The notes below the pieces were generated by a model, which worked only from the letters and a program-made list of their open reading frames with translations, ran no database searches and had not been told where the DNA came from. This document shows, one piece after another, positions 1 through 64,000 of a stretch of 64,000 nucleotides of DNA (its first letter is position 1; every line of letters begins with the position of its first letter). The DNA lies in the NCBI RefSeq assembly GCF_022811645.1, contig NZ_CP094534.1:1984001-2048000 (forward strand), read 5' to 3'. The DNA comes from Hymenobacter monticola. GTDB lineage: Bacteria > Bacteroidota > Bacteroidia > Cytophagales > Hymenobacteraceae. The translations under genes were made by a program, and so were the position numbers.

Positions 1-3000
1 CGCAGCTGGGCCAGCCGCTCGCCCTCAACGGCCGCGCCCGCGCCTACGCCGGGCAGGCCACCGACGGCGCCACGGTCAGCTACCGCGTCACGCGCCGCGA
101 GCTGTGGCCGCTGTTCGACTATGGCTACGGTGGGCGCTATGTACCCGGCCGGGGCCGCGAAAGCCAGGAAATTGCCCACGGCACCACCAACACCGACGCC
201 GAAGGCCGCTTCAGCATCACGTTCACACCGCCGCTGGCGGCCAGGCCCACCGGCCGCCGCTGGGAGCCTGGGTATCTGTTTGAAATCACTGCCGACGTGA
301 CCGATGCCGCCGGTGAAACCCGTACCGGCACCCGCACGGTATCCATTGGCCACAATCCGCTCAACCTGCGCCTCACCGGGCCCGAACAAACCGATAAGCA
401 GCATCTGGGCGTCTTCACGCTGCTGAGCACTAATGCCACCGGCGAGCCCCTGCCCGCTGCCGGCACCTTGCGCCTGCTGGCCCGCCGCTACCGCCCCAAC
501 CCGCCCGGCGTGCCCGGCCCTACCCCTGAAACGGAGGAAAATGAAGCCAAGCCAGAGCTGGTAAAAACGCTGCCTTTTGATACCAAAGCCAGTGCTGTGC
601 TCGACCTAAGTGCCACGCTGGCCAGTCTGCCCACCGGCCGCTACCGCCTCGAAGCCCAGGCTGCCGGGGCCGACACGGCCGCCCGCGCCAAGCACGATTT
701 CGTGCTCTACGACTCGCAGGCGGCCACTGTGCCCTTTGCCACCCCCGATTGGTTTGTGGCCCTGGCCGATACTGTGGCGCCTGGTCAGCCCGCTACCCTG
801 TTGCTGGGCAGCAGCGAAGCCGACGCCCGCATCTTGCTCGAAGTGGAGCGCGAGGGCCAATTGCTGCGCTCCGAGTGGCTGACGCTACGCGCTAACGAGC
901 AGCGCCGCCTGAGCATCGAGAGTGGCCCGGCCACGGCCCTGGGCCCGCTCTACATTCACACCATCCAGGTGCGCGACAACCGCCTCTACCGCCACGATGC
1001 CACCGTGCAGGTAGCAGAGAAGCCCCAGCCGCTGAGGCTCAGCATCGCCACTTTCCGCGACAAGCTGCAGCCCGGCCAGCGGGAAACCTGGCGCGTCAGC
1101 ATCCGCCAAGCCAACGGCCAGCCCGCCAATGCCGAGCTGCTGACCACGCTTTATGACCAAAGCCTAGATGTTTTCCGGCCGCACCGCCTCATGGGGCTGG
1201 AATTTGGGCAGGGATATTATCCGGCGCGGTTTGGCTGGCAGGGGCAGTTTGGGGAAATGAGGTCGGATGTGCTACTCGGTATGGGGGACGCTATTGATTT
1301 GCCATCGGTGAGCTACCCATTTTTGCATACGTGGGAGGGAATGGGCAGCGTGGATAGAGATGAGGAATTCCGTTCGGACGATGGATGGTCTGCTGGAGGC
1401 GCACCAGGTGGCGCTGCCCCAAGAATGCGTATGCAGGCAAAGGCTGCTGCCGCTCCTGCTCCAATGGTCTCAGCAGCAATGGCTAATAGGGCAGACGGGG
1501 AAGTGCAGGTTTTGGCAGGCCGCACTTATGAAGTTGCTCCACCGCCCCCAGCAGCCGCGGGCGCCGCGCCCGACCTCTCCGCCGTGCCTACCCGTTCCGA
1601 CTTCCGCGAAACGGCCCTGTGGCAGTCGGCCCTGCGCACGGATAAGAACGGCGACGTGGTGCTCGAATTCCAGATGCCCGAGGCCGTGACGCGCTGGCAG
1701 CTGCTGGCCCTGGCCCACGATAAGGAGCTGCACAGCGGCCAGCTGGCCCGGCAGCTCGTCACCCAAAAGGAAATCCAGATAACGCCCAACGCGCCGCGCT
1801 TCCTGCGGCAGGGCGACACCTTCACCTTCCCCGTCAAATTCTCGAACCTGACCGACCACGCCACCAGCGGCACTGCCCAACTGTTCCTGCTCGATGCGGC
1901 CACCGGCCAAGACATTACCGGCCAGCTACTCAAGGGTCCGGCGCAGCAGGCCGTGTCGGCCGCCGCGCACCAGAGCGCCGCGCTGGGTTGGGAAATCAGC
2001 CTGCCCGCTGACTTTGCGCCGGCTGCGGTAACCTACCGGGTGGTGGCCAGTGCGCAAGGCCTGGTGGCAGGCACTGAGTCGGATGGGAACAAAAAAGCCA
2101 AGCGCAGAAGCAAAAAGCCAGGCACCAACAACCAGGCACCAAGCACCAATTTCTCCGATGGCGAGGAAAACACCCTGCCCGTACTGCCCAACCGCATTCT
2201 GCTCACCGAGAGCCTGCCGCTGCCCATTGTGGGCCCCGGCAGCCGCACCTTCGAGCTGAGCAAGCTCACCAGCACCAGCAGCCCCACGCGGCGCAACTAC
2301 AGCCTCACGCTGGAAATGACGGCCAACCCCGCCTGGTACGCTGTGCAGAGCCTGCCCTACCTGATGGAGTACCCCTATGAGTGCTCCGAGCAAACCTTCA
2401 GCCGCCTCTACGCCAACCTGCTGGCAGCTCAAATTCTGAAGGCCAACCCGCGTTTCAAAACCGTGCTGGCCGAGTGGACGCGGCAAGCCCAGAGCGGCAC
2501 CGCGGCTCAGAAAAATGCCCTCGAAAGCAAGCTGGCCCAAAACCAGGAGCTGAAAAATTTGCTGCTGCAGGAAACGCCCTGGGTGCGCGATGCCCAAGGC
2601 GAAACCGCTCGCCTGGCCCGCCTCACCGAGCTGTTCGACGAAGCCCGCCTCAAGGGCGAAACCAGCCGCGCCCTGCTCAAGCTGCAGCGCATGCAGCTGC
2701 CCGGCGGGGCTTTTCCGTGGTTTGAGAAAATGCCCGAGGACCGGTACATCACCCAGCTCATCGTGGCCGGCTTTGGCAAGCTGAAAAAGCTGGGCGCCTT
2801 CGATGCCAGTCAGGACGACGTGGCCCGTGGCATCCTCCAAAATGCCCTGCGCTACCTAGATGCCGGGCTGGCCGACGACTATGCTCGCCTGCGCAAAATC
2901 AAAAACGTGAAGCTGGCCGACAACCACCTCGCCGACGAGCAAATCCAAGCCCTGTATGCCCGCAGCTTCTGGCCCCAACAGCGCGAGGCCGCCACGGCCA

Positions 3001-4037
3001 AAACCGCCTTCGCTTACTACCGCGAACAAGCCGCTAAGTACTGGCCCGCCCAAACGCGCTACCTGCAAGCCCAAACGGCGCTGGCCCTGTTCCGCCACGA
3101 CGCGAAAGCCGCGGCGGCCGCTGAGATTCTGCGCGCCCTGAGTGAGAACGCCCTGCATTCGCCCGAACTGGGCATGTACTGGAAAGAAGTGCGCGGCGGC
3201 TACTACTGGCGCGAGGCCCCCACCGAAACCCAGGCCACCCTCATCGAAGCCTTCGATGAAGTGCGCAACGACCAGAAGGCCGTTGACGGGATGAAGCTCT
3301 GGCTGCTCAAGCAGAAGCAGACGCACAGCTGGGAAAGCACCCGCGCCACTGCCGACGCCTGCTACGCCCTGCTGCTGCGCGGCTCCGACTGGCTGGCGCC
3401 CACCCAGCCGCTGCAAGTCACGGTGGGCGGCCAGGCCGTGAAGCCCGAGGCGGCGCAGGCCGGCACCGGCTACTTCAAAACCAGCTGGCCGGCTGCTGAG
3501 GTGCAGCCAGCGCAGGGCAAAGTGACGGTGAGCAAGCCCGACGCAGGCGTGGCCTGGGGCGCGCTCTACTGGCAGTATTTCGAGGATATGGACAAAGTGA
3601 CGCCCGCCGCCACGCCGCTCAGCCTGGAGCGCGAGCTGTACCGCGAAACCCGCACGGCTAGTGGCCCGGTGCTGGAAAAGCTCACCTCGACTTCACCGCT
3701 GAAAATCGGCGATGCGCTGGTGGTGCGCCTCGTGCTGCGCACCGACCGCGCCCTCGAATACGTGCACCTCAAAGACCAGCGCGCCGCCGGCCTGGAGCCC
3801 ATCAGCCAGACCAGCGGCTACCGCTACCAGAACGGCCTGGGCTACTACGAGTCGCCCCGCGACGCGGCCACGAACTTCTTTTTGAGTGAAGTGCCCCGCG
3901 GCACTCACGTGTTCGAGTACCGGCTGCGGGCCAGCCAAGCGGGCGACTTTTCGGGGGGGCTGAGCCAGGTGCAGTGCCTGTACGCGCCGGAGTTTGGGGC
4001 CCACGCGGCCGGGGGGCGGCTGCGGGTGGCGCGGTAG
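1..4037 (+). CDS. alpha-2-macroglobulin family protein (5' partial)
   Basis: The reading frame is open from base 3 to the TAG at 4035-4037, so the start lies upstream of the window. Visible parts are beta-sandwich macroglobulin-type segments, a bait-like disordered stretch around 1370-1560, and the thioester-domain region beginning near 2340. The motif YECSEQT at about 2376-2396 keeps the CxEQ thioester signature of bacterial macroglobulins, with the Cys codon at 2382-2384, followed by the helical toroid. The family traps or guards against proteases in the periplasm or at the cell surface. A Lys/Arg then Asn/Pro/Ser-rich insert at about 2085-2165 interrupts the domain order and looks like an inserted DNA repeat. 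The usual partner, a PbpC-type penicillin-binding protein, is not in the window. The family call is firm; the target is unknown. Confidence 0.9.
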   Translation, partial: QLGQPLALNGRARAYAGQATDGATVSYRVTRRELWPLFDYGYGGRYVPGRGRESQEIAHGTTNTDAEGRFSITFTPPLAARPTGRRWEPGYLFEITADVTDAAGETRTGTRTVSIGHNPLNLRLTGPEQTDKQHLGVFTLLSTNATGEPLPAAGTLRLLARRYRPNPPGVPGPTPETEENEAKPELVKTLPFDTKASAVLDLSATLASLPTGRYRLEAQAAGADTAARAKHDFVLYDSQAATVPFATPDWFVALADTVAPGQPATLLLGSSEADARILLEVEREGQLLRSEWLTLRANEQRRLSIESGPATALGPLYIHTIQVRDNRLYRHDATVQVAEKPQPLRLSIATFRDKLQPGQRETWRVSIRQANGQPANAELLTTLYDQSLDVFRPHRLMGLEFGQGYYPARFGWQGQFGEMRSDVLLGMGDAIDLPSVSYPFLHTWEGMGSVDRDEEFRSDDGWSAGGAPGGAAPRMRMQAKAAAAPAPMVSAAMANRADGEVQVLAGRTYEVAPPPPAAAGAAPDLSAVPTRSDFRETALWQSALRTDKNGDVVLEFQMPEAVTRWQLLALAHDKELHSGQLARQLVTQKEIQITPNAPRFLRQGDTFTFPVKFSNLTDHATSGTAQLFLLDAATGQDITGQLLKGPAQQAVSAAAHQSAALGWEISLPADFAPAAVTYRVVASAQGLVAGTESDGNKKAKRRSKKPGTNNQAPSTNFSDGEENTLPVLPNRILLTESLPLPIVGPGSRTFELSKLTSTSSPTRRNYSLTLEMTANPAWYAVQSLPYLMEYPYECSEQTFSRLYANLLAAQILKANPRFKTVLAEWTRQAQSGTAAQKNALESKLAQNQELKNLLLQETPWVRDAQGETARLARLTELFDEARLKGETSRALLKLQRMQLPGGAFPWFEKMPEDRYITQLIVAGFGKLKKLGAFDASQDDVARGILQNALRYLDAGLADDYARLRKIKNVKLADNHLADEQIQALYARSFWPQQREAATAKTAFAYYREQAAKYWPAQTRYLQAQTALALFRHDAKAAAAAEILRALSENALHSPELGMYWKEVRGGYYWREAPTETQATLIEAFDEVRNDQKAVDGMKLWLLKQKQTHSWESTRATADACYALLLRGSDWLAPTQPLQVTVGGQAVKPEAAQAGTGYFKTSWPAAEVQPAQGKVTVSKPDAGVAWGALYWQYFEDMDKVTPAATPLSLERELYRETRTASGPVLEKLTSTSPLKIGDALVVRLVLRTDRALEYVHLKDQRAAGLEPISQTSGYRYQNGLGYYESPRDAATNFFLSEVPRGTHVFEYRLRASQAGDFSGGLSQVQCLYAPEFGAHAAGGRLRVAR

Positions 4038-4166
4038 TCGCTTGAGGGGCAAAATGTTGCCCTGAGATGCCGAAACGGCTCCTACAGCGTGTAAAACCGG
4101 TTTTGGCTTGCGTCGCCACAAGGTGGGGTGTAAATTTGCTTTCCGTTGACTCTATATTATTCGTAC

Positions 4167-4853
4167 ATGAAGCATCTGTTAGTCGTCCTTTTAGCCCTGC
4201 TTACGTGGAGCAGTGCCCAAGCCCAAAACGAGAAGCAAATCCCCGTTACGAAGCTCCCCGGCGAGGAAAACCTGAGCCTCCGCGAGCGCGCCGAGCGTGA
4301 TTTTCTGATGCCGGTGCGCCGCAAGAAAATCGTAACCGAGGCCTCCAAAGCCACCGACGACAACAATACCGCCGCACCCGAAACCGACGCCACCGCCCAC
4401 TACTCCGAAGCCACCGACGAATCGGCCACCGTCACAGCCCGCACCGCCCGCAGCTACGAGGCCAGCCACGCCGAAGCCCGCGCCGCCTCTCGCCGGGCCG
4501 CCGCCCGCCGCGAAGAAGCTCGCGCCGAAGCCCGGGCCGAGGCCCGCGCCGAAGCCCGCCGCGCCGCCCGCCACAGCAAGTCGAAATCACACAAGTCTTC
4601 TTCGCACAGCAGCAAGTCCAGCAAGTCGAAGTCGCACAAATCTTCTTCGCACAGCAAGAGCAAATCGAGCAAGTCGAAATCCAAATCCAAATCGGAGTCG
4701 CATTCGAAGTCCAGCAAATCGAAGGCGAAGAGCAGCAAAAGCAAGTCTTCCTCCAAGAAGAGTAGCGCTAAGAAAAGCTCCTCGCACAAGTCTTCCTCGA
4801 AGAAGAGCACGCCTTCGAAATCGAAAAGCAAATCGAAGAAGCACCGCCGCTAG
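4167..4853 (+). CDS. exported Lys/Ser-rich repetitive protein
   Basis: The protein has 228 residues from ATG 4167; an upstream TTG at 4146 would only extend the signal peptide. Residues 1-20 (MKHLLVVLLALLTWSSAQAQ) form a clear signal peptide. The middle is charged and carries an Ala-Glu-Ala-Arg run. The last 90 or so residues are almost only Ser, Lys and His in KSKS/HKSS units, so the tail is strongly basic and probably disordered. I do not recognise a family. The composition would suit binding to polyanions such as DNA, teichoic-like polymers or exopolysaccharide, but that is inference. It follows the macroglobulin gene by about 130 bp and has its own downstream hairpin, so it is probably a single unit. 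Confidence 0.75.
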   Translation: MKHLLVVLLALLTWSSAQAQNEKQIPVTKLPGEENLSLRERAERDFLMPVRRKKIVTEASKATDDNNTAAPETDATAHYSEATDESATVTARTARSYEASHAEARAASRRAAARREEARAEARAEARAEARRAARHSKSKSHKSSSHSSKSSKSKSHKSSSHSKSKSSKSKSKSKSESHSKSSKSKAKSSKSKSSSKKSSAKKSSSHKSSSKKSTPSKSKSKSKKHRR

Positions 4854-4877
4854 TCGTTTCCGGATTGAATCAAACAG

Positions 4878-4907
4878 CAACGCCCGACACACCTGTGTCG
4901 GGCGTTG
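4878..4907 (+). terminator. hairpin terminator after the Lys/Ser-rich gene
   Basis: A perfect 13-bp stem with a 4-nt loop (ACCT) begins 25 bp after the stop codon. There is no long T run after it, so it may act as a factor-assisted terminator or RNA stabiliser. Confidence 0.6.
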
Positions 4908-4930
4908 TCGTATCAAAAGAGGCGCAAGCT

Positions 4931-5010
4931 GTAGCGTGGACTCTGCGAGTCCGCGCATTGTTGGGATGTCAGCCCCTCGCTCCTGCGCGGACTCACAGAG
5001 TCCACGCTAC
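4931..5010. repeat. REP-like inverted repeat, family A
   Basis: Arms at 4931-4956 and 4985-5010 are 26 bp and complementary except at one base, around a 28-nt centre. The arm itself contains the sub-palindrome GGACTC..GAGTCC. It lies between two terminators and codes for nothing. It has the form of an intergenic REP/BIME-type element. Confidence 0.7.
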
Positions 5011-5068
5011 AAGTCGTCCGGTTCCTCACCGCCCGGGTGTGAACTGGGGAGCAGCAGGGCAATCAAAC

Positions 5069-5102
5069 AAAAAGCCCAGCCATTCGAATGGCTGGGCTTT
5101 TT
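5069..5102. terminator. bidirectional terminator
   Basis: AAAAAGCCCAGCC and its complement flank a short TTCGAA loop, giving A/T runs on both sides. It closes the GH43 gene, which ends at 5124 on the minus strand. Confidence 0.85.
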
Positions 5103-5123
5103 GCCTTAAATGATGGAATCGAC

Positions 5124-6674
5124 TTACCGCTTGTTGCGCACGATGAAGTTGTTGAACACGGCCGTGGTATCCTCGGCGCCTTGGGCGACGAGGGCTACGC
5201 GCACGCCGCGGTCCCAGGGGGGGAGGTAGGTGCCGTTGAGGGAGAAGCTTTCGGTGGGCAGGGGCTGCCAGGTGGCGCCGTCGGTGCTGTAGGCGAAGCG
5301 GTAGCGCTGGCCGCCCCACACTTCGAGGCGCAGCGTGAGCGTGTCGCAGGGCTCGATGTACACCTGGGCTAGGCACTGCTGCTTGCCGCTCTTCACGTGC
5401 CAGATTTGCACCTGGCCGTTGCCGGCCATCAGGGCCAGGGCGTTGTAGGGGTCGCCCACGGCGGCCAGGCCGGCGTAGGTGTCGACGGGCAGGTTGGCGA
5501 AGTCGAGGGTGGTGGCGGCTTTGTAGGTGGCGGCGTGGGTGCGGCGGCCCACGATGGTGCCCAGGCGCGAGGCGCTGGCCGCGAGGTGCAGCTGGCCGTC
5601 GCGCACGGTGGCGGCGGGCTTGGGCGCCGAGATGGGCCACTGCCACTCCAGGCCGAGGGCGTCGCCTTCAAACTCGTCGGCGATGTTGAAGCGCGACATG
5701 TCGGTGAGGGCGGGGGCCTGGGGGCTGCGGTTCACAAACTCGGGCCACTCCTGGGCGTTCCAGGTGAACTCGGAGAGGAGGCCCTGGCGGCCTACGAACT
5801 CGTGGCTTTCGGCGGCGTAGGCGTGGTGGAGCAGGAACCAGCGGCCGTCCATTTCGGTCACGGTGCCGTGGCCGGGGCATTTCCACACGTCGTTGCGGTC
5901 GAGGATGGGGTTTTGCTGGTGCTTTTCCCAGGGGCCGAGCAGGGTGCGCGAGCGGGCCACGCCGGTGGCGTAGTTGCAGCCCTTGCCGCAGCAGGAATTG
6001 CCGGCGAAGAAGTGGTAGAACCAGCCGTTGTGCCGCACCAGGGCCGAGCCCTCCACGAGGGGGCCCTCCCACTTCACGTCGTTGGTGAACAGCTCGGTGG
6101 CTTCGCCGATGAGGGCGGTGCGGTCGGCGTTCAGGCGCTGGGCCCAGATGGGGGTTTCCTGCTGGCAGGAGTTGCCGTCTTCTTTCCAGACGAGGTAGAG
6201 GTCGCCGTTTTCATCGGGCATGGCAAAGCCATCGATGGAGCCGGCTTCCTGGCCCACGAGGGGGCCGTGGTCGCGGTAGGGGCCGGCCGGGTGGTCGGCG
6301 CTGGCCACGGCAACGCACAGCATGCCGCCCTGCTTGCTGCGGGCGGTGTAGTACAGATAGGTGCGGCCGTTTTCCTGGTAGAACTCGGGCGCCCAGAAGT
6401 TGGAGCTGGCCCAGTCGGGCTGCTTGTCGGGAAAGACGTGGCCGACCAGCTCCCAGTCGAGCAGGTTTTTCGAGGAGAAGATGGGGAAGATGGCGCCCCA
6501 CTCGGCGGTGGTGGCGCTGGCCCAGTAGGTGTCGCCGATTTTGGTGACGGTGGGGTCGGGGAAGTCGCCGGGCAGCACGACGTGGTCGTAGGAGGTGCGG
6601 GCCGGAAACGTTTGGGGGGCAGTGCCCAGGGAAACGGGGGCCAGCGGGGCGGTGAATTCTAGTTCGATGGACAC
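5124..6674 (-). CDS. glycoside hydrolase family 43-like protein
   Basis: About 516 residues from GTG 6674. A further upstream GTG (6767) would add 31 residues with no signal-peptide character, and a TAnnTTTC-like box at 6739-6746 lies inside that extension, so the shorter start is preferred. The N-terminal two-thirds is a five-bladed propeller of GH43 type: DFPDPTV holds the catalytic base Asp, GSIDG the pKa-modulating Asp and WEGPLVEGS the acid Glu. The last 170 or so residues form a concanavalin-like accessory domain (from about RFNIADEFEG). The family contains beta-xylosidases and alpha-L-arabinofuranosidases; the substrate cannot be read here. No signal peptide is evident, so a cytoplasmic site on imported oligosaccharides is likely. 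No SusCD pair is adjacent. Confidence 0.85.
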   Translation of the reverse strand: MSIELEFTAPLAPVSLGTAPQTFPARTSYDHVVLPGDFPDPTVTKIGDTYWASATTAEWGAIFPIFSSKNLLDWELVGHVFPDKQPDWASSNFWAPEFYQENGRTYLYYTARSKQGGMLCVAVASADHPAGPYRDHGPLVGQEAGSIDGFAMPDENGDLYLVWKEDGNSCQQETPIWAQRLNADRTALIGEATELFTNDVKWEGPLVEGSALVRHNGWFYHFFAGNSCCGKGCNYATGVARSRTLLGPWEKHQQNPILDRNDVWKCPGHGTVTEMDGRWFLLHHAYAAESHEFVGRQGLLSEFTWNAQEWPEFVNRSPQAPALTDMSRFNIADEFEGDALGLEWQWPISAPKPAATVRDGQLHLAASASRLGTIVGRRTHAATYKAATTLDFANLPVDTYAGLAAVGDPYNALALMAGNGQVQIWHVKSGKQQCLAQVYIEPCDTLTLRLEVWGGQRYRFAYSTDGATWQPLPTESFSLNGTYLPPWDRGVRVALVAQGAEDTTAVFNNFIVRNKR

Positions 6675-6738
6675 GGTGGGAGGGTGCAAAGAGGATAGAA
6701 AAGAAAGCCGACGAAATGGCAAATGGCTTTCCAGGTTA

Positions 6739-6746
6739 GAAAGGTA
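6739..6746 (-). promoter_or_regulatory. candidate -7 box for the GH43 gene
   Basis: The minus strand reads TACCTTTC, seven of eight matches to the Bacteroidota TAnnTTTG box, about 65 bp before GTG 6674. No convincing -33 element is seen. Confidence 0.3.
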
Positions 6747-7135
6747 TAGGTTTGATTTGAAAACCACTGCCGAAGTATAACTTTTTGGGACGAGCCCCCT
6801 AAAATAATCGGCGAATGAATCGTTTCGCCAGGCGAAAAATTTACGGATTTATACGGGGTTCTGACCCCTGTAAACTGCGCCTAGTAATTGCAAAGGGCTA
6901 TATACTGCCGACGGCGTGGTTGGGAAGTACGTAAGCAGATTTTGGGCTAAGCTGCCTTTTTCTATGGTGTATAAGTTGGCAAGAATTACACTTTGCAAAG
7001 AATGTGCAAGTGGTTTGCTTCACGGTTGGGCTTAAAAAACAGGGGGTGATGTACAAAAAGTAAGTGTTTTAGTGAGTGAAGGGAGTCGCAGGAAAAGCAA
7101 GGGGACGTTAAAGTGCCATATTGCGCGGGGGCGGG
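6747..7135. other. AT-rich non-coding spacer
   Basis: This stretch between the GH43 promoter region and the 21-bp array has no ORF of note, no strong hairpin and lower GC than its flanks. I see no gene in it. Confidence 0.5.
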
Positions 7136-7430
7136 GGTATTTCTGAATGGTCAAAGGTGTTTGGGCAGTGGGCAAAGGTATTTTGCTGAAGGGGGCGGGT
7201 GTTTTGGCAATAGTGGAGGGTGTTTTAAGAAGCGGCGAGGGTGTTTTGAAAGGGGAGGAAGGTGTTTTGACAAGCGCGGGAGGTGTTTGAGGAAGGGGAG
7301 CGGGTGTTTGAATGGAGGCTGAAGGTGTTTTGGAAAGGGCGGAGGGTGTTTGGGATTGCGGGGAGGGTGTTGGCGGAGGGGCGGGGGTGTTTGGAAAGGG
7401 GAGCGGGTGTTTCGGCACGGGGGAGCGGGT
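7136..7430 (+). repeat. 21-bp degenerate tandem array
   Basis: The core GGTGTTT (early units GGTATTT) begins at 7136, 7156, 7177, 7198, 7219, 7240, 7261, 7282, 7303, 7324, 7345, 7366, 7386, 7406 and, degenerate, 7428. The step is 21 bp for ten consecutive units, with 20-22 bp steps only at the edges. Between cores the units share only a purine-rich G/A bias. Read on the minus strand the same stretch gives a seven-residue KTPS-like repeat, but with no supported start. The array stops about 8 bp before a perfect -7 box of the next gene. Spacers are neither unique nor of CRISPR size. Confidence 0.85.
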
Positions 7431-7437
7431 GAAACCG

Positions 7438-7445
7438 TAACTTTG
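7438..7445 (+). promoter_or_regulatory. -7 box (TAACTTTG) after the 21-bp array
   Basis: TAACTTTG fits the Bacteroidota TAnnTTTG box exactly. It lies about 90 bp before ATG 7537, and the 21-bp array occupies the -33 and upstream region. Confidence 0.6.
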
Positions 7446-7536
7446 CGTTGTGCTTAACTACCTGTGCATTGGCGGCCGTAAGCTGGGGCTTACGACGCGG
7501 GCAGAGCGGTTTCTGTCGATTATCTACCCTAATCAG

Positions 7537-8214
7537 ATGAAGCAGGACAAAGAAGACCAACTGGTGATGTGCGGCCGCGTGGCCGACTACGTGACCGAAC
7601 ACGAAGCCGACATTGCCGCCAGCGAGGTGGCGGCCGAGCAAGCGGCCGAGGTGGCGACGCTCTACGGCCAGGTGGCCGGGGCGCGGGGCGGCACCGCCCA
7701 ACGCACCAAAAGCCTGACCGAGGCGGCGGACACGGCCAAAAAGGAATTGCTGGACCTGTTGCCGGCGCTGCTGGGCCCGCTGGGCCGGGTAGCCGCGCGC
7801 CTCAACGACGCCCACCTGCAAGCAGCCGTGACGCTGAGCAACAAGCAGCTGCGCAAGCTGCGGCCATTGGCGTTCATCGGGGTGGTGGGGGCGGTGCTCA
7901 ACAGCGCGGCCCGGGCCGACGTGGCGCCGGAGCTGGCCAAGCAGGGCCTGACGGCGAAGGCGCTGGCGCCGCTGGGTACGGCGCTGAAGGCGTTTCGGAC
8001 GGCGCAACCGGCCACGCGCAAGAGCATCGACGAGCGGGTGCGCGTAGGCGCGGCCCTGGAAGACCTGCTGGCCGAGCTGCTGGCGGAGGTGCACACCCTC
8101 GACGAGGACATGAAGGCCTTCAAGCTGCTGAACCGGGAGCTGTACGAGGGCTACTTGCAGGCGCGCAAGATTCTCAACTCCGGCGGCGGCGGGAAGCCGG
8201 AGAAGCCGGCGTAG
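7537..8214 (+). CDS. hypothetical helical protein
   Basis: 225 residues from ATG 7537. The frame is open to a GTG at 7450, which is close to the expected transcription start, so the ATG is preferred. The sequence is Ala/Leu/Glu-rich and mainly helical throughout, with no signal peptide, no membrane segment and a Gly/Lys/Pro tail (LNSGGGGKPEKPA). I do not recognise a family. The last 30 codons and the following hairpin recur as a fragment at 16532-16688, showing that a paralogue once existed. The unusual 21-bp array upstream suggests special regulation. Confidence 0.65.
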   Translation: MKQDKEDQLVMCGRVADYVTEHEADIAASEVAAEQAAEVATLYGQVAGARGGTAQRTKSLTEAADTAKKELLDLLPALLGPLGRVAARLNDAHLQAAVTLSNKQLRKLRPLAFIGVVGAVLNSAARADVAPELAKQGLTAKALAPLGTALKAFRTAQPATRKSIDERVRVGAALEDLLAELLAEVHTLDEDMKAFKLLNRELYEGYLQARKILNSGGGGKPEKPA

Positions 8215-8238
8215 CTTTCAGTAGCTTTGGAAATGCAG

Positions 8239-8270
8239 CCGCCCGCTTCCGGTTGGGGAGCGGGCGGTTC
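8239..8270 (+). terminator. terminator with CCGCCCGCT stem
   Basis: A 9-bp GC stem (8239-8247 with 8259-8267) is followed by TTCTTATTTT, 25 bp after the stop at 8214. The same hairpin recurs at 16658-16688. Confidence 0.8.
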
Positions 8271-8948
8271 TTATTTTGGTAAATAGATTATTTTCCCTTG
8301 GTCGCCATTGTAGAAAAACGTGTCATCTTTCTTCGTGAAAATAATGTCTCTGTCGTAAGTTATTTCTAATGTTTGACTGTCAATCCAACGGGCGGATATG
8401 AACTTGCCCCGCCCCTCAAAATAGAATATTGAGCCACCATTTCCTGGCCCCCAGTAGATAGCAGAACCTGTCTGACTGTACGCCCCATTGATGTAGTGCT
8501 CACTTGCCTCAAATGACTTTTTATGGTCGGGTGCAGCAAGCTTAACAAGCTCCAGAGTAGTAAAATCAAACTTGGGTTTTGCCCTGCGCTTTGGTTTCTC
8601 CTTTTCTGTTGAGATTTTAATTAAAAACTTATCAAGAGCAGCTTTCCGCTTCTCCAAATACTTTATATCACTTCCTTCCCATGCTTCTAAGTCGCTGCCA
8701 GCTTCAATGATTTCTTTTACTTGCTTATAAAGTATTGGGTCAAGTGATTTGGTCTCCCACTGGGCTAATGCTAGCCCGAATAGGGAATTGTTTCTGTCGT
8801 CATAGTCATCAAAAGATTCTTTATAGTCCTTAACAATCTGTTTAGAAACTTCAATTGGGTCTTTCCCTTGATTATACAGGTCGAAGAAGTCTTGATAAAT
8901 GTCAAGAAATGTGTCGTTGCCATCAATGGCTGTATTCCATGTTCCCAT
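8271..8948 (-). CDS. AT-rich hypothetical, DUF4259-like N-terminus
   Basis: 225 residues from ATG 8948, markedly more AT-rich than both neighbours, with AAA/GAA/AAT codons common. The start MGTWNTAIDGNDTFLD resembles the MG(T/A)W...ND(T)A start of DUF4259-type proteins, and residues up to about 100 are acidic and helical. A basic linker (KPKRRAKPK) leads to a beta-rich C-terminal half of about 90 residues. No signal peptide. The family is tentative and the function unknown; some relatives are found beside polymorphic toxins as immunity-like proteins, but no toxin is seen here. The base composition suggests recent acquisition. Its stop overlaps the T-rich tail of the opposing terminator. Confidence 0.65.
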   Translation of the reverse strand: MGTWNTAIDGNDTFLDIYQDFFDLYNQGKDPIEVSKQIVKDYKESFDDYDDRNNSLFGLALAQWETKSLDPILYKQVKEIIEAGSDLEAWEGSDIKYLEKRKAALDKFLIKISTEKEKPKRRAKPKFDFTTLELVKLAAPDHKKSFEASEHYINGAYSQTGSAIYWGPGNGGSIFYFEGRGKFISARWIDSQTLEITYDRDIIFTKKDDTFFYNGDQGKIIYLPK

Positions 8949-9110
8949 AAAAATTGTTTGGTTTAAAGTGATTTAAAGTAGTAAGCAGCTATTCTAATCC
9001 TATACTGGTCTCGTTCTCTTTATAAATAACAACGTCTACCCGCCTCCGCCACCCAAGAAACCCCAGCGCCAGCCGCTGCCCGTTGAACCGGCCGCGGGGT
9101 GGTGGAAACG

Positions 9111-10436
9111 CTAGGGCTTGGTGGTGAATTTTACCTCGTAGGTTTTGAGGGGGCGGCCATCGGCGGAGCGGAAGCCGCCGCCGTTGATGACGAAGCCGTA
9201 GGTGTGGCCGGGTTTCAGGGCTACTTTGTAGGTGTAAGATTTCTTGTCGGCGGAGAAGGCGCCGCGCCCCGCCATGGGCCATTGGGCTGCGCCGCCGGGG
9301 CCGTAGTCGGTGCCGGTGAAGCGGGCCATGGGAGCGGAAAAGTCGACGCGGATTTCGGTGGTGGCGGCGTCGAGCAGGCCGTCGGGGCCGGGGGCGGGGG
9401 TGAGGCCGACCACGACGGGGCGGCTGGCTTCGTAGGCTTGCAGCAGCTGGGCTTTGGGGGGCAGGTGGGGGTAGTAGCCCGACCGGCGCAGGAGGGCCTC
9501 CACGGCGTCGGCGTTGGTGTAGTCCAGCTCCAGCAGGTCTTTGACGGCTTGCTTCTTATTGGGGGCGCGCTGGTAGTAGGCTTTGCAGATGGCGTAGCCC
9601 ATGTAGTAGCCCAGGTCGGGCACGTGGGCGGGGTCGTCGGACACCTGGTTGTAGAACCAGTTGCCGAGGTAGGGCGCAAACATGTCGGCCTGGAACTGCG
9701 CTTTGAGGGCGGGCTCGCGCCGGGGGCCCTGGGCCACGTAGGGCAGCTGCGGCAGCCGGCCGGTCACGAGCTCGGCCACGAAGTCGCAGGTGCCTTCGTA
9801 GAGGGCCTGGCCGAGGAGGTTGTTTTCGGGCGGGCCTTTCTCCTGGGTGTGCACGTATTCGTGCACGTTGAGCACCACGAGGTTGTCGAGGGGGTGGCTC
9901 TGGAAATAGCTGGCGCGGGAGGCGCGCACGTTGGCCGGAAACTCGGAAATGTCGGTGGCCGGGTCGCCCACGGCCAGCTCGGTGCCGATGAGCACCAGGC
10001 GGCCCTGGGTGGTGCCGCCCGATTGCAGCGCGCCGATGGTGTAGTAGATGGCGGCCGGGCGCAGGGCGGGGTAGAGGGCGGCGAACTTTTGGAGGTAGGG
10101 CCCAAGGGCCTGGGCCTTGGTTTTGACTTGCAGGGTATTGGGCCGGATGGAGTTCCAGAACCGGGGGTAGCGACGGATGGCGCTCACCCAATCGGCGGGG
10201 GCGTAGCCTTTCACTTCCTGAAAGGCTTTGAGGCCGGGCGTGGCCTTGGCGAGGTAGAGCCGGTTGAGGTAGTGCAGCTGCCGGAGGCTGTCGGTGGTGG
10301 TACGGATGCTGTCGTAGGCCACCCAGAAGTTGTCGAGGTCGGAGAAAAAGACCTGGGGCTTTGGGGCAGGCTGCTGGGCGAAGGCAACAAAGCAGCGGAA
10401 AAAGCTCAGGGGCAGCAGGCAGAAGCGTAGTTTCAT
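9111..10436 (-). CDS. exported DUF2268-like zinc protease with Ig-like tail
   Basis: 441 residues. A signal peptide (MKLRFCLLPLSFFRCFVAFA) precedes a domain typical of the DUF2268 predicted Zn-protease group. HEYVHTQ at about 9843-9863 matches HExxH, and EGTCDFVAE further on can supply the third ligand. From about residue 345 a beta-sandwich Big_5-like domain begins (VVVGLTPAPG...DFSAPM) and runs to the end. It is probably periplasmic or surface-attached. Substrate unknown. A TAAGTTTG box lies 17 bp before the start codon. Confidence 0.75.
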   Translation of the reverse strand: MKLRFCLLPLSFFRCFVAFAQQPAPKPQVFFSDLDNFWVAYDSIRTTTDSLRQLHYLNRLYLAKATPGLKAFQEVKGYAPADWVSAIRRYPRFWNSIRPNTLQVKTKAQALGPYLQKFAALYPALRPAAIYYTIGALQSGGTTQGRLVLIGTELAVGDPATDISEFPANVRASRASYFQSHPLDNLVVLNVHEYVHTQEKGPPENNLLGQALYEGTCDFVAELVTGRLPQLPYVAQGPRREPALKAQFQADMFAPYLGNWFYNQVSDDPAHVPDLGYYMGYAICKAYYQRAPNKKQAVKDLLELDYTNADAVEALLRRSGYYPHLPPKAQLLQAYEASRPVVVGLTPAPGPDGLLDAATTEIRVDFSAPMARFTGTDYGPGGAAQWPMAGRGAFSADKKSYTYKVALKPGHTYGFVINGGGFRSADGRPLKTYEVKFTTKP

Positions 10437-10452
10437 GGCGCAGAGTTTTCGC

Positions 10453-10460
10453 CAAACTTA
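10453..10460 (-). promoter_or_regulatory. -7 box (TAAGTTTG)
   Basis: Exact match to TAnnTTTG on the minus strand, 17 bp upstream of the ATG at 10436. No clear -33 TTG is seen. Confidence 0.5.
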
Positions 10461-10509
10461 AGCCCTCAGATACTTACCCACGGTGTGCCGCTCTGCTGCC
10501 GCCGGGGCC

Positions 10510-12159
10510 TCAACTCACCGACACGGTGGCGGCCGGCAGGTTGATGGTGAACGTGGTGCTCACGTCCGGCTTGGATTTGACGGTGATGTGGCCCTTGTGC
10601 GTCTTCACAATATCCTGGCTGATGAACAGGCCCAGGCCGGTGCCTTTGGAGGTGGGCTTGGTGGTGAAAAAGGGCGAAAACAGCTGCTCTTGCTCGGCGG
10701 CCGAAATGCCCGTGCCGTTATCGCGCACCTGAATTTCGACGCCTTCTTCCTGAAAAACGGTGGCCACGGTGAGCACGGGCCGAAAGTCCGGGTTGCGCAA
10801 GGCCTTCTCGTGCACGGCGTACAGGGCGTTGTTGAGCAGGCTGGACAGAACCGCAGCCATCTCCGTGGGCACCAGCCGGACGGTCACGTTTTCCGGATTC
10901 TCGCCTGGCACCAGTTCCAGCGGCACTTGCCGGTACGCCTCGTCCAGCTCCTGCCGGTACGCTTCCAGCTGCTCCGCGACAAACGCGTTGGGGTCGACTT
11001 CCACGAAATCAGTCGACTTGACTTGCAGCAGCTTGTCCATGCTGCGCACGATGCGCGTGAGGCTGGTGCCGTGCTGCTTGATTTTGCCGATGTTGCTTTC
11101 CACCAGTTCCAGCAGGGGCACCGCTTCGTCCTGCAGGTGCTCATCGGTGGCGTAGGGCGCGGCGGCGAGCAGCTCCTGGCATTCGGCCAGCAGCTCGGTC
11201 GACACGTCCGAGAAATTGTTGACGTAGCTCAGCGGGTTCAGCAAGCGGTCGACCAGGCCCTTGGTGAGCTGGCCGATGGACGCCAGCTTCTCCTGCCGGA
11301 TGAGCTGCTCCTGGGTGTCGCGCAGGTCGGCCAGGGTGCGTTTGAGGCCTTCGAGCAGGTCCTCCGTTTTTCGTTTCTCAACTATTAGTTCGCTGGTGCG
11401 GGCTTCGAGCTGCTGGCGCGTGGTTTCCAGGTCGGTCACCATTTTGTTGAAGGCCGTGCCCAGCTCGCCAATCTCGTCGCGCGAGTTGCTGTCCACGCGC
11501 TGGGTGAGGTCGCCGCGGCCCACTTTGGTGGCGGCGTCGCGCAGCTTGAGCACCGGCACCGAAATGTTTTTGGCCAGCACGAAGCCGATGCCAATGCCAA
11601 TGCTGAACACCACAAAGCTGAAAAACAGCGAGGTGACGCGAATCTGCCGCTTGCTTTGCACGATTTCGCGGGTCGAGAAAGCCAACATGATTTCGCCGCT
11701 CATCATGGGTGTGCGGAAGGCGGTGCGCTTCACCACCGTTGAGTCGTTGGACGTGGCGTTGACGTCGACCTTTTTCGCTTCGGGGTAGGTTTTAAACACC
11801 GTGCGCGTGATGCGGTACCGGGTGTGGGCGGCGTTCCAGGTAGTGTCGGTCTGAAGCAGGCTCACAAACTGCAGCAGCGGGTCTTTCTTCACAAAGTCCA
11901 TGGCCGTTTGCACGCCCTGGAAGTTCTGCTCGGTCATGGCGATTTTCACGCCTAGCGCCACGGTGTTGGCGTGGTTTTGCACGTCCTTGTTGAAGTTGGC
12001 CAGCAGGCTGCGCTCTTGAATAACGGGCAGGTAGAACAGCACAAAGAAGGAAAACAGCAGCACGATGCTCGTCACGGCCAGCCAGATTTTGGTCTTGACC
12101 GTGAGGCGCAAGTGGCTGATGACGCGCAGGATGGACGGGTGACGGAGGCTCTTTGCCAT
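10510..12159 (-). CDS. HAMP sensor kinase-like protein lacking the H-box His
   Basis: 549 residues. One membrane helix lies at about 24-46, a periplasmic domain of about 130 residues follows, then a second helix at about 178-200, a HAMP domain (NISVPVLKLRDAATKVGRGD) and a coiled coil. The dimerisation helix reads LASIGQLTKGLVDRLLNPL, where kinases of this type have AGIAHExxNPL. The His is Asp at residue 304 (codon 11248-11250) and the next Glu is Arg. The ATPase domain keeps N (NALYAV), G1 (DNGTGI), F (FFTTKP) and G2 (GTGLGLFIS) boxes. It therefore cannot autophosphorylate at the usual site and may bind ATP allosterically or work with a partner. It is the last gene of an operon with the porin and binding protein. 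Confidence 0.9.
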   Translation of the reverse strand: MAKSLRHPSILRVISHLRLTVKTKIWLAVTSIVLLFSFFVLFYLPVIQERSLLANFNKDVQNHANTVALGVKIAMTEQNFQGVQTAMDFVKKDPLLQFVSLLQTDTTWNAAHTRYRITRTVFKTYPEAKKVDVNATSNDSTVVKRTAFRTPMMSGEIMLAFSTREIVQSKRQIRVTSLFFSFVVFSIGIGIGFVLAKNISVPVLKLRDAATKVGRGDLTQRVDSNSRDEIGELGTAFNKMVTDLETTRQQLEARTSELIVEKRKTEDLLEGLKRTLADLRDTQEQLIRQEKLASIGQLTKGLVDRLLNPLSYVNNFSDVSTELLAECQELLAAAPYATDEHLQDEAVPLLELVESNIGKIKQHGTSLTRIVRSMDKLLQVKSTDFVEVDPNAFVAEQLEAYRQELDEAYRQVPLELVPGENPENVTVRLVPTEMAAVLSSLLNNALYAVHEKALRNPDFRPVLTVATVFQEEGVEIQVRDNGTGISAAEQEQLFSPFFTTKPTSKGTGLGLFISQDIVKTHKGHITVKSKPDVSTTFTINLPAATVSVS

Positions 12160-12201
12160 ACCAGGCAGGTGCTGACGTAAGCGGATGGAGGCGGGCAGCC
12201 C

Positions 12202-12657
12202 TTACAAGAACTTTTTTCCCTCAACGGTGATGGTTTTGCTGTTGGGCACGGGCTGGTTGACCACGCCGATGGCCCCGGCGGTTTGGGCCACAAACTCGGC
12301 CAGCTCCGCTTCGGAGTTGAAGAAGTTGGGCGCGTCAGCTTTGCCCTGAAACACCAGCGCCAGCCAGTACTTGTTCAGCTCGTTGGCGCTCATGTTGTAG
12401 ATTTTTTTGCTGGTGCTCTGGCCGATGGGTGTGGTGGTTTTCAACAGGGCAATCACCACCTTGCTGCCGTCGGGCCAGCGCAGCTTTTCGCCGCGCATGG
12501 TGGCCCGCAGCTGGGCCAGCTTCATGTCATTGGGCACCCCCTTGCCGTTGCCAATAATGACGAGGTTCTGGTCCTGCGCATGGGCCGGGGTGCGGCCTAC
12601 CACAACGAGGAAAAGCAGGAACAACGTCAGTCGATAAATCCGGGCCATCTGCATCAC
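12202..12657 (-). CDS. short PstS-like periplasmic binding protein
   Basis: 151 residues with a signal peptide ending near AHA. The rest resembles one lobe of a phosphate-type (PBP-like) substrate-binding protein: the segment LVIIGNGKGVPN, a central LRATMRGEKLRWPDG and the C-terminal AGAIGVV are typical. It is about half the length of a full PstS, so ligand binding may be partial or need a partner. Its start lies 3 bp after the porin stop, and the kinase starts about 40 bp after its own stop. This points to one transcript and to a role as the sensor's periplasmic ligand-binding part; that link is inference. Confidence 0.7.
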   Translation of the reverse strand: MMQMARIYRLTLFLLFLVVVGRTPAHAQDQNLVIIGNGKGVPNDMKLAQLRATMRGEKLRWPDGSKVVIALLKTTTPIGQSTSKKIYNMSANELNKYWLALVFQGKADAPNFFNSEAELAEFVAQTAGAIGVVNQPVPNSKTITVEGKKFL

Positions 12658-12660
12658 GAA

Positions 12661-13713
12661 TTAAAAGCCAACGGCAATTTGAAAGGTCACCTTGTCGGCG
12701 GTCGGGTACATGTGGCTTTTGGTGCGCTGGTACTCCAGCTTCAGCACGGCCAGGTAGCTCATTTCGTAGCGCAGGCCCCCCACGAAGGACTGGGTTTTGT
12801 TGTCCATGAAGTACACCTCGCGGTTGTTGGTGTACCGGATGTCGTCGACGCGCACGTAGGGAATGATTTTGTCGGTGACGCGCAGGCCCACGTAGGCGTA
12901 GGTGGCCATGGCCCGCTGCGTGCCCAGGCTGTCGGAGCGGTTATTCACCATGCTGGTTTCGGCCAGCAGCTCAAATTTTTTGGAGAAAACGGAGTCGTTG
13001 TAGGCGATGGAGCCCGTGAGAATATCCTGGTTGACGCGGGTGAGGGCCACCGGCGTCAGGCCGTTGCCGCCGTGGTTGTGGGCGGTGCTGCCCTTCGAGA
13101 TGGCGTCGTGGTAGTACGAGGCGCCCAGGCGCATGCCGTCGCGGGGCTTCACGTGCACGGCCAGCGTGAGCGACTTCACGGGGTTGTTGTCGGCCACGTC
13201 GCCCGAGCCGATGCCGTTGCCCACCATGGCGTCGTAGCCGAAGCGCAGGGCGCCCAGGTTCTGGCCCTGCAGGCTCACGCCGGTGGTGTGGAGCGGGATA
13301 ATGCCCGCGGCAAAGAGCAGCGGCCGGTCGATGGTGGGGAAGAACACCCGGCCGTGGTGGTAGGTGTCGTTCCAGTAGTTGATGGGCGTGTGGTGCTTGC
13401 CCAGCAGCGCGCTGTGGTTGCCAGCGTAGTTATACTTGAGAATGACGCGCTCGATGCTGACGTTGAAATCGGTGGGCGAGTCGGGCGAGAACTTGGCCAC
13501 GGTTTCGCCCAGAAACGACAGGCGCTCGGTTATCGCGGAGGTGATGAACAAGTCCTGCTCGCCGAGACCAAAATTGACTTTGCCGTTCTGGTAATAGGCC
13601 AGCGCATCCACAAAGCCCCGGACTTGGGTGCGTTGGGCCTGGGCGCACGGCACGGCTCCCAGCAGCAGTCCCAGCAGTAGAAATAAGGGTAGAGAGTAGC
13701 GGTTTATTTTCAT
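12661..13713 (-). CDS. outer-membrane porin-like beta-barrel
   Basis: 350 residues from ATG 13713, with a signal peptide cut after AQAQ. The body alternates polar and hydrophobic residues as in a 14-16 strand barrel and ends with a C-terminal Phe (TFQIAVGF), the usual outer-membrane insertion signal. It contains aromatic girdles and loops such as NYWNDTYHHG. It resembles small Bacteroidota porins of the phosphate-selective/OprO-like class, though the solute is not readable. It is the first gene of the porin-binding protein-kinase operon, preceded by a TACCTTTG box at 13837-13844. Confidence 0.75.
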   Translation of the reverse strand: MKINRYSLPLFLLLGLLLGAVPCAQAQRTQVRGFVDALAYYQNGKVNFGLGEQDLFITSAITERLSFLGETVAKFSPDSPTDFNVSIERVILKYNYAGNHSALLGKHHTPINYWNDTYHHGRVFFPTIDRPLLFAAGIIPLHTTGVSLQGQNLGALRFGYDAMVGNGIGSGDVADNNPVKSLTLAVHVKPRDGMRLGASYYHDAISKGSTAHNHGGNGLTPVALTRVNQDILTGSIAYNDSVFSKKFELLAETSMVNNRSDSLGTQRAMATYAYVGLRVTDKIIPYVRVDDIRYTNNREVYFMDNKTQSFVGGLRYEMSYLAVLKLEYQRTKSHMYPTADKVTFQIAVGF

Positions 13714-13836
13714 ACGCGGCGCTTTCAAAGAAGTCGGAACTTGGAGGGGGCGAACTGGCCGCCTTCCCATTTGTAAGAAAGCGCAGCGCTAGTCGCAGCA
13801 ATTCTAAGCTACCAGGGCATTCTGTTGCTAAGGTGC

Positions 13837-13844
13837 CAAAGGTA
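13837..13844 (-). promoter_or_regulatory. -7 box (TACCTTTG) of the porin operon
   Basis: Exact TAnnTTTG match on the minus strand, about 125 bp before the porin ATG, leaving a long 5' leader. Confidence 0.5.
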
Positions 13845-13890
13845 CTGCAAGAAAAAGTTCTTTTAATGCTAAATCAGGTTGAGAACAGAG

Positions 13891-13918
13891 CCGCCCGCCT
13901 CGGGTGGGAGGCGGGCGG
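13891..13918 (-). terminator. GC-rich hairpin after the SnoaL-like gene
   Basis: CCGCCCGCCT and its perfect complement are separated by 8 nt, 21 bp downstream of the SnoaL-like stop (minus strand). No strong T run is seen. Confidence 0.6.
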
Positions 13919-13939
13919 CGGTTGAGGGAGTAGGCGGGG

Positions 13940-14359
13940 CTAGTGGGCGGCCAGTTGGGACATCACATCGGCAAGGGTGGTGAGGCCCCAGTGGCCGATG
14001 AGCTTGCCTTCGCGCAACTGGTAGATGTCGATGACGTCGATGCTGACGGGCTGTTGGGTGGGAGCCAGGCCCAGCAGCTCGCCGGTGTGCAGGCCTTTTA
14101 TGGCTTTGCGGGTAGTCACTTTGTCGCCCTCGGCCACCTGGTCGTGGATTTCGACTTGCAGGTTGCTCAAGGCGGGCTGCAGAATGTGCAGGAAGAAGTA
14201 GTGCATGCCGCCGGGGCCGGCGTCCATGCCGGCGGGGGCGCTGTGGTTGAGGAAGTCGGGGGCCAGCAGCTCGTTCAGGGTGGCGACGTTGCCCTGGGCG
14301 ATGCCTTCGTGGTTGAAGCGGCGGATAATGGCTTTGTTTTCTTCGGGGGTGATGCTCAT
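13940..14359 (-). CDS. SnoaL-like / ester cyclase family protein
   Basis: 139 residues. The sequence starts with the helical N-terminus usual for this NTF2-like fold (EENKAIIRRFNHEG), followed by LLAPDFLNHSAP and the core strands GDKVTTRKAIKGLHTG and VIDIYQLREGKLIGHWG. Family members are small cone-shaped alpha+beta proteins, some with cyclase or isomerase activity and many with none known. No signal peptide, so cytoplasmic. Function cannot be specified. It lies downstream of the AraC regulator on the same strand but separated by a REP-like element. Confidence 0.8.
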   Translation of the reverse strand: MSITPEENKAIIRRFNHEGIAQGNVATLNELLAPDFLNHSAPAGMDAGPGGMHYFFLHILQPALSNLQVEIHDQVAEGDKVTTRKAIKGLHTGELLGLAPTQQPVSIDVIDIYQLREGKLIGHWGLTTLADVMSQLAAH

Positions 14360-14488
14360 GGCAGCAGCTTTTTTAGGGGTGAAAAAGAATGCTGCAAAAT
14401 TGGGCGGTGGGGGAAGGGGCGGGTTAGGGCGTTTCGGTCAAAAGGTGTGGCGGGGCGGTCAATGTAATAGGACGGTCTATTTGGTTAT

Positions 14489-14592
14489 CTGTCATCCTGA
14501 GCGTAGCGAAGGACCTTATCACGCCGGAACGAACTGCAGTTGTTCATTAGGCACAGACGTGGTAAGGTCCTTCGCTGCGCTCAGGATGACAG
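14489..14592. repeat. REP-like inverted repeat, family B, copy 1
   Basis: Two 34-bp arms (14489-14522, 14559-14592) are complementary with two mismatches around a 36-nt centre. The right arm overlaps the last codons of the AraC gene and supplies its TGA stop. A second copy is at 48888-48970. Confidence 0.8.
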
Positions 14593-15462
14593 AGGTGAAA
14601 AAGCCACCAGCCCTTGCTGCTTGAACTCCCGGGGCGAGACGCCGAAGGTTTTTTTGAAAGCTTCGGAGAAGCTGGAGTGGCTTTCGTAGCCCACTTGCTG
14701 GTAGACGTCGCTGGGGGACTGGTGCTGTTGGTGCAGCAGGGCGGCGGCGCGCTGCATGCGCTGCTGCAACAGCCATTTTTGGGGCGGTTGGCCGTAGAGG
14801 GCGGCAAACCGGCGCTGAAACGTGGACACGCTCATGTGGCAGAGGAAGGCCAGCTCCTCCACGGTAATGGGCCGGGTGAGGTGAGTTTCGACTACCTGGC
14901 GCAGGGTGAGCTCAGGCGGGCGGGTGCGCGGGTGACGCAGGAAGGTGTGCAGGCCCTCGGGGGTGGTGTGCAGCAGGTAGAGCAGCAGTTCTTCGAGCTT
15001 AAGCTGGCTGATTTCGGGGCTGAGGGGCGTGGGAGCGGCCAGCAGCAGGCGCAGCGATTCGAGGTAGTTGCGGATGAAGTCGTCTTTGCCGAAGGTGACC
15101 AGGGGCGCGCCGGAAGCCCCGGGGCGCGGCAGGCGGGCGGCGTGGCGCAGGTAGAAGTCGTCGAGCACCTGGTTGCTGAAGTAGAGCAGGATGCTGCGAA
15201 ACTGGCCCTGGTCGGAGAGCAGCTCGCTGGTGAGGATGTTGCCGGCGGCCATGAGCAGGATTTCATCCTGATACACCGTGACGGTGTCGGCGGCCTGGAT
15301 GATGGTTTTGCGGCCGTCGATGAGCAGGTTGAGCATGTTCCAGCTCAGCACAATCTTGTTCTTGACGGTGGGCTGCCGCGACACGTAGCTGCGGATGAGG
15401 ACGCCGGTGGGGGCGGGGCTGCCCGCCGGCAGCAGGTCGTGGGGGATGGTGTAGGTGGTCAT
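14581..15462 (-). CDS. AraC-family transcriptional regulator
   Basis: 293 residues. The N-terminal 170 residues form a cupin-like effector domain. The C-terminal 95 or so residues have the two helix-turn-helix motifs of AraC/XylS proteins: ITVEELAFLCHMSVSTFQRRF and the second one within YQQVGYESHSSFSEAFKKTFGVSP, ending in PREFKQQ. It acts as a DNA-binding regulator in the cytoplasm; target genes are unknown. The final residues and the stop codon are encoded by a REP-like arm, so the natural 3' end has probably been replaced. Confidence 0.9.
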   Translation of the reverse strand: MTTYTIPHDLLPAGSPAPTGVLIRSYVSRQPTVKNKIVLSWNMLNLLIDGRKTIIQAADTVTVYQDEILLMAAGNILTSELLSDQGQFRSILLYFSNQVLDDFYLRHAARLPRPGASGAPLVTFGKDDFIRNYLESLRLLLAAPTPLSPEISQLKLEELLLYLLHTTPEGLHTFLRHPRTRPPELTLRQVVETHLTRPITVEELAFLCHMSVSTFQRRFAALYGQPPQKWLLQQRMQRAAALLHQQHQSPSDVYQQVGYESHSSFSEAFKKTFGVSPREFKQQGLVAFSPLSS

Positions 15463-15551
15463 ACGGGCGCTAAAAGTACCGCAAACGCGGAGCCGGCCGG
15501 TGGTGCCAAACGGAAATTTGAGACGCTGCCTGCTGCCAGCAAACTATGGTT

Positions 15552-16004
15552 TCAGTCGGCCGCGTCCAGTAGCCGGCGGTGGTAATTAATCTGGCCGAGG
15601 TGGTAGGCCAGGTGGGTGGCTAGGTGCACCAGGAAATAGCCGGTAGAGGTTTTGGCTTCCAGTACCTGGATGGGGTATTCAGCCTCCAGCTGGGCATCGG
15701 ACAGGCGCGCCAGCACGGAATCGACCACGCCGATGGTTTCGGCTAGCTTCTGGAGCAGCTCGGCCCGGGGAACGTCGCGCAGGGAAAACTCCAGGTCGCG
15801 GTGCCGCACGTAGCCGGTGTGGCCCAACTCGGCCCCGATGTAGGTGTTGAGGTTGCCCACTAGGTGCAGGCAGAGGTTGCCGGCCGGGTTGCTGATGCCC
15901 GGCGCCGTGCGCCACAGGGTTTCTTCGCGGTGATACGCTTCGATTTCCTGTTTTAGCTTGTTCAGGTCGCGGGCGAAGAGGGTTTGGAGGGTGGCGATGA
16001 GCAT
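15552..16004 (-). CDS. DinB-like family protein
   Basis: 150 residues from ATG 16004; an upstream ATG at 16034 would add 10 residues. Four-helix-bundle pattern with the His residues expected for DinB/DUF1572 metal binding: LCLHLVGNLNTYIG early, and HLATHLAYHLGQINYHRR near the end. The family includes bacillithiol or mycothiol transferases and many unassigned small metalloenzymes. Cytoplasmic. The substrate is unknown. Confidence 0.8.
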   Translation of the reverse strand: MLIATLQTLFARDLNKLKQEIEAYHREETLWRTAPGISNPAGNLCLHLVGNLNTYIGAELGHTGYVRHRDLEFSLRDVPRAELLQKLAETIGVVDSVLARLSDAQLEAEYPIQVLEAKTSTGYFLVHLATHLAYHLGQINYHRRLLDAAD

Positions 16005-16106
16005 AGCGGGCGCGGAGGGGTTAGGGCCATTCAACTGTTGGGCGCGGAAAGCTGTTTAGGAATTGCTTTATAAAGCAATGAATTCGACAACCTTGACAAA
16101 CCGGTA

Positions 16107-16529
16107 ATGAGCATTCCCTTGGTGACTGAGCACGTGTATGAGGCTCCGATTGAAAAAGTTTGGCAGGCCCTGACTGATACTAAGCAGCTACAGCAGTGGT
16201 ATTTTCCGCAAGTGCAGCGCTTTGAGCCGGTGGTTGGGTTCCGGTTTGAGTTTGCCGATGATGGCTCACCCTACGGTAAAGCCTGGGTAGTAACGGACGC
16301 GGTAGCCGGGCGAAAACTGGCGCACACCTGGGCTTATAAGAATTACCCCGGCAGTTCAGAAGTTACCTTTGCCTTAGCCGAGCAAGGCGACAAAACCACG
16401 CTCACGCTCACGCACACCGGCCTGGAAAGCTTCCCGCAGGACCCGCACTTTGCGCGGCGGAGGTTCGAGGACGGCTGGGCCCAGATTCTGGGCAGCAACC
16501 TGAAGGATTACCTGGAAAGGAATGGCTGA
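16107..16529 (+). CDS. SRPBCC / AHSA1-like domain protein
   Basis: 140 residues covering one START-like fold. The opening VTEHVYEAPIEKVWQALTD, the strand GFRFEFADD and the closing helix RFEDGWAQILGSNLKDYL are typical of the Activator of Hsp90 homology 1-like group. Such proteins bind hydrophobic ligands in a cavity; many are stress-linked. No partner regulator (commonly ArsR) is adjacent. Its stop is immediately followed by a fragment of another gene's 3' end. Confidence 0.85.
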   Translation: MSIPLVTEHVYEAPIEKVWQALTDTKQLQQWYFPQVQRFEPVVGFRFEFADDGSPYGKAWVVTDAVAGRKLAHTWAYKNYPGSSEVTFALAEQGDKTTLTLTHTGLESFPQDPHFARRRFEDGWAQILGSNLKDYLERNG

Positions 16530-16531
16530 CG

Positions 16532-16633
16532 CTGTGGAAACGGAGCTACTGGTTGTACGACGGCCATATCCAGGCCCGCAAGGTTCTCAACTCCGGCGGC
16601 GGGAGCGGCAAGGAGAAACCGGCCGCGGCCTAA
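16532..16633 (+). pseudogene. 3'-end fragment of a paralogue of the 7537 gene
   Basis: In frame, 33 codons then TAA. They read like the end of the 7537-8214 product: YDGHIQARKVLNSGGG against YEGYLQARKILNSGGG, with a similar Lys/Pro tail. No upstream part of the gene is left; the AHSA1 gene ends 2 bp before it. Confidence 0.7.
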
Positions 16634-16657
16634 GTTTCGGCCGGGTTGGAAATGAAG

Positions 16658-16688
16658 CCGCCCGCTTCCGGTTGGGGAGCGGGCGAGG
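16658..16688 (+). terminator. duplicated CCGCCCGCT hairpin
   Basis: The stem and the loop CTTCCGGTTGGGGAG are the same as in the terminator at 8239-8270. It now ends the AHSA1 transcript although it came with the gene fragment. Confidence 0.65.
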
Positions 16689-16739
16689 CATGAAATTTGA
16701 GCTACTGCCTAACTGCTCATTCCAGTATTCGGCTTCCCT

Positions 16740-18482
16740 ATGTGTTTTTTTATGCAGTTGTGCCAGAAGGCGGCCTCTTTGCTGGTACTGATGCTTGTGG
16801 GCCTAACGGCCGCTGGGCAACCGGCTCCCACCTGGGACTGGCTCACGCCACTTCGAGGTGATGGTATTAGGAGCCGCAATATAGCTATTGATGCCGTGGG
16901 CAACTCTTATGTTGCAGGCACATTCGGTGGACAAGCCGTTTTTGGAATAGCTACGCTAACTAATCGGGGATGGAGCGACGCATTTGTGGCGAAATACGAT
17001 TCCCGCGGCACGTGTTTATGGGTGCGGCAGATAGGAGCAACAGTGCCGAATCCCGTTCAGTTTGGGCCAACGAATACCCCTTGGGGCATTGCTGTGGACT
17101 CCCAAGGCAATGCGTACGTAGTGGGCGACTGCAAAGGACGCACCTTGTTGGATAATATAGAAATCATCCCTGTCAATGACGGAAGAGTGCGAATGTTTTT
17201 GGCAAAGTACTCCTCACAAGGCACTGTATTATGGGCCAAATCGTACGACGCGGGCACGCCGGGAGGTGTAGCAACCGATACGGATGGCTCGTTATACGTG
17301 GCCCATACAGACGCATTGGGCAGCCCGATAGCTGCCGTTTCAAAAATTGATGAGCAGGGAAACATGCTATGGACCCGCGGAGTGCGTAACGGGGGATTAA
17401 TAAATTATGGCGGGGGTGGGGGAGTGCATGTTAGGGTGGGGCCTTACCATGAAGTCTATTTGCATAGTAGTTATGTGTATGGCGCAAGCATTGACGTCGG
17501 GGCTTCGGGAAGCTCGCCTTTGTCGAATGCAGGGTTGTTAAATACAGGGATAGCCAATAAGGCCGTTTTTCTGGCTCGCTACACCACCGCTGGCACTCTC
17601 GATTGGGTTCGCACAGGGTATTCACCCGGTGAAACCTCTTACAATGCAGGGCTAGCGGTGGATAGCGCCGGCAATGCTTTCATTACTGGGTATACCATGT
17701 CGGGGGGAATGGTTTTTGGCAGCTTGGTGCTAGCGGCCCATGGGAATTGGGACACCTATGTAGTGAAATATGATGCGCGAGGGCAAGTGGTTTGGGGGCA
17801 CCAGGAGGGCAGCGCACGACTCGATAGGGGAGTGGGCATAGCGGTGGATGAAGTGGGGAATGCGTATTTGCTGGGCACTTTCTACAGTGGATTGGCAGCC
17901 TTCAGCAACGTCACTCTCAACGGCGTCGCGTCGCAATACAACAACTTGGCCTTGGTGAAATATGACCCGCAAGGCCAAGCCCTGTGGGCCATTACGCAAC
18001 AGGGCGCTGGCGACCTAGCGCCCTGGGGCCTGGCTGCGAACCGAAATGGCGACGTGTACGTCATTGCTGATGTGTGGAATGCTGCGCGGCTGGGAAGTCT
18101 CACAATGACCGTTTCCGGAGGGCCTTCTTCTGGTCACTTAGAAAGCTTGATTGCAAAGCTAAAAAGCAACTTGCCTGTCACTTCTTCCGGTGGTGAAACG
18201 GGTGCCCCAGGCGCTGGAATGGGGACGCCAACGGCTGAGGTGCGTATTCCCAACATCATCACGCCCAACGGCGATGGCCAAAATGACCAGTTTAAAACTC
18301 TGGGATTGGCAGCAGGCACGTGGCGTCTTTCGGTGTACAACCGCTGGGGAATGCAGGTTTTTGACACGCCGAATTACCAGCAGGACTGGCAAGCCGAGGG
18401 GATGGGAGCGGGCCTTTATTACTACGTTTTGGCAAATACCACCGGCCAAATGAGAAAGGGCTGGCTTGAGGTCAGGCGATAA
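16740..18482 (+). CDS. SBBP-repeat exoprotein, T9SS type B
   Basis: 580 residues; ATG 16752 is an alternative start four codons later. A signal peptide ends near TAAGQ. The body is built of SBBP-like beta-propeller repeats of about 50-60 residues, each with variants of IAVDSxGNAYVxG and FVAKYDxxG. The last 90 residues form a gliding-motility-type C-terminal domain (PNIITPNGDGQNDQFK, NRWGMQVFD, GLYYYVL), which is the type B signal for secretion by the type IX system in Bacteroidota. It is therefore a secreted or surface-anchored propeller of unknown ligand. Confidence 0.85.
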   Translation: MCFFMQLCQKAASLLVLMLVGLTAAGQPAPTWDWLTPLRGDGIRSRNIAIDAVGNSYVAGTFGGQAVFGIATLTNRGWSDAFVAKYDSRGTCLWVRQIGATVPNPVQFGPTNTPWGIAVDSQGNAYVVGDCKGRTLLDNIEIIPVNDGRVRMFLAKYSSQGTVLWAKSYDAGTPGGVATDTDGSLYVAHTDALGSPIAAVSKIDEQGNMLWTRGVRNGGLINYGGGGGVHVRVGPYHEVYLHSSYVYGASIDVGASGSSPLSNAGLLNTGIANKAVFLARYTTAGTLDWVRTGYSPGETSYNAGLAVDSAGNAFITGYTMSGGMVFGSLVLAAHGNWDTYVVKYDARGQVVWGHQEGSARLDRGVGIAVDEVGNAYLLGTFYSGLAAFSNVTLNGVASQYNNLALVKYDPQGQALWAITQQGAGDLAPWGLAANRNGDVYVIADVWNAARLGSLTMTVSGGPSSGHLESLIAKLKSNLPVTSSGGETGAPGAGMGTPTAEVRIPNIITPNGDGQNDQFKTLGLAAGTWRLSVYNRWGMQVFDTPNYQQDWQAEGMGAGLYYYVLANTTGQMRKGWLEVRR

Positions 18483-18525
18483 GCTGCTTTGAGCTAGCCA
18501 TACCCTATTGCAAGCCGCCCCAGCA

Positions 18526-18563
18526 ACCCCTGCTGCGCCAGAAACGGCCGCGTCAACTGCTTA
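18526..18563 (-). pseudogene. remnant of a GH92 gene 3' end
   Basis: On the minus strand this encodes QLTRPFLAQQ, matching KLTQPFLAQQ near the C-terminus of the GH92 protein (about 19150-19180), with about 24 of 27 bases the same. It lies downstream of the 18574-19071 gene, so that gene is now bracketed by the intact GH92 end and this fragment. Confidence 0.5.
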
Positions 18564-18573
18564 CAGTAAGACA

Positions 18574-19071
18574 TCAAGGGTATTTTAAACCAAGCTCATT
18601 TACTTCAATATCGACCTGCTTCCAATCTGAAGCATCAATGGTGCTTTTCGAAATATCTAATGGGTATTTGCCAAGCACTTTTACCCAGCTGATGCCCGGC
18701 ATCAATTTGAACTTGTCAATAATGCGTCTATTGTAACTGCCTGGGCCAGGATTTTGCAGTTGAGACTCGATGGTTCTGTTCGCAGATTGACGGTTTTGAT
18801 ACATAATAGTATCCGTCGCCCAGTCGCCGCCCCAAACTAGGCCGTAGCGTAGGAGCGTGCTTATTGTAGCTAATGCCACAAAAGCGACAACTGATTTTCT
18901 ATTGCTCCAACGAAGAAAAGCGCGGCCAAAATAGGTGATACCACAAGCGGCAACAGCAACGCAAAACCAGGCACTCAACTGTAAGCTGTTTAGTTCCAAC
19001 GGTGTCAGCTCATCCAACAGTAGCAATGTTGTTGTTGCCAGGAATGCGGTCAAAAGCAGTTTGTTAATCAT
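18574..19071 (-). CDS. small membrane protein, unknown
   Basis: 165 residues. Three hydrophobic segments lie at about 5-20, 31-50 and 62-80, followed by a soluble tail of about 80 residues. The region is more AT-rich than its neighbours. I do not recognise the family. It starts 18 bp before the GH92 stop codon's downstream flank on the same strand, so it may be read from the GH92 transcript. The flanking GH92 fragment suggests that the gene arrived with a local duplication or insertion. Confidence 0.55.
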   Translation of the reverse strand: MINKLLLTAFLATTTLLLLDELTPLELNSLQLSAWFCVAVAACGITYFGRAFLRWSNRKSVVAFVALATISTLLRYGLVWGGDWATDTIMYQNRQSANRTIESQLQNPGPGSYNRRIIDKFKLMPGISWVKVLGKYPLDISKSTIDASDWKQVDIEVNELGLKYP

Positions 19072-19089
19072 ATCGTAAAAGCTCAGAAC

Positions 19090-21435
19090 TTATTTTCTCA
19101 GCGCTTTTGCCCCCATCGTAAACACCAACGTGCCGCCTTTCGCCACGTCCTGCTGCGCCAGAAATGGCTGCGTGAGCTTTTGCCCGTTGAGGGTGACCGA
19201 TTGCACGTAAACGTTTTTGGCGCTTTGGTTTTTGACCTGGATGGTGAAGGACTGGCCGTTTTCGAGGTGCAGCACGGCCCCGTGCACGAGGGGGCTGCCG
19301 AGGGCGTACTGACCCGAACCGGGGGCGACGGGGTAGAAGCCGAGGGCCGAGAAGAGGTACCAGGCGCTCATCTGGCCGCAGTCGTCGTTGCCGCCGAGGC
19401 CGTCGGGGGTGGGGTGGTACTGGCGGGCGAGGATGTTGCGGACCTGGGCCTGGGTTTTCCAGGGCTGGTCGGTATAGTTGTAGAGGTAGGCGGCGTGGTG
19501 GGCGGGCTCGTTGCCGTGCACGTAGCCCCCGATGATGCCCTCGCGGGTGATGTCCTCGGTTTCGGCGAAGAACGAGTCGGGCAGGTGCATGGTGAAGAGC
19601 GAATCGAGGTGGGGTACGAAGACGCGGTTGCCGCCCATGAGGGCGATGAGGGCCTTGGGGTCGTGGGGCACGGCGAGGCTGTAGTTCCAGGAGTTGCCCT
19701 CGATGAAGCCCTGGCCGTTGGTGCTGAGCACGTCGAATTTCTCGCGGAAATTGCCGTTGGCCAGGCGCGGGCGCATGAAGTTGTGGCGCGCATCGAACAC
19801 ATTTTCCCAGAAGCCAGCCCGCTTGCTGAACTCCTTTTCCAGGTCGGCGTGGCCGAGCTTGCGGGCCAGTTGGGCAATACACCAGTCGTCGTAGGCAAAT
19901 TCGAGGGTGTTGGAGACGGAAGTGCCGCTGCGCTCGTTGGGCACGTAGCCCAGGTCGAGGTACTCGCCCAGGCCGTCGTACCAGCGGTGGCGGGCGGTGG
20001 CCACGCAGGCGGCCAGGGCGCGCTCGGCCAGGGCGGGCGGCACGGCGCCGTTGAGGACGGCATCGGCCACGACGGATACGCTGTGGTAGCCGCTCATGCA
20101 CCAGTTTTCGTTGGCGTGGTGGCTCCACACGGGCAGCATGTGCTCGGGGCTCTGGTCGTAGTGGGCCAGCATGGACTGCACCATGTCGGCGTTGCGCTTG
20201 GGCTGGATGAGGTTGAAGAGCGGGTGCAGGGCCCGGAAGGTGTCCCAGAGCGAGAAGGTGGTGTAGTTTACACTCTTCTCTTTTTTTATTTTTGATAAGG
20301 GCGCATTGGGCGTAGGGCGGTGCGTGTTCTGGTCGACACCCTGGTATTCGCCATCTACATCCTCGTAAACAGTAGGGCCCAGAAAGGAATGATAAAGAGC
20401 CGTGTAGAAATTCTCTTTATCGGTCCGATTAGGCGTTTGGATGGTGATGCGGCTCAATTCTTCCTGCCATAGCTCTTGCGACTCGCGACGTATTTGGTCA
20501 AAATTCCAGCCCCAGATTTCATTATTAAGGTTGTAGACGGCCTTAGCCATGCTCACGGGTGAGAGGGCAAACTTGACCTTGATTTTTTCGCCCGCCACGG
20601 TGTTGAAATCGAAGTAGAGGCGCAGCTGGCGGCCGGCCTGCTCGGGCCAGTTCCTGCTTTGGTCGAAGCGGCCCCAGAAGCCGCGGTAGGTTTCCTTGGC
20701 GTCGTACTTGCGGGCGCCGTAGCTTTTGAAGGGCTTCGAGAACTGCATGGCGAAGTACTCGGTGCGGGTGCGGCCCCAGCCGGTAGTTTGGCGGTAGCCG
20801 GTCACGAGCGAGTCGTTTTCGATGCGCACGTAGCTCCACACGTTCTTGTCGGGGTAGTTATAGATGCCGGCCATCATATCGAGGATGATGTGCGCCGGCT
20901 CGGTGCCCGGAAACGTGTACTGGTGGAAGCCCACGCGGGTGGTGGCCGTAAGCTCAGCCAGGATGTTGTGGTCGTCTAGCTTCACCTTGTAGTAAGCCGG
21001 CTCGGCCACCTCGTTCTGGTGGGAGAAGCCGGAGCGGTAGCCGCTCTGGGGCCGGTCGGCGGTGCCGGGGTTGAGCTGCAGCGGGCCGGTCGTGGGCATA
21101 ATGAGGAAGTCACCCAAATCGGAGTGCCCCGTGCCGCTGAAGTGCGTGTGGCTGAAGCCGACGATGGTTTTATCGTCGTAGTTGTAGCCCGCGCAGTACT
21201 TGTAGATGTCGGGGTTGTACTTGCCGTTCTGCTCGTAGCTGAGCGTATCGGTATCGGGCGAGAGCTGCACCATGCCAAAGGGCACGGTGGCGCCGGGGTA
21301 GGTATGACCCATCTTCTGCGTACCCACCATGGGATGGGCATACTGGACGAGGTTTTCGGGGGTGGCGGGAGCCTTTTGGGCGTTAGAAGTTGCGGCGAGG
21401 AGCAACAGGGGCAGGAGTTTCTTCGGCTTCTTCAT
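19090..21435 (-). CDS. GH92 alpha-mannosidase, exported
   Basis: 781 residues from ATG 21435, with a signal peptide MKKPKKLLPLLLLAATSNAQ. GH92 hallmarks are all present: VGTQKMGHTYPGATVPFGMVQ at the start, GFSHTHFSGTG, the SLWDTFRALHPL segment, and GNDDCGQMSAWYLFSALG near the end. These enzymes are calcium-dependent exo-alpha-mannosidases acting on N-glycans or mannan, in the periplasm or on the surface. Length fits the family. No SusCD or other PUL genes flank it. The start is only about 40 bp from the divergent HNH nuclease gene. Confidence 0.93.
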   Translation of the reverse strand: MKKPKKLLPLLLLAATSNAQKAPATPENLVQYAHPMVGTQKMGHTYPGATVPFGMVQLSPDTDTLSYEQNGKYNPDIYKYCAGYNYDDKTIVGFSHTHFSGTGHSDLGDFLIMPTTGPLQLNPGTADRPQSGYRSGFSHQNEVAEPAYYKVKLDDHNILAELTATTRVGFHQYTFPGTEPAHIILDMMAGIYNYPDKNVWSYVRIENDSLVTGYRQTTGWGRTRTEYFAMQFSKPFKSYGARKYDAKETYRGFWGRFDQSRNWPEQAGRQLRLYFDFNTVAGEKIKVKFALSPVSMAKAVYNLNNEIWGWNFDQIRRESQELWQEELSRITIQTPNRTDKENFYTALYHSFLGPTVYEDVDGEYQGVDQNTHRPTPNAPLSKIKKEKSVNYTTFSLWDTFRALHPLFNLIQPKRNADMVQSMLAHYDQSPEHMLPVWSHHANENWCMSGYHSVSVVADAVLNGAVPPALAERALAACVATARHRWYDGLGEYLDLGYVPNERSGTSVSNTLEFAYDDWCIAQLARKLGHADLEKEFSKRAGFWENVFDARHNFMRPRLANGNFREKFDVLSTNGQGFIEGNSWNYSLAVPHDPKALIALMGGNRVFVPHLDSLFTMHLPDSFFAETEDITREGIIGGYVHGNEPAHHAAYLYNYTDQPWKTQAQVRNILARQYHPTPDGLGGNDDCGQMSAWYLFSALGFYPVAPGSGQYALGSPLVHGAVLHLENGQSFTIQVKNQSAKNVYVQSVTLNGQKLTQPFLAQQDVAKGGTLVFTMGAKALRK

Positions 21436-21476
21436 GCAGGGCGCGGATGGGAGAGCAATATCCGGTAATTTCAGGC

Positions 21477-21986
21477 ATGAATAACTGCCTGCACTGTGGC
21501 AATAGCACGGCCAACGCGAAGTACTGCTCCCGCTCGTGCGCCAACCGCGTAAATGGACATCTATTTCCCAGCCGTCGGCCCATCGCCCGCAGTTGTAAGC
21601 ATTGTGGCGCGGCACTGTAAACCCGCCGCACCACCTGCGACAGTTGTAATCCCAGCTTCGTTGATTGGCAACAGGTGCCTCTACAGCAACTCAAGGCAAA
21701 GGCATTGCAGCAGTACGCGGCTCAAATTCGCAGCTTAGCGCGGGTAGCCTACCGCAAATCAAGCCGCCCCAAAGCATGTGCGGTGTGTGGCTACGACACT
21801 CACTACGAGGTTTGCCACATTAAGCCCATAAACGAGTTTATGCCTACTGACTTTGTCGCCGATGTGAACAGACTGAACAACCTCGTGGCGCTGTGCCCCA
21901 ACCATCACTGGGAGTTTGACCACGGCCTGTTATCTGTCACTGTTCTGACCTCTGCAGAGGTTGGAAGCATGGGGCATGAGCAATGA
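21477..21986 (+). pseudogene. HNH endonuclease gene with in-frame stop
   Basis: A single frame from ATG 21477 to TGA 21984-21986 is interrupted by TAA at 21618-21620. Before the stop: a zinc-ribbon half (CLHCGN...YCSRSCANR, then SCKHCGAAL). After it: the matching knuckle CDSCNPSF, and the HNH core ACAVCGYDTHYEVCHIKP, NRLNNLVALCPNHHWEFDHG. All nuclease residues follow the stop. A GTG at 21675 could still start a 103-residue HNH-only product. It lies between GH92 and the tRNA-Arg integration site, so it may be left from an earlier mobile element. The frame identity on both sides argues for one recent nonsense change. Confidence 0.8.
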
Positions 21987-22020
21987 AAAACCCGCTCTGC
22001 GCACTGCAAAGCGGGTTTTC
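21986..22020. terminator. hairpin between HNH gene and tRNA-Arg
   Basis: A 10-bp stem AAAACCCGCT with its complement, loop of 13 nt, A/T runs on both sides. It can end both the HNH transcript and, from the other side, the tRNA-Arg transcript. Confidence 0.8.
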
Positions 22021-22028
22021 AACCAATG

Positions 22029-22100
22029 TAGCCGCGACGAGAATCGAACTCATATCAAGCGTTTAGGAAACGCCTATTCTATCCGTTGAACTACGCAGCC
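22029..22100 (-). tRNA. tRNA-Arg (anticodon CCU)
   Basis: The minus strand from 22100 to 22029 folds as a 72-nt tRNA: acceptor GGCTGCG pairs with CGCGGCT (two G-U pairs), D-loop GTTCAACGG, anticodon loop TTCCTAA with anticodon CCT, and T-arm with GTTCGATTC. CCA is not encoded. The 5' half up to the anticodon stem (22069-22100) is also the left end of the integrated element. Confidence 0.93.
22069..22100. other. attachment site, left copy (32 bp)
   Basis: Identical over 32 bp to 26566-26597. It covers the 5' end, D-arm and part of the anticodon stem of tRNA-Arg. The bases beyond it differ at both ends, fixing the repeat length. Confidence 0.88.
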
Positions 22101-22152
22101 ATTATAAATTACTGTATTTCAACAACTTACAACGTTTTATTCTTAAACTATT

Positions 22153-22192
22153 GTTAACAGAATGAAGGGTAAGCGTTAACATGTTAACTTTG
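22153..22192 (+). promoter_or_regulatory. three GTTAAC sites and integrase -7 box
   Basis: GTTAAC occurs at 22153-22158, 22175-22180 and 22183-22188. The third overlaps a perfect -7 box TAACTTTG (22185-22192), 34 bp before the integrase ATG. A protein bound at these sites, for example the integrase, would block its own promoter; that is inference. Confidence 0.55.
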
Positions 22193-22225
22193 GTGGGCAC
22201 CCCAACAAGCTCAAAATCGTTAAAC

Positions 22226-23659
22226 ATGGCAACTTTACTATCTTCCGATGTCGTTCTTTGGAAACGCAGCAAATCTGACAGCAAAGGTACGGTAAGCCTA
22301 CGTGTCACGAAAGGCAAGGCACGTAGCTACAAATCCCTATCCATCACGATACCGGAAGCGGATTGGAACGAGCGGACGCAACGAGTACGTGCAAGCAACG
22401 CCGATGCCGACGAGTACAACGCCACTATCACGCGCAAGTTGGCTGAACTCGCAGCGGTGGGCAACGAAACCAAAGATGTAGCCAATGCGACGGGGGACTT
22501 TCTGAGCTACTGCGAAAGCTTCATTTCGTCGCTCAGCAGCCTTGGCACTCGCAACAAGTACACGACTATCCTGAACAAGCTGCGCGGGTTTCTACGGTCA
22601 CGAAACGAACAAAGCTTGCCCTTTGCCGATGTCAACCCCGAATTGATACGCCAATTGCAGCAGTACCTATTGAAGCAAGTGACACGAAACGTAGCCAACA
22701 ACTACATGAAGGTGTTCAACCGTTTCCTTAAGTCAGCAGTCAAAGAGCGTAAGTACAACTACGATGTCAACCCGTTTGTGTCCATTGACTACACCAACGC
22801 CCAAAAGAACCGGAAAACGCTGTCAGAGCGTGATATAAAGGCTTTTCGTATGGTAACCCTACCCGACCGCCTACAACGGGCACAGCGGGCGTTTATCGTG
22901 CAATTGTTGGCACAGGGAATGCGCGTATCTGACCTATTGCTACTGCGGTGGTCAGATATCACGACGGACGGTATTAACTACACGATGTTTAAGACCGGCA
23001 AGGAAATGAATGTCCATTTAAATGACATTCTCGTTGCCTTATTGGTCAAACAGGCAGAAACATTGCCGGTATTCAAGCAACATCGGTACTTACAGAAGCT
23101 TACCAAAGAGCTTGCCCACGAATACACCGCCGCTATCAATGCCATTAAGCTGAGCTATGATGCTGACTTCATCGGCAAAAACGCTCTTAACATGCGAGAC
23201 TTTAAGAACGTTCCCGAAGTGGAGAATTATTTGTTAACGCTTGATACACTGCGAATTAATCAGCGTATTGCTATGTTGGACATAGCCAAAACCAAACACG
23301 CCAACGAGTTCGTGTTTTCGTTCCTGCAAACATCTGACTTCCCAACCCACGTCACCTCTATTAATATCGAAGAAAGCCAATATAAGAAAATGCACAGCGC
23401 CAAGATTGTATACAACAGACACTTGAAAGAAATTCAAGCTCTTGCAAAGATTGAGTTTCAGATAACAAGTCATGCCGCCCGACACGCCTACACCAACCTA
23501 CTGCTGACAGACAAGGACGGATACGATGTTTATGACATCAGCCGGGCACTTGGTCACAGCAGCCTCAAAGTGACAGAGAGTTATATCGGCTCTTTCTCAA
23601 AATCTCACGTCGGCAAGATTAATGAAGCCATTGCCAAGCGGTTAACATTGTTGGAATAA
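22226..23659 (+). CDS. tyrosine recombinase / integrase
   Basis: 477 residues from ATG 22226, chosen because the -7 box lies at 22185-22192; ATG 22181 falls inside the promoter. The N-terminus is the arm-binding domain of Bacteroidota phage/transposon integrases (SLRVTKGKARSYKSLSITIP). A SAM-like core-binding domain (YCESFISSLSS...YMKVFNRFL) follows. The catalytic domain has Arg in QGMRVSDLLLLRW, HAARHAYTN (HxxRH), LGHSSLKVT and the nucleophile Tyr in ESYIGSF. An insertion of about 90 residues (roughly between KTGKEM and the HAARH box) makes it longer than usual. Its gene lies next to the left att site and is closed by a good terminator. Confidence 0.95.
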   Translation: MATLLSSDVVLWKRSKSDSKGTVSLRVTKGKARSYKSLSITIPEADWNERTQRVRASNADADEYNATITRKLAELAAVGNETKDVANATGDFLSYCESFISSLSSLGTRNKYTTILNKLRGFLRSRNEQSLPFADVNPELIRQLQQYLLKQVTRNVANNYMKVFNRFLKSAVKERKYNYDVNPFVSIDYTNAQKNRKTLSERDIKAFRMVTLPDRLQRAQRAFIVQLLAQGMRVSDLLLLRWSDITTDGINYTMFKTGKEMNVHLNDILVALLVKQAETLPVFKQHRYLQKLTKELAHEYTAAINAIKLSYDADFIGKNALNMRDFKNVPEVENYLLTLDTLRINQRIAMLDIAKTKHANEFVFSFLQTSDFPTHVTSINIEESQYKKMHSAKIVYNRHLKEIQALAKIEFQITSHAARHAYTNLLLTDKDGYDVYDISRALGHSSLKVTESYIGSFSKSHVGKINEAIAKRLTLLE

Positions 23660-23702
23660 CTGACCGTATCGGTAGATAATCTGAATTAACCGAATCAATG
23701 GC

Positions 23703-23737
23703 AACCCTTGACGCTACGGTGTCAGGGGTTTCTTTTT
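23703..23737 (+). terminator. integrase terminator
   Basis: Stem AACCCTTGAC/GTCAGGGGTT (one G-U pair), loop of 8 nt, then TCTTTTT, 43 bp after the integrase stop. Confidence 0.85.
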
Positions 23738-23878
23738 GTCTGAAAAATCATTATTACTGTATATCATAATGTTAACAATTTGGTAATGTAGAAGCCAAAA
23801 ACAAAGGGGAAAAATCTGATAGATACTTATAGGACATGGACGTTAAAAATTCATGCCATATAAAAATAATCTTATGAT

Positions 23879-25144
23879 ATGCCCCCGCAACCCATCAAAA
23901 ACTATGTACCCGTCATTGATACGTTACATTTAAACTTAACCAAAGACCTTGCGCCAAATGCGTTCGTGTTAACGTCTCATAACCCAACTGATTTACTGTC
24001 AGTTAATCGGCACAACGCAGAAGCCTTATACCATTCCGATGGATACTCATTGGAACGGGTTGAGCAACGAAACCAACATTTTCATTTGGTGTACACTGCC
24101 AAGGTCAACGGCAACGCATTCGGTACCCTATACCTTGACCGCAAGTCACCTTTCGGCAATCAGCAGCATCTTATCCCGTTCCATCTGTATAACAGCACGT
24201 TGTACACGGAATGGGTGCCGACGTTGACCAATTTCATGGCAGCTTTTGAGCTTACCATCAGCACGTTTGCGCAGGTACATATTGCCTTGGATACGAATCA
24301 AAACGCTGTTAATCAGTTTTATAAACTTCAAGACAGCCCCGCCTTTGTAATGAATCACGGTCGGCAGTTGTCCGACAAGGTGAAGACCGCAGGAACCCGA
24401 CAAGCCGGTGGGCAACGTGAAGACGGTCTTTATATCGGCTCAGCCAAATCAGCCAAGCAGACAGTCATTTACAACAAGACCAAAGAGATAGCTGACGAAT
24501 CCGACAAGCACTATATCACGGCTCACCACGTCGCAAACGGTCTTGGCGGTGCCGATGTTTACCGGATAGAATTGAAGCTCAGCAACGATGTTTTGAAGGA
24601 CTATAGACGCCTCTTTGTCAATGAAGACGGTGAAGCTCTCAGCAATCACTTGATGAAGCGTCAGACACTTGAAGACATGGCAGTGTCAACGTATCAACCT
24701 GTTACTGCCTTCCTCGGCACAGCATTGGACTACACCAAGTTTACCAACCCGGCTTACCTCTCGTCACTGTTTGCACTCTTTACCAATTTGGATTTCAGGC
24801 ACAAAGACAACCGGCACATCAGCCGTTGCACTCGTTTTGCCTTCATTGATTTTAATAGATACCAAAAAGAAACCATTATGCAAAAGATTGAATATAAAGA
24901 TAGTATGACGAACAACTTCCGTATCCAAAAGCAGAGCCTTGAAACCCAAATAGACCTGTTCAAGCGAACGGCAAACCCTGTGCTATTGGAAGCTGCTGCT
25001 GCTTATGCTGCTGAGTATCGTTTGCAGTCCCACCTTGCACACCTTATCAAGCTGTATAACATCGGCGACGTGGTGACCGCTCACTTGCCCGTTGGATACT
25101 TTGACAACACCACTATACAGCACCGCATGAATTTGGCACTATAA
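23879..25144 (+). CDS. putative replication initiator of the element
   Basis: 421 residues from ATG 23879; AT-rich like the rest of the element. Features that recall the Rep_trans-type initiators of small plasmids and filamentous phages: VIYNKTKEI in the middle, then VYRIELKLSNDVLKDYRRLF, matching the 'K-E ... R-E-L-K' pattern of that group, and an early IDTLHLNL strand. No HUH pair or helicase motif is obvious and the catalytic Tyr cannot be assigned. It lies just after the integrase terminator with its own spacer of 140 bp. The role as an initiator is inference from motif pattern, gene order and element size; a phage-like structural or other function cannot be excluded. Confidence 0.55.
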   Translation: MPPQPIKNYVPVIDTLHLNLTKDLAPNAFVLTSHNPTDLLSVNRHNAEALYHSDGYSLERVEQRNQHFHLVYTAKVNGNAFGTLYLDRKSPFGNQQHLIPFHLYNSTLYTEWVPTLTNFMAAFELTISTFAQVHIALDTNQNAVNQFYKLQDSPAFVMNHGRQLSDKVKTAGTRQAGGQREDGLYIGSAKSAKQTVIYNKTKEIADESDKHYITAHHVANGLGGADVYRIELKLSNDVLKDYRRLFVNEDGEALSNHLMKRQTLEDMAVSTYQPVTAFLGTALDYTKFTNPAYLSSLFALFTNLDFRHKDNRHISRCTRFAFIDFNRYQKETIMQKIEYKDSMTNNFRIQKQSLETQIDLFKRTANPVLLEAAAAYAAEYRLQSHLAHLIKLYNIGDVVTAHLPVGYFDNTTIQHRMNLAL

Positions 25145-25858
25145 CAACCGACGCCAAAAATTCACTGTAAGCCTTTAAATCATCTTGCTTACAACGACTT
25201 ATACGATTCCGGCTGATTCCATTTTTGTACTGCTGCGGGGGCACAGTGCGGGTGGTTTCGGTCGGTTTCTTTTTGTGGGAACGTGCGACAATACCACGTC
25301 ATTAACTCAGAAAACCAACCAATCAACTGCGTTTTTAAGAGGGTTGGTGAACAGTCTTATTATCAATAGATTACAACAATATGATGCAAATACTTCTGAT
25401 AGTCAACTGATTATATAATGTTGAATATTGGTTTAAGTGTTCAACTGCCTCTGTCACTGAACTATAATTGTAAAACTCAATGAATGGCATGGAGTAAGCC
25501 CGCGCCGGTAGGCAGCGGCGGGCGTAACGAGCCGCAACAAGTGATACAAGGGACAGAGAGCGTAACACCGCAAGCACACAATAAACGCGTGACGAATAGC
25601 CTATTACGATTGACTTCCTTGTACTTCGTTAAATATCAAGTAATTGCCTCTTGGAAGGCTGCATGTTTGAAAAAAGCAGGCACCCAACCAAGCAAATACT
25701 GTGAACAATAACAAAGACCGATAAGATTTACTTATCAGTCCTTATATCTACGGTAACGCGGAAACGAAATGAAGTGTAATGGAAGTGGATTGGAAGTCAT
25801 GCGAAACGAAAACGAGCAAGATGGAAGTGAAGACAGGCAAGACCGAAACCATTGGGCA
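25145..25858. other. non-coding middle of the element
   Basis: About 700 bp with only short, weakly coding frames (for example 25185-25418 and 25484-25711) that I do not accept. A hairpin at 25716-25740 (10-bp stem with one mismatch, loop ATTTA) and a GC-rich patch at 25498-25535 stand out against the AT-rich surroundings. This is where an origin of replication or transfer could be, by position after the putative initiator gene. Confidence 0.4.
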
Positions 25859-25890
25859 CAAAAAAACCGTCACTTGATAGTTACGGCTTT
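25859..25890 (-). terminator. terminator of the small element gene
   Basis: On the minus strand AAGCCGT pairs with ACGGTTT (one G-U) around about 12 nt and is followed by a run of T, 20 bp after the stop at 25910. It supports the minus-strand gene as real. Confidence 0.7.
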
Positions 25891-25909
25891 AATGTTGTGG
25901 TATAGCGGA

Positions 25910-26185
25910 CTACTCGTCTGTCTCCACTATTTCAGCAAGTATTTCAAAGGTGTCCGTGTCGGGTTCAAAGACATATGCTGCTATATCCTGCATAAATTCC
26001 TTTGCTTCATCTTCCGAACTGAACAGGAAAGTTTGGTCAAGTTCGGGACGTGAGGTAAAGATTTTGACCGTCGTTTCCATACCGTTTTGCGTGTCATGCT
26101 GTCCAACGGTGGGCTGCATCCCAACTACATGGGCGATGTTAATCAGTATAGGCGGGTCTTGATGAATGAATCTGAGGAAAGGCAT
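25910..26185 (-). CDS. small acidic protein of the element
   Basis: 91 residues from ATG 26185; the frame is open further upstream but the added sequence is unlike a protein. It begins with a short strand-rich part (FLRFIHQDPPILINIAHVVG) and a middle strand VKIFTSRPELDQTFLFSS, then an acidic helical end (DEAKEFMQDIAAYV...EIVETDE). The pattern of an N-terminal 'hydrophobic-Ile-Asn-hydrophobic' strand pair and acidic helix is common in small Bacteroidota hypothetical proteins. No signal peptide. Function unknown; its own terminator and placement make it the element's only cargo candidate. The displaced tRNA promoter at 26604-26611 points toward it. Confidence 0.55.
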   Translation of the reverse strand: MPFLRFIHQDPPILINIAHVVGMQPTVGQHDTQNGMETTVKIFTSRPELDQTFLFSSEDEAKEFMQDIAAYVFEPDTDTFEILAEIVETDE

Positions 26186-26565
26186 TTGTGTGAGTTTGGG
26201 TGAACACGAAAGGTACGAAGCAAGGTCGTGTATTGCCGTTGTAAAACCGCCGCCGTTAACCAAAGACCGCCTTCGCTCCCATGAGGGAGCGCAGAAACCG
26301 CGCCCACGTGCATTATGCAATATTTTACGGTGGCTCTGTCCCGGTTTCTGTCCCGGTTTTACTCAGTTTGTCCCGTTCTCGTGTCGGATACGGTCAGCCA
26401 AGCGAAGCATCTACACCCCTCAGAGTATTGTCAATCTTGAATATTGACGACGTTTGCTAACGTTCGGAACCCAAAATTACACTCGTTAACGCATATGTTA
26501 ACATTGCTTTGTTAACACACTTAAACAACTGACAATCAAAGCATCAAAGAGTGACAGTATACAGT
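26186..26565. other. right-end region with three GTTAAC sites
   Basis: No gene is supported. GTTAAC occurs at 26485-26490, 26497-26502 and 26511-26516, 50-80 bp inside the right repeat, mirroring the left end; another is at 26255-26260. Short hairpins include CGCTCCC/GGGAGCG at about 26273-26290 and GTCAAT/ATTGAC at about 26427-26446. Confidence 0.55.
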
Positions 26566-26597
26566 AACGCCTATTCTATCCGTTGAACTACGCAGCC
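26566..26597. other. attachment site, right copy (32 bp)
   Basis: Exact copy of 22069-22100. By itself it is only the 5' half of a tRNA and cannot make one; it is what was left of the host gene's 5' end after integration. Confidence 0.88.
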
Positions 26598-26603
26598 GTA
26601 GCG

Positions 26604-26611
26604 CAAAGATA
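26604..26611 (-). promoter_or_regulatory. displaced tRNA-Arg promoter (TATCTTTG)
   Basis: Exact TAnnTTTG on the minus strand, 6 bp before the 5' end of the tRNA fragment in the right repeat. Before integration it would have started the tRNA-Arg transcript; now it faces into the element. Confidence 0.6.
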
Positions 26612-26629
26612 AGAACAGACGCCCGAGCC

Positions 26630-27970
26630 CTACATCTTATACAGCAGCGCGATGCCGAATGACAGCGCCGTCAGAATGAGCCCCACCATGAAGATGGTGT
26701 AGCTCGTGCGCAGCAGGCGGTACTTGCGGGTGAGCACCTCGCCGAGGTAGTAGATGTCCGTCACCATATTGGTGTAAAGCATGTCTTTCGTGCGCATCAG
26801 CTCGCGCATGCCGCCCTGGAAATTGTCGAGGTTGAGCTTGGTGAACTGGCCGAAAAACAGCAAGTTAACGCGGCGGTTGGTGGCGATTTCGGGGCTTTTC
26901 TTTAGCCAGGCAAAGCTTGTTACGTCGGGCTGAGCCGAGAGAATAGCCGTGATGACCGAACCCAGGGCCGTTACCAGCAGAATGCTGATGGGAATGCCCA
27001 GCACCGGGTTGCCGCTCATCATGGGGCCCAGGGCGCCGGCCTTGCCCATTTTGGCGCCCAGGTAGGTGATGATGACCGACATGAGCACGGCGTTGAGTTG
27101 TATCATCATGCTGGCCTTTTTGTCGGCCATGTCGCTCAGCTTCATGTGGTTCGAGTACATGGTGCGGAACATGGTTTCAATGCCCCGCTTGGGCTCGGCA
27201 AAGGTGTCGGTTTTTTCCTTGTTCTTTTTCTTCTCTTTCTTCTCGCGCTTTTTGAGCTCGTCGCGCTGGTCTTCGATGTTGTCTTTGAAGGCCTTTTTGT
27301 AACGGTCCTTGCCGGCATCGGAGTGGTACTTGTGGGCCAGCATGAAGTTGAGCTGCAACTCGGCCCACTCAGGGTTGGAGTAGGTTTTGCCCAGTACCAG
27401 CTCCCACTCGGTGCGCAGCAGCTCGGCGCGGGAGCGGAAGTCGTCCTGGGCCAGATTGCTCATATCGGCATCCACCAACAGCTTTTGCAGCTCGGTTTCG
27501 GGCTTTTCGTCGCGGTGCGTGGCCTTTATCATGTCCTGCACCTGCTGCACGCGGCCGGCGGGCACACCTTGCTCAGTCAGCCAGGCGCCGGCGCGCTCCA
27601 TGCTGCGGAACTCGTGGCCGTCGTACACGTCGAGGTAGCCGGCATCGTGAAACCAGGCGGCCAGCAGCAGCAGCTCGGTGTCGTCGGGGCTGAGGTCCGC
27701 GGCCGGGGCCAGGGCGCGGGCTTCCTTCACCACCATTTCGGTGTGGCCAAGGGAGTGGTAGGTGAGTTTGGGCGGCAGCTCACGGCCGAAAAGGTCGGTG
27801 ATAAAGGCTTCGGCTTCTTTCACCAGGGGCGAGGCCTTGGCTTTGGGCGGCTTGGCGTCGGCGGGCGTCGCGGCGGCGGGTGGCGCGGGCGCGCCCAGGG
27901 TGGCGGGGGAGGCGCCGGCGGCGGCCGGAGTGGGGATGGCCTCGACGGCTTCGGGGGCAATGTCTTTCAT
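26630..27970 (-). CDS. HD-domain protein fused to PycTM (Pycsar effector-like)
   Basis: 446 residues. Residues 1-45 are Ala/Pro-rich. Residues 47-205 form an HD phosphohydrolase domain with all metal ligands visible: YHSLGHTEMV, WFHDAGY, the later ATHRDEK and DADMSNL. A Lys/Glu linker (about 225-255) leads to a PycTM-type membrane module: DKKASMMIQLNAVLMS with the first helix, a second helix near GIPISILLVTALGSV, and a third at the extreme C-terminus (YTIFMVGLILTALSFG). Stand-alone PycTM proteins are effectors of cyclic-pyrimidine anti-phage (Pycsar) systems. Here no cyclase gene is near, so a housekeeping nucleotide-responsive membrane role is as likely. It ends about 30 bp before the original tRNA-Arg promoter. 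Confidence 0.85.
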   Translation of the reverse strand: MKDIAPEAVEAIPTPAAAGASPATLGAPAPPAAATPADAKPPKAKASPLVKEAEAFITDLFGRELPPKLTYHSLGHTEMVVKEARALAPAADLSPDDTELLLLAAWFHDAGYLDVYDGHEFRSMERAGAWLTEQGVPAGRVQQVQDMIKATHRDEKPETELQKLLVDADMSNLAQDDFRSRAELLRTEWELVLGKTYSNPEWAELQLNFMLAHKYHSDAGKDRYKKAFKDNIEDQRDELKKREKKEKKKNKEKTDTFAEPKRGIETMFRTMYSNHMKLSDMADKKASMMIQLNAVLMSVIITYLGAKMGKAGALGPMMSGNPVLGIPISILLVTALGSVITAILSAQPDVTSFAWLKKSPEIATNRRVNLLFFGQFTKLNLDNFQGGMRELMRTKDMLYTNMVTDIYYLGEVLTRKYRLLRTSYTIFMVGLILTALSFGIALLYKM

Positions 27971-28145
27971 AAGGAGGGAAGCGACGGGCGGTTCGGTAAG
28001 CCGGCTTTCGGGCTTTCAACGCGAAGCGGCGGCCGGAAGTTGAAACCCGGCCTTAACCGCACTGCGGCGCTTTGCGTAACGGGCCCTACCGGAGGCGACT
28101 GCCCCAGGCTTTCGCGCCGCTATTCCGCTTTCAGTACCCCCTTAC

Positions 28146-31100
28146 ATGACCTCATTTCGCCGCCTTCTTTTTCTGCTTGCCTGCTGCCTGCCGTTGGGGG
28201 CATATGCTCAACCGGCTCAGCCAGCTAAGTCCAAGACCGTCAAGGAACCCAAGCCGCCCAAGGAAACCCAAAAGGAGATTCCCTCGCCCGGTGAGTCGGA
28301 CCAGAACCCGCACAATAGCCGCCCCAACTACCGCAAAACCGGTGTGAACTGGGAGCGCAACACCCCACCCGATTCGAGCCGTATCCGCTACCGCGTGTTC
28401 CTCATCGGCGACGTGGGCAACCCCATTCTGCCTGAGAAAGGTGGCGAGCCCAGCCTCAACTACCTGCGCCAGCAGATTATGAAGGCCGGTAAAAATTCCA
28501 CAACCATTTTCCTGGGCGACAACATCTACAACTACGGCATGCCCGAGGAGGGCGCCTACGACCGCAAGGTGGCCGAAAAGCGCCTCACCGCGCAGCTCGA
28601 CATCTTTCGCGGCTACCCCGGCGAGAAGTACATGACGCCCGGCAACCACGACTGGATTCAGGGCAACCCCGGTGGCCTGGAGCAGGTGAACCGCGAGCAA
28701 GCTTTTGTGGAAAACTACATGATGAAGGATTCGACGGCGTTCAGCTACACCGGCGACTTCTTCGTGCCCCGCGACGGCTGCCCCGGCCCCTTCGAGGTAC
28801 GCGTGCAGGACGACCTGGTGCTCATTGCCCTGAACTCGCAGTGGTTTGTGACGGCGCCCGCCAACCGCCCCTCGGGCCGCGACGGCGGCTGTGGCGCCGA
28901 AAACGAGGACGACGTGTACGCGGCGCTCGAAGAGGTGATTACCCGCAACAAGGACAAGCACATCATGGTGTTTGCCCACCACCCGTTGTTCAGCGACGGC
29001 ATTCACGGCGGCTATTTCACGCTGGCCGACCACATCTTCCCGCTCAGCATTGTCTTCAAATACGCCTTCATTCCGCTGCCCGTCATTGGCTCCATTTACC
29101 CGTTTGCGCGCAAGTACGGCGGCATCAACCAGGATATTCCGCACCCCGCCTACCAGGCTTACCGCAAGAATCTGCTGGAGATTTTCGGCCGCCACCCCAA
29201 CGTGGTGTACGCCGCCGGGCACGAGCACAACCTGCAGTACTACAAGGAAGGCAGCTCGCACTTCATCGTGAGCGGCTCGGGTTGCAAAACCCAGCACGTG
29301 AAGCCCGGAGACGGCGGCGGAGCCATTTTCTCGGACAAAGAGAAGGGCTGGGCCCAGGTGAACTACTACGACGACGGCCAGGTGTGGACCGAGTACTTCA
29401 TTCCGCAGGGCAGCGGCACCACGGCCCGCCGCGTGTTCCGCACGCCCATGTACGCCAAAACCACCGGCGCCATTGCCACCAACCCGGCGCAGCCCGTGTC
29501 GGAAACCGCGCTGACGACCACCAACGGCGTGGCCGGCGGCAAGGAATTGCCCCAGACCAAGGACGAAATCAAAGAAAACGAAAAGGACAAAGAGAAGAAG
29601 AAGGAAAAGGAGGCCGAAGTCATTGCCAAAGCGCCCATCCCCACCCGGCGGCCCGACTACCGCGACAGCAGCGTGACCGTGGCCATCAAGCCCGAATACG
29701 ACCGGCACGGCCGCTTCCACAACTGGCTGCTGGGCGAGCACTACCGCAAGGAGTGGGCCACGCCCGTGAAGTTCCGGACCCTGGACCTGGCCAACGACAA
29801 AGGTGGCCTGATGCCTTACAAAACCGGCGGCGGCAAGCAAACCGCTTCGCTGAAAGTGCGCAACGAGGCCGGCTACCTCTACACCCTGCGCGGCATCGAC
29901 AAAGACCCCGCCGCCGTGCTGCCCGAGCAGCTGCGCACCGGCCTGGCCAAGGCCGTGCTGCAGGACCAGATTTCGGCCCAGCACCCCTACGCCTCGTTTG
30001 TGCTGCCGCCGCTGGGCACCGCGGCCGGCATTCTGCACACCAACCCCGAGCCCGTCTACATCCCGCAGGACCCGCTGCTGGGACAGTACTACGCCCAGTT
30101 TGCCAACCTGCCCGCCGCGCTGGAAGAAGACGCCAAGGACAGCCAGGACAACGTGGCCAGCCTGGGCTTCGCCAAAAACCTGGTGAGCACCGACAAGATG
30201 CTCTCCCGCCTCATCGACGACAACGACAACCAGGTAGACCAAGTGGCCTTCGCCCGCTCGCGCCTCTTCGATATGTGGATAGGCGACTGGGACCGGCACG
30301 AGGACCAGTGGCGCTGGAGCGAAAGCAAGGACAAGGACGGCGACCGCCGCTTCGTGGCCGTGCCCGAAGACCGGGACATTGCCTTTTTCAAGGGCGATGG
30401 CGTGCTGCCCTACCTGATTTCGCGCAAGTTTGCGGTGCGCAACTTCCAGAACTTCGGCTACGACTACGCCGACTTCCGCGGCCTGAACCAGACCGGCATG
30501 AGCAACGACCGGGTGTTCATGAGCGCCGTGACGCGCGAGCAGTGGATAGCCCAGGCCGAGTACATGAAGAGCCACCTCACCGATGAGGTGATTGAAAAAG
30601 CCTTCCGCGAGAAGTGGCCCCAACAGATTTTCGACCTGCACGGCAAGGAAATTATTGCCAAGCTGAAAAGCCGCCGCGACCTGCTGCCCAAGCTGGCCGG
30701 CGACTACGCCGACGTGCTGGCCGAAATAGTGGAAGTGCGCGGCTCGAAAAAGCGCGAGAAGTTCACCGTGGAGCGCCTGCCCGGCAACAAAACCCACGTG
30801 GTGATGCGCAAAATCAACAAAGAGGGCAAGCTGACCAAGGTGCTCTACGACCGCACCTTTGATGATAAGGTGACTGACGAGGTGCGCCTCTACGGCATCG
30901 ACGGCAAGGATGTGTACGACGTGCGTGGCGACGTGAAGGACGGCCTGAAGCTGCGCATTATTGCCGGCAAGGGCCGCGACAGCATCCGCACGGCCGACCG
31001 CGTGGGCGGCCTGCTCCACAAAACCCAGATTTACGACGCTGACACCGGCAATGTCATCAATGCCAGCTCCGAAGCCCGCCTGCGCCTCGAGCCCGGCTAC

Positions 31101-32282
31101 GAAGTGAGCCGCTACGACTACCCGCACCGCTTCGACCTCAAGGACTACCGCCTCGACTACGTGGGTCCGGCCCTGTACTTTGGCTACAACATCGACGACG
31201 GCGTGCTGGTGGGCGGCGGCGTGACGTACCGCCACTACGGCTTCCGCCGCGAGCCCTACTCCTGGGAGCAGACCATTGCTGCCAACTTCGCGCCGGCCCG
31301 CTCGGCCTATAACATTCGCTACACCGGTCAGTTTACACGCATTTTCAAGAAGACCGACCTGCACATTGCGGCCCAGTACTACGGCCCGCAGCTGCTCTAC
31401 AACTTCTTCGGCATTGGCAACAACACGGCCAATTTGGCCAGTGAAGACGAGCGCAGAGGGCGCGTGACGGTGCGCTCGGTGAACGGTGCCTACCGCGTGC
31501 GCTTCCAGCGCCTCACCATCGCGCCCACCTTTGAGCGCAAGCTGTTTACCTTCCTCAAGTTCGGCATCGGCCCGCAGTACGACCAGTTCCGTGTCGAGCA
31601 AGACCCCATCGGCTCGGTTATCAAGGACAGCCTGACCAACCGCAACGGCGACCTGACCTACGAGAACCGCCGCTTTGGCATCCGCGCCTCCGATTTCCAG
31701 ACCAACCAGTACCTCGGCGGGCTGATGTACCTCAACCTCGACGCCAGCTCCTCGGCCAAGAACCCACGCATCGGCCTGCGCTGGTACAACGAGTTCCAGT
31801 ACAACTGGCAGCTCAACAGCGAGAGCCTGAGCTTCGGCCGCGTCAGCACCGAATTCCGGGCCTACCTCACGCCCAACTTCCCCTTCCACCTCACTTACGC
31901 CGGCCGCATCGGCTACCAGCACAACTTCGGCGACTACCGCTTCTACCAGGCCAACACCCTGGGCGGCACCACCAACCTGCGCGGCTACCGCCGCACGCGC
32001 TTTGCCGGCCGCACGGCCGTGTACGCCAACTTCGAGCCGCGCCTGGAGCTGTTTTCCTTCAACGCCTACCTCTTCCCCGGCAAGTTCGGCATCATGGGCC
32101 TGGCCGACGTGGGCCGCGTGTATTCCGACAACGACACCGGCACCTACAAGGGCCTCAACGCCTTCCACAGCGGCTTCGGCGGTGGCATCTACATCGACAT
32201 TCTCAAGCAAGCCGTCATCAACGCCACTTACTCGGTAGGGGAGGAGAAGCTGGTTTTCGTGGGTTTCGACTTCCTGTTCTAA
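28146..32282 (+). CDS. metallophosphoesterase fused to outer-membrane barrel
   Basis: 1378 residues, signal peptide ending at YAQ. Residues 75-400 are a calcineurin-like phosphoesterase with GDVGN, FLGDNIYNYG, TPGNHDW, VFAHHPLFSDG and AAGHEHNLQYY. A Lys/Glu-rich linker follows at about 470-495. A central domain of about 400 residues is not recognised; it includes DMWIGDWDRHEDQWRW and an RRFVAVPEDRD segment that recall kinase-like or patatin-associated folds only loosely. From about 965 a surface-antigen (Omp85/D15-type) barrel runs to the C-terminal FDFLF. The enzyme is probably held outside or in the periplasm by its own barrel. The substrate is unknown. A strong terminator follows. Confidence 0.88.
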   Translation: MTSFRRLLFLLACCLPLGAYAQPAQPAKSKTVKEPKPPKETQKEIPSPGESDQNPHNSRPNYRKTGVNWERNTPPDSSRIRYRVFLIGDVGNPILPEKGGEPSLNYLRQQIMKAGKNSTTIFLGDNIYNYGMPEEGAYDRKVAEKRLTAQLDIFRGYPGEKYMTPGNHDWIQGNPGGLEQVNREQAFVENYMMKDSTAFSYTGDFFVPRDGCPGPFEVRVQDDLVLIALNSQWFVTAPANRPSGRDGGCGAENEDDVYAALEEVITRNKDKHIMVFAHHPLFSDGIHGGYFTLADHIFPLSIVFKYAFIPLPVIGSIYPFARKYGGINQDIPHPAYQAYRKNLLEIFGRHPNVVYAAGHEHNLQYYKEGSSHFIVSGSGCKTQHVKPGDGGGAIFSDKEKGWAQVNYYDDGQVWTEYFIPQGSGTTARRVFRTPMYAKTTGAIATNPAQPVSETALTTTNGVAGGKELPQTKDEIKENEKDKEKKKEKEAEVIAKAPIPTRRPDYRDSSVTVAIKPEYDRHGRFHNWLLGEHYRKEWATPVKFRTLDLANDKGGLMPYKTGGGKQTASLKVRNEAGYLYTLRGIDKDPAAVLPEQLRTGLAKAVLQDQISAQHPYASFVLPPLGTAAGILHTNPEPVYIPQDPLLGQYYAQFANLPAALEEDAKDSQDNVASLGFAKNLVSTDKMLSRLIDDNDNQVDQVAFARSRLFDMWIGDWDRHEDQWRWSESKDKDGDRRFVAVPEDRDIAFFKGDGVLPYLISRKFAVRNFQNFGYDYADFRGLNQTGMSNDRVFMSAVTREQWIAQAEYMKSHLTDEVIEKAFREKWPQQIFDLHGKEIIAKLKSRRDLLPKLAGDYADVLAEIVEVRGSKKREKFTVERLPGNKTHVVMRKINKEGKLTKVLYDRTFDDKVTDEVRLYGIDGKDVYDVRGDVKDGLKLRIIAGKGRDSIRTADRVGGLLHKTQIYDADTGNVINASSEARLRLEPGYEVSRYDYPHRFDLKDYRLDYVGPALYFGYNIDDGVLVGGGVTYRHYGFRREPYSWEQTIAANFAPARSAYNIRYTGQFTRIFKKTDLHIAAQYYGPQLLYNFFGIGNNTANLASEDERRGRVTVRSVNGAYRVRFQRLTIAPTFERKLFTFLKFGIGPQYDQFRVEQDPIGSVIKDSLTNRNGDLTYENRRFGIRASDFQTNQYLGGLMYLNLDASSSAKNPRIGLRWYNEFQYNWQLNSESLSFGRVSTEFRAYLTPNFPFHLTYAGRIGYQHNFGDYRFYQANTLGGTTNLRGYRRTRFAGRTAVYANFEPRLELFSFNAYLFPGKFGIMGLADVGRVYSDNDTGTYKGLNAFHSGFGGGIYIDILKQAVINATYSVGEEKLVFVGFDFLF

Positions 32283-32301
32283 CCCCGAAGCGGTGCGCCG
32301 C

Positions 32302-32360
32302 AAAAGCGCCCATCGCCGGTAGCTGCCCGTTGCAGCCGCCGGCGATGGGCGCTTTTTTTT
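32302..32360 (+). terminator. terminator of the phosphoesterase-barrel gene
   Basis: AAAAGCGCCCATCGCCGG pairs with its complement around about 20 nt and is followed by eight T residues, 20 bp after the stop. Confidence 0.9.
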
Positions 32361-32612
32361 GATAAACCGGTGTGCGAAATTTTGGCCTTTCGTTTTTCAG
32401 GATGAATGTGGCTTCACAATGCGTGCGGCCATTCTGAATTTCGACAAGTGTAATAATTAATTCGATTTTTTACAATAATATACACACAAAAGGCTACATA
32501 ACCCAAGGATTTGCAATAGAAATAAATTTGCTTAATCAAAATCTTTGGCTAGTTTGGCCGCTCAGAACCCCACATTTTTCACTCCTTTCCCTAATCTATT
32601 TCCCACAGCTAC

Positions 32613-33932
32613 ATGAAAAAAACTTACCTCTCCGCGCTTGTCCTGTTGGGCAGCGCTGGTTCCCTGATGGCCCAGGGCGTGGCCAACCGCGTGGCCCCCT
32701 CGGTTAAAGACGATGTCACCCCCGTCATCCTGCGCCGCTCCTGCGCCGCTCAGGACGTGCTTCAGGCCCAGCTGGCCGCCGACCCCGGCCTGGCCAGGCG
32801 CATGGATGCCATCGAAGCCCAGACGCAACGTTTCGTAGCAGCACGGGCTGCGGCCCAGCTGCGCGGGGGCAATACCCCCGGCGGCTCTACGGGCGGCACC
32901 ACGGCGCTGCTCAGCGGCACGGTCACCATCCCGGTGGTGGTGCACGTGGTGTACAACACGGCGGCCGAAAACATCAGCGACGGCCAGATTCAGTCACAGA
33001 TTGACGTGCTGAACGAGGACTTCCAGAAGCTGAACGCCGACCGCAGCAATCCTTACCCCTACTCGGGCCTGGCCGCGGCGGCGCCCGTGCGGTTTACGTT
33101 GGCCAGCGTTGTGCGCAAAGCCAGCAAAACCCGTTCGTGGAGCACCAACGATGCGGTGAAGAACTCCAAGCGCGGCGGCGACGACGCCTGGGATGCCACC
33201 AAGTACCTCAACCTGTGGTCGTGCAACCTGGGCAATGGCCTGCTCGGCTACGCCCAGTTCCCCGGTGGCGCCCCCGCCACCGACGGCGTGGTGATGCTGT
33301 ACTCGGCCTTCGGCAGCCGTGCCAAATGGCCCACCGGTACCTACAGCAGCCCCTACGACCTGGGCCGCACCGCCACCCACGAGGTGGGCCACTGGATGAA
33401 CCTGCGCCACATCTGGGGCGACGACGGCGGCGCCTGCACCGGCTCTGACCAAGTGGGCGATACCCCCAACCAGGGCGGCGAGAACTACGGCTGCCCGGCC
33501 GCCGGCAAGTCCTCGTGCACCAATGCCTCGACGGGCGGCGACATGTTCATGAACTACATGGACTACACCGACGACCGGTGCATGTTCATGTTCTCGAAAG
33601 GCCAGGCCGACCGCATGACGGCCGTGTTTGATGCCGGCGGGGCCCGTTCCAGCTTCGCCACGGCCAGCGGCGCGCTGCGCCAGACCGCCACGGCTTCGAC
33701 CATCTCCGTATTCCCGAACCCCGGCCGCGAAGCCGTGAGCCTGACCTTGCCGGCCAACGCCGACGCCGCCCGGTACTCGGTGCGCGTGTACGACATGAGC
33801 GGCCACGAGATGCGCCAGGCCCGTTACGACGGCCAGGGCCAGCTGCAAACGGAAGCCCTGCCCAAAGGCCTCTACTACATCAGCATCAGCGACGGCGCGA
33901 ACACCTCGCGCCAGCGCTTCGAGAAGGAGTAG
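32613..33932 (+). CDS. cytophagalysin-like M43 metalloprotease, T9SS type A
   Basis: 439 residues, signal peptide ending near LMAQ. A pro-segment of about 90 residues precedes the catalytic domain. HEVGHWMNLRHIWGDD (about 33379-33426) is the HExxHxxxxxH zinc site of the pappalysin/M43 family, and FMNYMDYTDDRCM is the Met-turn. The last 75 residues (VFPNPGREAVSL ... GLYYISISDG) form a type A T9SS sorting domain, so it is secreted and probably anchored or released after cutting. The family degrades extracellular proteins. A terminator at 33964 closes the unit. Confidence 0.93.
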   Translation: MKKTYLSALVLLGSAGSLMAQGVANRVAPSVKDDVTPVILRRSCAAQDVLQAQLAADPGLARRMDAIEAQTQRFVAARAAAQLRGGNTPGGSTGGTTALLSGTVTIPVVVHVVYNTAAENISDGQIQSQIDVLNEDFQKLNADRSNPYPYSGLAAAAPVRFTLASVVRKASKTRSWSTNDAVKNSKRGGDDAWDATKYLNLWSCNLGNGLLGYAQFPGGAPATDGVVMLYSAFGSRAKWPTGTYSSPYDLGRTATHEVGHWMNLRHIWGDDGGACTGSDQVGDTPNQGGENYGCPAAGKSSCTNASTGGDMFMNYMDYTDDRCMFMFSKGQADRMTAVFDAGGARSSFATASGALRQTATASTISVFPNPGREAVSLTLPANADAARYSVRVYDMSGHEMRQARYDGQGQLQTEALPKGLYYISISDGANTSRQRFEKE

Positions 33933-33963
33933 ACAGCCTGGTTTTTAATTAAGCCCCAAGCTC

Positions 33964-33997
33964 AACGCCCTGCCCAACCGGCAGGGCGTTTTGTTTT
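33964..33997 (+). terminator. terminator of the M43 protease gene
   Basis: Perfect 11-bp stem AACGCCCTGCC, 5-nt loop, followed by TTGTTTTT, 32 bp after the stop. Confidence 0.9.
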
Positions 33998-34551
33998 TAA
34001 GGTTTTTTTGGTAAAAGGAATACTAGCGGGTTGAGCATGTTGGGGCTGAGCAGGGGCTACACCACCATCAGAAAAGTAGGCAGCGCCACGCAGCAGCACC
34101 ATGTGTAGCCGCTGCTACTTGGTATCGTTGGCTATACCAGAAAATGCCTTAGAAGCCCTTGCCCTAATGCTGAGCTTTAGCCCCTTTGAATAGCGGCGGG
34201 AGCTCAAGCGCCTAAATAGCACCCCGCGGAGGCAAGAAGAATTTGGACGAGGGGCGAATACGGTCTAAGGCTTTTAGCGACCCTTTTTTGCTGATGCCAC
34301 AAAGTTGTAGGAATTGAAAATCGAGCTGCTGATTCATCAAATATTCATCATTTTTTTAATCATAACCCCCCTTTATGGAAAATTTGCCAGATAACAGAAT
34401 GAGACTATTGTTATTAAAATGGAGTTAAAAGGACAATAAATTACGCTTTTGATAAATTTTTAGTAACTATGATGTGTCGATTTATGGAAATTGCAAAACG
34501 TTGTATTGCGGTTTTATCAGCGGCATTTCTTTTCACCTACTCTCACAATTT
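33998..34551. other. long spacer before the triplicated exoprotein
   Basis: The first 300 bp have moderate GC and frequent stops in all frames, like a decayed coding sequence, but I cannot identify it. The last 250 bp are AT-rich leader of the next gene, with poly-T at 34352 and no perfect TAnnTTTG box. Confidence 0.4.
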
Positions 34552-37500
34552 ATGAACACAAATACTTTACTGTCGACGGCAGACCCCGTGGCGCACCCGC
34601 GAACGGCCGGATTTGCAGGGAGATGCCTGACCTTATTGTTGCTGCTGTTGCTGCTCGCCCCGGCCGCTTTCGCCCAGCTCTCCGGCACCTACACCATCAA
34701 CAGGAACGCGGCCACGGGCGGCACCAACTTCGCCAGCTTCACGGAAGCTGCCGCCGCGCTAAACACTTCGGGCATATCGGGTAGCGTGCGCTTCAACGTG
34801 CTGAATGGCCCTTACACCGAGCAGTTTTCGCTGGGCCAAGTGGCCGGCGTGAGCGCCACCGACACCATCGTGGTGGACGGCGGGGCCGCCAAGCAAACCT
34901 TGAGCTACACCGGTACCTCGGCCCAGCCCGGGGCGGTGTTGCTCAACGGCACCGACCGCGTGACGCTGCAAAACCTAACCATTGACGCCTCGGCCGGCGC
35001 TACCTATGGGGTGGGCGTGCTGCTGGTGGGCCAGGCCGATAACAACCGCGTGGCCAACTGCGTGGTGATGGGCCCGGCCACGTCCACGTCGACCACCGCC
35101 AACGCGGCCATCGCGGCCAGCGGCGGGGTAACCTCGGCTACTTCGGTGGGCAATGCCAACAACCTGCGCATCGAAAACAACTTGCTCAGCGGTGGCTATT
35201 ACTGCGTGATTGTGAACGGGGCCAGTGCCACGGCCCGCAACACGGGCCTGCGCGTGACGGGCAACGAACTCCGCGACTTCTATGTGTATGGCCTGGACGT
35301 GGAAAACCAGGCTGGCGCGCAGCTTATCAACAACAACATTCACCGGCAGAGCCGCACTGCGGTGGGCGCCTTCTACGGCGTGTACCTGAATGGCTGCGCG
35401 GGCACGGCCGTGGAACGCAGCCGCATCCACGACAGCTTCACGGGCAACCCGGCCAGCAGCTCGATAGCCTACGGCATCTATTTCACGGCCTCGGACGGTA
35501 CGGCCGGTGCGGAAAACGACGTGGTAAACAACCTGGTGTACAGTTTCAACGGCGCGGGCACTGAGTACGGCTTCTATAATAGCAGCTCGGACTTTGCCCG
35601 CTATTACTACAACACCGTTTCGCTGGACAACCAGGCGGGCACCGGTGCCACCCAGACCACCTACGGCTTCTACCAGACCACGGCCGCTACGGGCATTGAC
35701 TTGCGCAACAACGTGATAAGCGTGACGCGCACCGGCGGCACGGGCAGCAAGTATGCGCTGGGCTTCATCACGACCGGTTCCACCATCACCTCGAATTACA
35801 ACGACCTGTACGTGGGCACGAACGCGCTCAATTTCACCGGTCGCTACGGCACCACCGATTACGCCACGCTGGCCAACTGGCGCACGGCTAACAGTGGCGC
35901 TTTCGACCAGAACAGCGTGCAGGTGAACCCCGAGTTTGTGGGCACCACGCTGGTGCCCTCGGCCAGCCCCCTCAACGGCACGGCCACGCCGCTGGCCCGC
36001 GTGCCGCGCGACTTCACCAATGCCCTGCGCAGCGCCACGGTTCCCGATATGGGCGCCTACGAATTCACCCCCGCCAGCAACGATGTAGCGCTGGAGAGCA
36101 TCGACTCGCCAGCCGCGCCGGTGGCTGTTGGGGCCCGCACCGTGACGGTGACCATCCGCAACAACGGCCAGGTGGCGCTGAATACCGTGCGCCTGGAATA
36201 CACCCTGAACGGCGGCACGCCCGTGGCTCAAACCTTCACCCTGACGCCGGCCCTGGCCGCCGGCGCTACCCGCGCCCTGTCGTTCACGACGCAGGGCGCC
36301 GTGGTGGCTGGCTCCAACACGCTGACCGTGACGGCCAGCCTGCCCAACGGCAGCGCCGACGCCAACCCCGGCAACAACACCCAGACGGTGACTTTTTACC
36401 CGGCGCTGGCGGGCACCTACACCATCAACAAGAACGCGGCCACGGCCGGCACCAACTTCGCCAGCTTTGCAGAGGCGGCAACGGTGCTGAACGCGGGCGG
36501 CATATCGGCCAGTGTGCGCTTCAACGTACTCAACGGGCCCTACAATGAGCAGTTTTCGCTGGGCCAGGTGGCCGGCGTGAACGCCACCGACACCATTGTG
36601 GTGGACGGCGGCGCCAGCAAACAAACCCTGAGCTATACCGGCGTGGTGGCCCAGCCGGCGGCCGTGCTGCTCAACGGCACGGACTACGTGACGCTGCAAA
36701 ACCTGACCATTGACGCCTCGGCGGGCGCCACCTACGGCGTGGGCGTGCTGCTGGTGGGCCAGGCCAACAACAACCGCGTGGCCAACTGCGTGGTGATGGG
36801 GTCCAGCGCGGCCACTTCCAGTACCGCCAACGCGGCCATTGCCGCCAGCGGCAGCGTCACTTCGGCTTCGACCGCCGGTGATGCCAACAACCTGCGCATC
36901 GAGAACAACGTGCTCAGCGGCGGCTACTACTCTGTGGTGGTGACCGGCTCCAGCGCCACGGCCCGCAACACCGGTCTGCGCGTGACCGGCAATGAAATGC
37001 GTGACTTCTACGTGTATGGAGTGGACGTGGAAAACCACAGCGGGGCACAAATCATCAACAACAACATCCACCGCACCACCCGCGCCGGGGTGAGTACCTT
37101 CTACGGGGTGTACCTGGTGGGCGTGACGGGCACGGCCGTGGAGCGCAACCGCATCCACGATTCCTTTACGGGCAACACGGCCAGCACCTCCACGGGCTAC
37201 GGCCTGTACATTTCGGCCGACGGCACGGCCGGGGCGGAGAATGACATGGTGAACAACCTGGTCTACAACTTCAACGGCTCGGGCACCGAGTACGGCATTT
37301 ATAACGTGGGCTCAGACTATGCCCGCTACTACTACAACACGATTTCGCTGGACAACCAAGCCGCCACGGGCACTACCCAGACCACCTACGGCTTCTACCA
37401 GACGACGCTGGCCACGGGCATTGATTTCCGCAACAACATCGTGAGCGTGACGCGTACCGGCGGCACGGGCAGCAAGTACGCGCTGTACTATGTCACCGCC

Positions 37501-40500
37501 ACCTCCACCATTACTTCTAACTACAACGACCTGTACGTGGGTACCGGTGCGCTTTACTTCACCGGTCGCTACGGTACCACCGACTACGCCACGCTGGCCA
37601 ACTGGCAAACCGCCAACGGCAATGCCTACGACCAGAACAGCGTGCAGGCCGACCCGCAGTTCCTGAACCCCGCCAGCAACCTGCAGCCCACGGCCAGCTC
37701 CCTCAACGGCGCGGCCACGCCGCTGGCCCGCGTGCCGCGCGACTTTACCAACGCCCTGCGCAGCGCCACGGCTCCCGATATGGGCGCCTACGAATTTACC
37801 CCGGCTACCAACGACGTGGCCGTGGAAACCATCACCTCGCCCGCTGCCCCGGCCACGGTCGGCGCCCGCACCGTGACGGTGACCATCCGCAACAACGGCC
37901 AGGTGGCGCTGAACTCCGTACGCTTGGCGTTCACGCTGAACGGCGGCACGCCCGTCACCCAAACCTTCACCCTGACGCCGGCCCTGGCCGCCGGGGCCAC
38001 CCGCAGCCTGTCGTTCACCACTCAGGCGACGCTGGTGAGCGGCGCCAACCAGATTTCGGTGACGGCCAGCCTGCCCAACGGCGGCGCCGACGGCAACGCC
38101 ACCAACGACACCCAGACCGTGACTCTGTACACGGCACTGGCCGGTACCTACACCATCAACAAGAACGCGGCCACGGGCGGCACCAACTTCGCCAGCTTCA
38201 CGGAAGCCGCCACCGCGCTGAATAGCTCCGGCATCACCGCTTCGGTGCGCTTCAACGTGCTGAATGGGCCCTACACCGAGCAGTTCTCGCTGGGCCAGGT
38301 AACCGGCGTAAGCGCCACGGATACCATTGTGGTGGACGGCGGCGCGGCCAAGCAAACCCTGCGCTATACCGGCGTGGTGGCCCAGCCGGCGGCCGTGCTG
38401 CTCAACGGCACGGACTACGTGACCTTGCAGAACTTGACCATTGACGCCTCGGCGGGCGCCACCTACGGTATCGGCGTGCACCTGGTGGGCCAGGCCAACA
38501 ACAACCGCGTGGCCAACTGCGTGGTAATGGCTTCGGGCACGGCCACCTCCAGCACGGCCAACGCGGCCATTACGGCCAGCGGCAGCGTCACTTCGGCTTC
38601 GACCGCCGGTGATGCCAACAACCTGCGCATTGAAAACAACGTGCTCAGCGGCGGCTACTACTGCCTCATCTTGACGGGCACCAGCGCCACGGCCCGCAAC
38701 ACCGGCCTGCGCGTGACGGGCAATGAAGTGCGCGACTTCTACCTCTACGGCATGGATGTGGAAAATCAGGCTGGCCCCCAGATTCTGGGCAACGACGTGC
38801 ACCGCACCACCCGCGCCGTGGTGAGCACCTTCTACGGCATCTACCTGAACAGCGTGGTGGGCGCGGCTATCGAGCGCAACCGCATTCACGACCCCTTCAC
38901 GGGCGACCCCACCGATACGGGCACGGCCTACGGCCTGTACTACACGGCATCGGACGGCGCGGCCGGCACCGAGAACGATGCGGTGAACAACCTGCTCTAC
39001 AACTTCACGGGCTCGGGCACGCAGTACGGCATCTACAACAGCAGCTCGGACTTCGCCCGCTACTACCACAACACGATTTCGCTGGACAACGCCTCGGGCG
39101 GTTCCACCCAGACCACGTATGGTTTCTACCAGACGACGCTGGCCACGGGCATTGATTTCCGCAACAACATCGTGAGCGTGACGCGCACCGGTGGCTCGGG
39201 CAGCAAGTACGCGCTGTACTTCGTGACGACGACCTCGACTATCACCTCCAACTACAATGACCTGTACGTGGGCGCGACCGGCTCTTACTTCACCGGCCGC
39301 TACGGTACCATCAACTACGCCACCCTCAGCGACTGGCGCCTGGCCAACGGCGGGGCCTACGACCAGAACAGCGTGGCCGCCGAGCCCCGCTTCGTGAACC
39401 CCGCGCAGGGCAACTACCGCCCCAGCACGGCCCCGCTCGACGGCGCCGGCACGCCGCTGGCCCGCGTGCCGCGCGACTTTGCCGGCGTGCTGCGCACCAG
39501 CCCGCCCGACCTGGGTGCCTACGAGTTTGTTCCCATCTCCGACGACGTGGCCCTGGTCAGCATCGACTCGCCCAACACCACGGCCGTGCCCGGCGTGAAC
39601 CCGCTGCAGGTAACCATCCGCAACAACGGCGCCACCCCGCTCACCTCGGTGGTGCTCACCTACTCGCTGAACGGCGGCACGCCGGTGTCGCAAACATTCA
39701 CGGGCCTCACGCTGGGGCTCAACGCCACCCAGCAGCTCAGCTTCACGCCGGGCCTGAGCGTGCCCCAGCAGGGCACCAATACCCTGACCGTGACGGCCAG
39801 CCTGCCCAACGGCAACCCCGACGGCAACGCTACCAACAACACCCTCACCATCACCTTCGACCAGCCCACGCCGCTCAACGACGAGCCCTGCAACGCCGTG
39901 GTCCTCACCAACGGTGTCACCACCACGTCGAGCAATACCGGAGCCAGCACCAGCGCCCAGAACGGCATCAACTTCCCGAACTGCGGCGGCGGCCAGCTGC
40001 CCCGCGACGTGTGGTTTACGTTCACGCCCACTGCCACGAACATGACGCTCACGCTCACCGGTGCCCCCGCCGGCACGGTGCGCGTATACAGCAGCCCGAG
40101 CTGCTCGGCCGGGCCGTTCAACCTGGTGCAGTGCCAGGGCAGCGGCACCGCCAACACCAGCGTGGGTGCCGTGGCCGTCACGGGCCTGACGGTGGGCCAA
40201 GCCTACTACGTGGCCGTGAGCGGCTTCGGCTCCTCCGATACGCCGGGCACGTTCACCATCACGTCTTCCGTACTGACGAGCACCCGCGCTTCGCTCAGCA
40301 CGGCTCTCTCGGTGTATCCTAACCCCAGCGCTACCGGCCAGCTCACGCTGCGCCTGGCCGCCGGCACGGCCGGCACCGGCACTGTGGAGCTGCTGAACGC
40401 CCTGGGCCAGGTAGTGAAGCGCCAGCCGCTGGCCGGCACCGCCGAGCAGCAAGTACTGACCCGCGGCCTGGCCACTGGCCTCTACACGCTCCGTGTGCAA

Positions 40501-40542
40501 GCCGGTACCGAAGTGCTGACCCGTAAGGTGGTGCTGCAATAG
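34552..40542 (+). CDS. giant triplicated beta-helix exoprotein, T9SS type A
   Basis: 1996 residues from ATG 34552; an earlier in-frame GTG (34474) would place 26 residues before the signal peptide and is rejected. The signal peptide is Leu-rich and ends at AAFAQ. Three tandem units start at GTYTIN (34684, 36412, 38143), spaced 1728 and 1731 bp. Each has a right-handed beta-helix of about 440 residues (NxLRIENNxLSGGYY, GLRVTGNE repeats) and a CARDB-like Ig domain (VTVTIRNNGQVALN). The units stay very close at DNA level. The C-terminus has a PPC-like beta-sandwich (about 1775-1910) and a T9SS type A domain (VYPNPSATGQLTL...GLYTLRVQAG). Likely a large surface adhesin or polysaccharide-binding protein; no catalytic residues are recognised. 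Confidence 0.9.
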   Translation: MNTNTLLSTADPVAHPRTAGFAGRCLTLLLLLLLLAPAAFAQLSGTYTINRNAATGGTNFASFTEAAAALNTSGISGSVRFNVLNGPYTEQFSLGQVAGVSATDTIVVDGGAAKQTLSYTGTSAQPGAVLLNGTDRVTLQNLTIDASAGATYGVGVLLVGQADNNRVANCVVMGPATSTSTTANAAIAASGGVTSATSVGNANNLRIENNLLSGGYYCVIVNGASATARNTGLRVTGNELRDFYVYGLDVENQAGAQLINNNIHRQSRTAVGAFYGVYLNGCAGTAVERSRIHDSFTGNPASSSIAYGIYFTASDGTAGAENDVVNNLVYSFNGAGTEYGFYNSSSDFARYYYNTVSLDNQAGTGATQTTYGFYQTTAATGIDLRNNVISVTRTGGTGSKYALGFITTGSTITSNYNDLYVGTNALNFTGRYGTTDYATLANWRTANSGAFDQNSVQVNPEFVGTTLVPSASPLNGTATPLARVPRDFTNALRSATVPDMGAYEFTPASNDVALESIDSPAAPVAVGARTVTVTIRNNGQVALNTVRLEYTLNGGTPVAQTFTLTPALAAGATRALSFTTQGAVVAGSNTLTVTASLPNGSADANPGNNTQTVTFYPALAGTYTINKNAATAGTNFASFAEAATVLNAGGISASVRFNVLNGPYNEQFSLGQVAGVNATDTIVVDGGASKQTLSYTGVVAQPAAVLLNGTDYVTLQNLTIDASAGATYGVGVLLVGQANNNRVANCVVMGSSAATSSTANAAIAASGSVTSASTAGDANNLRIENNVLSGGYYSVVVTGSSATARNTGLRVTGNEMRDFYVYGVDVENHSGAQIINNNIHRTTRAGVSTFYGVYLVGVTGTAVERNRIHDSFTGNTASTSTGYGLYISADGTAGAENDMVNNLVYNFNGSGTEYGIYNVGSDYARYYYNTISLDNQAATGTTQTTYGFYQTTLATGIDFRNNIVSVTRTGGTGSKYALYYVTATSTITSNYNDLYVGTGALYFTGRYGTTDYATLANWQTANGNAYDQNSVQADPQFLNPASNLQPTASSLNGAATPLARVPRDFTNALRSATAPDMGAYEFTPATNDVAVETITSPAAPATVGARTVTVTIRNNGQVALNSVRLAFTLNGGTPVTQTFTLTPALAAGATRSLSFTTQATLVSGANQISVTASLPNGGADGNATNDTQTVTLYTALAGTYTINKNAATGGTNFASFTEAATALNSSGITASVRFNVLNGPYTEQFSLGQVTGVSATDTIVVDGGAAKQTLRYTGVVAQPAAVLLNGTDYVTLQNLTIDASAGATYGIGVHLVGQANNNRVANCVVMASGTATSSTANAAITASGSVTSASTAGDANNLRIENNVLSGGYYCLILTGTSATARNTGLRVTGNEVRDFYLYGMDVENQAGPQILGNDVHRTTRAVVSTFYGIYLNSVVGAAIERNRIHDPFTGDPTDTGTAYGLYYTASDGAAGTENDAVNNLLYNFTGSGTQYGIYNSSSDFARYYHNTISLDNASGGSTQTTYGFYQTTLATGIDFRNNIVSVTRTGGSGSKYALYFVTTTSTITSNYNDLYVGATGSYFTGRYGTINYATLSDWRLANGGAYDQNSVAAEPRFVNPAQGNYRPSTAPLDGAGTPLARVPRDFAGVLRTSPPDLGAYEFVPISDDVALVSIDSPNTTAVPGVNPLQVTIRNNGATPLTSVVLTYSLNGGTPVSQTFTGLTLGLNATQQLSFTPGLSVPQQGTNTLTVTASLPNGNPDGNATNNTLTITFDQPTPLNDEPCNAVVLTNGVTTTSSNTGASTSAQNGINFPNCGGGQLPRDVWFTFTPTATNMTLTLTGAPAGTVRVYSSPSCSAGPFNLVQCQGSGTANTSVGAVAVTGLTVGQAYYVAVSGFGSSDTPGTFTITSSVLTSTRASLSTALSVYPNPSATGQLTLRLAAGTAGTGTVELLNALGQVVKRQPLAGTAEQQVLTRGLATGLYTLRVQAGTEVLTRKVVLQ

Positions 40543-40569
40543 CCGTTTGCCCAGCACAGTTACAGAAAT

Positions 40570-40596
40570 CCCCGACCAGTTGGTCGGGGCTTTTTT
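40570..40596 (+). terminator. terminator of the triplicated exoprotein gene
   Basis: CCCCGACCA/TGGTCGGGG with a 2-nt loop region and a TTTTTT tail, about 28 bp after the stop. Confidence 0.88.
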
Positions 40597-40673
40597 GTGC
40601 CGAATAGCGAAAAGAGTATCGACGGCCTTTGAACTTAAAGCAAGGAAAAGCGTTGGGGAAAAAAGATAATTGA

Positions 40674-40711
40674 TGTACATACATTTTATGTACAAACATT
40701 CATTATCTTTG
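40674..40711 (+). promoter_or_regulatory. palindrome and -7 box upstream of yceI
   Basis: TGTACATA (40674-40681) and TATGTACA (40687-40694) form an exact inverted repeat around CATTT, ending 9 bp before a perfect -7 box TATCTTTG (40704-40711), 34 bp before the ATG. The position over the -33 region suits a repressor operator. Confidence 0.65.
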
Positions 40712-40745
40712 TAGCATCAACCCCAACTTAAAAACCCCAAACGCC

Positions 40746-41309
40746 ATGTCTGAAATCACCGCTCCCGCCGCCACTGCCACCGCCACCAAATGGACGCTGG
40801 ACCCCACGCACTCCGAAGTGCAGTTCAAAATCAAACACTTGGTTATTTCCACCGTCACGGGTTCGTTCAAGTCCTTCCAGGGCACCATGGAATCGGCCGG
40901 CGAAAACAACTTTGAGAATGCCCAGGTAGAGTTTTCGCTCGACGTGGACAGCATCGACACCAACCAGGAGATGCGCGACGGCCACCTGAAAGGCGAGGAG
41001 TTCTTCGACGCAGCCAAATTCCCGACCATCAAATTTGTGTCGACCTCGATGGTGAAAGACGGCGACGGCTACAAGCTGACCGGCAACCTCACCATGAAGG
41101 ACGTGACCAAGCCCGTGACCCTGGAAGCCGAATACGGCGGCTCGGCCGTGGACTTTTACGGCAACACCAAGGCCGGCTTTGAAGTGACCGGCAAAATCAA
41201 CCGCAAGGAGTTTGGCCTCACTTGGGGCGGCATCACCGAAGCCGGCGCCATTGTGCTGGGCGACGACGTGAAGCTGATTGCCAACGTGCAGTTTGCCAAG
41301 CAGGCGTAA
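40746..41309 (+). CDS. YceI-family lipid-binding-like protein
   Basis: 187 residues without a signal peptide, so probably cytoplasmic. The opening KWTLDPTHSEVQFKIKHLVIS, VTGSFKSFQG, the central LKGEEFFDAAKFPTIKFVS and the final NRKEFGLTWGG are typical YceI lipocalin-like barrel strands. YceI relatives bind long polyisoprenoids or fatty amides; this has not been shown for the cytoplasmic Bacteroidota type. The upstream palindrome over the promoter suggests regulation, often by a MarR-type repressor in related organisms, but no regulator gene is adjacent. Confidence 0.93.
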   Translation: MSEITAPAATATATKWTLDPTHSEVQFKIKHLVISTVTGSFKSFQGTMESAGENNFENAQVEFSLDVDSIDTNQEMRDGHLKGEEFFDAAKFPTIKFVSTSMVKDGDGYKLTGNLTMKDVTKPVTLEAEYGGSAVDFYGNTKAGFEVTGKINRKEFGLTWGGITEAGAIVLGDDVKLIANVQFAKQA

Positions 41310-41332
41310 TTGCAGCTTACTAGCGCATAATA

Positions 41333-41367
41333 AAGCGGCGGCTTCCTCGGAGGCCGCCGCTTTTTTT
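41333..41367 (+). terminator. yceI terminator
   Basis: AGCGGCGGC pairs with GCCGCCGCT around a 10-nt loop and is followed by seven T residues. Confidence 0.9.
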
Positions 41368-41443
41368 GTGGGCCGTGCAACGCCGGGCGGCAGCTGGCGG
41401 TCAGGGCCATGATTCCGAGTTGTCCTCTTTAACAATATTTCTC

Positions 41444-41866
41444 ATGTTTCGACTTTCTTCCGCGCTCGGCTTGGCGGCGCTGCTGGCCTGTTCATTTACC
41501 GGTTGCAAAAACAGCGCGGAAGACGAGGTGCCGCCCATGCCCACCTGCTTTTCGGGGGTGGTGCTGGGCGACCGGTGCTGGGACGGCGTCCTGATTCAGG
41601 TCGACGGCCGGTTTCCGATTGGCAAGTCCATTCAGTCGTTCACGGCCCCGGACAGCCTGGGCAATACCAACGTCATTGCCGCCACCAACCCCGCCAGCTT
41701 CGGCACCCTGCTCAAGCGGGGCCAGCGCGTGTACTTCACCAGTGACCCCAACGCCGCCGACCAGCCCATTCCGCGCTTTTGCCCCGCCATCGGTGCCCCC
41801 TTTCCCATTCCGCACATAGTGCTGACCAGCGTTTACGGCGTGCCCTGCGATATTCCCAATCGTTAG
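41444..41866 (+). CDS. small lipoprotein, unknown
   Basis: 140 residues from ATG 41444. The N-terminus MFRLSSALGLAALLACSFTGCKNS is a lipoprotein signal with lipobox FTGC. The mature part holds four more cysteines (TCFSG, DRCWDG, RFCPAIG, VPCDIPN), enough for two disulfides, and the family is not recognised. It would be attached to the periplasmic or outer face of the outer membrane. It has its own terminator and no operon partner. Confidence 0.7.
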   Translation: MFRLSSALGLAALLACSFTGCKNSAEDEVPPMPTCFSGVVLGDRCWDGVLIQVDGRFPIGKSIQSFTAPDSLGNTNVIAATNPASFGTLLKRGQRVYFTSDPNAADQPIPRFCPAIGAPFPIPHIVLTSVYGVPCDIPNR

Positions 41867-41894
41867 GCGGCCGCGCTCTGGCATCGGGCACAAA

Positions 41895-41930
41895 ACGAAA
41901 AAGGCGCCCCGCTGGGGGCGCCTTTTTCGT
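41895..41930. terminator. bidirectional terminator
   Basis: A perfect 16-bp stem ACGAAAAAGGCGCCCC with a 4-nt loop and A/T runs at both sides separates the convergent lipoprotein and desaturase genes. Confidence 0.92.
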
Positions 41931-41942
41931 TGAGAAAAGGGG

Positions 41943-42947
41943 CTAGGCCGAGAGCAACTCCTTATCGGGCACGCTCTGGTCTTTGAGGGTGGCGGTGCCG
42001 CGCTCCTTGCGCATGATGCGCGAGTAGAGGCTGATTTCCTGGTCGAAGAGGAAGCGGAAGAAGAGCCTGGTGTAGCTGGTGTGGGCCAGCAGCGGCTCGT
42101 AAAATTCGGGAGCCACGCTTTTGAGCTTGGGCAGGTTGTTCCACGGAATGCTGGGCATGTCGTGGTGCTCGTTGTGGTAACCCACGTTCATGTTGATGCC
42201 GTTCAGGCGGCCGTAGTAGGAGTAGGTTTCCTGCTCGGGGCTGAGGGTGAGGTAGTGCTCCTGAATCCAGCGGGCGCCCAAGGGGTGCAGGCCCACCGAA
42301 AACCAGAAGCTCAGAAACAAGTACAGCAGGGCCGTCCAGCCGAAGAAATACACAATGGCCACGTCAAAAGCAATTTGGGCCACGATGTTGGCCGCCACGT
42401 ACTTGTCGATGGTGGCCACCTCGCGGCAGCGCGCCGTGCGGATGACCTGAAACACGGGGAAGAAAAACAGCCAGATGGCCTTGCCGACGCTGTAGTTGCG
42501 AATCAGCTTGGCCTCGTACCAGTCGGGCAGGTCGGCGTCGAGCTCGTGTACGCCCTGAAAGACGTGGTGCTTGATGTGGAAATTCTTGAAGCTGATGGCC
42601 GTGGGAAACACCGACGGGAAATTGGCCAGAATGCCCGTGGCCACGTTCTTCCACAGCCCTTTGAACACCAGATTATGAGCCGCCTCGTGAATGACCACAA
42701 ACAGCGTGTGCGAGAAAAACGCGCCCACCAGGTAGGCCACCGGAAGGGTCCAGTACCACGCTTTGTCGCGCAGGAAATACGCCAGGCCCACCTGCGCCAG
42801 CACGCAGCCCAGGCCGATGAGGAAGGTGACGGGGTTGCGCGTCATCAGCTGCTTCACCTCGGGGTGGGCCTTGATGATTTGGCGGGTGCGCACGCGGTGC
42901 GGCTCGGTGGCCGTGACGAGGGTGAAAGCAGTGGGAGCGGAAACCAT
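41943..42947 (-). CDS. sphingolipid delta-4 desaturase-type fatty acid desaturase
   Basis: 334 residues. Three His boxes are present: HEAAHN, HIKHHVFQG and NEHHD, in order and spacing of membrane di-iron desaturases. The segment QETYSYYGRLN...NVGYHNEHHDMPSIPWNNLPKLKSVAPEFY is very close to that of the eukaryotic dihydroceramide desaturase (DEGS) family. Four hydrophobic helices flank the boxes. It would insert a trans double bond in a sphingoid base or acyl chain in the inner membrane, using ferredoxin-type electrons. Several Bacteroidota make sphingolipids, so the role is plausible but unproven; a general acyl-lipid desaturase is the alternative. Confidence 0.87.
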   Translation of the reverse strand: MVSAPTAFTLVTATEPHRVRTRQIIKAHPEVKQLMTRNPVTFLIGLGCVLAQVGLAYFLRDKAWYWTLPVAYLVGAFFSHTLFVVIHEAAHNLVFKGLWKNVATGILANFPSVFPTAISFKNFHIKHHVFQGVHELDADLPDWYEAKLIRNYSVGKAIWLFFFPVFQVIRTARCREVATIDKYVAANIVAQIAFDVAIVYFFGWTALLYLFLSFWFSVGLHPLGARWIQEHYLTLSPEQETYSYYGRLNGINMNVGYHNEHHDMPSIPWNNLPKLKSVAPEFYEPLLAHTSYTRLFFRFLFDQEISLYSRIMRKERGTATLKDQSVPDKELLSA

Positions 42948-43043
42948 AGGAGCAGGGCAAACGGGCGCGGCGGAAGGCTGCCGCGCTTGGGCCTATCGAC
43001 AAAAATACGCCAAATAGGTTCCGCTCCGTACGCGGCGCGGCAC

Positions 43044-43442
43044 TTACATCTGCCGCAGCCAGACCTTGGCGGTTTCGAGGTCGTCGAAGGTCGAAACGAC
43101 CGGGTAGGCACCGGTGAATTGCAGCGTGAGGTCGGTGGAGAGGCGGCTGTACACATTGGGCGAATACACCCAGGCGAAGTGCTGCAGCCCCGCCGCCGCC
43201 ATGGCCGGAAACCACACCTTGCCGCCCCATTCGGCGGCCTCGCTCCACATGCTCGTCACTCGCGTGTTGTCGTTCAGTACTTTGTGGCAGCGCTGCTGGC
43301 TCATCAGGCGCAGCATTTCGGTGGCGCCGTGCTGCACGCTGGCCAGGTCCTGGTCGCCGTTCCAGTCGGCAAACAGCCACTCTTCCAGATGGTCGTAACT
43401 AATGCTGATATGAGGGAGTTCAAGTAACGTTTGCAAAGACAT
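43044..43442 (-). CDS. SpoIIAA/STAS-like hypothetical protein
   Basis: 132 residues from ATG 43442. No signal peptide. It has alternating strands and helices: ISISYDHLEEWLFADWNGDQD, HKVLNDNTRVTSMWS, LQHFAWVYSPN, VSTFDDLETAKVWLRQ. The pattern (a strand ending in VLNDNTRV and a last helix after FDD-E-A-WL) is that of small Bacteroidota STAS/SpoIIAA-like proteins of unknown role. Cytoplasmic. No partner is visible; it lies alone between the desaturase and MsrA genes. Confidence 0.6.
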   Translation of the reverse strand: MSLQTLLELPHISISYDHLEEWLFADWNGDQDLASVQHGATEMLRLMSQQRCHKVLNDNTRVTSMWSEAAEWGGKVWFPAMAAAGLQHFAWVYSPNVYSRLSTDLTLQFTGAYPVVSTFDDLETAKVWLRQM

Positions 43443-43807
43443 AGCGGAAACAGGAGGGCAGTGCCGCCTGCTACGGTAAATACGTAGTAAAGGATGCCAA
43501 CTAAGCGCGAATTTAGGCGCATGGGCTTCCCAGGGGTTGCCTACCAAACGCTTTCACTTGCGGCCGTAGGCCGGAATAAATACGCAGCCCGCCGCCGGCT
43601 GCTGCTCAGGGCCAACTGAAATTCGCTGCTTTCCAGCCACCCTTTTTAACTTTCGGTTTAGCTTATTTCAGGCGCGCTCAAAAGCCGCCGACAGCTCCAT
43701 TTCGTATAGCCTGAAGCCGAGCGGCAGCCCGGTGTAAGGACGAGGCCGCTCGGGCGTCTACCCGGCCGAAACCCGTCGCTCCGACCTTATTGAGTTTATT
43801 CATTGCC
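43443..43807. other. spacer between STAS-like gene and msrA
   Basis: About 365 bp with no supported gene, no strong hairpin and no recognised repeat. TAACTTTC at about 43648 is a weak -7-like box. Confidence 0.35.
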
Positions 43808-44482
43808 ATGAACAACCGACTGAAATCTTTCGCCAGCGTCAGTTTGCTGGCTTTTGCCGCGGCCTGTGGCACGCCGCAGCCGGCCGATGCCCAGAACCCG
43901 CCGCGCTCCACGGCCGGCTATGCGCCCACCAACCTCACGGGCTTGGCCGTGGCCACCTTCGCCGGCGGCTGTTTCTGGGCCCAGGAAGAGGCATTTGAGC
44001 AGATTAAGGGCGTGAAGCAAGTGGTGAGCGGCTACGCCGGCGGCACCAAGGCCAACCCCACCTACGAGGAAGTGGCCGACAAAACCACCGGCCACACCGA
44101 AACGGTGCAGATTTATTACGACCCCAAAGTCATCGGCTACCAGAAGCTGGCCGACATCTTCTTCACCGCCTCGCACGACCCCACCCAGCTCAACCGCCAG
44201 GGCAACGACGTGGGCCCGGAGTACCGCTCGGCCGCTTTCTACCGCACGCCGGAGGAAAAGAAAATTCTGGAAGCCACCATTGCCCGCGTCAACGCCTCGA
44301 AGGAGTATTCCGGCAAAATCGTGACCGAAGTGGTGCCGTTCCAAAAGTTCTGGCCCGCCGAGGACTACCACCAGGGCTACTACCGCCTGCACCCCGAAAA
44401 CCCCTACATCACCCACGTGTCGGCGGCCAAGGTGGAGCACGTGCAACGGGCTTTCCGCAAGGATTTGAAAAGCCCGCTGTAG
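43808..44482 (+). CDS. msrA: lipoprotein peptide-methionine (S)-S-oxide reductase
   Basis: 224 residues from ATG 43808. The N-terminus ends in lipobox AAAC followed by GTPQ, so the enzyme is a periplasmic-side lipoprotein. The catalytic motif is GGCFWAQE with the nucleophile Cys; VSGYAGG, TGHTETVQIYYDP and HDPTQLNRQGNDVGPEYRSA are standard MsrA parts. It reduces oxidised methionine in envelope proteins and needs an electron donor at the membrane, not seen in the window. No MsrB is fused or adjacent. A terminator follows at 44519. Confidence 0.94.
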   Translation: MNNRLKSFASVSLLAFAAACGTPQPADAQNPPRSTAGYAPTNLTGLAVATFAGGCFWAQEEAFEQIKGVKQVVSGYAGGTKANPTYEEVADKTTGHTETVQIYYDPKVIGYQKLADIFFTASHDPTQLNRQGNDVGPEYRSAAFYRTPEEKKILEATIARVNASKEYSGKIVTEVVPFQKFWPAEDYHQGYYRLHPENPYITHVSAAKVEHVQRAFRKDLKSPL

Positions 44483-44518
44483 CCGTTGGCGCTACCTGTT
44501 TTCTGGTTTTTGCCTCAC

Positions 44519-44547
44519 GCCCCGGCTTTCTTTGGCCGGGGCTTTTT
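44519..44547 (+). terminator. msrA terminator
   Basis: GCCCCGGC/GCCGGGGC 8-bp stem, 8-nt loop, T run TTTTT, about 37 bp after the stop. Confidence 0.88.
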
Positions 44548-44634
44548 GGTGGGCAGCGGGATGGGCCTCCGGGGCCTTATCTTTGAAGGTGGAAGCGGCA
44601 TATACCGGCTTCGTATGCCGAGTTTCGCCTTCTT

Positions 44635-47600
44635 ATGTCCTCCCCCGCTGTTCTGCCCGCCCTGGATTTTGAGCTGCTGTTTGCCGCGCTGCCTGCCCCG
44701 CAAGCCGTGCTGGCCCCCGACGGCACGGTGCTGGGCTTGAACACGGCCTTGGCCCATCTGCTGCCACCTGAAGCCGCCGCGGCGCTGCCCGGCCAGCCCC
44801 TGGCGGCCCTGCGCACTGCCGCTGAAGCCACCGGCGCGGTGCTGGCCGCTGCCCCGGCGTGGGAGGCCGGTCTGGCGGCCGCCCGGGCCGGCGCGCTCCA
44901 AACGCTGCCGCCTGCCACGCTGCCCGCCGCTGCCGGTGGGTACTGGGAAGCCGTGCTGCAGCCCGTGCCGGCCAGCGGCGAGCCGCGCTACCTGCTCTTG
45001 CGCCTGCTTGATGTGACGGACCAGGTGCGCGGCCAGCAGGCCGCGGGGTCGGAGCACGAGCAATTCCGGTTTCTGGCCGAAAACCTGCCGCAGTTGGTGT
45101 GGATTACTTCCGGCAACGGGGAAGTGGAGTACACCAACCAGCGCTTCATCGACTACACGGGCCAGGATGTGCTGCTGCTGGACGATGCGGGGCGCACGGC
45201 CTTATGGGATGAAATCATTCACCCCGAGGACTTGCCCAGCATGTACGCGCGCTGGGGCGAAGCCCTGGCCTCCGGCGAGCCGTTCGACATCGAGTTCCGG
45301 CTGCGCGGGACCGACGGCAAGTACCGTTGGTTTCTATCGCACGTCATGGCGCAGTTTGGGGCCCACGGGCAGGTGCGGCGCTGGTTTGGGGCCTGCACCG
45401 ACGTGGACGCCCGGCACCGCGCCCAATCGCAGGTGGAGCAGCAGCAGGCCCACATGCAGCGCATTCTCGACCATTTGCCGCTCACCATCAGCACCATGTC
45501 GGGGCCGGAGCTGACCTTCAGCTTTCTCTCGGCCAAGGCCAAAGAAAGCATGGGCACGCGCGCCGGAGTGGGCCGCAGCGTGGCCGACAGCCTGCCCGAA
45601 GTGGCCGCCCAGGGCTACGTGCAGCTGCTGAACCAGGTGCGCGAAAGCGGCCAGCCCCACTTCGGCTTCGAAGAACCCACCGAACTGCTCGACCCGGCCA
45701 CCGGCGTGCCGCAAACGCACTACAACGACTACGGCTACGTGCCGCTGCGCGACGAGGACGGCGGCACCAGCGTGCTGGCTTACGGCATCGACGTGACCGA
45801 GCAGGTGCTGGCCCGCCAGCGAAGCCAGGCCCTGCAGGCCGACGCCCGGGCCGCCGACCAGCGCCTGCGCCGCGTGACCGAAAGCCTGCCCTCCATCACC
45901 TTTATCAGCGACCAGGAAGGGCAGGTGCTCTACCTCAGCCCGCAGTGGTACGCCTACACCGGCACCACCGCCGACGACGACTTGGACCGCGCCTGGCAGG
46001 CCTGCCTGCACCCCGCCGACCAAGCGCGTGTGGCCGCGGAATACGCGGCGGCGCTGGCGGCCGGCACGCCCTGGCGCTACGAGCTGCGCCTGCGCCGCCA
46101 CGACGGGCAGTACCGCTGGTTTGTGAGCCAAGGCGTGCCCGAGCCGCTGGAAGAAGCCCAGGCCGCTGGCCGCCTGCGCCAGTGGTTCGGCTCCGACCTC
46201 GACATTCACGAGCTGCACGAAACCCAAGAGCGGCTGGAAGCCAAGGACCAGCAGCTCAGCCAGATTCTGGAGCAGCTGCCGGCTTTTGTGGCCACGCTGG
46301 CCGGGCCCGAGCACCGCTACTCGTTCTTCAACCCGGCCTACGCCCGGCTGGTGGGCCAGCGCGCCCGTCTGGGCCAGCCCGTGGCCGAGCTGCTGCCCGA
46401 CCTGGCGGAGCAAGGCCTGGCCAAGCTGTTGGACCACGTGTACCAAACCGGCGAAACCCAGGTGCGCCAGGAGTTGCCCTTGCGCCTGCGCAACCCCGGC
46501 CAGCCCGAAACCGTCATCTATGTCGACCTGACTTACCTGGCCCTGCGCAACGAGTACGGCGAGGTAGAAAGTGTGCTGAGTTTTTCGAAAGACGTAACGG
46601 TGCGCGTGCAGGCCCGCCAGCAGGCCGAGCTATTGACCGCCGAAATGCAGCGGCGCGACGAGCAGGTGCGCGCCCTCACGGCGGCCGTGCCCGTCTTTAT
46701 CTTCAATTTCGACCCGCAGGGCGGCATCACCTACACCAACCCCTACTTCTACGAATACACCGGCCTGGACCCGGCCACCCCGCCCAACGATGCCTGGCAG
46801 GTACTGCCCGCCCCCGACCGGGCCCGGGTGGGGGCGCTGGCCCAGGCCGCCATGGCCCAGGGCCAGCCCTGGCAGGCCACCTTCCGGGTGCGGCGGCGCG
46901 ACGGGGAGCCCCGCTGGTTCCAGACCAAGGCCCAGCCTTACGTCGATGCCGACGGGCAGCTGGCGGGCTTCAGCGCCGCCACGGTAGAGGTGCACGAGCT
47001 GCAGGAACGCACCGAGCAGCTGGCCCGCAGCCGCACCGATTTTGCCACCCTGGCCGACAACATGGCCCAGCTGGCCTGGATGGCCGACGCCACGGGCTAC
47101 ATCTTCTGGTACAACCAGCAGTGGTACGACTACACGGGCTCCGACTTTGCGGCCATGCAGGGCTGGGGCTGGCAGCAGGTGCACGACCCGGCGCTGGTAG
47201 ACGGCATCAAGGCCCGCTACGAGGCCGCCGTGGCATCGGGCCAGCCCTGGGAAGACACCTTCCCGCTGCGGCGGCACGACGGCGAGATGCGCTGGTTCCT
47301 GAGCCGGGCGCGGCCCATCCGCGACGAAGCTACCGGTGCGGTGGTGCGCTGGTTTGGCACCAACACCGACGTGACCGAGCTGCGCGGCCTGCAAACCCGC
47401 CTCAGCGACAGTGAAGAGGAACTGCGCATTCAGGCCGAGAGCATTCCGCAGCAGGTGTGGACGGCCCGGCCCGACGGCACGGTAGACTTTTACAACCACC
47501 GCACCGCGGCTTACGTGGGCCAGTCGATGGAGAAAGACGGCGCGGCACACTGGCTGGAGTTTGTGCACCCCGATGACCGCGCCCTCATGCAGCAGCGCTG

Positions 47601-48864
47601 GGCGCAGGCCATTGCCAGCCAGCGCTACTACGAGGCCGAGTTTCGCCTGCGCCGCTACGATGGCGAGTACCGCTGGTTTCTGGGGCAGGCGCAGGCCCGC
47701 CGCGCGCCCGGCGGCCAGCTGCTGAAGTGGTACGGCACCAACACCGACGTGCACCAGCTGCGCCTGCTGCAGGAGCAGGTGCTGGCCAGCCAGACGCGCT
47801 TCCAGCAGCTGCTCGAAACCCTGCCCCAGATGGCCTGGACCTCGCGCCCCGACGGCAGCGTGAGCTACTACAACAAGCGCTGGTACGACTTCACGGGCGG
47901 CACCTTTGATGAGCTGCAGGACTGGGGCTGGGAGCGGTTCATTCACCCCGACGACCTGCCCGGCACCCTGCGCCGCTGGCAGCACAGCCTCAGCACCGGT
48001 GAGCCTTTCGAGGCCGAGCACCGCTGGCGCGACCTGCAGGGCGTGTACCGCTGGTTTCTGGCCCGGGCTGAGCCCATCCGCGACCAGTCGGGGGCCATTG
48101 CCGTGTGGGTGGGCGCCAACACCGACGTGCACGAGTTCAAGCAGATACAGCACCAGCTGGAGGAGCAGAATGCCCGCCTGCTGCGCACCAACGAGGACCT
48201 CGACAACTTCGTGTACACTGCCTCGCACGACCTCAAGCAGCCCATCAACAACATGGCGGGCATCTTCGAGGAGCTCACCCGTACGGCCTACTTCCGCGAC
48301 CCCGATGCCATCAAGCTCATCAGCTATTTCGAGCGGGCGCTGGGCCAGATTTTTGGCACCATCGACGACCTGACCGCCATTGTGCGCGGGCAGCGCCAGC
48401 AGCAGGAGGTGCCCGCCGAAGCCGTGGCCCTGGCCCCGCTGGCCGCCGAAATCATCAACAGTCTCCAAGACCAGGTGACGCAGCTCGGCGCCACCTTCGA
48501 GCTCGACTTCGACACCTGCCCCTCCATCACCTTCGTGCGGCCCAACCTGCAAAGCCTGCTCTACAACCTCATCAGCAACTCCCTGAAGTACGCCGACCCC
48601 GAGCGGGCGCCCGTCATCCGCCTCAGCTGCACCCCCGATGCCGTGAGCGGCCGCCCCATCCTCACCGTGGCCGACAACGGCCTGGGCATCGACATGGAGC
48701 GCTACGGCGACCAGTTGTTTCAGCTCTTCCGTCGCTTCCACACCCACGTGGAGGGCACGGGCATGGGCCTGTACCTGGTGAACCGCATCGTGCAAATCCA
48801 CGGCGGCCGGCTGGAGGTGAGCAGCGCGGTGGGGGAGGGCACCACGTTCCGCATTCATTTGTAG
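44635..48864 (+). CDS. nine-PAS sensor histidine kinase
   Basis: 1409 residues with no membrane segment, so a soluble kinase. I count nine PAS domains, starting at about residues 10, 143, 280, 416, 547, 683, 807, 935 and 1061, most with a PAC tail (xYRWFLSxxxP ... WFGxNTDV). They alternate between a canonical form (VWTxRPDGxxxxYNxxxxDYTG) and a divergent form with LPxxxxTxxGPEhxxxF (third and fifth). The H-box YTASHDLKQPINN follows, with phospho-acceptor His at residue 1198, and then a complete HATPase: NLISNSLKYADP, DNGLGID, GTGMGLYLV. No receiver domain or cognate response regulator is adjacent. It probably senses several redox or small-ligand cues in the cytoplasm. Confidence 0.93.
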   Translation: MSSPAVLPALDFELLFAALPAPQAVLAPDGTVLGLNTALAHLLPPEAAAALPGQPLAALRTAAEATGAVLAAAPAWEAGLAAARAGALQTLPPATLPAAAGGYWEAVLQPVPASGEPRYLLLRLLDVTDQVRGQQAAGSEHEQFRFLAENLPQLVWITSGNGEVEYTNQRFIDYTGQDVLLLDDAGRTALWDEIIHPEDLPSMYARWGEALASGEPFDIEFRLRGTDGKYRWFLSHVMAQFGAHGQVRRWFGACTDVDARHRAQSQVEQQQAHMQRILDHLPLTISTMSGPELTFSFLSAKAKESMGTRAGVGRSVADSLPEVAAQGYVQLLNQVRESGQPHFGFEEPTELLDPATGVPQTHYNDYGYVPLRDEDGGTSVLAYGIDVTEQVLARQRSQALQADARAADQRLRRVTESLPSITFISDQEGQVLYLSPQWYAYTGTTADDDLDRAWQACLHPADQARVAAEYAAALAAGTPWRYELRLRRHDGQYRWFVSQGVPEPLEEAQAAGRLRQWFGSDLDIHELHETQERLEAKDQQLSQILEQLPAFVATLAGPEHRYSFFNPAYARLVGQRARLGQPVAELLPDLAEQGLAKLLDHVYQTGETQVRQELPLRLRNPGQPETVIYVDLTYLALRNEYGEVESVLSFSKDVTVRVQARQQAELLTAEMQRRDEQVRALTAAVPVFIFNFDPQGGITYTNPYFYEYTGLDPATPPNDAWQVLPAPDRARVGALAQAAMAQGQPWQATFRVRRRDGEPRWFQTKAQPYVDADGQLAGFSAATVEVHELQERTEQLARSRTDFATLADNMAQLAWMADATGYIFWYNQQWYDYTGSDFAAMQGWGWQQVHDPALVDGIKARYEAAVASGQPWEDTFPLRRHDGEMRWFLSRARPIRDEATGAVVRWFGTNTDVTELRGLQTRLSDSEEELRIQAESIPQQVWTARPDGTVDFYNHRTAAYVGQSMEKDGAAHWLEFVHPDDRALMQQRWAQAIASQRYYEAEFRLRRYDGEYRWFLGQAQARRAPGGQLLKWYGTNTDVHQLRLLQEQVLASQTRFQQLLETLPQMAWTSRPDGSVSYYNKRWYDFTGGTFDELQDWGWERFIHPDDLPGTLRRWQHSLSTGEPFEAEHRWRDLQGVYRWFLARAEPIRDQSGAIAVWVGANTDVHEFKQIQHQLEEQNARLLRTNEDLDNFVYTASHDLKQPINNMAGIFEELTRTAYFRDPDAIKLISYFERALGQIFGTIDDLTAIVRGQRQQQEVPAEAVALAPLAAEIINSLQDQVTQLGATFELDFDTCPSITFVRPNLQSLLYNLISNSLKYADPERAPVIRLSCTPDAVSGRPILTVADNGLGIDMERYGDQLFQLFRRFHTHVEGTGMGLYLVNRIVQIHGGRLEVSSAVGEGTTFRIHL

Positions 48865-48887
48865 GCACCGGGGCGGGCCTAATGGGT

Positions 48888-48970
48888 CTGTCATCCTGAG
48901 CGCAGCGAAGGACCTTATCACGCCTGAAGGTTCTGAAGTAACAAGGTCCTTCGTTGCGCTTAGGATGATG
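48888..48970. repeat. REP-like inverted repeat, family B, copy 2
   Basis: The left arm (48888-48922) is nearly identical to that of copy 1 at 14489. The right arm (48941-48970) carries a few changes (GTTGCGCTTAGGATGATG), so this copy is more decayed. Centre only 18 nt. Confidence 0.75.
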
Positions 48971-48984
48971 AGTATGCGCCAATC

Positions 48985-49021
48985 AAAAGGCCGCCCCGCA
49001 ATGCCGGGCGGCCTTTTTTAA
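48985..49021. terminator. terminator between convergent genes
   Basis: AAAGGCCGCCC pairs with GGGCGGCCTTT around 9 nt, T run on the plus strand and A-rich start; serves the convergent kinase and exoprotein genes. Confidence 0.85.
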
Positions 49022-49038
49022 TAGTCGGTTGCGGCCGC

Positions 49039-50625
49039 CTACGGCCCCTGCACCAGCAGGCGGGCCGTGGCCGCGGGCTGGCCGGGCGCCTGCACGCGCA
49101 CCGCGTAAAGCCCGGGCGGCAGCCCCGCTGGCAGGGTGAACTGCCACTCGCCCCCGGCGGCGCTGGCGGCCAGTGCGGCCACCGGGCGGCCCAGCGCGTC
49201 GAGCAGCTGCACCGGTGCCGTGCCACGGGCAGGCCCGGCCGGCACCAGCCGCACCGCGCTACCCGGCGTTGCCGGCTGCGGGTAGAGCGCCAGCGCGGGC
49301 CCCGCGCCCGCGCCGGCGCGGGCGGCCGCGACGACGGGGATGACCTGGCTGCGGCAGGGCCGCTCGAAGTAGGCCAGCCAGGCCGGTTGGGCCAGTAGTC
49401 GCCCGCTCCCGTCGCGCTGCGCTCCTTGGCCAGCAACTAGAATGGTGCTGTCGCCGGGCAGCAGCTGCCAGGTCCGGGGAAAGGCTTGGGTCAGCACCTG
49501 CGAGCAGTAGGTGTCGCGGCGGGTGAGGCGGCCTTGAGCGCTTAGGTGCAGCACCTCGAACTCGTTGGGCGCCGGGCGGGGCGGGTCGACCAGGTAGGTG
49601 AGCACGCGCAGGCTGCCGTCGGCCGCTTCCTGCACGGCACTGGTGTAGCGGACGGGGGCGAGCACGGGGCCGGTCGGGGCCGGGGTTTCGATGAGCGTGC
49701 GCCAGACCACGTTCAGGGCCGTGTCGAGCCGGGCCACGAAGCCGTGGGTGCGGGCCCGGCCCAGCGAGTCGAGCAGCACCTGCCCGGAAACGGCGTAGCC
49801 GCTGCCGTCGCGCAGGCGCAAGGCGCCGGCCGAGCCGAACATCTTCGTGTCGGCAGCGCGGCCGAAGGGCTCGACCCAGCGGGCGCGGCGGAACCGGCCG
49901 CCGGAGTCGACCTCGATGGCGTAGAGCTGGAAGTTGGCCGAGTCGCGCTGGGCGTCGCCCAGCAGCCACCAGCCCCGGCGCGGCGCCTCCACGATGCGCC
50001 GCAGGTAGGCGTAGCCGGTGGTGGCGGGAAACTGGGCCCCGATGCGGATGACGGGGTTCGGGTAATTGCGCTGCCAGCGCAGGTTGCCGGCCGTGTCGAG
50101 GCACGCCAGCGAGTAGTGCAGCACGACGAGCGGCTGTCCCGTGCCGCTGTTGTCGCCGAGTCCGGCAATGTAGTAGCGCCCGTCCCGTGTGGCGGCACTC
50201 GTTGGCAGTTGGTCCACGCGCGCCCGTGGGCTCTTGCGCGTGCGAACCGTGTCGCCGTTACCGGTTGCCCAACTGTAGAGTCCAGTGTAGCCAATCCGAT
50301 TATTAGCGGTTTGGGCCCCGTAGGAAAAAAAGCCGCTACGCCAAGGAAAACCTACTCGTCCTCCTGCTGCGTTGTTGAAGCCACGTTGCCAGAGCAATTG
50401 GCCCTGCGAAGTGTACTTCGCCCAATACCCTGTTACCGAGCCGTATGCGCCAACGGTTATTGTTTCGTTCTGAACTAGGAAATTGACGTACTGGCTGCTC
50501 ACGTTGAGTGAGTTGGGGTTTCCGTAGAGGTCGGTCCGCTCCCAGCTTCCGGCTCCTTGTCCGTGGACCAAACACGGCGTCACCGCTGCCACTAACAGCA
50601 GGACACAAAATAGCAATTGTCGCAT
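49039..50625 (-). CDS. exoprotein with T9SS type A domain
   Basis: 528 residues from ATG 50625; an ATG at 50640 is five codons earlier. Signal peptide ends near HGQG. The middle has repeats typical of 'LxWQRxFxN...' delta-60 or SBBP-like propeller segments (LRWQRNYPNP, YAIEVDSGGRF). The last 85 residues (LALYPQPATPGSAVRL ... LPAGLPPGLYAVRVQAPG) are a type A T9SS sorting domain. No catalytic motif is recognised. It has low similarity in kind to the 16740 protein (type B) and is probably a surface-displayed propeller. Confidence 0.75.
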   Translation of the reverse strand: MRQLLFCVLLLVAAVTPCLVHGQGAGSWERTDLYGNPNSLNVSSQYVNFLVQNETITVGAYGSVTGYWAKYTSQGQLLWQRGFNNAAGGRVGFPWRSGFFSYGAQTANNRIGYTGLYSWATGNGDTVRTRKSPRARVDQLPTSAATRDGRYYIAGLGDNSGTGQPLVVLHYSLACLDTAGNLRWQRNYPNPVIRIGAQFPATTGYAYLRRIVEAPRRGWWLLGDAQRDSANFQLYAIEVDSGGRFRRARWVEPFGRAADTKMFGSAGALRLRDGSGYAVSGQVLLDSLGRARTHGFVARLDTALNVVWRTLIETPAPTGPVLAPVRYTSAVQEAADGSLRVLTYLVDPPRPAPNEFEVLHLSAQGRLTRRDTYCSQVLTQAFPRTWQLLPGDSTILVAGQGAQRDGSGRLLAQPAWLAYFERPCRSQVIPVVAAARAGAGAGPALALYPQPATPGSAVRLVPAGPARGTAPVQLLDALGRPVAALAASAAGGEWQFTLPAGLPPGLYAVRVQAPGQPAATARLLVQGP

Positions 50626-50682
50626 AATGATGTAGTTCAAACCCTACTTCTTGCATTAAACGAGAAGCCGGGGTTTCTTGCC

Positions 50683-50874
50683 TTAACGGTTAATCAGAAC
50701 CTTGCGCGTGGTGGCGGGTACGCCATCGACTAGCAGCGTGGCGACGTACTGCCCAGGCTGCAAGGCTAGTACATTGATATTAGACTGATAACGGCCCTTC
50801 CTATCAGCCGACAACGTTTTCTCCAGCACCACCCGGCCGCTGAGCAGGTCGTTTTGAGTAATAGCATGTTCCAT
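50683..50874 (-). pseudogene. orphan T9SS-type C-terminal remnant
   Basis: 63 residues with no signal peptide. They match only the last strands of a sorting domain: LSGRVVLEKTLSADRKG, then LQPGQYVATLLVDG and RKVLINR. A domain of this type needs about 75-90 residues and a signal peptide to be used, so this is more likely the 3' relic of an exoprotein than an active gene. Confidence 0.5.
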
Positions 50875-50924
50875 AGAGACAGAGAAAAGTGGTGGTAATT
50901 TGTTGAGTTCGAAGTAGCAAAATT

Positions 50925-50977
50925 CAATCCATTACCTGCCTGCTTTCTTGCTGATGAAGCAGGTAGGTAATGGATTG
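50925..50977. repeat. 21-bp inverted repeat
   Basis: Arms 50925-50945 and 50957-50977 are complementary except at one base around 11 nt. It stands between divergent-facing units and could act as a terminator-like structure; no T run is seen. Confidence 0.65.
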
Positions 50978-51103
50978 TTAACAGCTAATGTCCAGAAAAC
51001 ACAGCGCGTTGCTTCTGCTTTCACTTTCAGCTAAACCGTCGGGTTCTCCGGCGAACGGCCACCGGTGCTTTCTTTGCCAAACCCCACCCGTCTTCCCGCG
51101 CCC

Positions 51104-52285
51104 ATGACCAACGCTTCCCCAATCGCAACCGTGGCCCTGCAATCCAAGCTGCCCGATGTCGGCGTCAGCATCTTCTCCCAGATGACGGCACTGGCCCAGG
51201 AAACCGGCGCCATCAACCTGGCCCAGGGTTTCCCCGACTACGACCCGCCGCAGGCGCTGCTGGAGGCCCTGGCCCGCCACGCCCGCACGCCTGGCTACCA
51301 CCAGTACGCGCCCATGCCCGGCCTGCCGCGCCTGCGCGAAGCCATTGCCGCCCAAGTAGCCCGCCTGCAGCCCGACGCGCCCGCGCCCGACGCGGCCACT
51401 GAAATCACCATCACGGCCGGCGCCACCGAGGCGCTGTACGCCGTGCTGGCGGCCGTGGTGCGCCCCGGCGACGAGGTGCTGGTGTTCGAGCCGGCGTATG
51501 ATTTGTACGGGCCGGCCATCCGGCTGCAGGGCGGGGTGCCGCGCTACGTGCGCCTGCCCGCCCCGCACTTCCGGCCCGACTGGGACGCCGTGCGCCGGGT
51601 GGTGTCGGCCCGCACCCGGCTGGTGATGGTGAACACGCCCCACAACCCCAGCGGCTCCGTGTTCACGGCCGAGGACTGGGACGCCCTGGCCAAATTGCTC
51701 GACGGCACCAACGCCCTCGTACTGAGCGACGAAGTGTACGAGCACCTGGTATTCGACGGCGCCCCGCGCTTGAGCGCCCGCCAGCACCCGGCCCTGCGCG
51801 AGCGCAGCTTCGTGCTCTCGTCCTTCGGCAAAACCTACCATGCCACCGGCTGGAAGGTGGGCTACTGCATTGCCCCGCCGGCCCTCAGCACCGAGGTGCG
51901 GCGGGTGCACCAGTTTCTCACGTTCTCGGTGAGCACGCCCACCCAGCACGCCCTGGCCGACGCCCTCGAAGCCGACCCCACCGACGCGCACGCCCGCGGC
52001 CTGGCGGGCTTCTATCAGGAAAAGCGCGACCTGTTCCGCAGCCTGTTGCTCGACGGCGGCTGGAACCTGCTGCCCGTGCCCGGTGGCTACTTCCAGCTGG
52101 CCCGCTACGACGCCTTCTCGCCCGCCGGCGACCTGGCCTTTGCCCAGTACCTGGCCCGCGAGAAGGGCGTGGCTGTGGTGCCAGTGTCGGCCTTCTACCA
52201 CGATGGTTTCGACGAAGGGCTCGTTCGGTTTTGCTTCGCGAAGGAGGCGGCTACGCTGGAAGCGGCCGCGGCCCGGCTGCGGTAG
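51104..52285 (+). CDS. methionine aminotransferase (YbdL-like, PLP class I)
   Basis: 393 residues from ATG 51104. Fold type I aminotransferase: AINLAQGFPDYDPP near the start, ITAGATEALYAV, FEPAYDLYGPA, NTPHNPSGSVF, VLSDEVYEHLVFD and the PLP Lys in SSFGKTYHATGWKVGY, ending with VRFCFAKE. The pattern 'NLAQGFPDF' with these motifs is that of YbdL and glutamine transaminase K/kynurenine aminotransferase. It transfers the amino group between methionine (or aromatic amino acids) and 2-oxoacids. Together with the omega-amidase gene at 53579 it makes a glutamine-driven methionine salvage pair. Cytoplasmic. Confidence 0.88.
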   Translation: MTNASPIATVALQSKLPDVGVSIFSQMTALAQETGAINLAQGFPDYDPPQALLEALARHARTPGYHQYAPMPGLPRLREAIAAQVARLQPDAPAPDAATEITITAGATEALYAVLAAVVRPGDEVLVFEPAYDLYGPAIRLQGGVPRYVRLPAPHFRPDWDAVRRVVSARTRLVMVNTPHNPSGSVFTAEDWDALAKLLDGTNALVLSDEVYEHLVFDGAPRLSARQHPALRERSFVLSSFGKTYHATGWKVGYCIAPPALSTEVRRVHQFLTFSVSTPTQHALADALEADPTDAHARGLAGFYQEKRDLFRSLLLDGGWNLLPVPGGYFQLARYDAFSPAGDLAFAQYLAREKGVAVVPVSAFYHDGFDEGLVRFCFAKEAATLEAAAARLR

Positions 52286-52453
52286 ACAAGAAGGGTTAAG
52301 GTGTGGTTTAGCCACGCTGTGCACAAGACAGCGGCGAAGCATCTTTACCACGCAGCGTTTTTCTAACGGTAGCTCATTTCAGAACAGCTTCAACAGAAAG
52401 TAGGTGGCTGAAGGCTGCGGCGCTGTACTTTGGCGCACTCATTTTCCTTCCTT

Positions 52454-53536
52454 ATGTCGAAACGCTTACGCTTGGCCAGCCTGGTGCTGGCCCTTGGTAC
52501 CAGCCTAGCCGCCTTTGCCCAAACCCCGAAACAGGATGCGGAAGTCAAGGGCGTGAATGCCATTCGGCTCATGGATGAGGGCAAGCTCGATGAAGCCATC
52601 AGCCTGCTTCAGCAGGCGCAAAAGCTCGACCCGGCCCGCTCCGACTACGCCTATGAGCTGGGCTACGCCTACTATCAGCAGAAGAAATATCCTCAGGCAC
52701 TGGAGATGCTCGCACCGCTGATAAAGCGGCCCGATGCCAGCGACCGCACGTTTGAGCTGCTCGGCAATGCTTACGACGACAATGGCAACCCCCAAAAAGC
52801 CATTGAAGCCTACGAAGCCGGAATGCGCAAATTCCCAGCTTCGGGGCGGCTGCCGTTGGAGCTGGGAATTGTGTATATGGGGCAAAAAGACTACGACAAA
52901 GCCATCGGCTATTTCGAGAGCGGCATCCGGGTAGCGCCTCAATTTTCCTCTAATTACTACTGGGCCTCCAAGCTCTTCTGCAGCTCGTCGGAGGAGGTGT
53001 GGGGCATGATTTACGGCGAGCTGTTTATCAATTTAGAGCCCGACAGCAAACGCACCTTCGAAATTAGCCAACTGCTGTACGACACCTACAAAAGCGAGAT
53101 TAAATTCGCCGGGGCCGACACGGTGAAAGTGAGTTTCAGCAAGAACAGCATGATTGTGCCGGCGAAGGGGGAAAAGCTGAAGCTGCCGTACGGGAGCATG
53201 GTGTACGAGCCGGTGATGCTGATGTCAACTATTGGAGAAAAAAGCGTGAACTTGGACGCGCTGGACCGCATTCGAACCAAGTTTGTAGAGAATTACTACC
53301 GCCTGCCGGCAAGCAAAGACGCCCCCAACGCATTGTTCGATTACCAGCGCCAAATCAAGCAAGCCGGGCACCTTGAAGCCTACAACCACTGGCTGCTGCT
53401 GGCGGGCGACGAAACGGGATTTTCCCAGTGGAAAAAAGCTAATCCGGAGAAATGGAACGGCTTTCTCGGATGGTTTGAGGGCCATCCTCTGCAACTCGAC
53501 AGCAAACACCTATTTTATCGGGCGCAGTACCAGTGA
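52454..53536 (+). CDS. exported TPR-repeat protein
   Basis: 360 residues from ATG 52454, signal peptide ending at AFAQ. Residues 30-175 contain four TPR units (IRLMDEGKLDEAISLLQQAQKLDP; YAYELGYAYYQQKKYPQALEML; FELLGNAYDDNGNPQKAIEAYE; LPLELGIVYMGQKDYDKAIGYF). The C-terminal 180 residues form an unknown domain. TPR proteins scaffold other proteins; here the periplasm is the likely site. It lies between the aminotransferase and omega-amidase genes on the same strand, with gaps of about 170 and 40 bp. Confidence 0.8.
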   Translation: MSKRLRLASLVLALGTSLAAFAQTPKQDAEVKGVNAIRLMDEGKLDEAISLLQQAQKLDPARSDYAYELGYAYYQQKKYPQALEMLAPLIKRPDASDRTFELLGNAYDDNGNPQKAIEAYEAGMRKFPASGRLPLELGIVYMGQKDYDKAIGYFESGIRVAPQFSSNYYWASKLFCSSSEEVWGMIYGELFINLEPDSKRTFEISQLLYDTYKSEIKFAGADTVKVSFSKNSMIVPAKGEKLKLPYGSMVYEPVMLMSTIGEKSVNLDALDRIRTKFVENYYRLPASKDAPNALFDYQRQIKQAGHLEAYNHWLLLAGDETGFSQWKKANPEKWNGFLGWFEGHPLQLDSKHLFYRAQYQ

Positions 53537-53578
53537 TGCGTCGTTTATAGTATCCGCGGTTACGCTCCGCATTTCCCC

Positions 53579-54361
53579 ATGTCCGACCTCACCGTCTCCT
53601 TTCTGCAAACTGAGCTGCACTGGCACGATGCCGCCGCCAACCGCGCAGCCATAGCCCAGCAATTGGCCGGCCTCGCCCGAGCTACTGACCTGATTGTGCT
53701 GCCTGAAACGTTCACCACGGGCTTCAGTATGGAAGCCCGTGCACAGGCCGAAACCATGGCCGGCCCCACCGTGGCCTGGCTGCGGGAGCGCGCCGCCGCC
53801 CACAATGCCGTCATCACCGGCAGCGTCATCATTGAGGAAGACGGGGCTTACTACAACCGCCTGCTGTGGGTGCGGCCCGACGGCAGCCTGAGCTACTACA
53901 ACAAGCGCCACCTCTTCACGCTGGCCGGCGAGCAGCACACCTACACACCCGGCCAGGCACGGCTGGTGGAAGAATGGCGCGGCTGGCGCATCTGCCCGCT
54001 GGTGTGCTACGACCTGCGCTTTCCCGTGTGGAGCCGCAACCTGCCCGCCGCGCCCTACGACCTGCTGCTGTATGTGGCCAACTGGCCCGCCGTGCGCCGC
54101 ACCGCCTGGCGCACCCTGCTGCGCGCCCGGGCCATCGAGAACGTGGCCTGTGCCCTCGGCGTGAACCGCACCGGCCACGACGGCTCCGGCCACGAATACA
54201 GCGGCGACTCCGCCCTCCTCGATGCCAAGGGCACTTACTTGGTGGAAGCGCACAGCCAGAACGGCCTCTTCACCCACACCCTCAGCCGGGCCGAGTTGGA
54301 TGACTTCCGCAACAAGTTCACCGCCTTGCAGGACGGAGATGCGTTTGAGCTGCTGGGGTGA
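53579..54361 (+). CDS. omega-amidase (YafV-like, nitrilase superfamily)
   Basis: 260 residues. The nitrilase triad is visible: Glu in LPETFTTGF, Lys in YYNKRHLF and Cys in CPLVCYDLRFP. YNKRHLFTLAGEQ and RARAIENVACALGVNRTG are typical of the YafV/omega-amidase group. It hydrolyses alpha-ketoglutaramate (and ketosuccinamate) to the oxoacid and ammonia, pulling forward the reaction of a glutamine-using methionine aminotransferase such as the one at 51104. Cytoplasmic. It starts about 40 bp after the TPR gene. Confidence 0.9.
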   Translation: MSDLTVSFLQTELHWHDAAANRAAIAQQLAGLARATDLIVLPETFTTGFSMEARAQAETMAGPTVAWLRERAAAHNAVITGSVIIEEDGAYYNRLLWVRPDGSLSYYNKRHLFTLAGEQHTYTPGQARLVEEWRGWRICPLVCYDLRFPVWSRNLPAAPYDLLLYVANWPAVRRTAWRTLLRARAIENVACALGVNRTGHDGSGHEYSGDSALLDAKGTYLVEAHSQNGLFTHTLSRAELDDFRNKFTALQDGDAFELLG

Positions 54362-54371
54362 GTTGACGCCG

Positions 54372-54550
54372 ACTGTCATTGCGAGGGCGCAGCCCGTGGC
54401 AATCCGTCCTGTCAAAACCAGACACGCTCTTTTACCAGAAAGCCCCGGCACCGCAGTGGTACCAGGGCTTTTTAGTGAGCTTGTCACATTATCGGGCTGG
54501 TCGCTGAGAACAGGACGGATTGCCACGGGCTGCGCCCTCGCAATGACAGT
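54372..54550. repeat. perfect 41-bp inverted repeat with nested hairpin, family C
   Basis: Arms 54372-54412 and 54510-54550 are exact complements over 41 bp. The 97-nt centre holds a second hairpin (AAAGCCC...GGGCTTT, 54439-54471) that can end transcription of the convergent genes on both sides. The outer arm contains GGCGCAGCCC and TGGCAATCCGTCC, unrelated to families A and B. Confidence 0.85.
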
Positions 54551-54554
54551 TATC

Positions 54555-56879
54555 TTACTGCACGGCCAGGCGCTGCACGGCGGCAGCACCGTCGGCACCC
54601 ACGGCGCGCACCAGGTACACGCCAGGGGCGAGGCCGCTCAGGTTTAGCACATGGCGGCGCTGGGCGGTGGCGAGGGTCTGCACCGCGCGGCCGCTGAGGT
54701 CGAACACGGCGAGGCGGGTGGGCTGGGCCGTTTCGACGGTGGCCGTGGCGGTGGCCGGGTTGGGGTAGATGCTCAGGGCCAGGGCCGCGGCAGCTTCGGC
54801 GCGGGTGGCCGTGGTGGTGCGGTTGATGGTGCCGAAGCCGAGCAGGCCCCCGGCCTGCGTGCCCACCAGCAGCTCAGGGGCGCCGTCGCCGTTCAGGTCG
54901 GCGGCGGCTAGGCCGTAGTGCGCGTATGAGTCGAGCCCCAGCCGGGTGGGTTCGTAGGTGGCTTTGAGCGGGTTGTAAACCAAATCGGTGCGCTCCGTGA
55001 AAAGGGTGGGGCTCTGGGCGCGGTAGTTCGAGAACAAGCGCAGGTAGCCCGAGGCGTCGGCCGTTACGAGGTCGGGCAAGCCGTCGCCGTCGAAGTCGGC
55101 CACAGCAGGGGCCAGGTTGAGGGGACGGGCCCCGCTGGCGTCCCGAATTCGGCCAAAGTCATTGTTCACCAGCACAAAGGCGCTGTCGAGCGGCCCGCGG
55201 CCCCGGTTGCGGAAGTAGCGCAGGGCCATGCCGGGCTCGCGTATCTCGTTGGTGCCCATGAGCAGGTCGACGTAGCCGTCGTTGTCTACATCGGTGAAAT
55301 AGGGCACGTCGCCCTGGCGGTAGGGCAGGATGCCGTCGGTGAGCGAGGGATTGGTGGGCGGCGTGGTGGTGGTATTCCCCTGCGCCTTGAAGTACTGGGC
55401 GGTGGCCGGGTCGTACACGGCGGGCTGGCCGGCCCGGGCCGTGTTCAGAATGTAGTATACCAGGTTGGTACTCTGGCCCCAGGCAGCATAGGCCAGGTCG
55501 AGGGCACCGTCGCGGTTCAGGTCCACCAGCATGGGCTTGAGGCCCTGCAGGTTTCGGGCCGACAGGCCCAGGTAGTCGCGGCTCACGAGCTGAAACACCG
55601 GCCGGGCGCGGGTGCCCACGTTGCGGTAGTAAGCCAGGGCGGCGCGGTACACGTTGTTCACGCGGTCGGCGTGGTTGCCGATGAGCAGGTCGGGCAGGCC
55701 GTCGCCGTCGATGTCGCCCAGGGTGGGCGCGGCGCCTTCGCTCACGTCAATCATGGTGTTTTGCAGAAAGCCGCCAGCCTGGTTGGTGTAGGCGGGCGCA
55801 CCGGTGGCCGCCGAGTTGGTGAACAGCTGCACGTTGTTGCGCATGCTCACCTGGTCGGCCTGATTGGTCAGCATGTTGGGCGCCACCACCAGGTCCGGGG
55901 TGCCGTCGAAGTTGGCGTCGAGCAGGTAGCCGGCCGGAAACACCGGCACCCGCGCCGGCGTGGCCGCCGACGGAAAGCTGGCCGAGATGCCCGCCTGCGT
56001 AAGCAACGGCGCGGCCGCGGTGCCTTGGTTGAGCAAGCGGGCCAGTTCGGGGCAATTGTCGCGGCCGTCGAGCAGGTCCTGGTCGCCGTCGCCGTCCAGG
56101 TCTACCAGCAGCAGGCTGTGGCCGCCGGTGTGCGTGGTTTTGCTAGCCGTGAAGCAGGTGGCGGTGCCGATGCCGAACTCAGCACAGCTGCCGCAGGCCC
56201 GCAAGTCGCCCCACTGGGTGGCGGTGCGGGTGAAGGTGAGGGCGCTGCCGCAGGTGCCGGGGCTGGTGTTGATGTATTGCTCGATGACGACGGACGCCAC
56301 AAAGTCGTAGCTCATGATGTCGAGCTTGCCGTCGCCGTTCACGTCCTGAATGGCCGGCAGGTTGTAACCCCCGATGTTGAGGTTGGCCGTGCCCGTGAAA
56401 TTGCCCGAGAAGCGCAGCTGGCGGGTGGCGAGTTGGAAGCTGGGCCGTCCATTCACCAGCACGTTGCGCAGCACGGCAATGTTGCTGCCGTTGGTATAGG
56501 TAAAAATGTCGGGGCGGCCGTCGCAGTCGTAGTCGCGCAGCAGCACCCAGTTGCGCAGGCTATCGGGGAAAATGGATTCGTACTGCGGGGCGTACTGCCA
56601 GCGGCGGCCGGCGGCGGCGCCCGGCGCGGCCACGTTCAGAAAGGTGTAGACACGGCTGCTTTCGTGGTCGAAGGCGAACAGGTCCTGCTGGCCGTCGTTG
56701 TCGAGGTCGATGTGGCTGAACTGGGGGGTGTTCAGGCCGCCGGCCCAGGCATTGGCCAGGGTGTCGGCGCCTTCCACCACCTTGGCCACCGCCCGGTATT
56801 CAAAACCGAAGCGCGACTGGGCCTGAGCCGCGAAAGAAAGTGCCAGCAGCGCCAGCAGAAAAGTGTAAGAACGAAGCAT
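54555..56879 (-). CDS. FG-GAP/VCBS propeller exoprotein, T9SS type A
   Basis: 774 residues from ATG 56879, signal peptide ending at AAQAQ. It is a seven-bladed-propeller style protein with repeated Ca-binding DxDxDGxxD motifs: DLDNDGQQDLF, DYDCDGRPDIF, DVNGDGKLDIM, DLDGDGDQDLL, DIDGDGLPDLL, DNDGYVDLLM, DFDGDGLPDLV, DLNGDGAPELL. The C-terminal domain (LSIYPNPATATATVE ... GLAPGVYLVRAVGADG) is T9SS type A. A calcium-dependent surface adhesin or carbohydrate-binding role is likely. Its stop is 5 bp from the family C repeat. It shares a 100-bp divergent promoter region with murF. Confidence 0.9.
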   Translation of the reverse strand: MLRSYTFLLALLALSFAAQAQSRFGFEYRAVAKVVEGADTLANAWAGGLNTPQFSHIDLDNDGQQDLFAFDHESSRVYTFLNVAAPGAAAGRRWQYAPQYESIFPDSLRNWVLLRDYDCDGRPDIFTYTNGSNIAVLRNVLVNGRPSFQLATRQLRFSGNFTGTANLNIGGYNLPAIQDVNGDGKLDIMSYDFVASVVIEQYINTSPGTCGSALTFTRTATQWGDLRACGSCAEFGIGTATCFTASKTTHTGGHSLLLVDLDGDGDQDLLDGRDNCPELARLLNQGTAAAPLLTQAGISASFPSAATPARVPVFPAGYLLDANFDGTPDLVVAPNMLTNQADQVSMRNNVQLFTNSAATGAPAYTNQAGGFLQNTMIDVSEGAAPTLGDIDGDGLPDLLIGNHADRVNNVYRAALAYYRNVGTRARPVFQLVSRDYLGLSARNLQGLKPMLVDLNRDGALDLAYAAWGQSTNLVYYILNTARAGQPAVYDPATAQYFKAQGNTTTTPPTNPSLTDGILPYRQGDVPYFTDVDNDGYVDLLMGTNEIREPGMALRYFRNRGRGPLDSAFVLVNNDFGRIRDASGARPLNLAPAVADFDGDGLPDLVTADASGYLRLFSNYRAQSPTLFTERTDLVYNPLKATYEPTRLGLDSYAHYGLAAADLNGDGAPELLVGTQAGGLLGFGTINRTTTATRAEAAAALALSIYPNPATATATVETAQPTRLAVFDLSGRAVQTLATAQRRHVLNLSGLAPGVYLVRAVGADGAAAVQRLAVQ

Positions 56880-56980
56880 AAGCAGCAGGTGAAATGGATT
56901 GAAAAGAAAGACCGCCCCGTGCGGTACAAAAATCGCGCCCACCTTTGCAGCAAGTTACACCCGGTCATCCGTTTCCGTTC

Positions 56981-58288
56981 ATGCCCACGCCGCTTTATTC
57001 CCAGTATCTGGCCGCACACGGCCTCGTCAGCACCGACTCGCGCCAGGCCCAGCCCGGCACCCTGTTCTTCGCCCTCAACGGCCCCAGCTTCCGCGGCGCG
57101 GCGTTTGCCCCGCAGGCGCTGGACAAGGGTGCCAGCCACGCCGTGGTCGACGACCCGGACCTAGCCGCCGCCGACCCCGCCCGCTATACCTTCGCCCCCG
57201 ACCCGCTGCTGGCCCTGCAGGAACTGGCCCGCGAACACCGCGAGCAGTTTCGGATTCCGGTGCTGGCCGTGACGGGCTCCAACGGCAAAACCACCACCAA
57301 GGAGCTGCTCACGGCCGTGCTGGCGCAGCAGTTCCGCGTGCTGGCCACCATTGGCAACCTCAACAACCACATCGGCGTGCCGCTCACGCTGTTGCGCCTG
57401 CGGGCCGGCGAGCACGACTTTGCTGTAATTGAGATGGGCGCCAATCATCAGGGCGAAATCGCGGCGTACTGCCAATGGGCCCAGCCCACCCACGGCCTCA
57501 TCACCAACATCGGCCTGGCCCACCTCGAAGGCTTTGGCGGCCCCGAGGGCGTGGCCAAGGGCAAGGGCGAGCTGTTCGACTACCTGGTCCGCACCGGCGG
57601 CACGGCCTTCGTGAACACGCTGGACGCGCGCCTGCCCGGCCTGGCCGCCGCCGTGCCCACCCGCCTGAGCTACCCCGGCCCGGCCGACAGCTACCCCGCC
57701 ACCCTGCTCGCCGCCGACCCCGCCGTGGCCCTGCGCCTGGCCGATGGCACCGACGTGGCGGCCCAGCTCACCGGCAACTACAATTTTCCTAATCTGGCCG
57801 CCGCGGCCGCCGTGGGCCTGCACTTTGGCATAGCCCCAGCCAAAGTAGCCACCGCCCTGGCCCAGTACAACCCCCAAAACAACCGCTCGCAACTGATGCG
57901 CACCGGCCGCAACAACGACCTCGTGCTCGACGCCTACAACGCCAACCCCAGCAGCATGGCCGCCGCCCTGCGCAGCTTCGCGGGCCGCCCCGGCGCCCTG
58001 GCCGACAAGGTGGTGATACTGGGCGATATGTTCGAGTTGGGCGAGGCCAGCGCCTCGGAGCACAGCGCGCTAGGCAAGCTGCTGGCAGAGCTAAGCTTTG
58101 GCACGTCTATCGTCATTGGCCCGGAAATGGCCCAGGCCTGGAACCGGAGTAACGTGGCTACCACGTTGCACTTCCAAACCAAAGAAGCTGCCACCGACTG
58201 GCTCAAAACCCAACCGCTAACCAACCGCCAAATCCTGCTCAAAGGCAGCCGTGGCATGGGCTTGGAGACACTATTGCCACTTCTATAA
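56981..58288 (+). CDS. murF: UDP-MurNAc-tripeptide--D-Ala-D-Ala ligase
   Basis: 435 residues from ATG 56981. Mur ligase order is complete: STDSRQAQPGTLFFAL at the N-terminus, the P-loop VTGSNGKTTTKELL (about residue 97), EMGANHQGEIA, NIGLAHLEGFGG, GNYNFPNLAAA, and the C-terminal domain with NANPSSMAAALR and LGDMFELG. It adds D-Ala-D-Ala to the UDP-linked peptidoglycan precursor in the cytoplasm. The gene is essential and here stands alone, outside a dcw cluster. CACCTTTG at 56939-56946 is a probable -7 box. Confidence 0.95.
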   Translation: MPTPLYSQYLAAHGLVSTDSRQAQPGTLFFALNGPSFRGAAFAPQALDKGASHAVVDDPDLAAADPARYTFAPDPLLALQELAREHREQFRIPVLAVTGSNGKTTTKELLTAVLAQQFRVLATIGNLNNHIGVPLTLLRLRAGEHDFAVIEMGANHQGEIAAYCQWAQPTHGLITNIGLAHLEGFGGPEGVAKGKGELFDYLVRTGGTAFVNTLDARLPGLAAAVPTRLSYPGPADSYPATLLAADPAVALRLADGTDVAAQLTGNYNFPNLAAAAAVGLHFGIAPAKVATALAQYNPQNNRSQLMRTGRNNDLVLDAYNANPSSMAAALRSFAGRPGALADKVVILGDMFELGEASASEHSALGKLLAELSFGTSIVIGPEMAQAWNRSNVATTLHFQTKEAATDWLKTQPLTNRQILLKGSRGMGLETLLPLL

Positions 58289-58313
58289 CGGCAGACGGGA
58301 CAAGCACGAATAA

Positions 58314-58349
58314 GAACGTGATGCTTCGCTGGCGCTCTGCATCACGTTC
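58314..58349. terminator. hairpin between murF and rfbC
   Basis: GAACGTGATGC pairs with GCATCACGTTC around 14 nt. The TTCGCTGG loop resembles the GCTTCGCTGCGC core of REP-like elements, so it may be a terminator derived from one. It separates convergent genes. Confidence 0.65.
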
Positions 58350-58367
58350 CGGTTATTCTTTATACCA

Positions 58368-58916
58368 CTAAAACGGGCTGTCCAGTTCTGCCAGGGTGGG
58401 CAGCACGGCGTCTTTGGGCGAGATGATGGGCTCGTGCACGCCCCATTCGATGCCCAGGGCCGGGTCGTTCCAGAGCAGGCCGCCTTCGGAGCTGGGGGCG
58501 TAGTAGTCGGAGCACTTGTAGAGAAACAGCGTGTCTTCTTCCAGCGCCACGAAGCCGTGGGCGAAGCCGGCGGGCACAAACAGGATGTTGCCTTGGGCGG
58601 CGCTTAGCTCCACGGTGGCGTGCTGGCCGTAGGTGGGCGAGGCGCGGCGGATGTCGACCACCACGTCGAGGGCGCTGCCTTGGGCCACGCGCACTAGCTT
58701 GGCCTGCGCGTGGGGCGGGCGCTGGAAATGCAGGCCGCGTACCACGCCCGGCTGCGACTTGGATTGGTTGTCTTGCACCCACGGCAGGTCGGCGGGCAGG
58801 CCCAGCTCCTGCATCAGGCGGGCGCTGTAGGTTTCGTAGAACACCCCGCGCGGGTCGCCAAACAGACGGGGCTGGAATTCGATGAGGCCCGGCAGGGCGT
58901 GGGATTTTGCTTGCAT
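58368..58916 (-). CDS. rfbC: dTDP-4-dehydrorhamnose 3,5-epimerase
   Basis: 182 residues. Family motifs: FGDPRGVFYETY, QDNQSKSQPGVVRGLHFQ with the catalytic His, ALDVVVDIR, FVPAGFAHGFVAL and CSDYY for the catalytic Tyr region. It converts dTDP-4-keto-6-deoxyglucose to the L-lyxo form for rhamnose in surface polysaccharide. The other rfb genes (A, B, D) are not adjacent. It lies 50 bp downstream of a glycosyltransferase gene on the same strand, so a shared transcript is possible. Confidence 0.95.
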   Translation of the reverse strand: MQAKSHALPGLIEFQPRLFGDPRGVFYETYSARLMQELGLPADLPWVQDNQSKSQPGVVRGLHFQRPPHAQAKLVRVAQGSALDVVVDIRRASPTYGQHATVELSAAQGNILFVPAGFAHGFVALEEDTLFLYKCSDYYAPSSEGGLLWNDPALGIEWGVHEPIISPKDAVLPTLAELDSPF

Positions 58917-58965
58917 CGGTGCAAAGGTAGGCGGTTGGTTTGGCCGGAGCCGGGCCCGGCAGGCG

Positions 58966-60078
58966 TTATTTTTTCACGGCGGCCACGGCCGCGAGGTACT
59001 TGTTGAGCACAATTTGCTCGTCAAACTTGGTTTCGGCCAGGTAGCGGCTGTTCTGGCCCATGCCGCGCAGGTCGGCGTCGCTCAGGCGCAGCACCTGCAG
59101 CATTTTGGCGGCCAGGTCTTCGCCGCTGCGCACCTGGCAGAGGTAGCCGTTGCGGCCATCCACCACGGTTTCGCGGCAGCCGGGCACGTCGGTGGTCACC
59201 ACGGGCTTGCCGCAGGCAGCTGCTTCGAGCAGGGTTTTCGGGGTGCCTTCGCGGTAGCTGGGCAGCACCACGCAGTCGGCCTGGTGCAGGTGGGCGGCCA
59301 CGTCGTCGGAGCGGCCCAGGTATTCGATGTCGCCGCTTTTCAGCCACTCCTCAAACGTGGCGCGGGGCACGCCCACGCCGCCGGCCTCGTCGAGCCCACC
59401 CAGCAGCTGAGTGCGGGTGCCCGGCACGGCTTCCCGAATGATTTTGGCAGCTTCAAAATACTCCACCACGCCCTTCTCATAGAGTACCCGCGCCACCATC
59501 AAGAACACGAACGGCTGGTTGCGCCGAAACTCGGCAGCGGGCCGGAACTTGTTGGTGTCGATGCCGGAGCCGGGCAGCAGGTCGGTGATTGCCGGGCGCA
59601 CCAGGCCATTGTCGAGGAACAGCTGCCTGTCGTCGCCGTTCTGGAAGAAGATTTTGGCCGGGAAGCGGAAGGCGAAGCGGTACAGACCCAGCGCCACCTT
59701 GCTCACGAAGTTCTTGATGATGAACACCGTGCCCAGCCCGCTCACGTTGTTGATGCTGGGGATGCCGGCCAGCTTGGCAGCGATGCTGCCGTAGATGTTG
59801 GGCTTGATGGTGTAGTGCAGCACCACGTCGGGTTTTTCCCGCTTGTAAATCTGGTAGAAGCGGCGCGTGAGGGCGGCGTCTTTCACCGGGTTGGTGCCCT
59901 TGTTTTCCATCAGGATGGACACGTAGCGGCAGCCCAGTTCGGTTTCGAGGCGCTTGGAATAGTCGTCGGGCGGGGCAATGGCCAGTACTTCGTGGCCGGC
60001 CGCCTGCAGAGCGCGCACGAGGCTGGCCCGAAAATTCCAAATATTCCAGCTGGTGTTGATGACAAGGGCGACGCGCAA
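58966..60078 (-). CDS. glycosyltransferase family 4 (WbpH/EpsD-like)
   Basis: 370 residues. The GT4 pattern is clear: N-terminal VALVINTSWNIWNFRASLV, HYTIKPNIYGSIAAKLAG, NVSGLG, the acceptor-site loop GSGIDTNKFRP, the start of domain 2 FVFLMVARVLYEKGVVEYFEA, and the donor site VVLPSYREGTPKTLLEAAACGKPVV with the ExxxxxxE. Closely similar proteins add GalNAc or related sugars in surface-polysaccharide assembly. It acts on the cytoplasmic face of the inner membrane. It is followed by rfbC on the same strand, which supports a surface polysaccharide role. Confidence 0.9.
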   Translation of the reverse strand: MRVALVINTSWNIWNFRASLVRALQAAGHEVLAIAPPDDYSKRLETELGCRYVSILMENKGTNPVKDAALTRRFYQIYKREKPDVVLHYTIKPNIYGSIAAKLAGIPSINNVSGLGTVFIIKNFVSKVALGLYRFAFRFPAKIFFQNGDDRQLFLDNGLVRPAITDLLPGSGIDTNKFRPAAEFRRNQPFVFLMVARVLYEKGVVEYFEAAKIIREAVPGTRTQLLGGLDEAGGVGVPRATFEEWLKSGDIEYLGRSDDVAAHLHQADCVVLPSYREGTPKTLLEAAACGKPVVTTDVPGCRETVVDGRNGYLCQVRSGEDLAAKMLQVLRLSDADLRGMGQNSRYLAETKFDEQIVLNKYLAAVAAVKK

Positions 60079-60081
60079 GGT

Positions 60082-60209
60082 GGTGGGGTAGTGGGTTGGT
60101 GAATTGGTGGAGTAGGGCCGGTGTTTTGGGCCTTCTCAACGCAAAGGTCGGGGCTATGTTCCTGTTTCAGGTGCGGCGTCGGAACAATCCACCAATCCAC
60201 TACCCCGCC
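60082..60209. repeat. imperfect inverted repeat, family F
   Basis: 60082-60108 and 60183-60209 are complementary at about 23 of 27 bases (GGGGTAGTGG(A/G)TTGGTG core). It lies in the shared upstream region of the glycosyltransferase and cytochrome genes. Confidence 0.55.
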
Positions 60210-60260
60210 AATCCACCATTCCTCCGGTACTTTGTGGCCCGATTTTGTGTTAGGCCCGTT

Positions 60261-60548
60261 ATGATGTTTCGTTTCCCTCTGCTTCTTTCGTGGCTGCCGC
60301 TGCTGGCCCAGGCCGGCCCGCCCACGCTGCCCGGCCAAGCTATTTACCAAAAAAACTGCGCCCGCTGCCACGGGGCCAACGGCAAGCTGGGCCTCAACGG
60401 CGCCCACGACCTCACCAAAAGCAACCTCAACGCCTTCGGCCGTACCTACATGGTTACGAAAGGCATGGGCAAGATGCCTTCCTTCGAAAAGGTGCTCACG
60501 CCCGCCCAGGTGCAGCAGGTGGTGGCCTATTCGCTGACGCTGAAGTAA
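60261..60548 (+). CDS. small mono-haem cytochrome c
   Basis: 95 residues from ATG 60261. A signal peptide (PLLLSWLPLLAQA) is followed by haem motif CARCHGANG and a distal Met in KGMGKMPSF. Length and shape are of class I cytochrome c domains. It is a periplasmic electron carrier; the partner oxidase or dehydrogenase is not in the window. A GC-rich REP-like element follows at 60571. Confidence 0.85.
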   Translation: MMFRFPLLLSWLPLLAQAGPPTLPGQAIYQKNCARCHGANGKLGLNGAHDLTKSNLNAFGRTYMVTKGMGKMPSFEKVLTPAQVQQVVAYSLTLK

Positions 60549-60570
60549 CCGCGGCTCTCGTGCCTCTTCA

Positions 60571-60615
60571 GGCTCCCCCTCTGCCTTTGGAGAGGGGGCC
60601 GGGGGGTGAGGCGCC
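60571..60615. repeat. CCCCCTCT hairpin repeat, family E
   Basis: CCCCCTCT (60575-60582) and AGAGGGGG (60591-60598) flank GCCTTTGG and are followed by CCGGGGGGTGAGG. The form is a short palindrome with a G-rich tail, as in widespread Bacteroidota intergenic repeats. It can end the cytochrome transcript. Confidence 0.6.
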
Positions 60616-60723
60616 CGCCAGAACGAAACCCGCGAGATGTCCCGGCTCCATTCAGCATGACGTTCTTTTTGGCTGAATTTGCGTTTACACTCTCAGCCAT
60701 CCACCCAACACCAAGCACCAACT

Positions 60724-62058
60724 ATGGCAACTTCCCAATCCGGCGGCCGCAAGCACACCAACAGCACCCGCCACATCGGTGCCACCGATAACGTGAAAGG
60801 CCGCGCCGGCCGCATCCTGGCCAAATCCGCCGACAACGGCACCTACGAAACCGCCAAAGAGCAGGAAACCGCCGTGCTCGTGAGCGTGCCCCCGCGCCGG
60901 CAGTCGGAAGCCCAAACCACCGAATACCTCGACGAGCTGGCGTTTCTGATTGAAACCGCCGGCGCCACCGCCACCAAGCGCTTTGTGCAGCGCCTCGAAA
61001 AGCCCGACATCCGCACCTACGTGGGCGAGGGCAAGCTGGCCGAAATCAAGGCCTACGTGCAGCACGAGGGCAGCAGCATGGTCGTGTTCGACGACGACCT
61101 GTCGCCCTCGCAGCTGCGCAACCTCGAAGCCGAGCTGCTGGTCAAAATCGTGGACCGCTCGCTGCTCATTCTCGATATTTTTGCCCTGCGGGCCAAGTCA
61201 GCCACCTCGCGTACGCAGGTGGAGCTGGCCCAGTACCAATACCTGCTGCCCCGCCTGACGGGCCTCTGGACGCACTTGGACAAGCAGCGCGGCGGCGTGG
61301 GCATGAAAGGCCCGGGCGAAACCGAGATTGAAACCGACCGCCGCATCGTGCGCGACCGCATTGCCTTCCTCAAGGAGAAGCTCGAAGACCTCGACAAGCA
61401 AAGCCACACCCAGCGCAAAAGCCGCGGGGGCCTGGTGCGCGTGGCCCTGGTGGGCTACACCAACGTGGGCAAGAGCACGCTAATGAACGTGCTGGGCAAG
61501 GCCGAAGTATTTGCCGAAAACAAGCTGTTTGCCACCGTGGACGCCACCACCCGCAAGGTGGTGCTCGACAACCAGCCCTTTTTGCTGTCTGACACCGTTG
61601 GGTTCATCCGCAAGCTGCCCACCAAGCTCATTGAGAGCTTTAAGAGCACGCTCGATGAGATTCGGGAGGCCGACCTGCTGTTGCACGTGGTCGACATCTC
61701 GCACCCCGGCTTCGAGGAGCAGATTCAGGTGGTGAACGACACGCTGGCCGACATCGGCGCGGCCGACAAGCCGGCGCTGCTGGTATTCAACAAAATAGAC
61801 CAGTACAAGCCCGACGACGCCCAGCACGACCCCTTCGGCGAATTGCAGGAGGCCGAGGCCGAAGAAACCGCCGCCCCGCGCCCACCGCTGGCGCAGCTGC
61901 AAGCCACCTACATGGCCAAGCTGCACGACCCGGTGGTGTTCGTCTCGGCCCAGGAGCGCACCAACCTGGAAGAGCTGCGCGAGCTGGTGGCCAAGCGCGT
62001 GGCCGCCCTGCACCAGCAGCGCTACCCTTACCAGAGCGCCGGCTACGGGCAGGAGTAA
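60724..62058 (+). CDS. hflX: GTPase HflX
   Basis: 444 residues from ATG 60724. The N-terminal HflX domain includes ETAGATATKRFVQRLEKPD, TYVGEGKLAEIKAY and FDDDLSPSQLRNLE; the linker GPGETEIETDRR; then the G domain: GYTNVGKST (G1), DTVGFIRKLP (G3), FNKIDQ (G4), VSAQE (G5). HflX binds the 50S subunit, splits stalled ribosomes after heat stress and acts in the cytoplasm. A Gln/Ser-rich N-terminal 30 residues is typical for the Bacteroidota form. Its 5' flank contains a CACCAAGCACCAAC repeat also seen in the macroglobulin insert. Confidence 0.95.
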   Translation: MATSQSGGRKHTNSTRHIGATDNVKGRAGRILAKSADNGTYETAKEQETAVLVSVPPRRQSEAQTTEYLDELAFLIETAGATATKRFVQRLEKPDIRTYVGEGKLAEIKAYVQHEGSSMVVFDDDLSPSQLRNLEAELLVKIVDRSLLILDIFALRAKSATSRTQVELAQYQYLLPRLTGLWTHLDKQRGGVGMKGPGETEIETDRRIVRDRIAFLKEKLEDLDKQSHTQRKSRGGLVRVALVGYTNVGKSTLMNVLGKAEVFAENKLFATVDATTRKVVLDNQPFLLSDTVGFIRKLPTKLIESFKSTLDEIREADLLLHVVDISHPGFEEQIQVVNDTLADIGAADKPALLVFNKIDQYKPDDAQHDPFGELQEAEAEETAAPRPPLAQLQATYMAKLHDPVVFVSAQERTNLEELRELVAKRVAALHQQRYPYQSAGYGQE

Positions 62059-62090
62059 GCGCGGCTCTGCCTTTGATAAATCTTTTTGAG

Positions 62091-62126
62091 AAAGGCCCGT
62101 TTGTCAGCAAGCGGGCCTTTTTGTTT
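62091..62126 (+). terminator. hflX terminator
   Basis: AAAGGCCCG pairs with CGGGCCTTT around 12 nt, followed by TTGTTTT, 33 bp after the stop. Confidence 0.88.
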
Positions 62127-62253
62127 TCTGGTTCGTTTTCTGGCTGCGCGGGCCAGGCCTCATTTTTTCTTCGTCTGATAACCTTGACCGTTGGCCGAAG
62201 CGGAGGTTTTCGCGTAAGGGAGCGAACCGGGCCGGACATGCCCGGTTTGCCTT

Positions 62254-63375
62254 ATGTCTTCTTCTTTTATGCTTCGGATTGGGCTGCTCTCGGCCGCGTT
62301 GGTGAGCGGCGCGGGTGCGGCGCGGGCGCAGGTACAGGAGCGGGTGTACCCGCCGGCCGCGCCCGTGGGGGCCGACAGCACCGCCGACCGCCAGACGTTT
62401 GCCAACCCCTCGGTATTGGGCATGGGCCCGAGCAAGGGCCTGATAGTGCGCTACGAGCGGATGCCCCGGTTCGGGGTGTCGTCGTCGGCGCAGGTGCAGG
62501 GGCTCAGCGACTTCAATACGGAAGCCACCAAAAACGCGCGGCTGTCCATCAAAGGCTACATTCCGGCCTGGAACCGGCCCCACCTCAAGGTCATCGTGGG
62601 CCTGAGCTACGAGCGGGAGGAGTTTCAGTTTGAAAAGCTACCGACCACCTACGAGCTCTACGACAACATCGAAAACAAGGGCCTGAAAAGCACGGCCGTG
62701 CAGGTGGCCGTCATTCGGCCGGTCGATGACGTGCACTGGTACCTGGCCCGCGTGAAGGGCGAGCTAAGCGGCGACTACACCTCCGACCAGCTCACCAAAT
62801 CGGACTATTCGCGCTTCTCGGCCGAGGCCATTTATGGTTGGAAGCGCAGCCCGAACTTCTCGTGGGGCGTGGGCTTTCAGTACGGCTACACCTTCGGGCG
62901 CCTGAGCATCTACCCGGCCGTGATATACAACCGCACCTTCAACAGCCGCTGGGGCATTGAGGCGCTGGCGCCGGCCCGCATCACGCTGCGCTACAACGCC
63001 AACGAAAGCTCCATTTTCTACGCCGGCTACACCGTGGACGGCTACAACTACATCGTGAAGCTGAACCGGGCCCCGCTCGTTCGTAAAAACGCCGACGGCA
63101 GCCCCGACCTGAGTAAATCCGTCCTCAACTCCCTGGAGCTACGCGAAACGGAAGTGAAATTCCGCCTGCGCTGGGAGCGTGAGCTGCTCAGCTTCCTGTG
63201 GATGGGCGCCGAGGCCGGCTACCGCTACAACTACGCCTTCGACGCCTTTGACCGCATCAACGGCGACCGCGAAAAAATCATCGACTCGCAGCTCAACGGC
63301 GCCCCTTACGCCAGCCTGGAGTTGTTCATCACCCCGCCGCGCAAGCTGCTGGAAAAGTCTGGCGTGCGCCGATAG
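62254..63375 (+). CDS. DUF6268-like outer-membrane barrel protein
   Basis: 373 residues with a signal peptide ending near AARAQ; ATG 62269 is an alternative start. The rest is beta-barrel in pattern (alternating hydrophobics, aromatic belts, turns rich in Asn/Asp), with VGLSYEREEFQFE, FSWGVGFQYGYTFG and ELRETEVKFRLRWEREL. The order and the 'YxRxxxFD-F' end fit the DUF6268 family of Bacteroidota outer-membrane proteins, function unknown. Its stop is directly followed by REP units. Confidence 0.75.
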   Translation: MSSSFMLRIGLLSAALVSGAGAARAQVQERVYPPAAPVGADSTADRQTFANPSVLGMGPSKGLIVRYERMPRFGVSSSAQVQGLSDFNTEATKNARLSIKGYIPAWNRPHLKVIVGLSYEREEFQFEKLPTTYELYDNIENKGLKSTAVQVAVIRPVDDVHWYLARVKGELSGDYTSDQLTKSDYSRFSAEAIYGWKRSPNFSWGVGFQYGYTFGRLSIYPAVIYNRTFNSRWGIEALAPARITLRYNANESSIFYAGYTVDGYNYIVKLNRAPLVRKNADGSPDLSKSVLNSLELRETEVKFRLRWERELLSFLWMGAEAGYRYNYAFDAFDRINGDREKIIDSQLNGAPYASLELFITPPRKLLEKSGVRR

Positions 63376-63377
63376 CA

Positions 63378-63517
63378 CGAGTACCCCGAAGCTCCTGCTT
63401 CGGCCCGTGAGAACGATACGGGCCTGCGCCGCCTGGCCCGAGTACCCGAAGCTCCTGCTTCGGCCCGCTAGAGCGTCGTTGTTCTGGCGGGCCGAAGCAG
63501 GAGCTTCGGGGTACTCG
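63378..63517. repeat. three REP units, family D, beside the RAYT gene
   Basis: Direct units at 63378-63407 and 63439-63468 (the second lacks one C) and an inverted unit at 63487-63517, each about 30 bp with internal CCGAAGC..GCTTCGG palindromes. The second and third form a head-to-head pair, the usual BIME arrangement. Confidence 0.9.
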
Positions 63518-63532
63518 TTCTATTTTAGCACG

Positions 63533-64000
63533 GTGGACCTCACGTATTATCAGCGCTACCTGCCGCACCAGCTGGGTGTGGGGCAGTCGTACTTCATCAC
63601 GTTCCGGCTGGCGGGCTCGCTGCCGCTGGAAGTGCTGGCGCGTTTGCGCGAAGAGCACATTTTACTGGAACGCGAGGCGGCGGCTCACCGGGCCGCCGGC
63701 CATCCCGATAAGCCTTACGACCGCCAAAAGAGGTGGTTTGGCCATTTCGACGCCTCGCTCGATGCTGCCACTGCCGGCCCGGCCTATTTAAACCAGCCGG
63801 CCATTGGGCTTACCGTGGCGCAGACATTGCAGTTTTACCACGAGCGGGGCGCCTATGTGTTGTTGGCGTATTGCATCATGCCAAACCATGTGCATCTGGT
63901 TGTACGCTTGCCCGAAGAAGCGCCGCTACTCGCCCGCACGCTGCAACGCATCAAAAGCTTTACGGCGCGGCATATCAACGAAGCGCATTGCAGCAATGGA
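63533..64000 (+). CDS. REP-associated tyrosine transposase (RAYT), 3' partial
   Basis: 156 residues from GTG 63533, cut by the window end. It has the IS200-like Y1 transposase fold: an early strand SYFITFRLAGSLP, then YCIMPNHVHLVVRL with the HUH pair (HVH) on the central strand, and the start of the alphaD helix RTLQRIKSFTARHIN; the catalytic Tyr would follow later. RAYTs are domesticated single-gene nucleases that cut REP sequences and probably spread them. The adjacent palindromic units are its likely substrates. No IS ends are seen, which also fits a RAYT rather than an active IS. Confidence 0.9.
   Translation, partial: MDLTYYQRYLPHQLGVGQSYFITFRLAGSLPLEVLARLREEHILLEREAAAHRAAGHPDKPYDRQKRWFGHFDASLDAATAGPAYLNQPAIGLTVAQTLQFYHERGAYVLLAYCIMPNHVHLVVRLPEEAPLLARTLQRIKSFTARHINEAHCSNG

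Follow-up and report, generated by a model that had tools for sequence, protein, structure and literature searches.

An integrative element in the 5′ half of a Hymenobacter tRNA-Arg(CCU) gene and its group of tyrosine integrases

Within a 64,000 nt stretch of the Hymenobacter monticola genome (contig NZ_CP094534.1, positions 1,984,001–2,048,000; hereafter the window), the 5′ half of a tRNA-Arg(CCU) gene is repeated several kilobases upstream of the gene. This raises the question of what lies between the two copies, how it was inserted there, and which promoter now serves the tRNA.

Borders of the element and the uninserted locus

The tRNA-Arg gene (anticodon CCT) is located at 22028–22100 on the minus strand (Rfam tRNA match at 22029–22100, 57.2 bits), and a 32 bp direct repeat, 100% identical and in the same orientation, occupies 22069–22100 and 26566–26597, 4497 bp apart from start to start. 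The repeat corresponds to nucleotides 1–32 of the tRNA, and positions −1 and 33 are no longer identical. It was unmatched among the 20 listed of the 33 direct-repeat families in the ~6 kb from 21500 to 27500, and a perfect 32-mer is far beyond chance expectation. The 4.5 kb element contains a tyrosine integrase, an intact 421 aa protein and a small gene in the ORF list, and has a GC content (per 500 bp) of 0.39–0.52, versus mostly 0.53–0.70 in the flanks shown; one host stretch near 18.3–19.2 kb has a GC content of 0.47–0.50. The initial annotation had described AT-rich DNA of 4.5 kb between perfect 32 bp copies of the tRNA 5′ half, targeted to that half and lying upstream of the gene, and this description holds in every part. 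The features of the locus are:

22028..22100, minus strand: regenerated tRNA-Arg(CCU), with nt 1–32 common to the outer copy and nt 33–73 from the host
22069..22100, minus strand: integrase-proximal attachment repeat (tRNA nt 1–32), from repeat search and copy alignment
22101..22225, no strand: intergenic region from the tRNA to the integrase start, with candidate arm sites (GTTAAC at 22153, 22175 and 22183) and, in the 60 nt next to the tRNA, no TAnnTTTG box
22226..23659, plus strand: tyrosine integrase of 477 aa (492 aa if read from 22181, where the frame opens)
23879..25144, plus strand: Rep_trans-like (pT181-fold) replication initiator, 421 aa, from PHROG, Pfam and the predicted fold
25910..26320, minus strand: small unknown gene, probable coding part about 25910–26185
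26485..26516, no strand: GTTAAC cluster of the outer end (copies at 26485, 26497 and 26511), likewise candidate arm sites
26566..26597, minus strand: outer attachment repeat, the displaced tRNA 5′ fragment, from repeat search and copy alignment
26604..26611, minus strand: putative native −7 promoter box TATCTTTG of the tRNA, now 4.5 kb from the intact gene

The sequence GTTAAC is present in 11 copies in the element region, against 1.35 expected from base composition, and 6/11 sit within 90 bp of the two repeats. A related element in genome G199 has 7 copies (1.6 expected), all within 130 bp of its repeats, and the two other integrase-Rep elements of the window genome have 2 and 0 copies. This distribution suggests that the GTTAAC clusters are candidate arm-type binding sites.

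The joined flanks of the window were aligned to 30 loci, one of which (L041) is the window genome itself. The uninserted site was found in the loci of five relatives, where both flanks fell in one unbroken alignment (L015, 2422 columns at 85%; L037, 2035 at 86%; L016, 2068 at 80%; L023, 1901 at 81%; L027, 2137 at 75%); the empty site that the initial annotation had proposed to look for thus exists, and these relatives lack the 4.5 kb instead of carrying it without the repeat. The tRNA and upstream flank aligned in a single stretch in 8/30 loci and in two pieces in 6/30, and ten matched around the tRNA only, with different neighbouring genes. An HNH frame downstream of the tRNA was rejected as a gene of the element and is host DNA, since it lies in flank that aligns to G008.

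Gene content and the nature of the element

The integrase has Arm-DNA-bind_5, SAM5 and Phage_integrase domains, each above its Pfam cut-off, in agreement with its original identification as a tyrosine integrase, and its relatives occur in both lengths (477 and 492 aa). The 421 aa protein matched the PHROG family 'replication initiation protein' (E 1.5e-8) and Pfam Rep_trans (E 3.2e-4, 20.8 bits, below the family cut-off of 29.6), and its relative P0003 has a precomputed PF02486 label. Its predicted fold is that of RepDE and RepSTK1 of pT181-type plasmids over about residues 8–331, and the nearest solved folds are plasmid Reps with 11–14% identity; it differs from the pT181-type initiators in having about 90 more C-terminal residues, and the element differs from these plasmids in being integrated by its own integrase. 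Tyrosines Y198 and Y212 of the protein are invariant. A sequence search of solved structures with the Rep alignment gave one irrelevant match (E 0.39). Structure and profile comparisons gave no match to a housekeeping family, and the PHROG match and predicted fold strengthen the tentative first assignment, so that the protein is likely to be a rolling-circle replication initiator of the Rep_trans/pT181 kind. The small unknown gene is likewise confirmed: its ORF of 136 aa has one database relative, of 87 aa and 76% identical, and the true gene is therefore probably the last ~90 codons. Rep and the small protein had no match in the defence library, where a match of the integrase to UzuA (E 0.0022) was disregarded as marginal. 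The window integrase was without match in the plasmid records, and Rep matched one remote 4.1-kb plasmid there. A 3922-bp contig of Hymenobacter sp. CRA2 that carries a Rep showed no terminal overlap, and hence is not a demonstrated circle.

Taken together, the repeat, the integrase, the empty sites and the Rep fold make it highly probable that this is an integrative plasmid, small and of the rolling-circle kind, from a Hymenobacter-like bacterium; the element is real and probably mobile. Its integrase would recombine the attP of a circle, containing a complete tRNA-Arg(CCU) 5′ half, with the chromosomal gene, as suggested by the products seen, namely an intact tRNA at the integrase end and a displaced 5′ fragment with native upstream sequence at the far end. 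The rebuilt tRNA would be transcribed from element DNA, probably from the 125 bp between the tRNA and int, and the excised circle would be nicked and replicated by the Rep protein, which may also serve transfer.

The best surviving alternative, which we nonetheless regard as unlikely, is an integrative mobilizable element, with the Rep_trans-like protein acting as a relaxase of the MobT type and a resident conjugative element moving the circle. The initial annotation had recorded an absence of mobility, capsid and conjugation genes; there was indeed no capsid match, but MobT relaxases belong to the Rep_trans kind too, which leaves the absence of mobility genes uncertain. The ORF list contains no other transfer gene. 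Against such an element, no oriT or coupling protein was found in a search made without a dedicated tool, the Bacteroidetes IMEs treated in a published review use canonical relaxases, and among the solved folds compared the nearest are those of plasmid Reps. A decayed, immobile remnant is improbable: the ~0.75 kb between rep and the small gene holds no convincing gene in the ORF list, but int, rep and both repeats are intact, and close relatives of Int (94% identical) and Rep (87%) are present on other contigs. Slightly less probable still is a phage satellite packaged by a helper phage, such as a small ssDNA phage. Rep does have distant similarity to Cellulophaga phages phi12:2, phi12a:1, phi18:4 and phi48:1 (23.0–24.6% over 43–50% of the protein), but the three genes, the small one having no assigned function, gave no capsid, packaging or phage-regulator match in PHROG and Pfam, and scans of viral_contigs with single Int and single Rep sequences found no relative; of the two identities first offered, satellite or integrative plasmid, the integrative element is upheld and the satellite is not, there being no structural or packaging match.

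The 32-mer was detected (≤3 mismatches) in 72/120 genus genomes, and twice in the window genome and in G042. The latter was rejected as a second element, as it lacks an integrase match and has the whole tRNA duplicated, in an imperfect duplication of ~100 bp or more with copies 3501 bp apart. A tandem duplication around the tRNA instead of site-specific integration, of which G042 is an example, has a negligible probability at the window locus, where it is refuted by the clean empty-site alignment, by a repeat ending exactly at tRNA nt 1 and 32, and by the integrase adjoining that repeat.

A group of integrases beside tRNA-Arg(CCU)

The integrase of this element is one of a family-wide group with a common target and side, found in eight genomes. 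Up to seven candidates were scored per genome in a sample of 204 genomes of the family; a match at E≤1e-30 was present in 11 of them, and in 8/11 (G000, G199, G144, G100, G173, G175, G140 and G185, the window's included) the integrase was directly 5′ of tRNA-Arg(CCU), as located by ARAGORN. In all eight the tRNA adjoins the integrase start, and the integrase, lying 5′ of the tRNA, points away from it. The other three (G171, G143, G137) have no intact tRNA-Arg(CCU) beside the integrase, which in G137 is broken by stops, with a stretch resembling the tRNA 5′ half (2 mismatches) nearby. A pattern search of the upstream side in the 11 genomes gave a second copy of the tRNA 5′ half on the same contig in six, at 4,497, 5,115, 17,352, 23,033, 32,463 and 36,566 bp, the last being a calculated distance; for G173 and G175 the outer copies, located on other contigs, were matched up by hand. 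The outer copy is a fragment in 7/8 and a whole tRNA in G100, the far end of which is therefore no simple 5′ fragment. The base at −1 already differs in 7/8 inner/outer pairs, which indicates that element and host have just the tRNA 5′ half in common.

In a quick tree of the 42 integrase frames found at 46 loci offered (L091 being truncated at the start), the placement of G171 and G143 among the eight tRNA-Arg(CCU) rows brings the number of changes that these require to 2, compared with a mean of 7.5 for shuffled labels (0/500 as low). An SH-aLRT of 95 supports the grouping of the eight with two integrases of the order as well as G171 and G143. Wider sampling, with four candidates scored per genome, yielded 24 places in 21 of 390 genomes of the order (E≤1e-40), with only the already known G000, G199 and G173 beside (within 1500 bp of) tRNA-Arg(CCU), and in 395 genomes of the phylum (E≤1e-55) the window alone. 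The G140 integrase matched 36 remote plasmid records (23–29% in the 20 listed), and the G144 integrase had no match in the phage records. Five loci in viral_contigs matched the integrase alignment; L163 has the same tRNA sequence as the G140 element, and the remaining four are without a tRNA.

The elements of the group span 4.5 to about 37 kb and include small replicons, a prophage and defence islands; the cargo was surveyed by scanning 28 proteins of four elements (G140, G185, G100, G144). The G140 element looks like a prophage, with a terminase above and a portal protein just below the Pfam cut-off, and a 36.9 kb IMG/VR contig carries the same tRNA sequence. Cargo of G185 includes a GmrSD nuclease and an HNH nuclease, that of G100 AAA proteins read as McrB-like and AbiEii-like, and that of G144 a type I restriction system, a D12 methylase and a VapE-like domain. 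The G199 element resembles that of the window in its integrase (54% identical), a Rep relative, the same tRNA half and GTTAAC clusters at both ends, but is 5.1 kb long and has in addition a serine recombinase (Resolvase domain) and a 294-aa gene. Rep relatives are also found at other sites: the window genome has two more in integrated elements. In L004 a 19-bp repeat lies at the start codon of a gene for a PLP enzyme of Cys/Met metabolism (Pfam PF01053), and in L005 an 18-bp repeat lies at the tRNA-Glu 3′ end; both have integrases far from the window integrase in the tree. In relatives, the repeats of elements with a Rep sit at the 3′ ends of tRNA genes (L047, at tRNA-Arg(ACG), L095, L097 and L098). 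This argues that Rep and integrase modules are shuffled and, judging from these positions, the 5′ tRNA target goes with the integrase and not with Rep.

Promoter exchange, crossover position and known systems

The −7 box of Bacteroidota has the consensus TAnnTTTG. This box was present within 60 nt upstream in 29/31 uninserted tRNA-Arg(CCU) genes (28 genus loci, and genes elsewhere in the G137, G143 and G171 genomes) and upstream of 7/8 displaced outer copies, the exception being G173, but within 60 nt of none of the eight regenerated tRNAs. The chance of a box in shuffled inner 60-mers is ~0.02, and the difference is significant (Fisher p 0.0014), with the counts not fully independent since the eight elements are related. 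Over a longer upstream stretch of 170 nt, TAnnTTTG occurs before the regenerated tRNAs only at 139–151 nt, in four of the eight, which do not include the window. The absence of the box before regenerated tRNAs and its presence before displaced copies suggest that integration parts the tRNA from its native promoter, and seems to swap one promoter for another. The window genome also encodes tRNA-Arg(TCT), which can read AGG by wobble; this may make loss of the native tRNA-Arg(CCU) promoter tolerable.

The position of the crossover may differ among the elements. The first 3′-ward mismatch between inner and outer copies is at nt 33 in G000, 32 in G199, 35 in G173, 36 in G144 (besides 29), 38 in G140 (besides 6, 13, 16 and 22), 39 in G185 and 40 in G175 (besides 4, 5 and 20). 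The whole anticodon loop matches only in G185 and G175, with G100 uninformative; of the seven loop positions, the outer copy differs from the tRNA at 4 in G000, 3 in G199, 4 in G173, 2 in G144 and 1 in G140. In G185 and G175, and nearly so in G140, the alignments mirror the known site in the anticodon loop. The loop mismatches argue against a crossover at nt 32–38, inside that loop, as the rule for every element, and the mostly or largely unmatched loop of the window, G199 and G173 suggests that the cut may be further 5′. The CTnDOT integrase tolerates mismatches at the crossover; such tolerance, or later drift, would rescue an anticodon-loop crossover, and the outer copy, being useless, may indeed have drifted. 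A stretch shared by all informative pairs, nt 23–28, would remain only if the G140 (nt 22) and G144 (nt 29) mismatches predate integration. We therefore offer only tentatively the possibility that in the window's branch strands are exchanged 5′ of the anticodon loop (within nt 1–31, perhaps 23–31) and that the elements' own promoter drives the host tRNA, with integration and excision switching the control of tRNA-Arg(CCU).

The choice of target is uncommon but known, and islands of the 5′ type are known but rare: Islander lists 159/3919 islands with a displaced 5′ fragment (PMC4383910). As outlined there, these share with the window element a tyrosine integrase, a regenerated tRNA and a displaced 5′ fragment upstream, and the window has an integrase and a complete tRNA with a same-orientation 5′ fragment upstream, the uninterrupted site being that of the relatives (five loci). 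The site classes named in that paper's account are the anticodon loop, the T loop and the T-acceptor junction; the window repeat stops at nt 32, with the loop just begun, and an exchange within nt 1–31 would match none of these subsites. Since 5′-fragment islands are catalogued and streptococci are known to have integrative elements with Rep_trans genes, the 'little-described type' of the initial annotation was an overstatement.

There is also an archaeal parallel. The pTN3-like integrases, including those of pTN3 and TKV4 of Thermococcales, use the tRNA 5′ half as attB and part the rebuilt tRNA from its promoter, the tRNA then being expressed from the integrase promoter; unlike in the window, where int is intact and about 125 bp from the repeat, their attP is inside the integrase gene, which is split by integration (PMC8371274, PMC5495485). 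PMC8371274 describes 5′-half use as seldom seen in bacteria, and bacterial tRNA islands as keeping, few exceptions aside, the rebuilt tRNA under its original promoter. In the tRNA-dependent lysogeny of mycobacteriophages, integration in a tRNA gene likewise affects tRNA supply, but as described there a core of ~10 bp leaves the tRNA unrebuilt and the phage brings a spare, whereas the window tRNA is rebuilt (PMC10865867); the Arg-tRNA island reported in Riemerella sits downstream of its tRNA (PMC6764341). Searches of open-access papers turned up none that deals with integrases of this sort in the family.

Of most interest is a group of bacterial integrases that seem repeatedly to separate one and the same tRNA from its promoter. 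With plasmid-like, phage and defence elements among its members, the group would show the opposite of promoter retention in 8/8 cases, all at a single tRNA, and it opens direct questions on the cost of the promoter swap to the host, on why a probably dispensable tRNA is chosen, and on where the integrase cuts.

Further integrated elements in the window genome

Two more integrated elements carrying an integrase and a relative of the window Rep were found in the genome of the window:
L004:6051-10390, second such element, at ~181 kb on contig C1
L005:7501-14186, third such element

The L004 element is bounded by a 19-bp repeat spanning the start codon of a gene for a Cys/Met-metabolism PLP enzyme, and its cargo includes an integrase distant from that of the window element, as well as a serine recombinase. 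Its target is thus a 5′ gene end, as in the window element, and the gene is likewise separated from its upstream flank. The repeat of the L005 element is 18 bp long and falls at a tRNA-Glu 3′ end.

Related loci in other genomes

Three loci were recorded in other genomes:
L153:1658-8962 (G085), element at a tRNA-Glu 3′ end
L110 (G173:C1:11698-11745), outer (displaced) tRNA 5′ fragment with inverted self-copy
L042:6771-10384 (G042), tRNA-Arg(CCU) imperfectly duplicated in tandem together with its upstream flank

The G085 element contains a homologue of the window small gene, and encodes 455-aa and 260-aa proteins, neither of which gave a match in a Pfam scan; the latter shares 28% identity with a 221-aa protein of L048, a 3922-bp Hymenobacter sp. 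CRA2 contig. The outer fragment in G173 continues into its own inverted copy, forming a near-perfect palindrome. In G042, the tRNA-Arg(CCU) copies with flank are spaced 3501 bp apart, and the 796-aa protein enclosed between them contains a glycosyl hydrolase 16 domain; the duplication gave no match to integrase. Apparent transposase fragments, judged by eye, also lie between the copies, and the one scanned had no Pfam match.

Arginine-tRNA genes beside distant integrases

More distant integrase relatives from the same order (L137, L139 and L143) are located 3′ of a tRNA-Arg(ACG) or tRNA-Arg(CCG) gene. Judging by this position, the 5′ habit of the integrase group may have originated from arginine-tRNA 3′ targeting.
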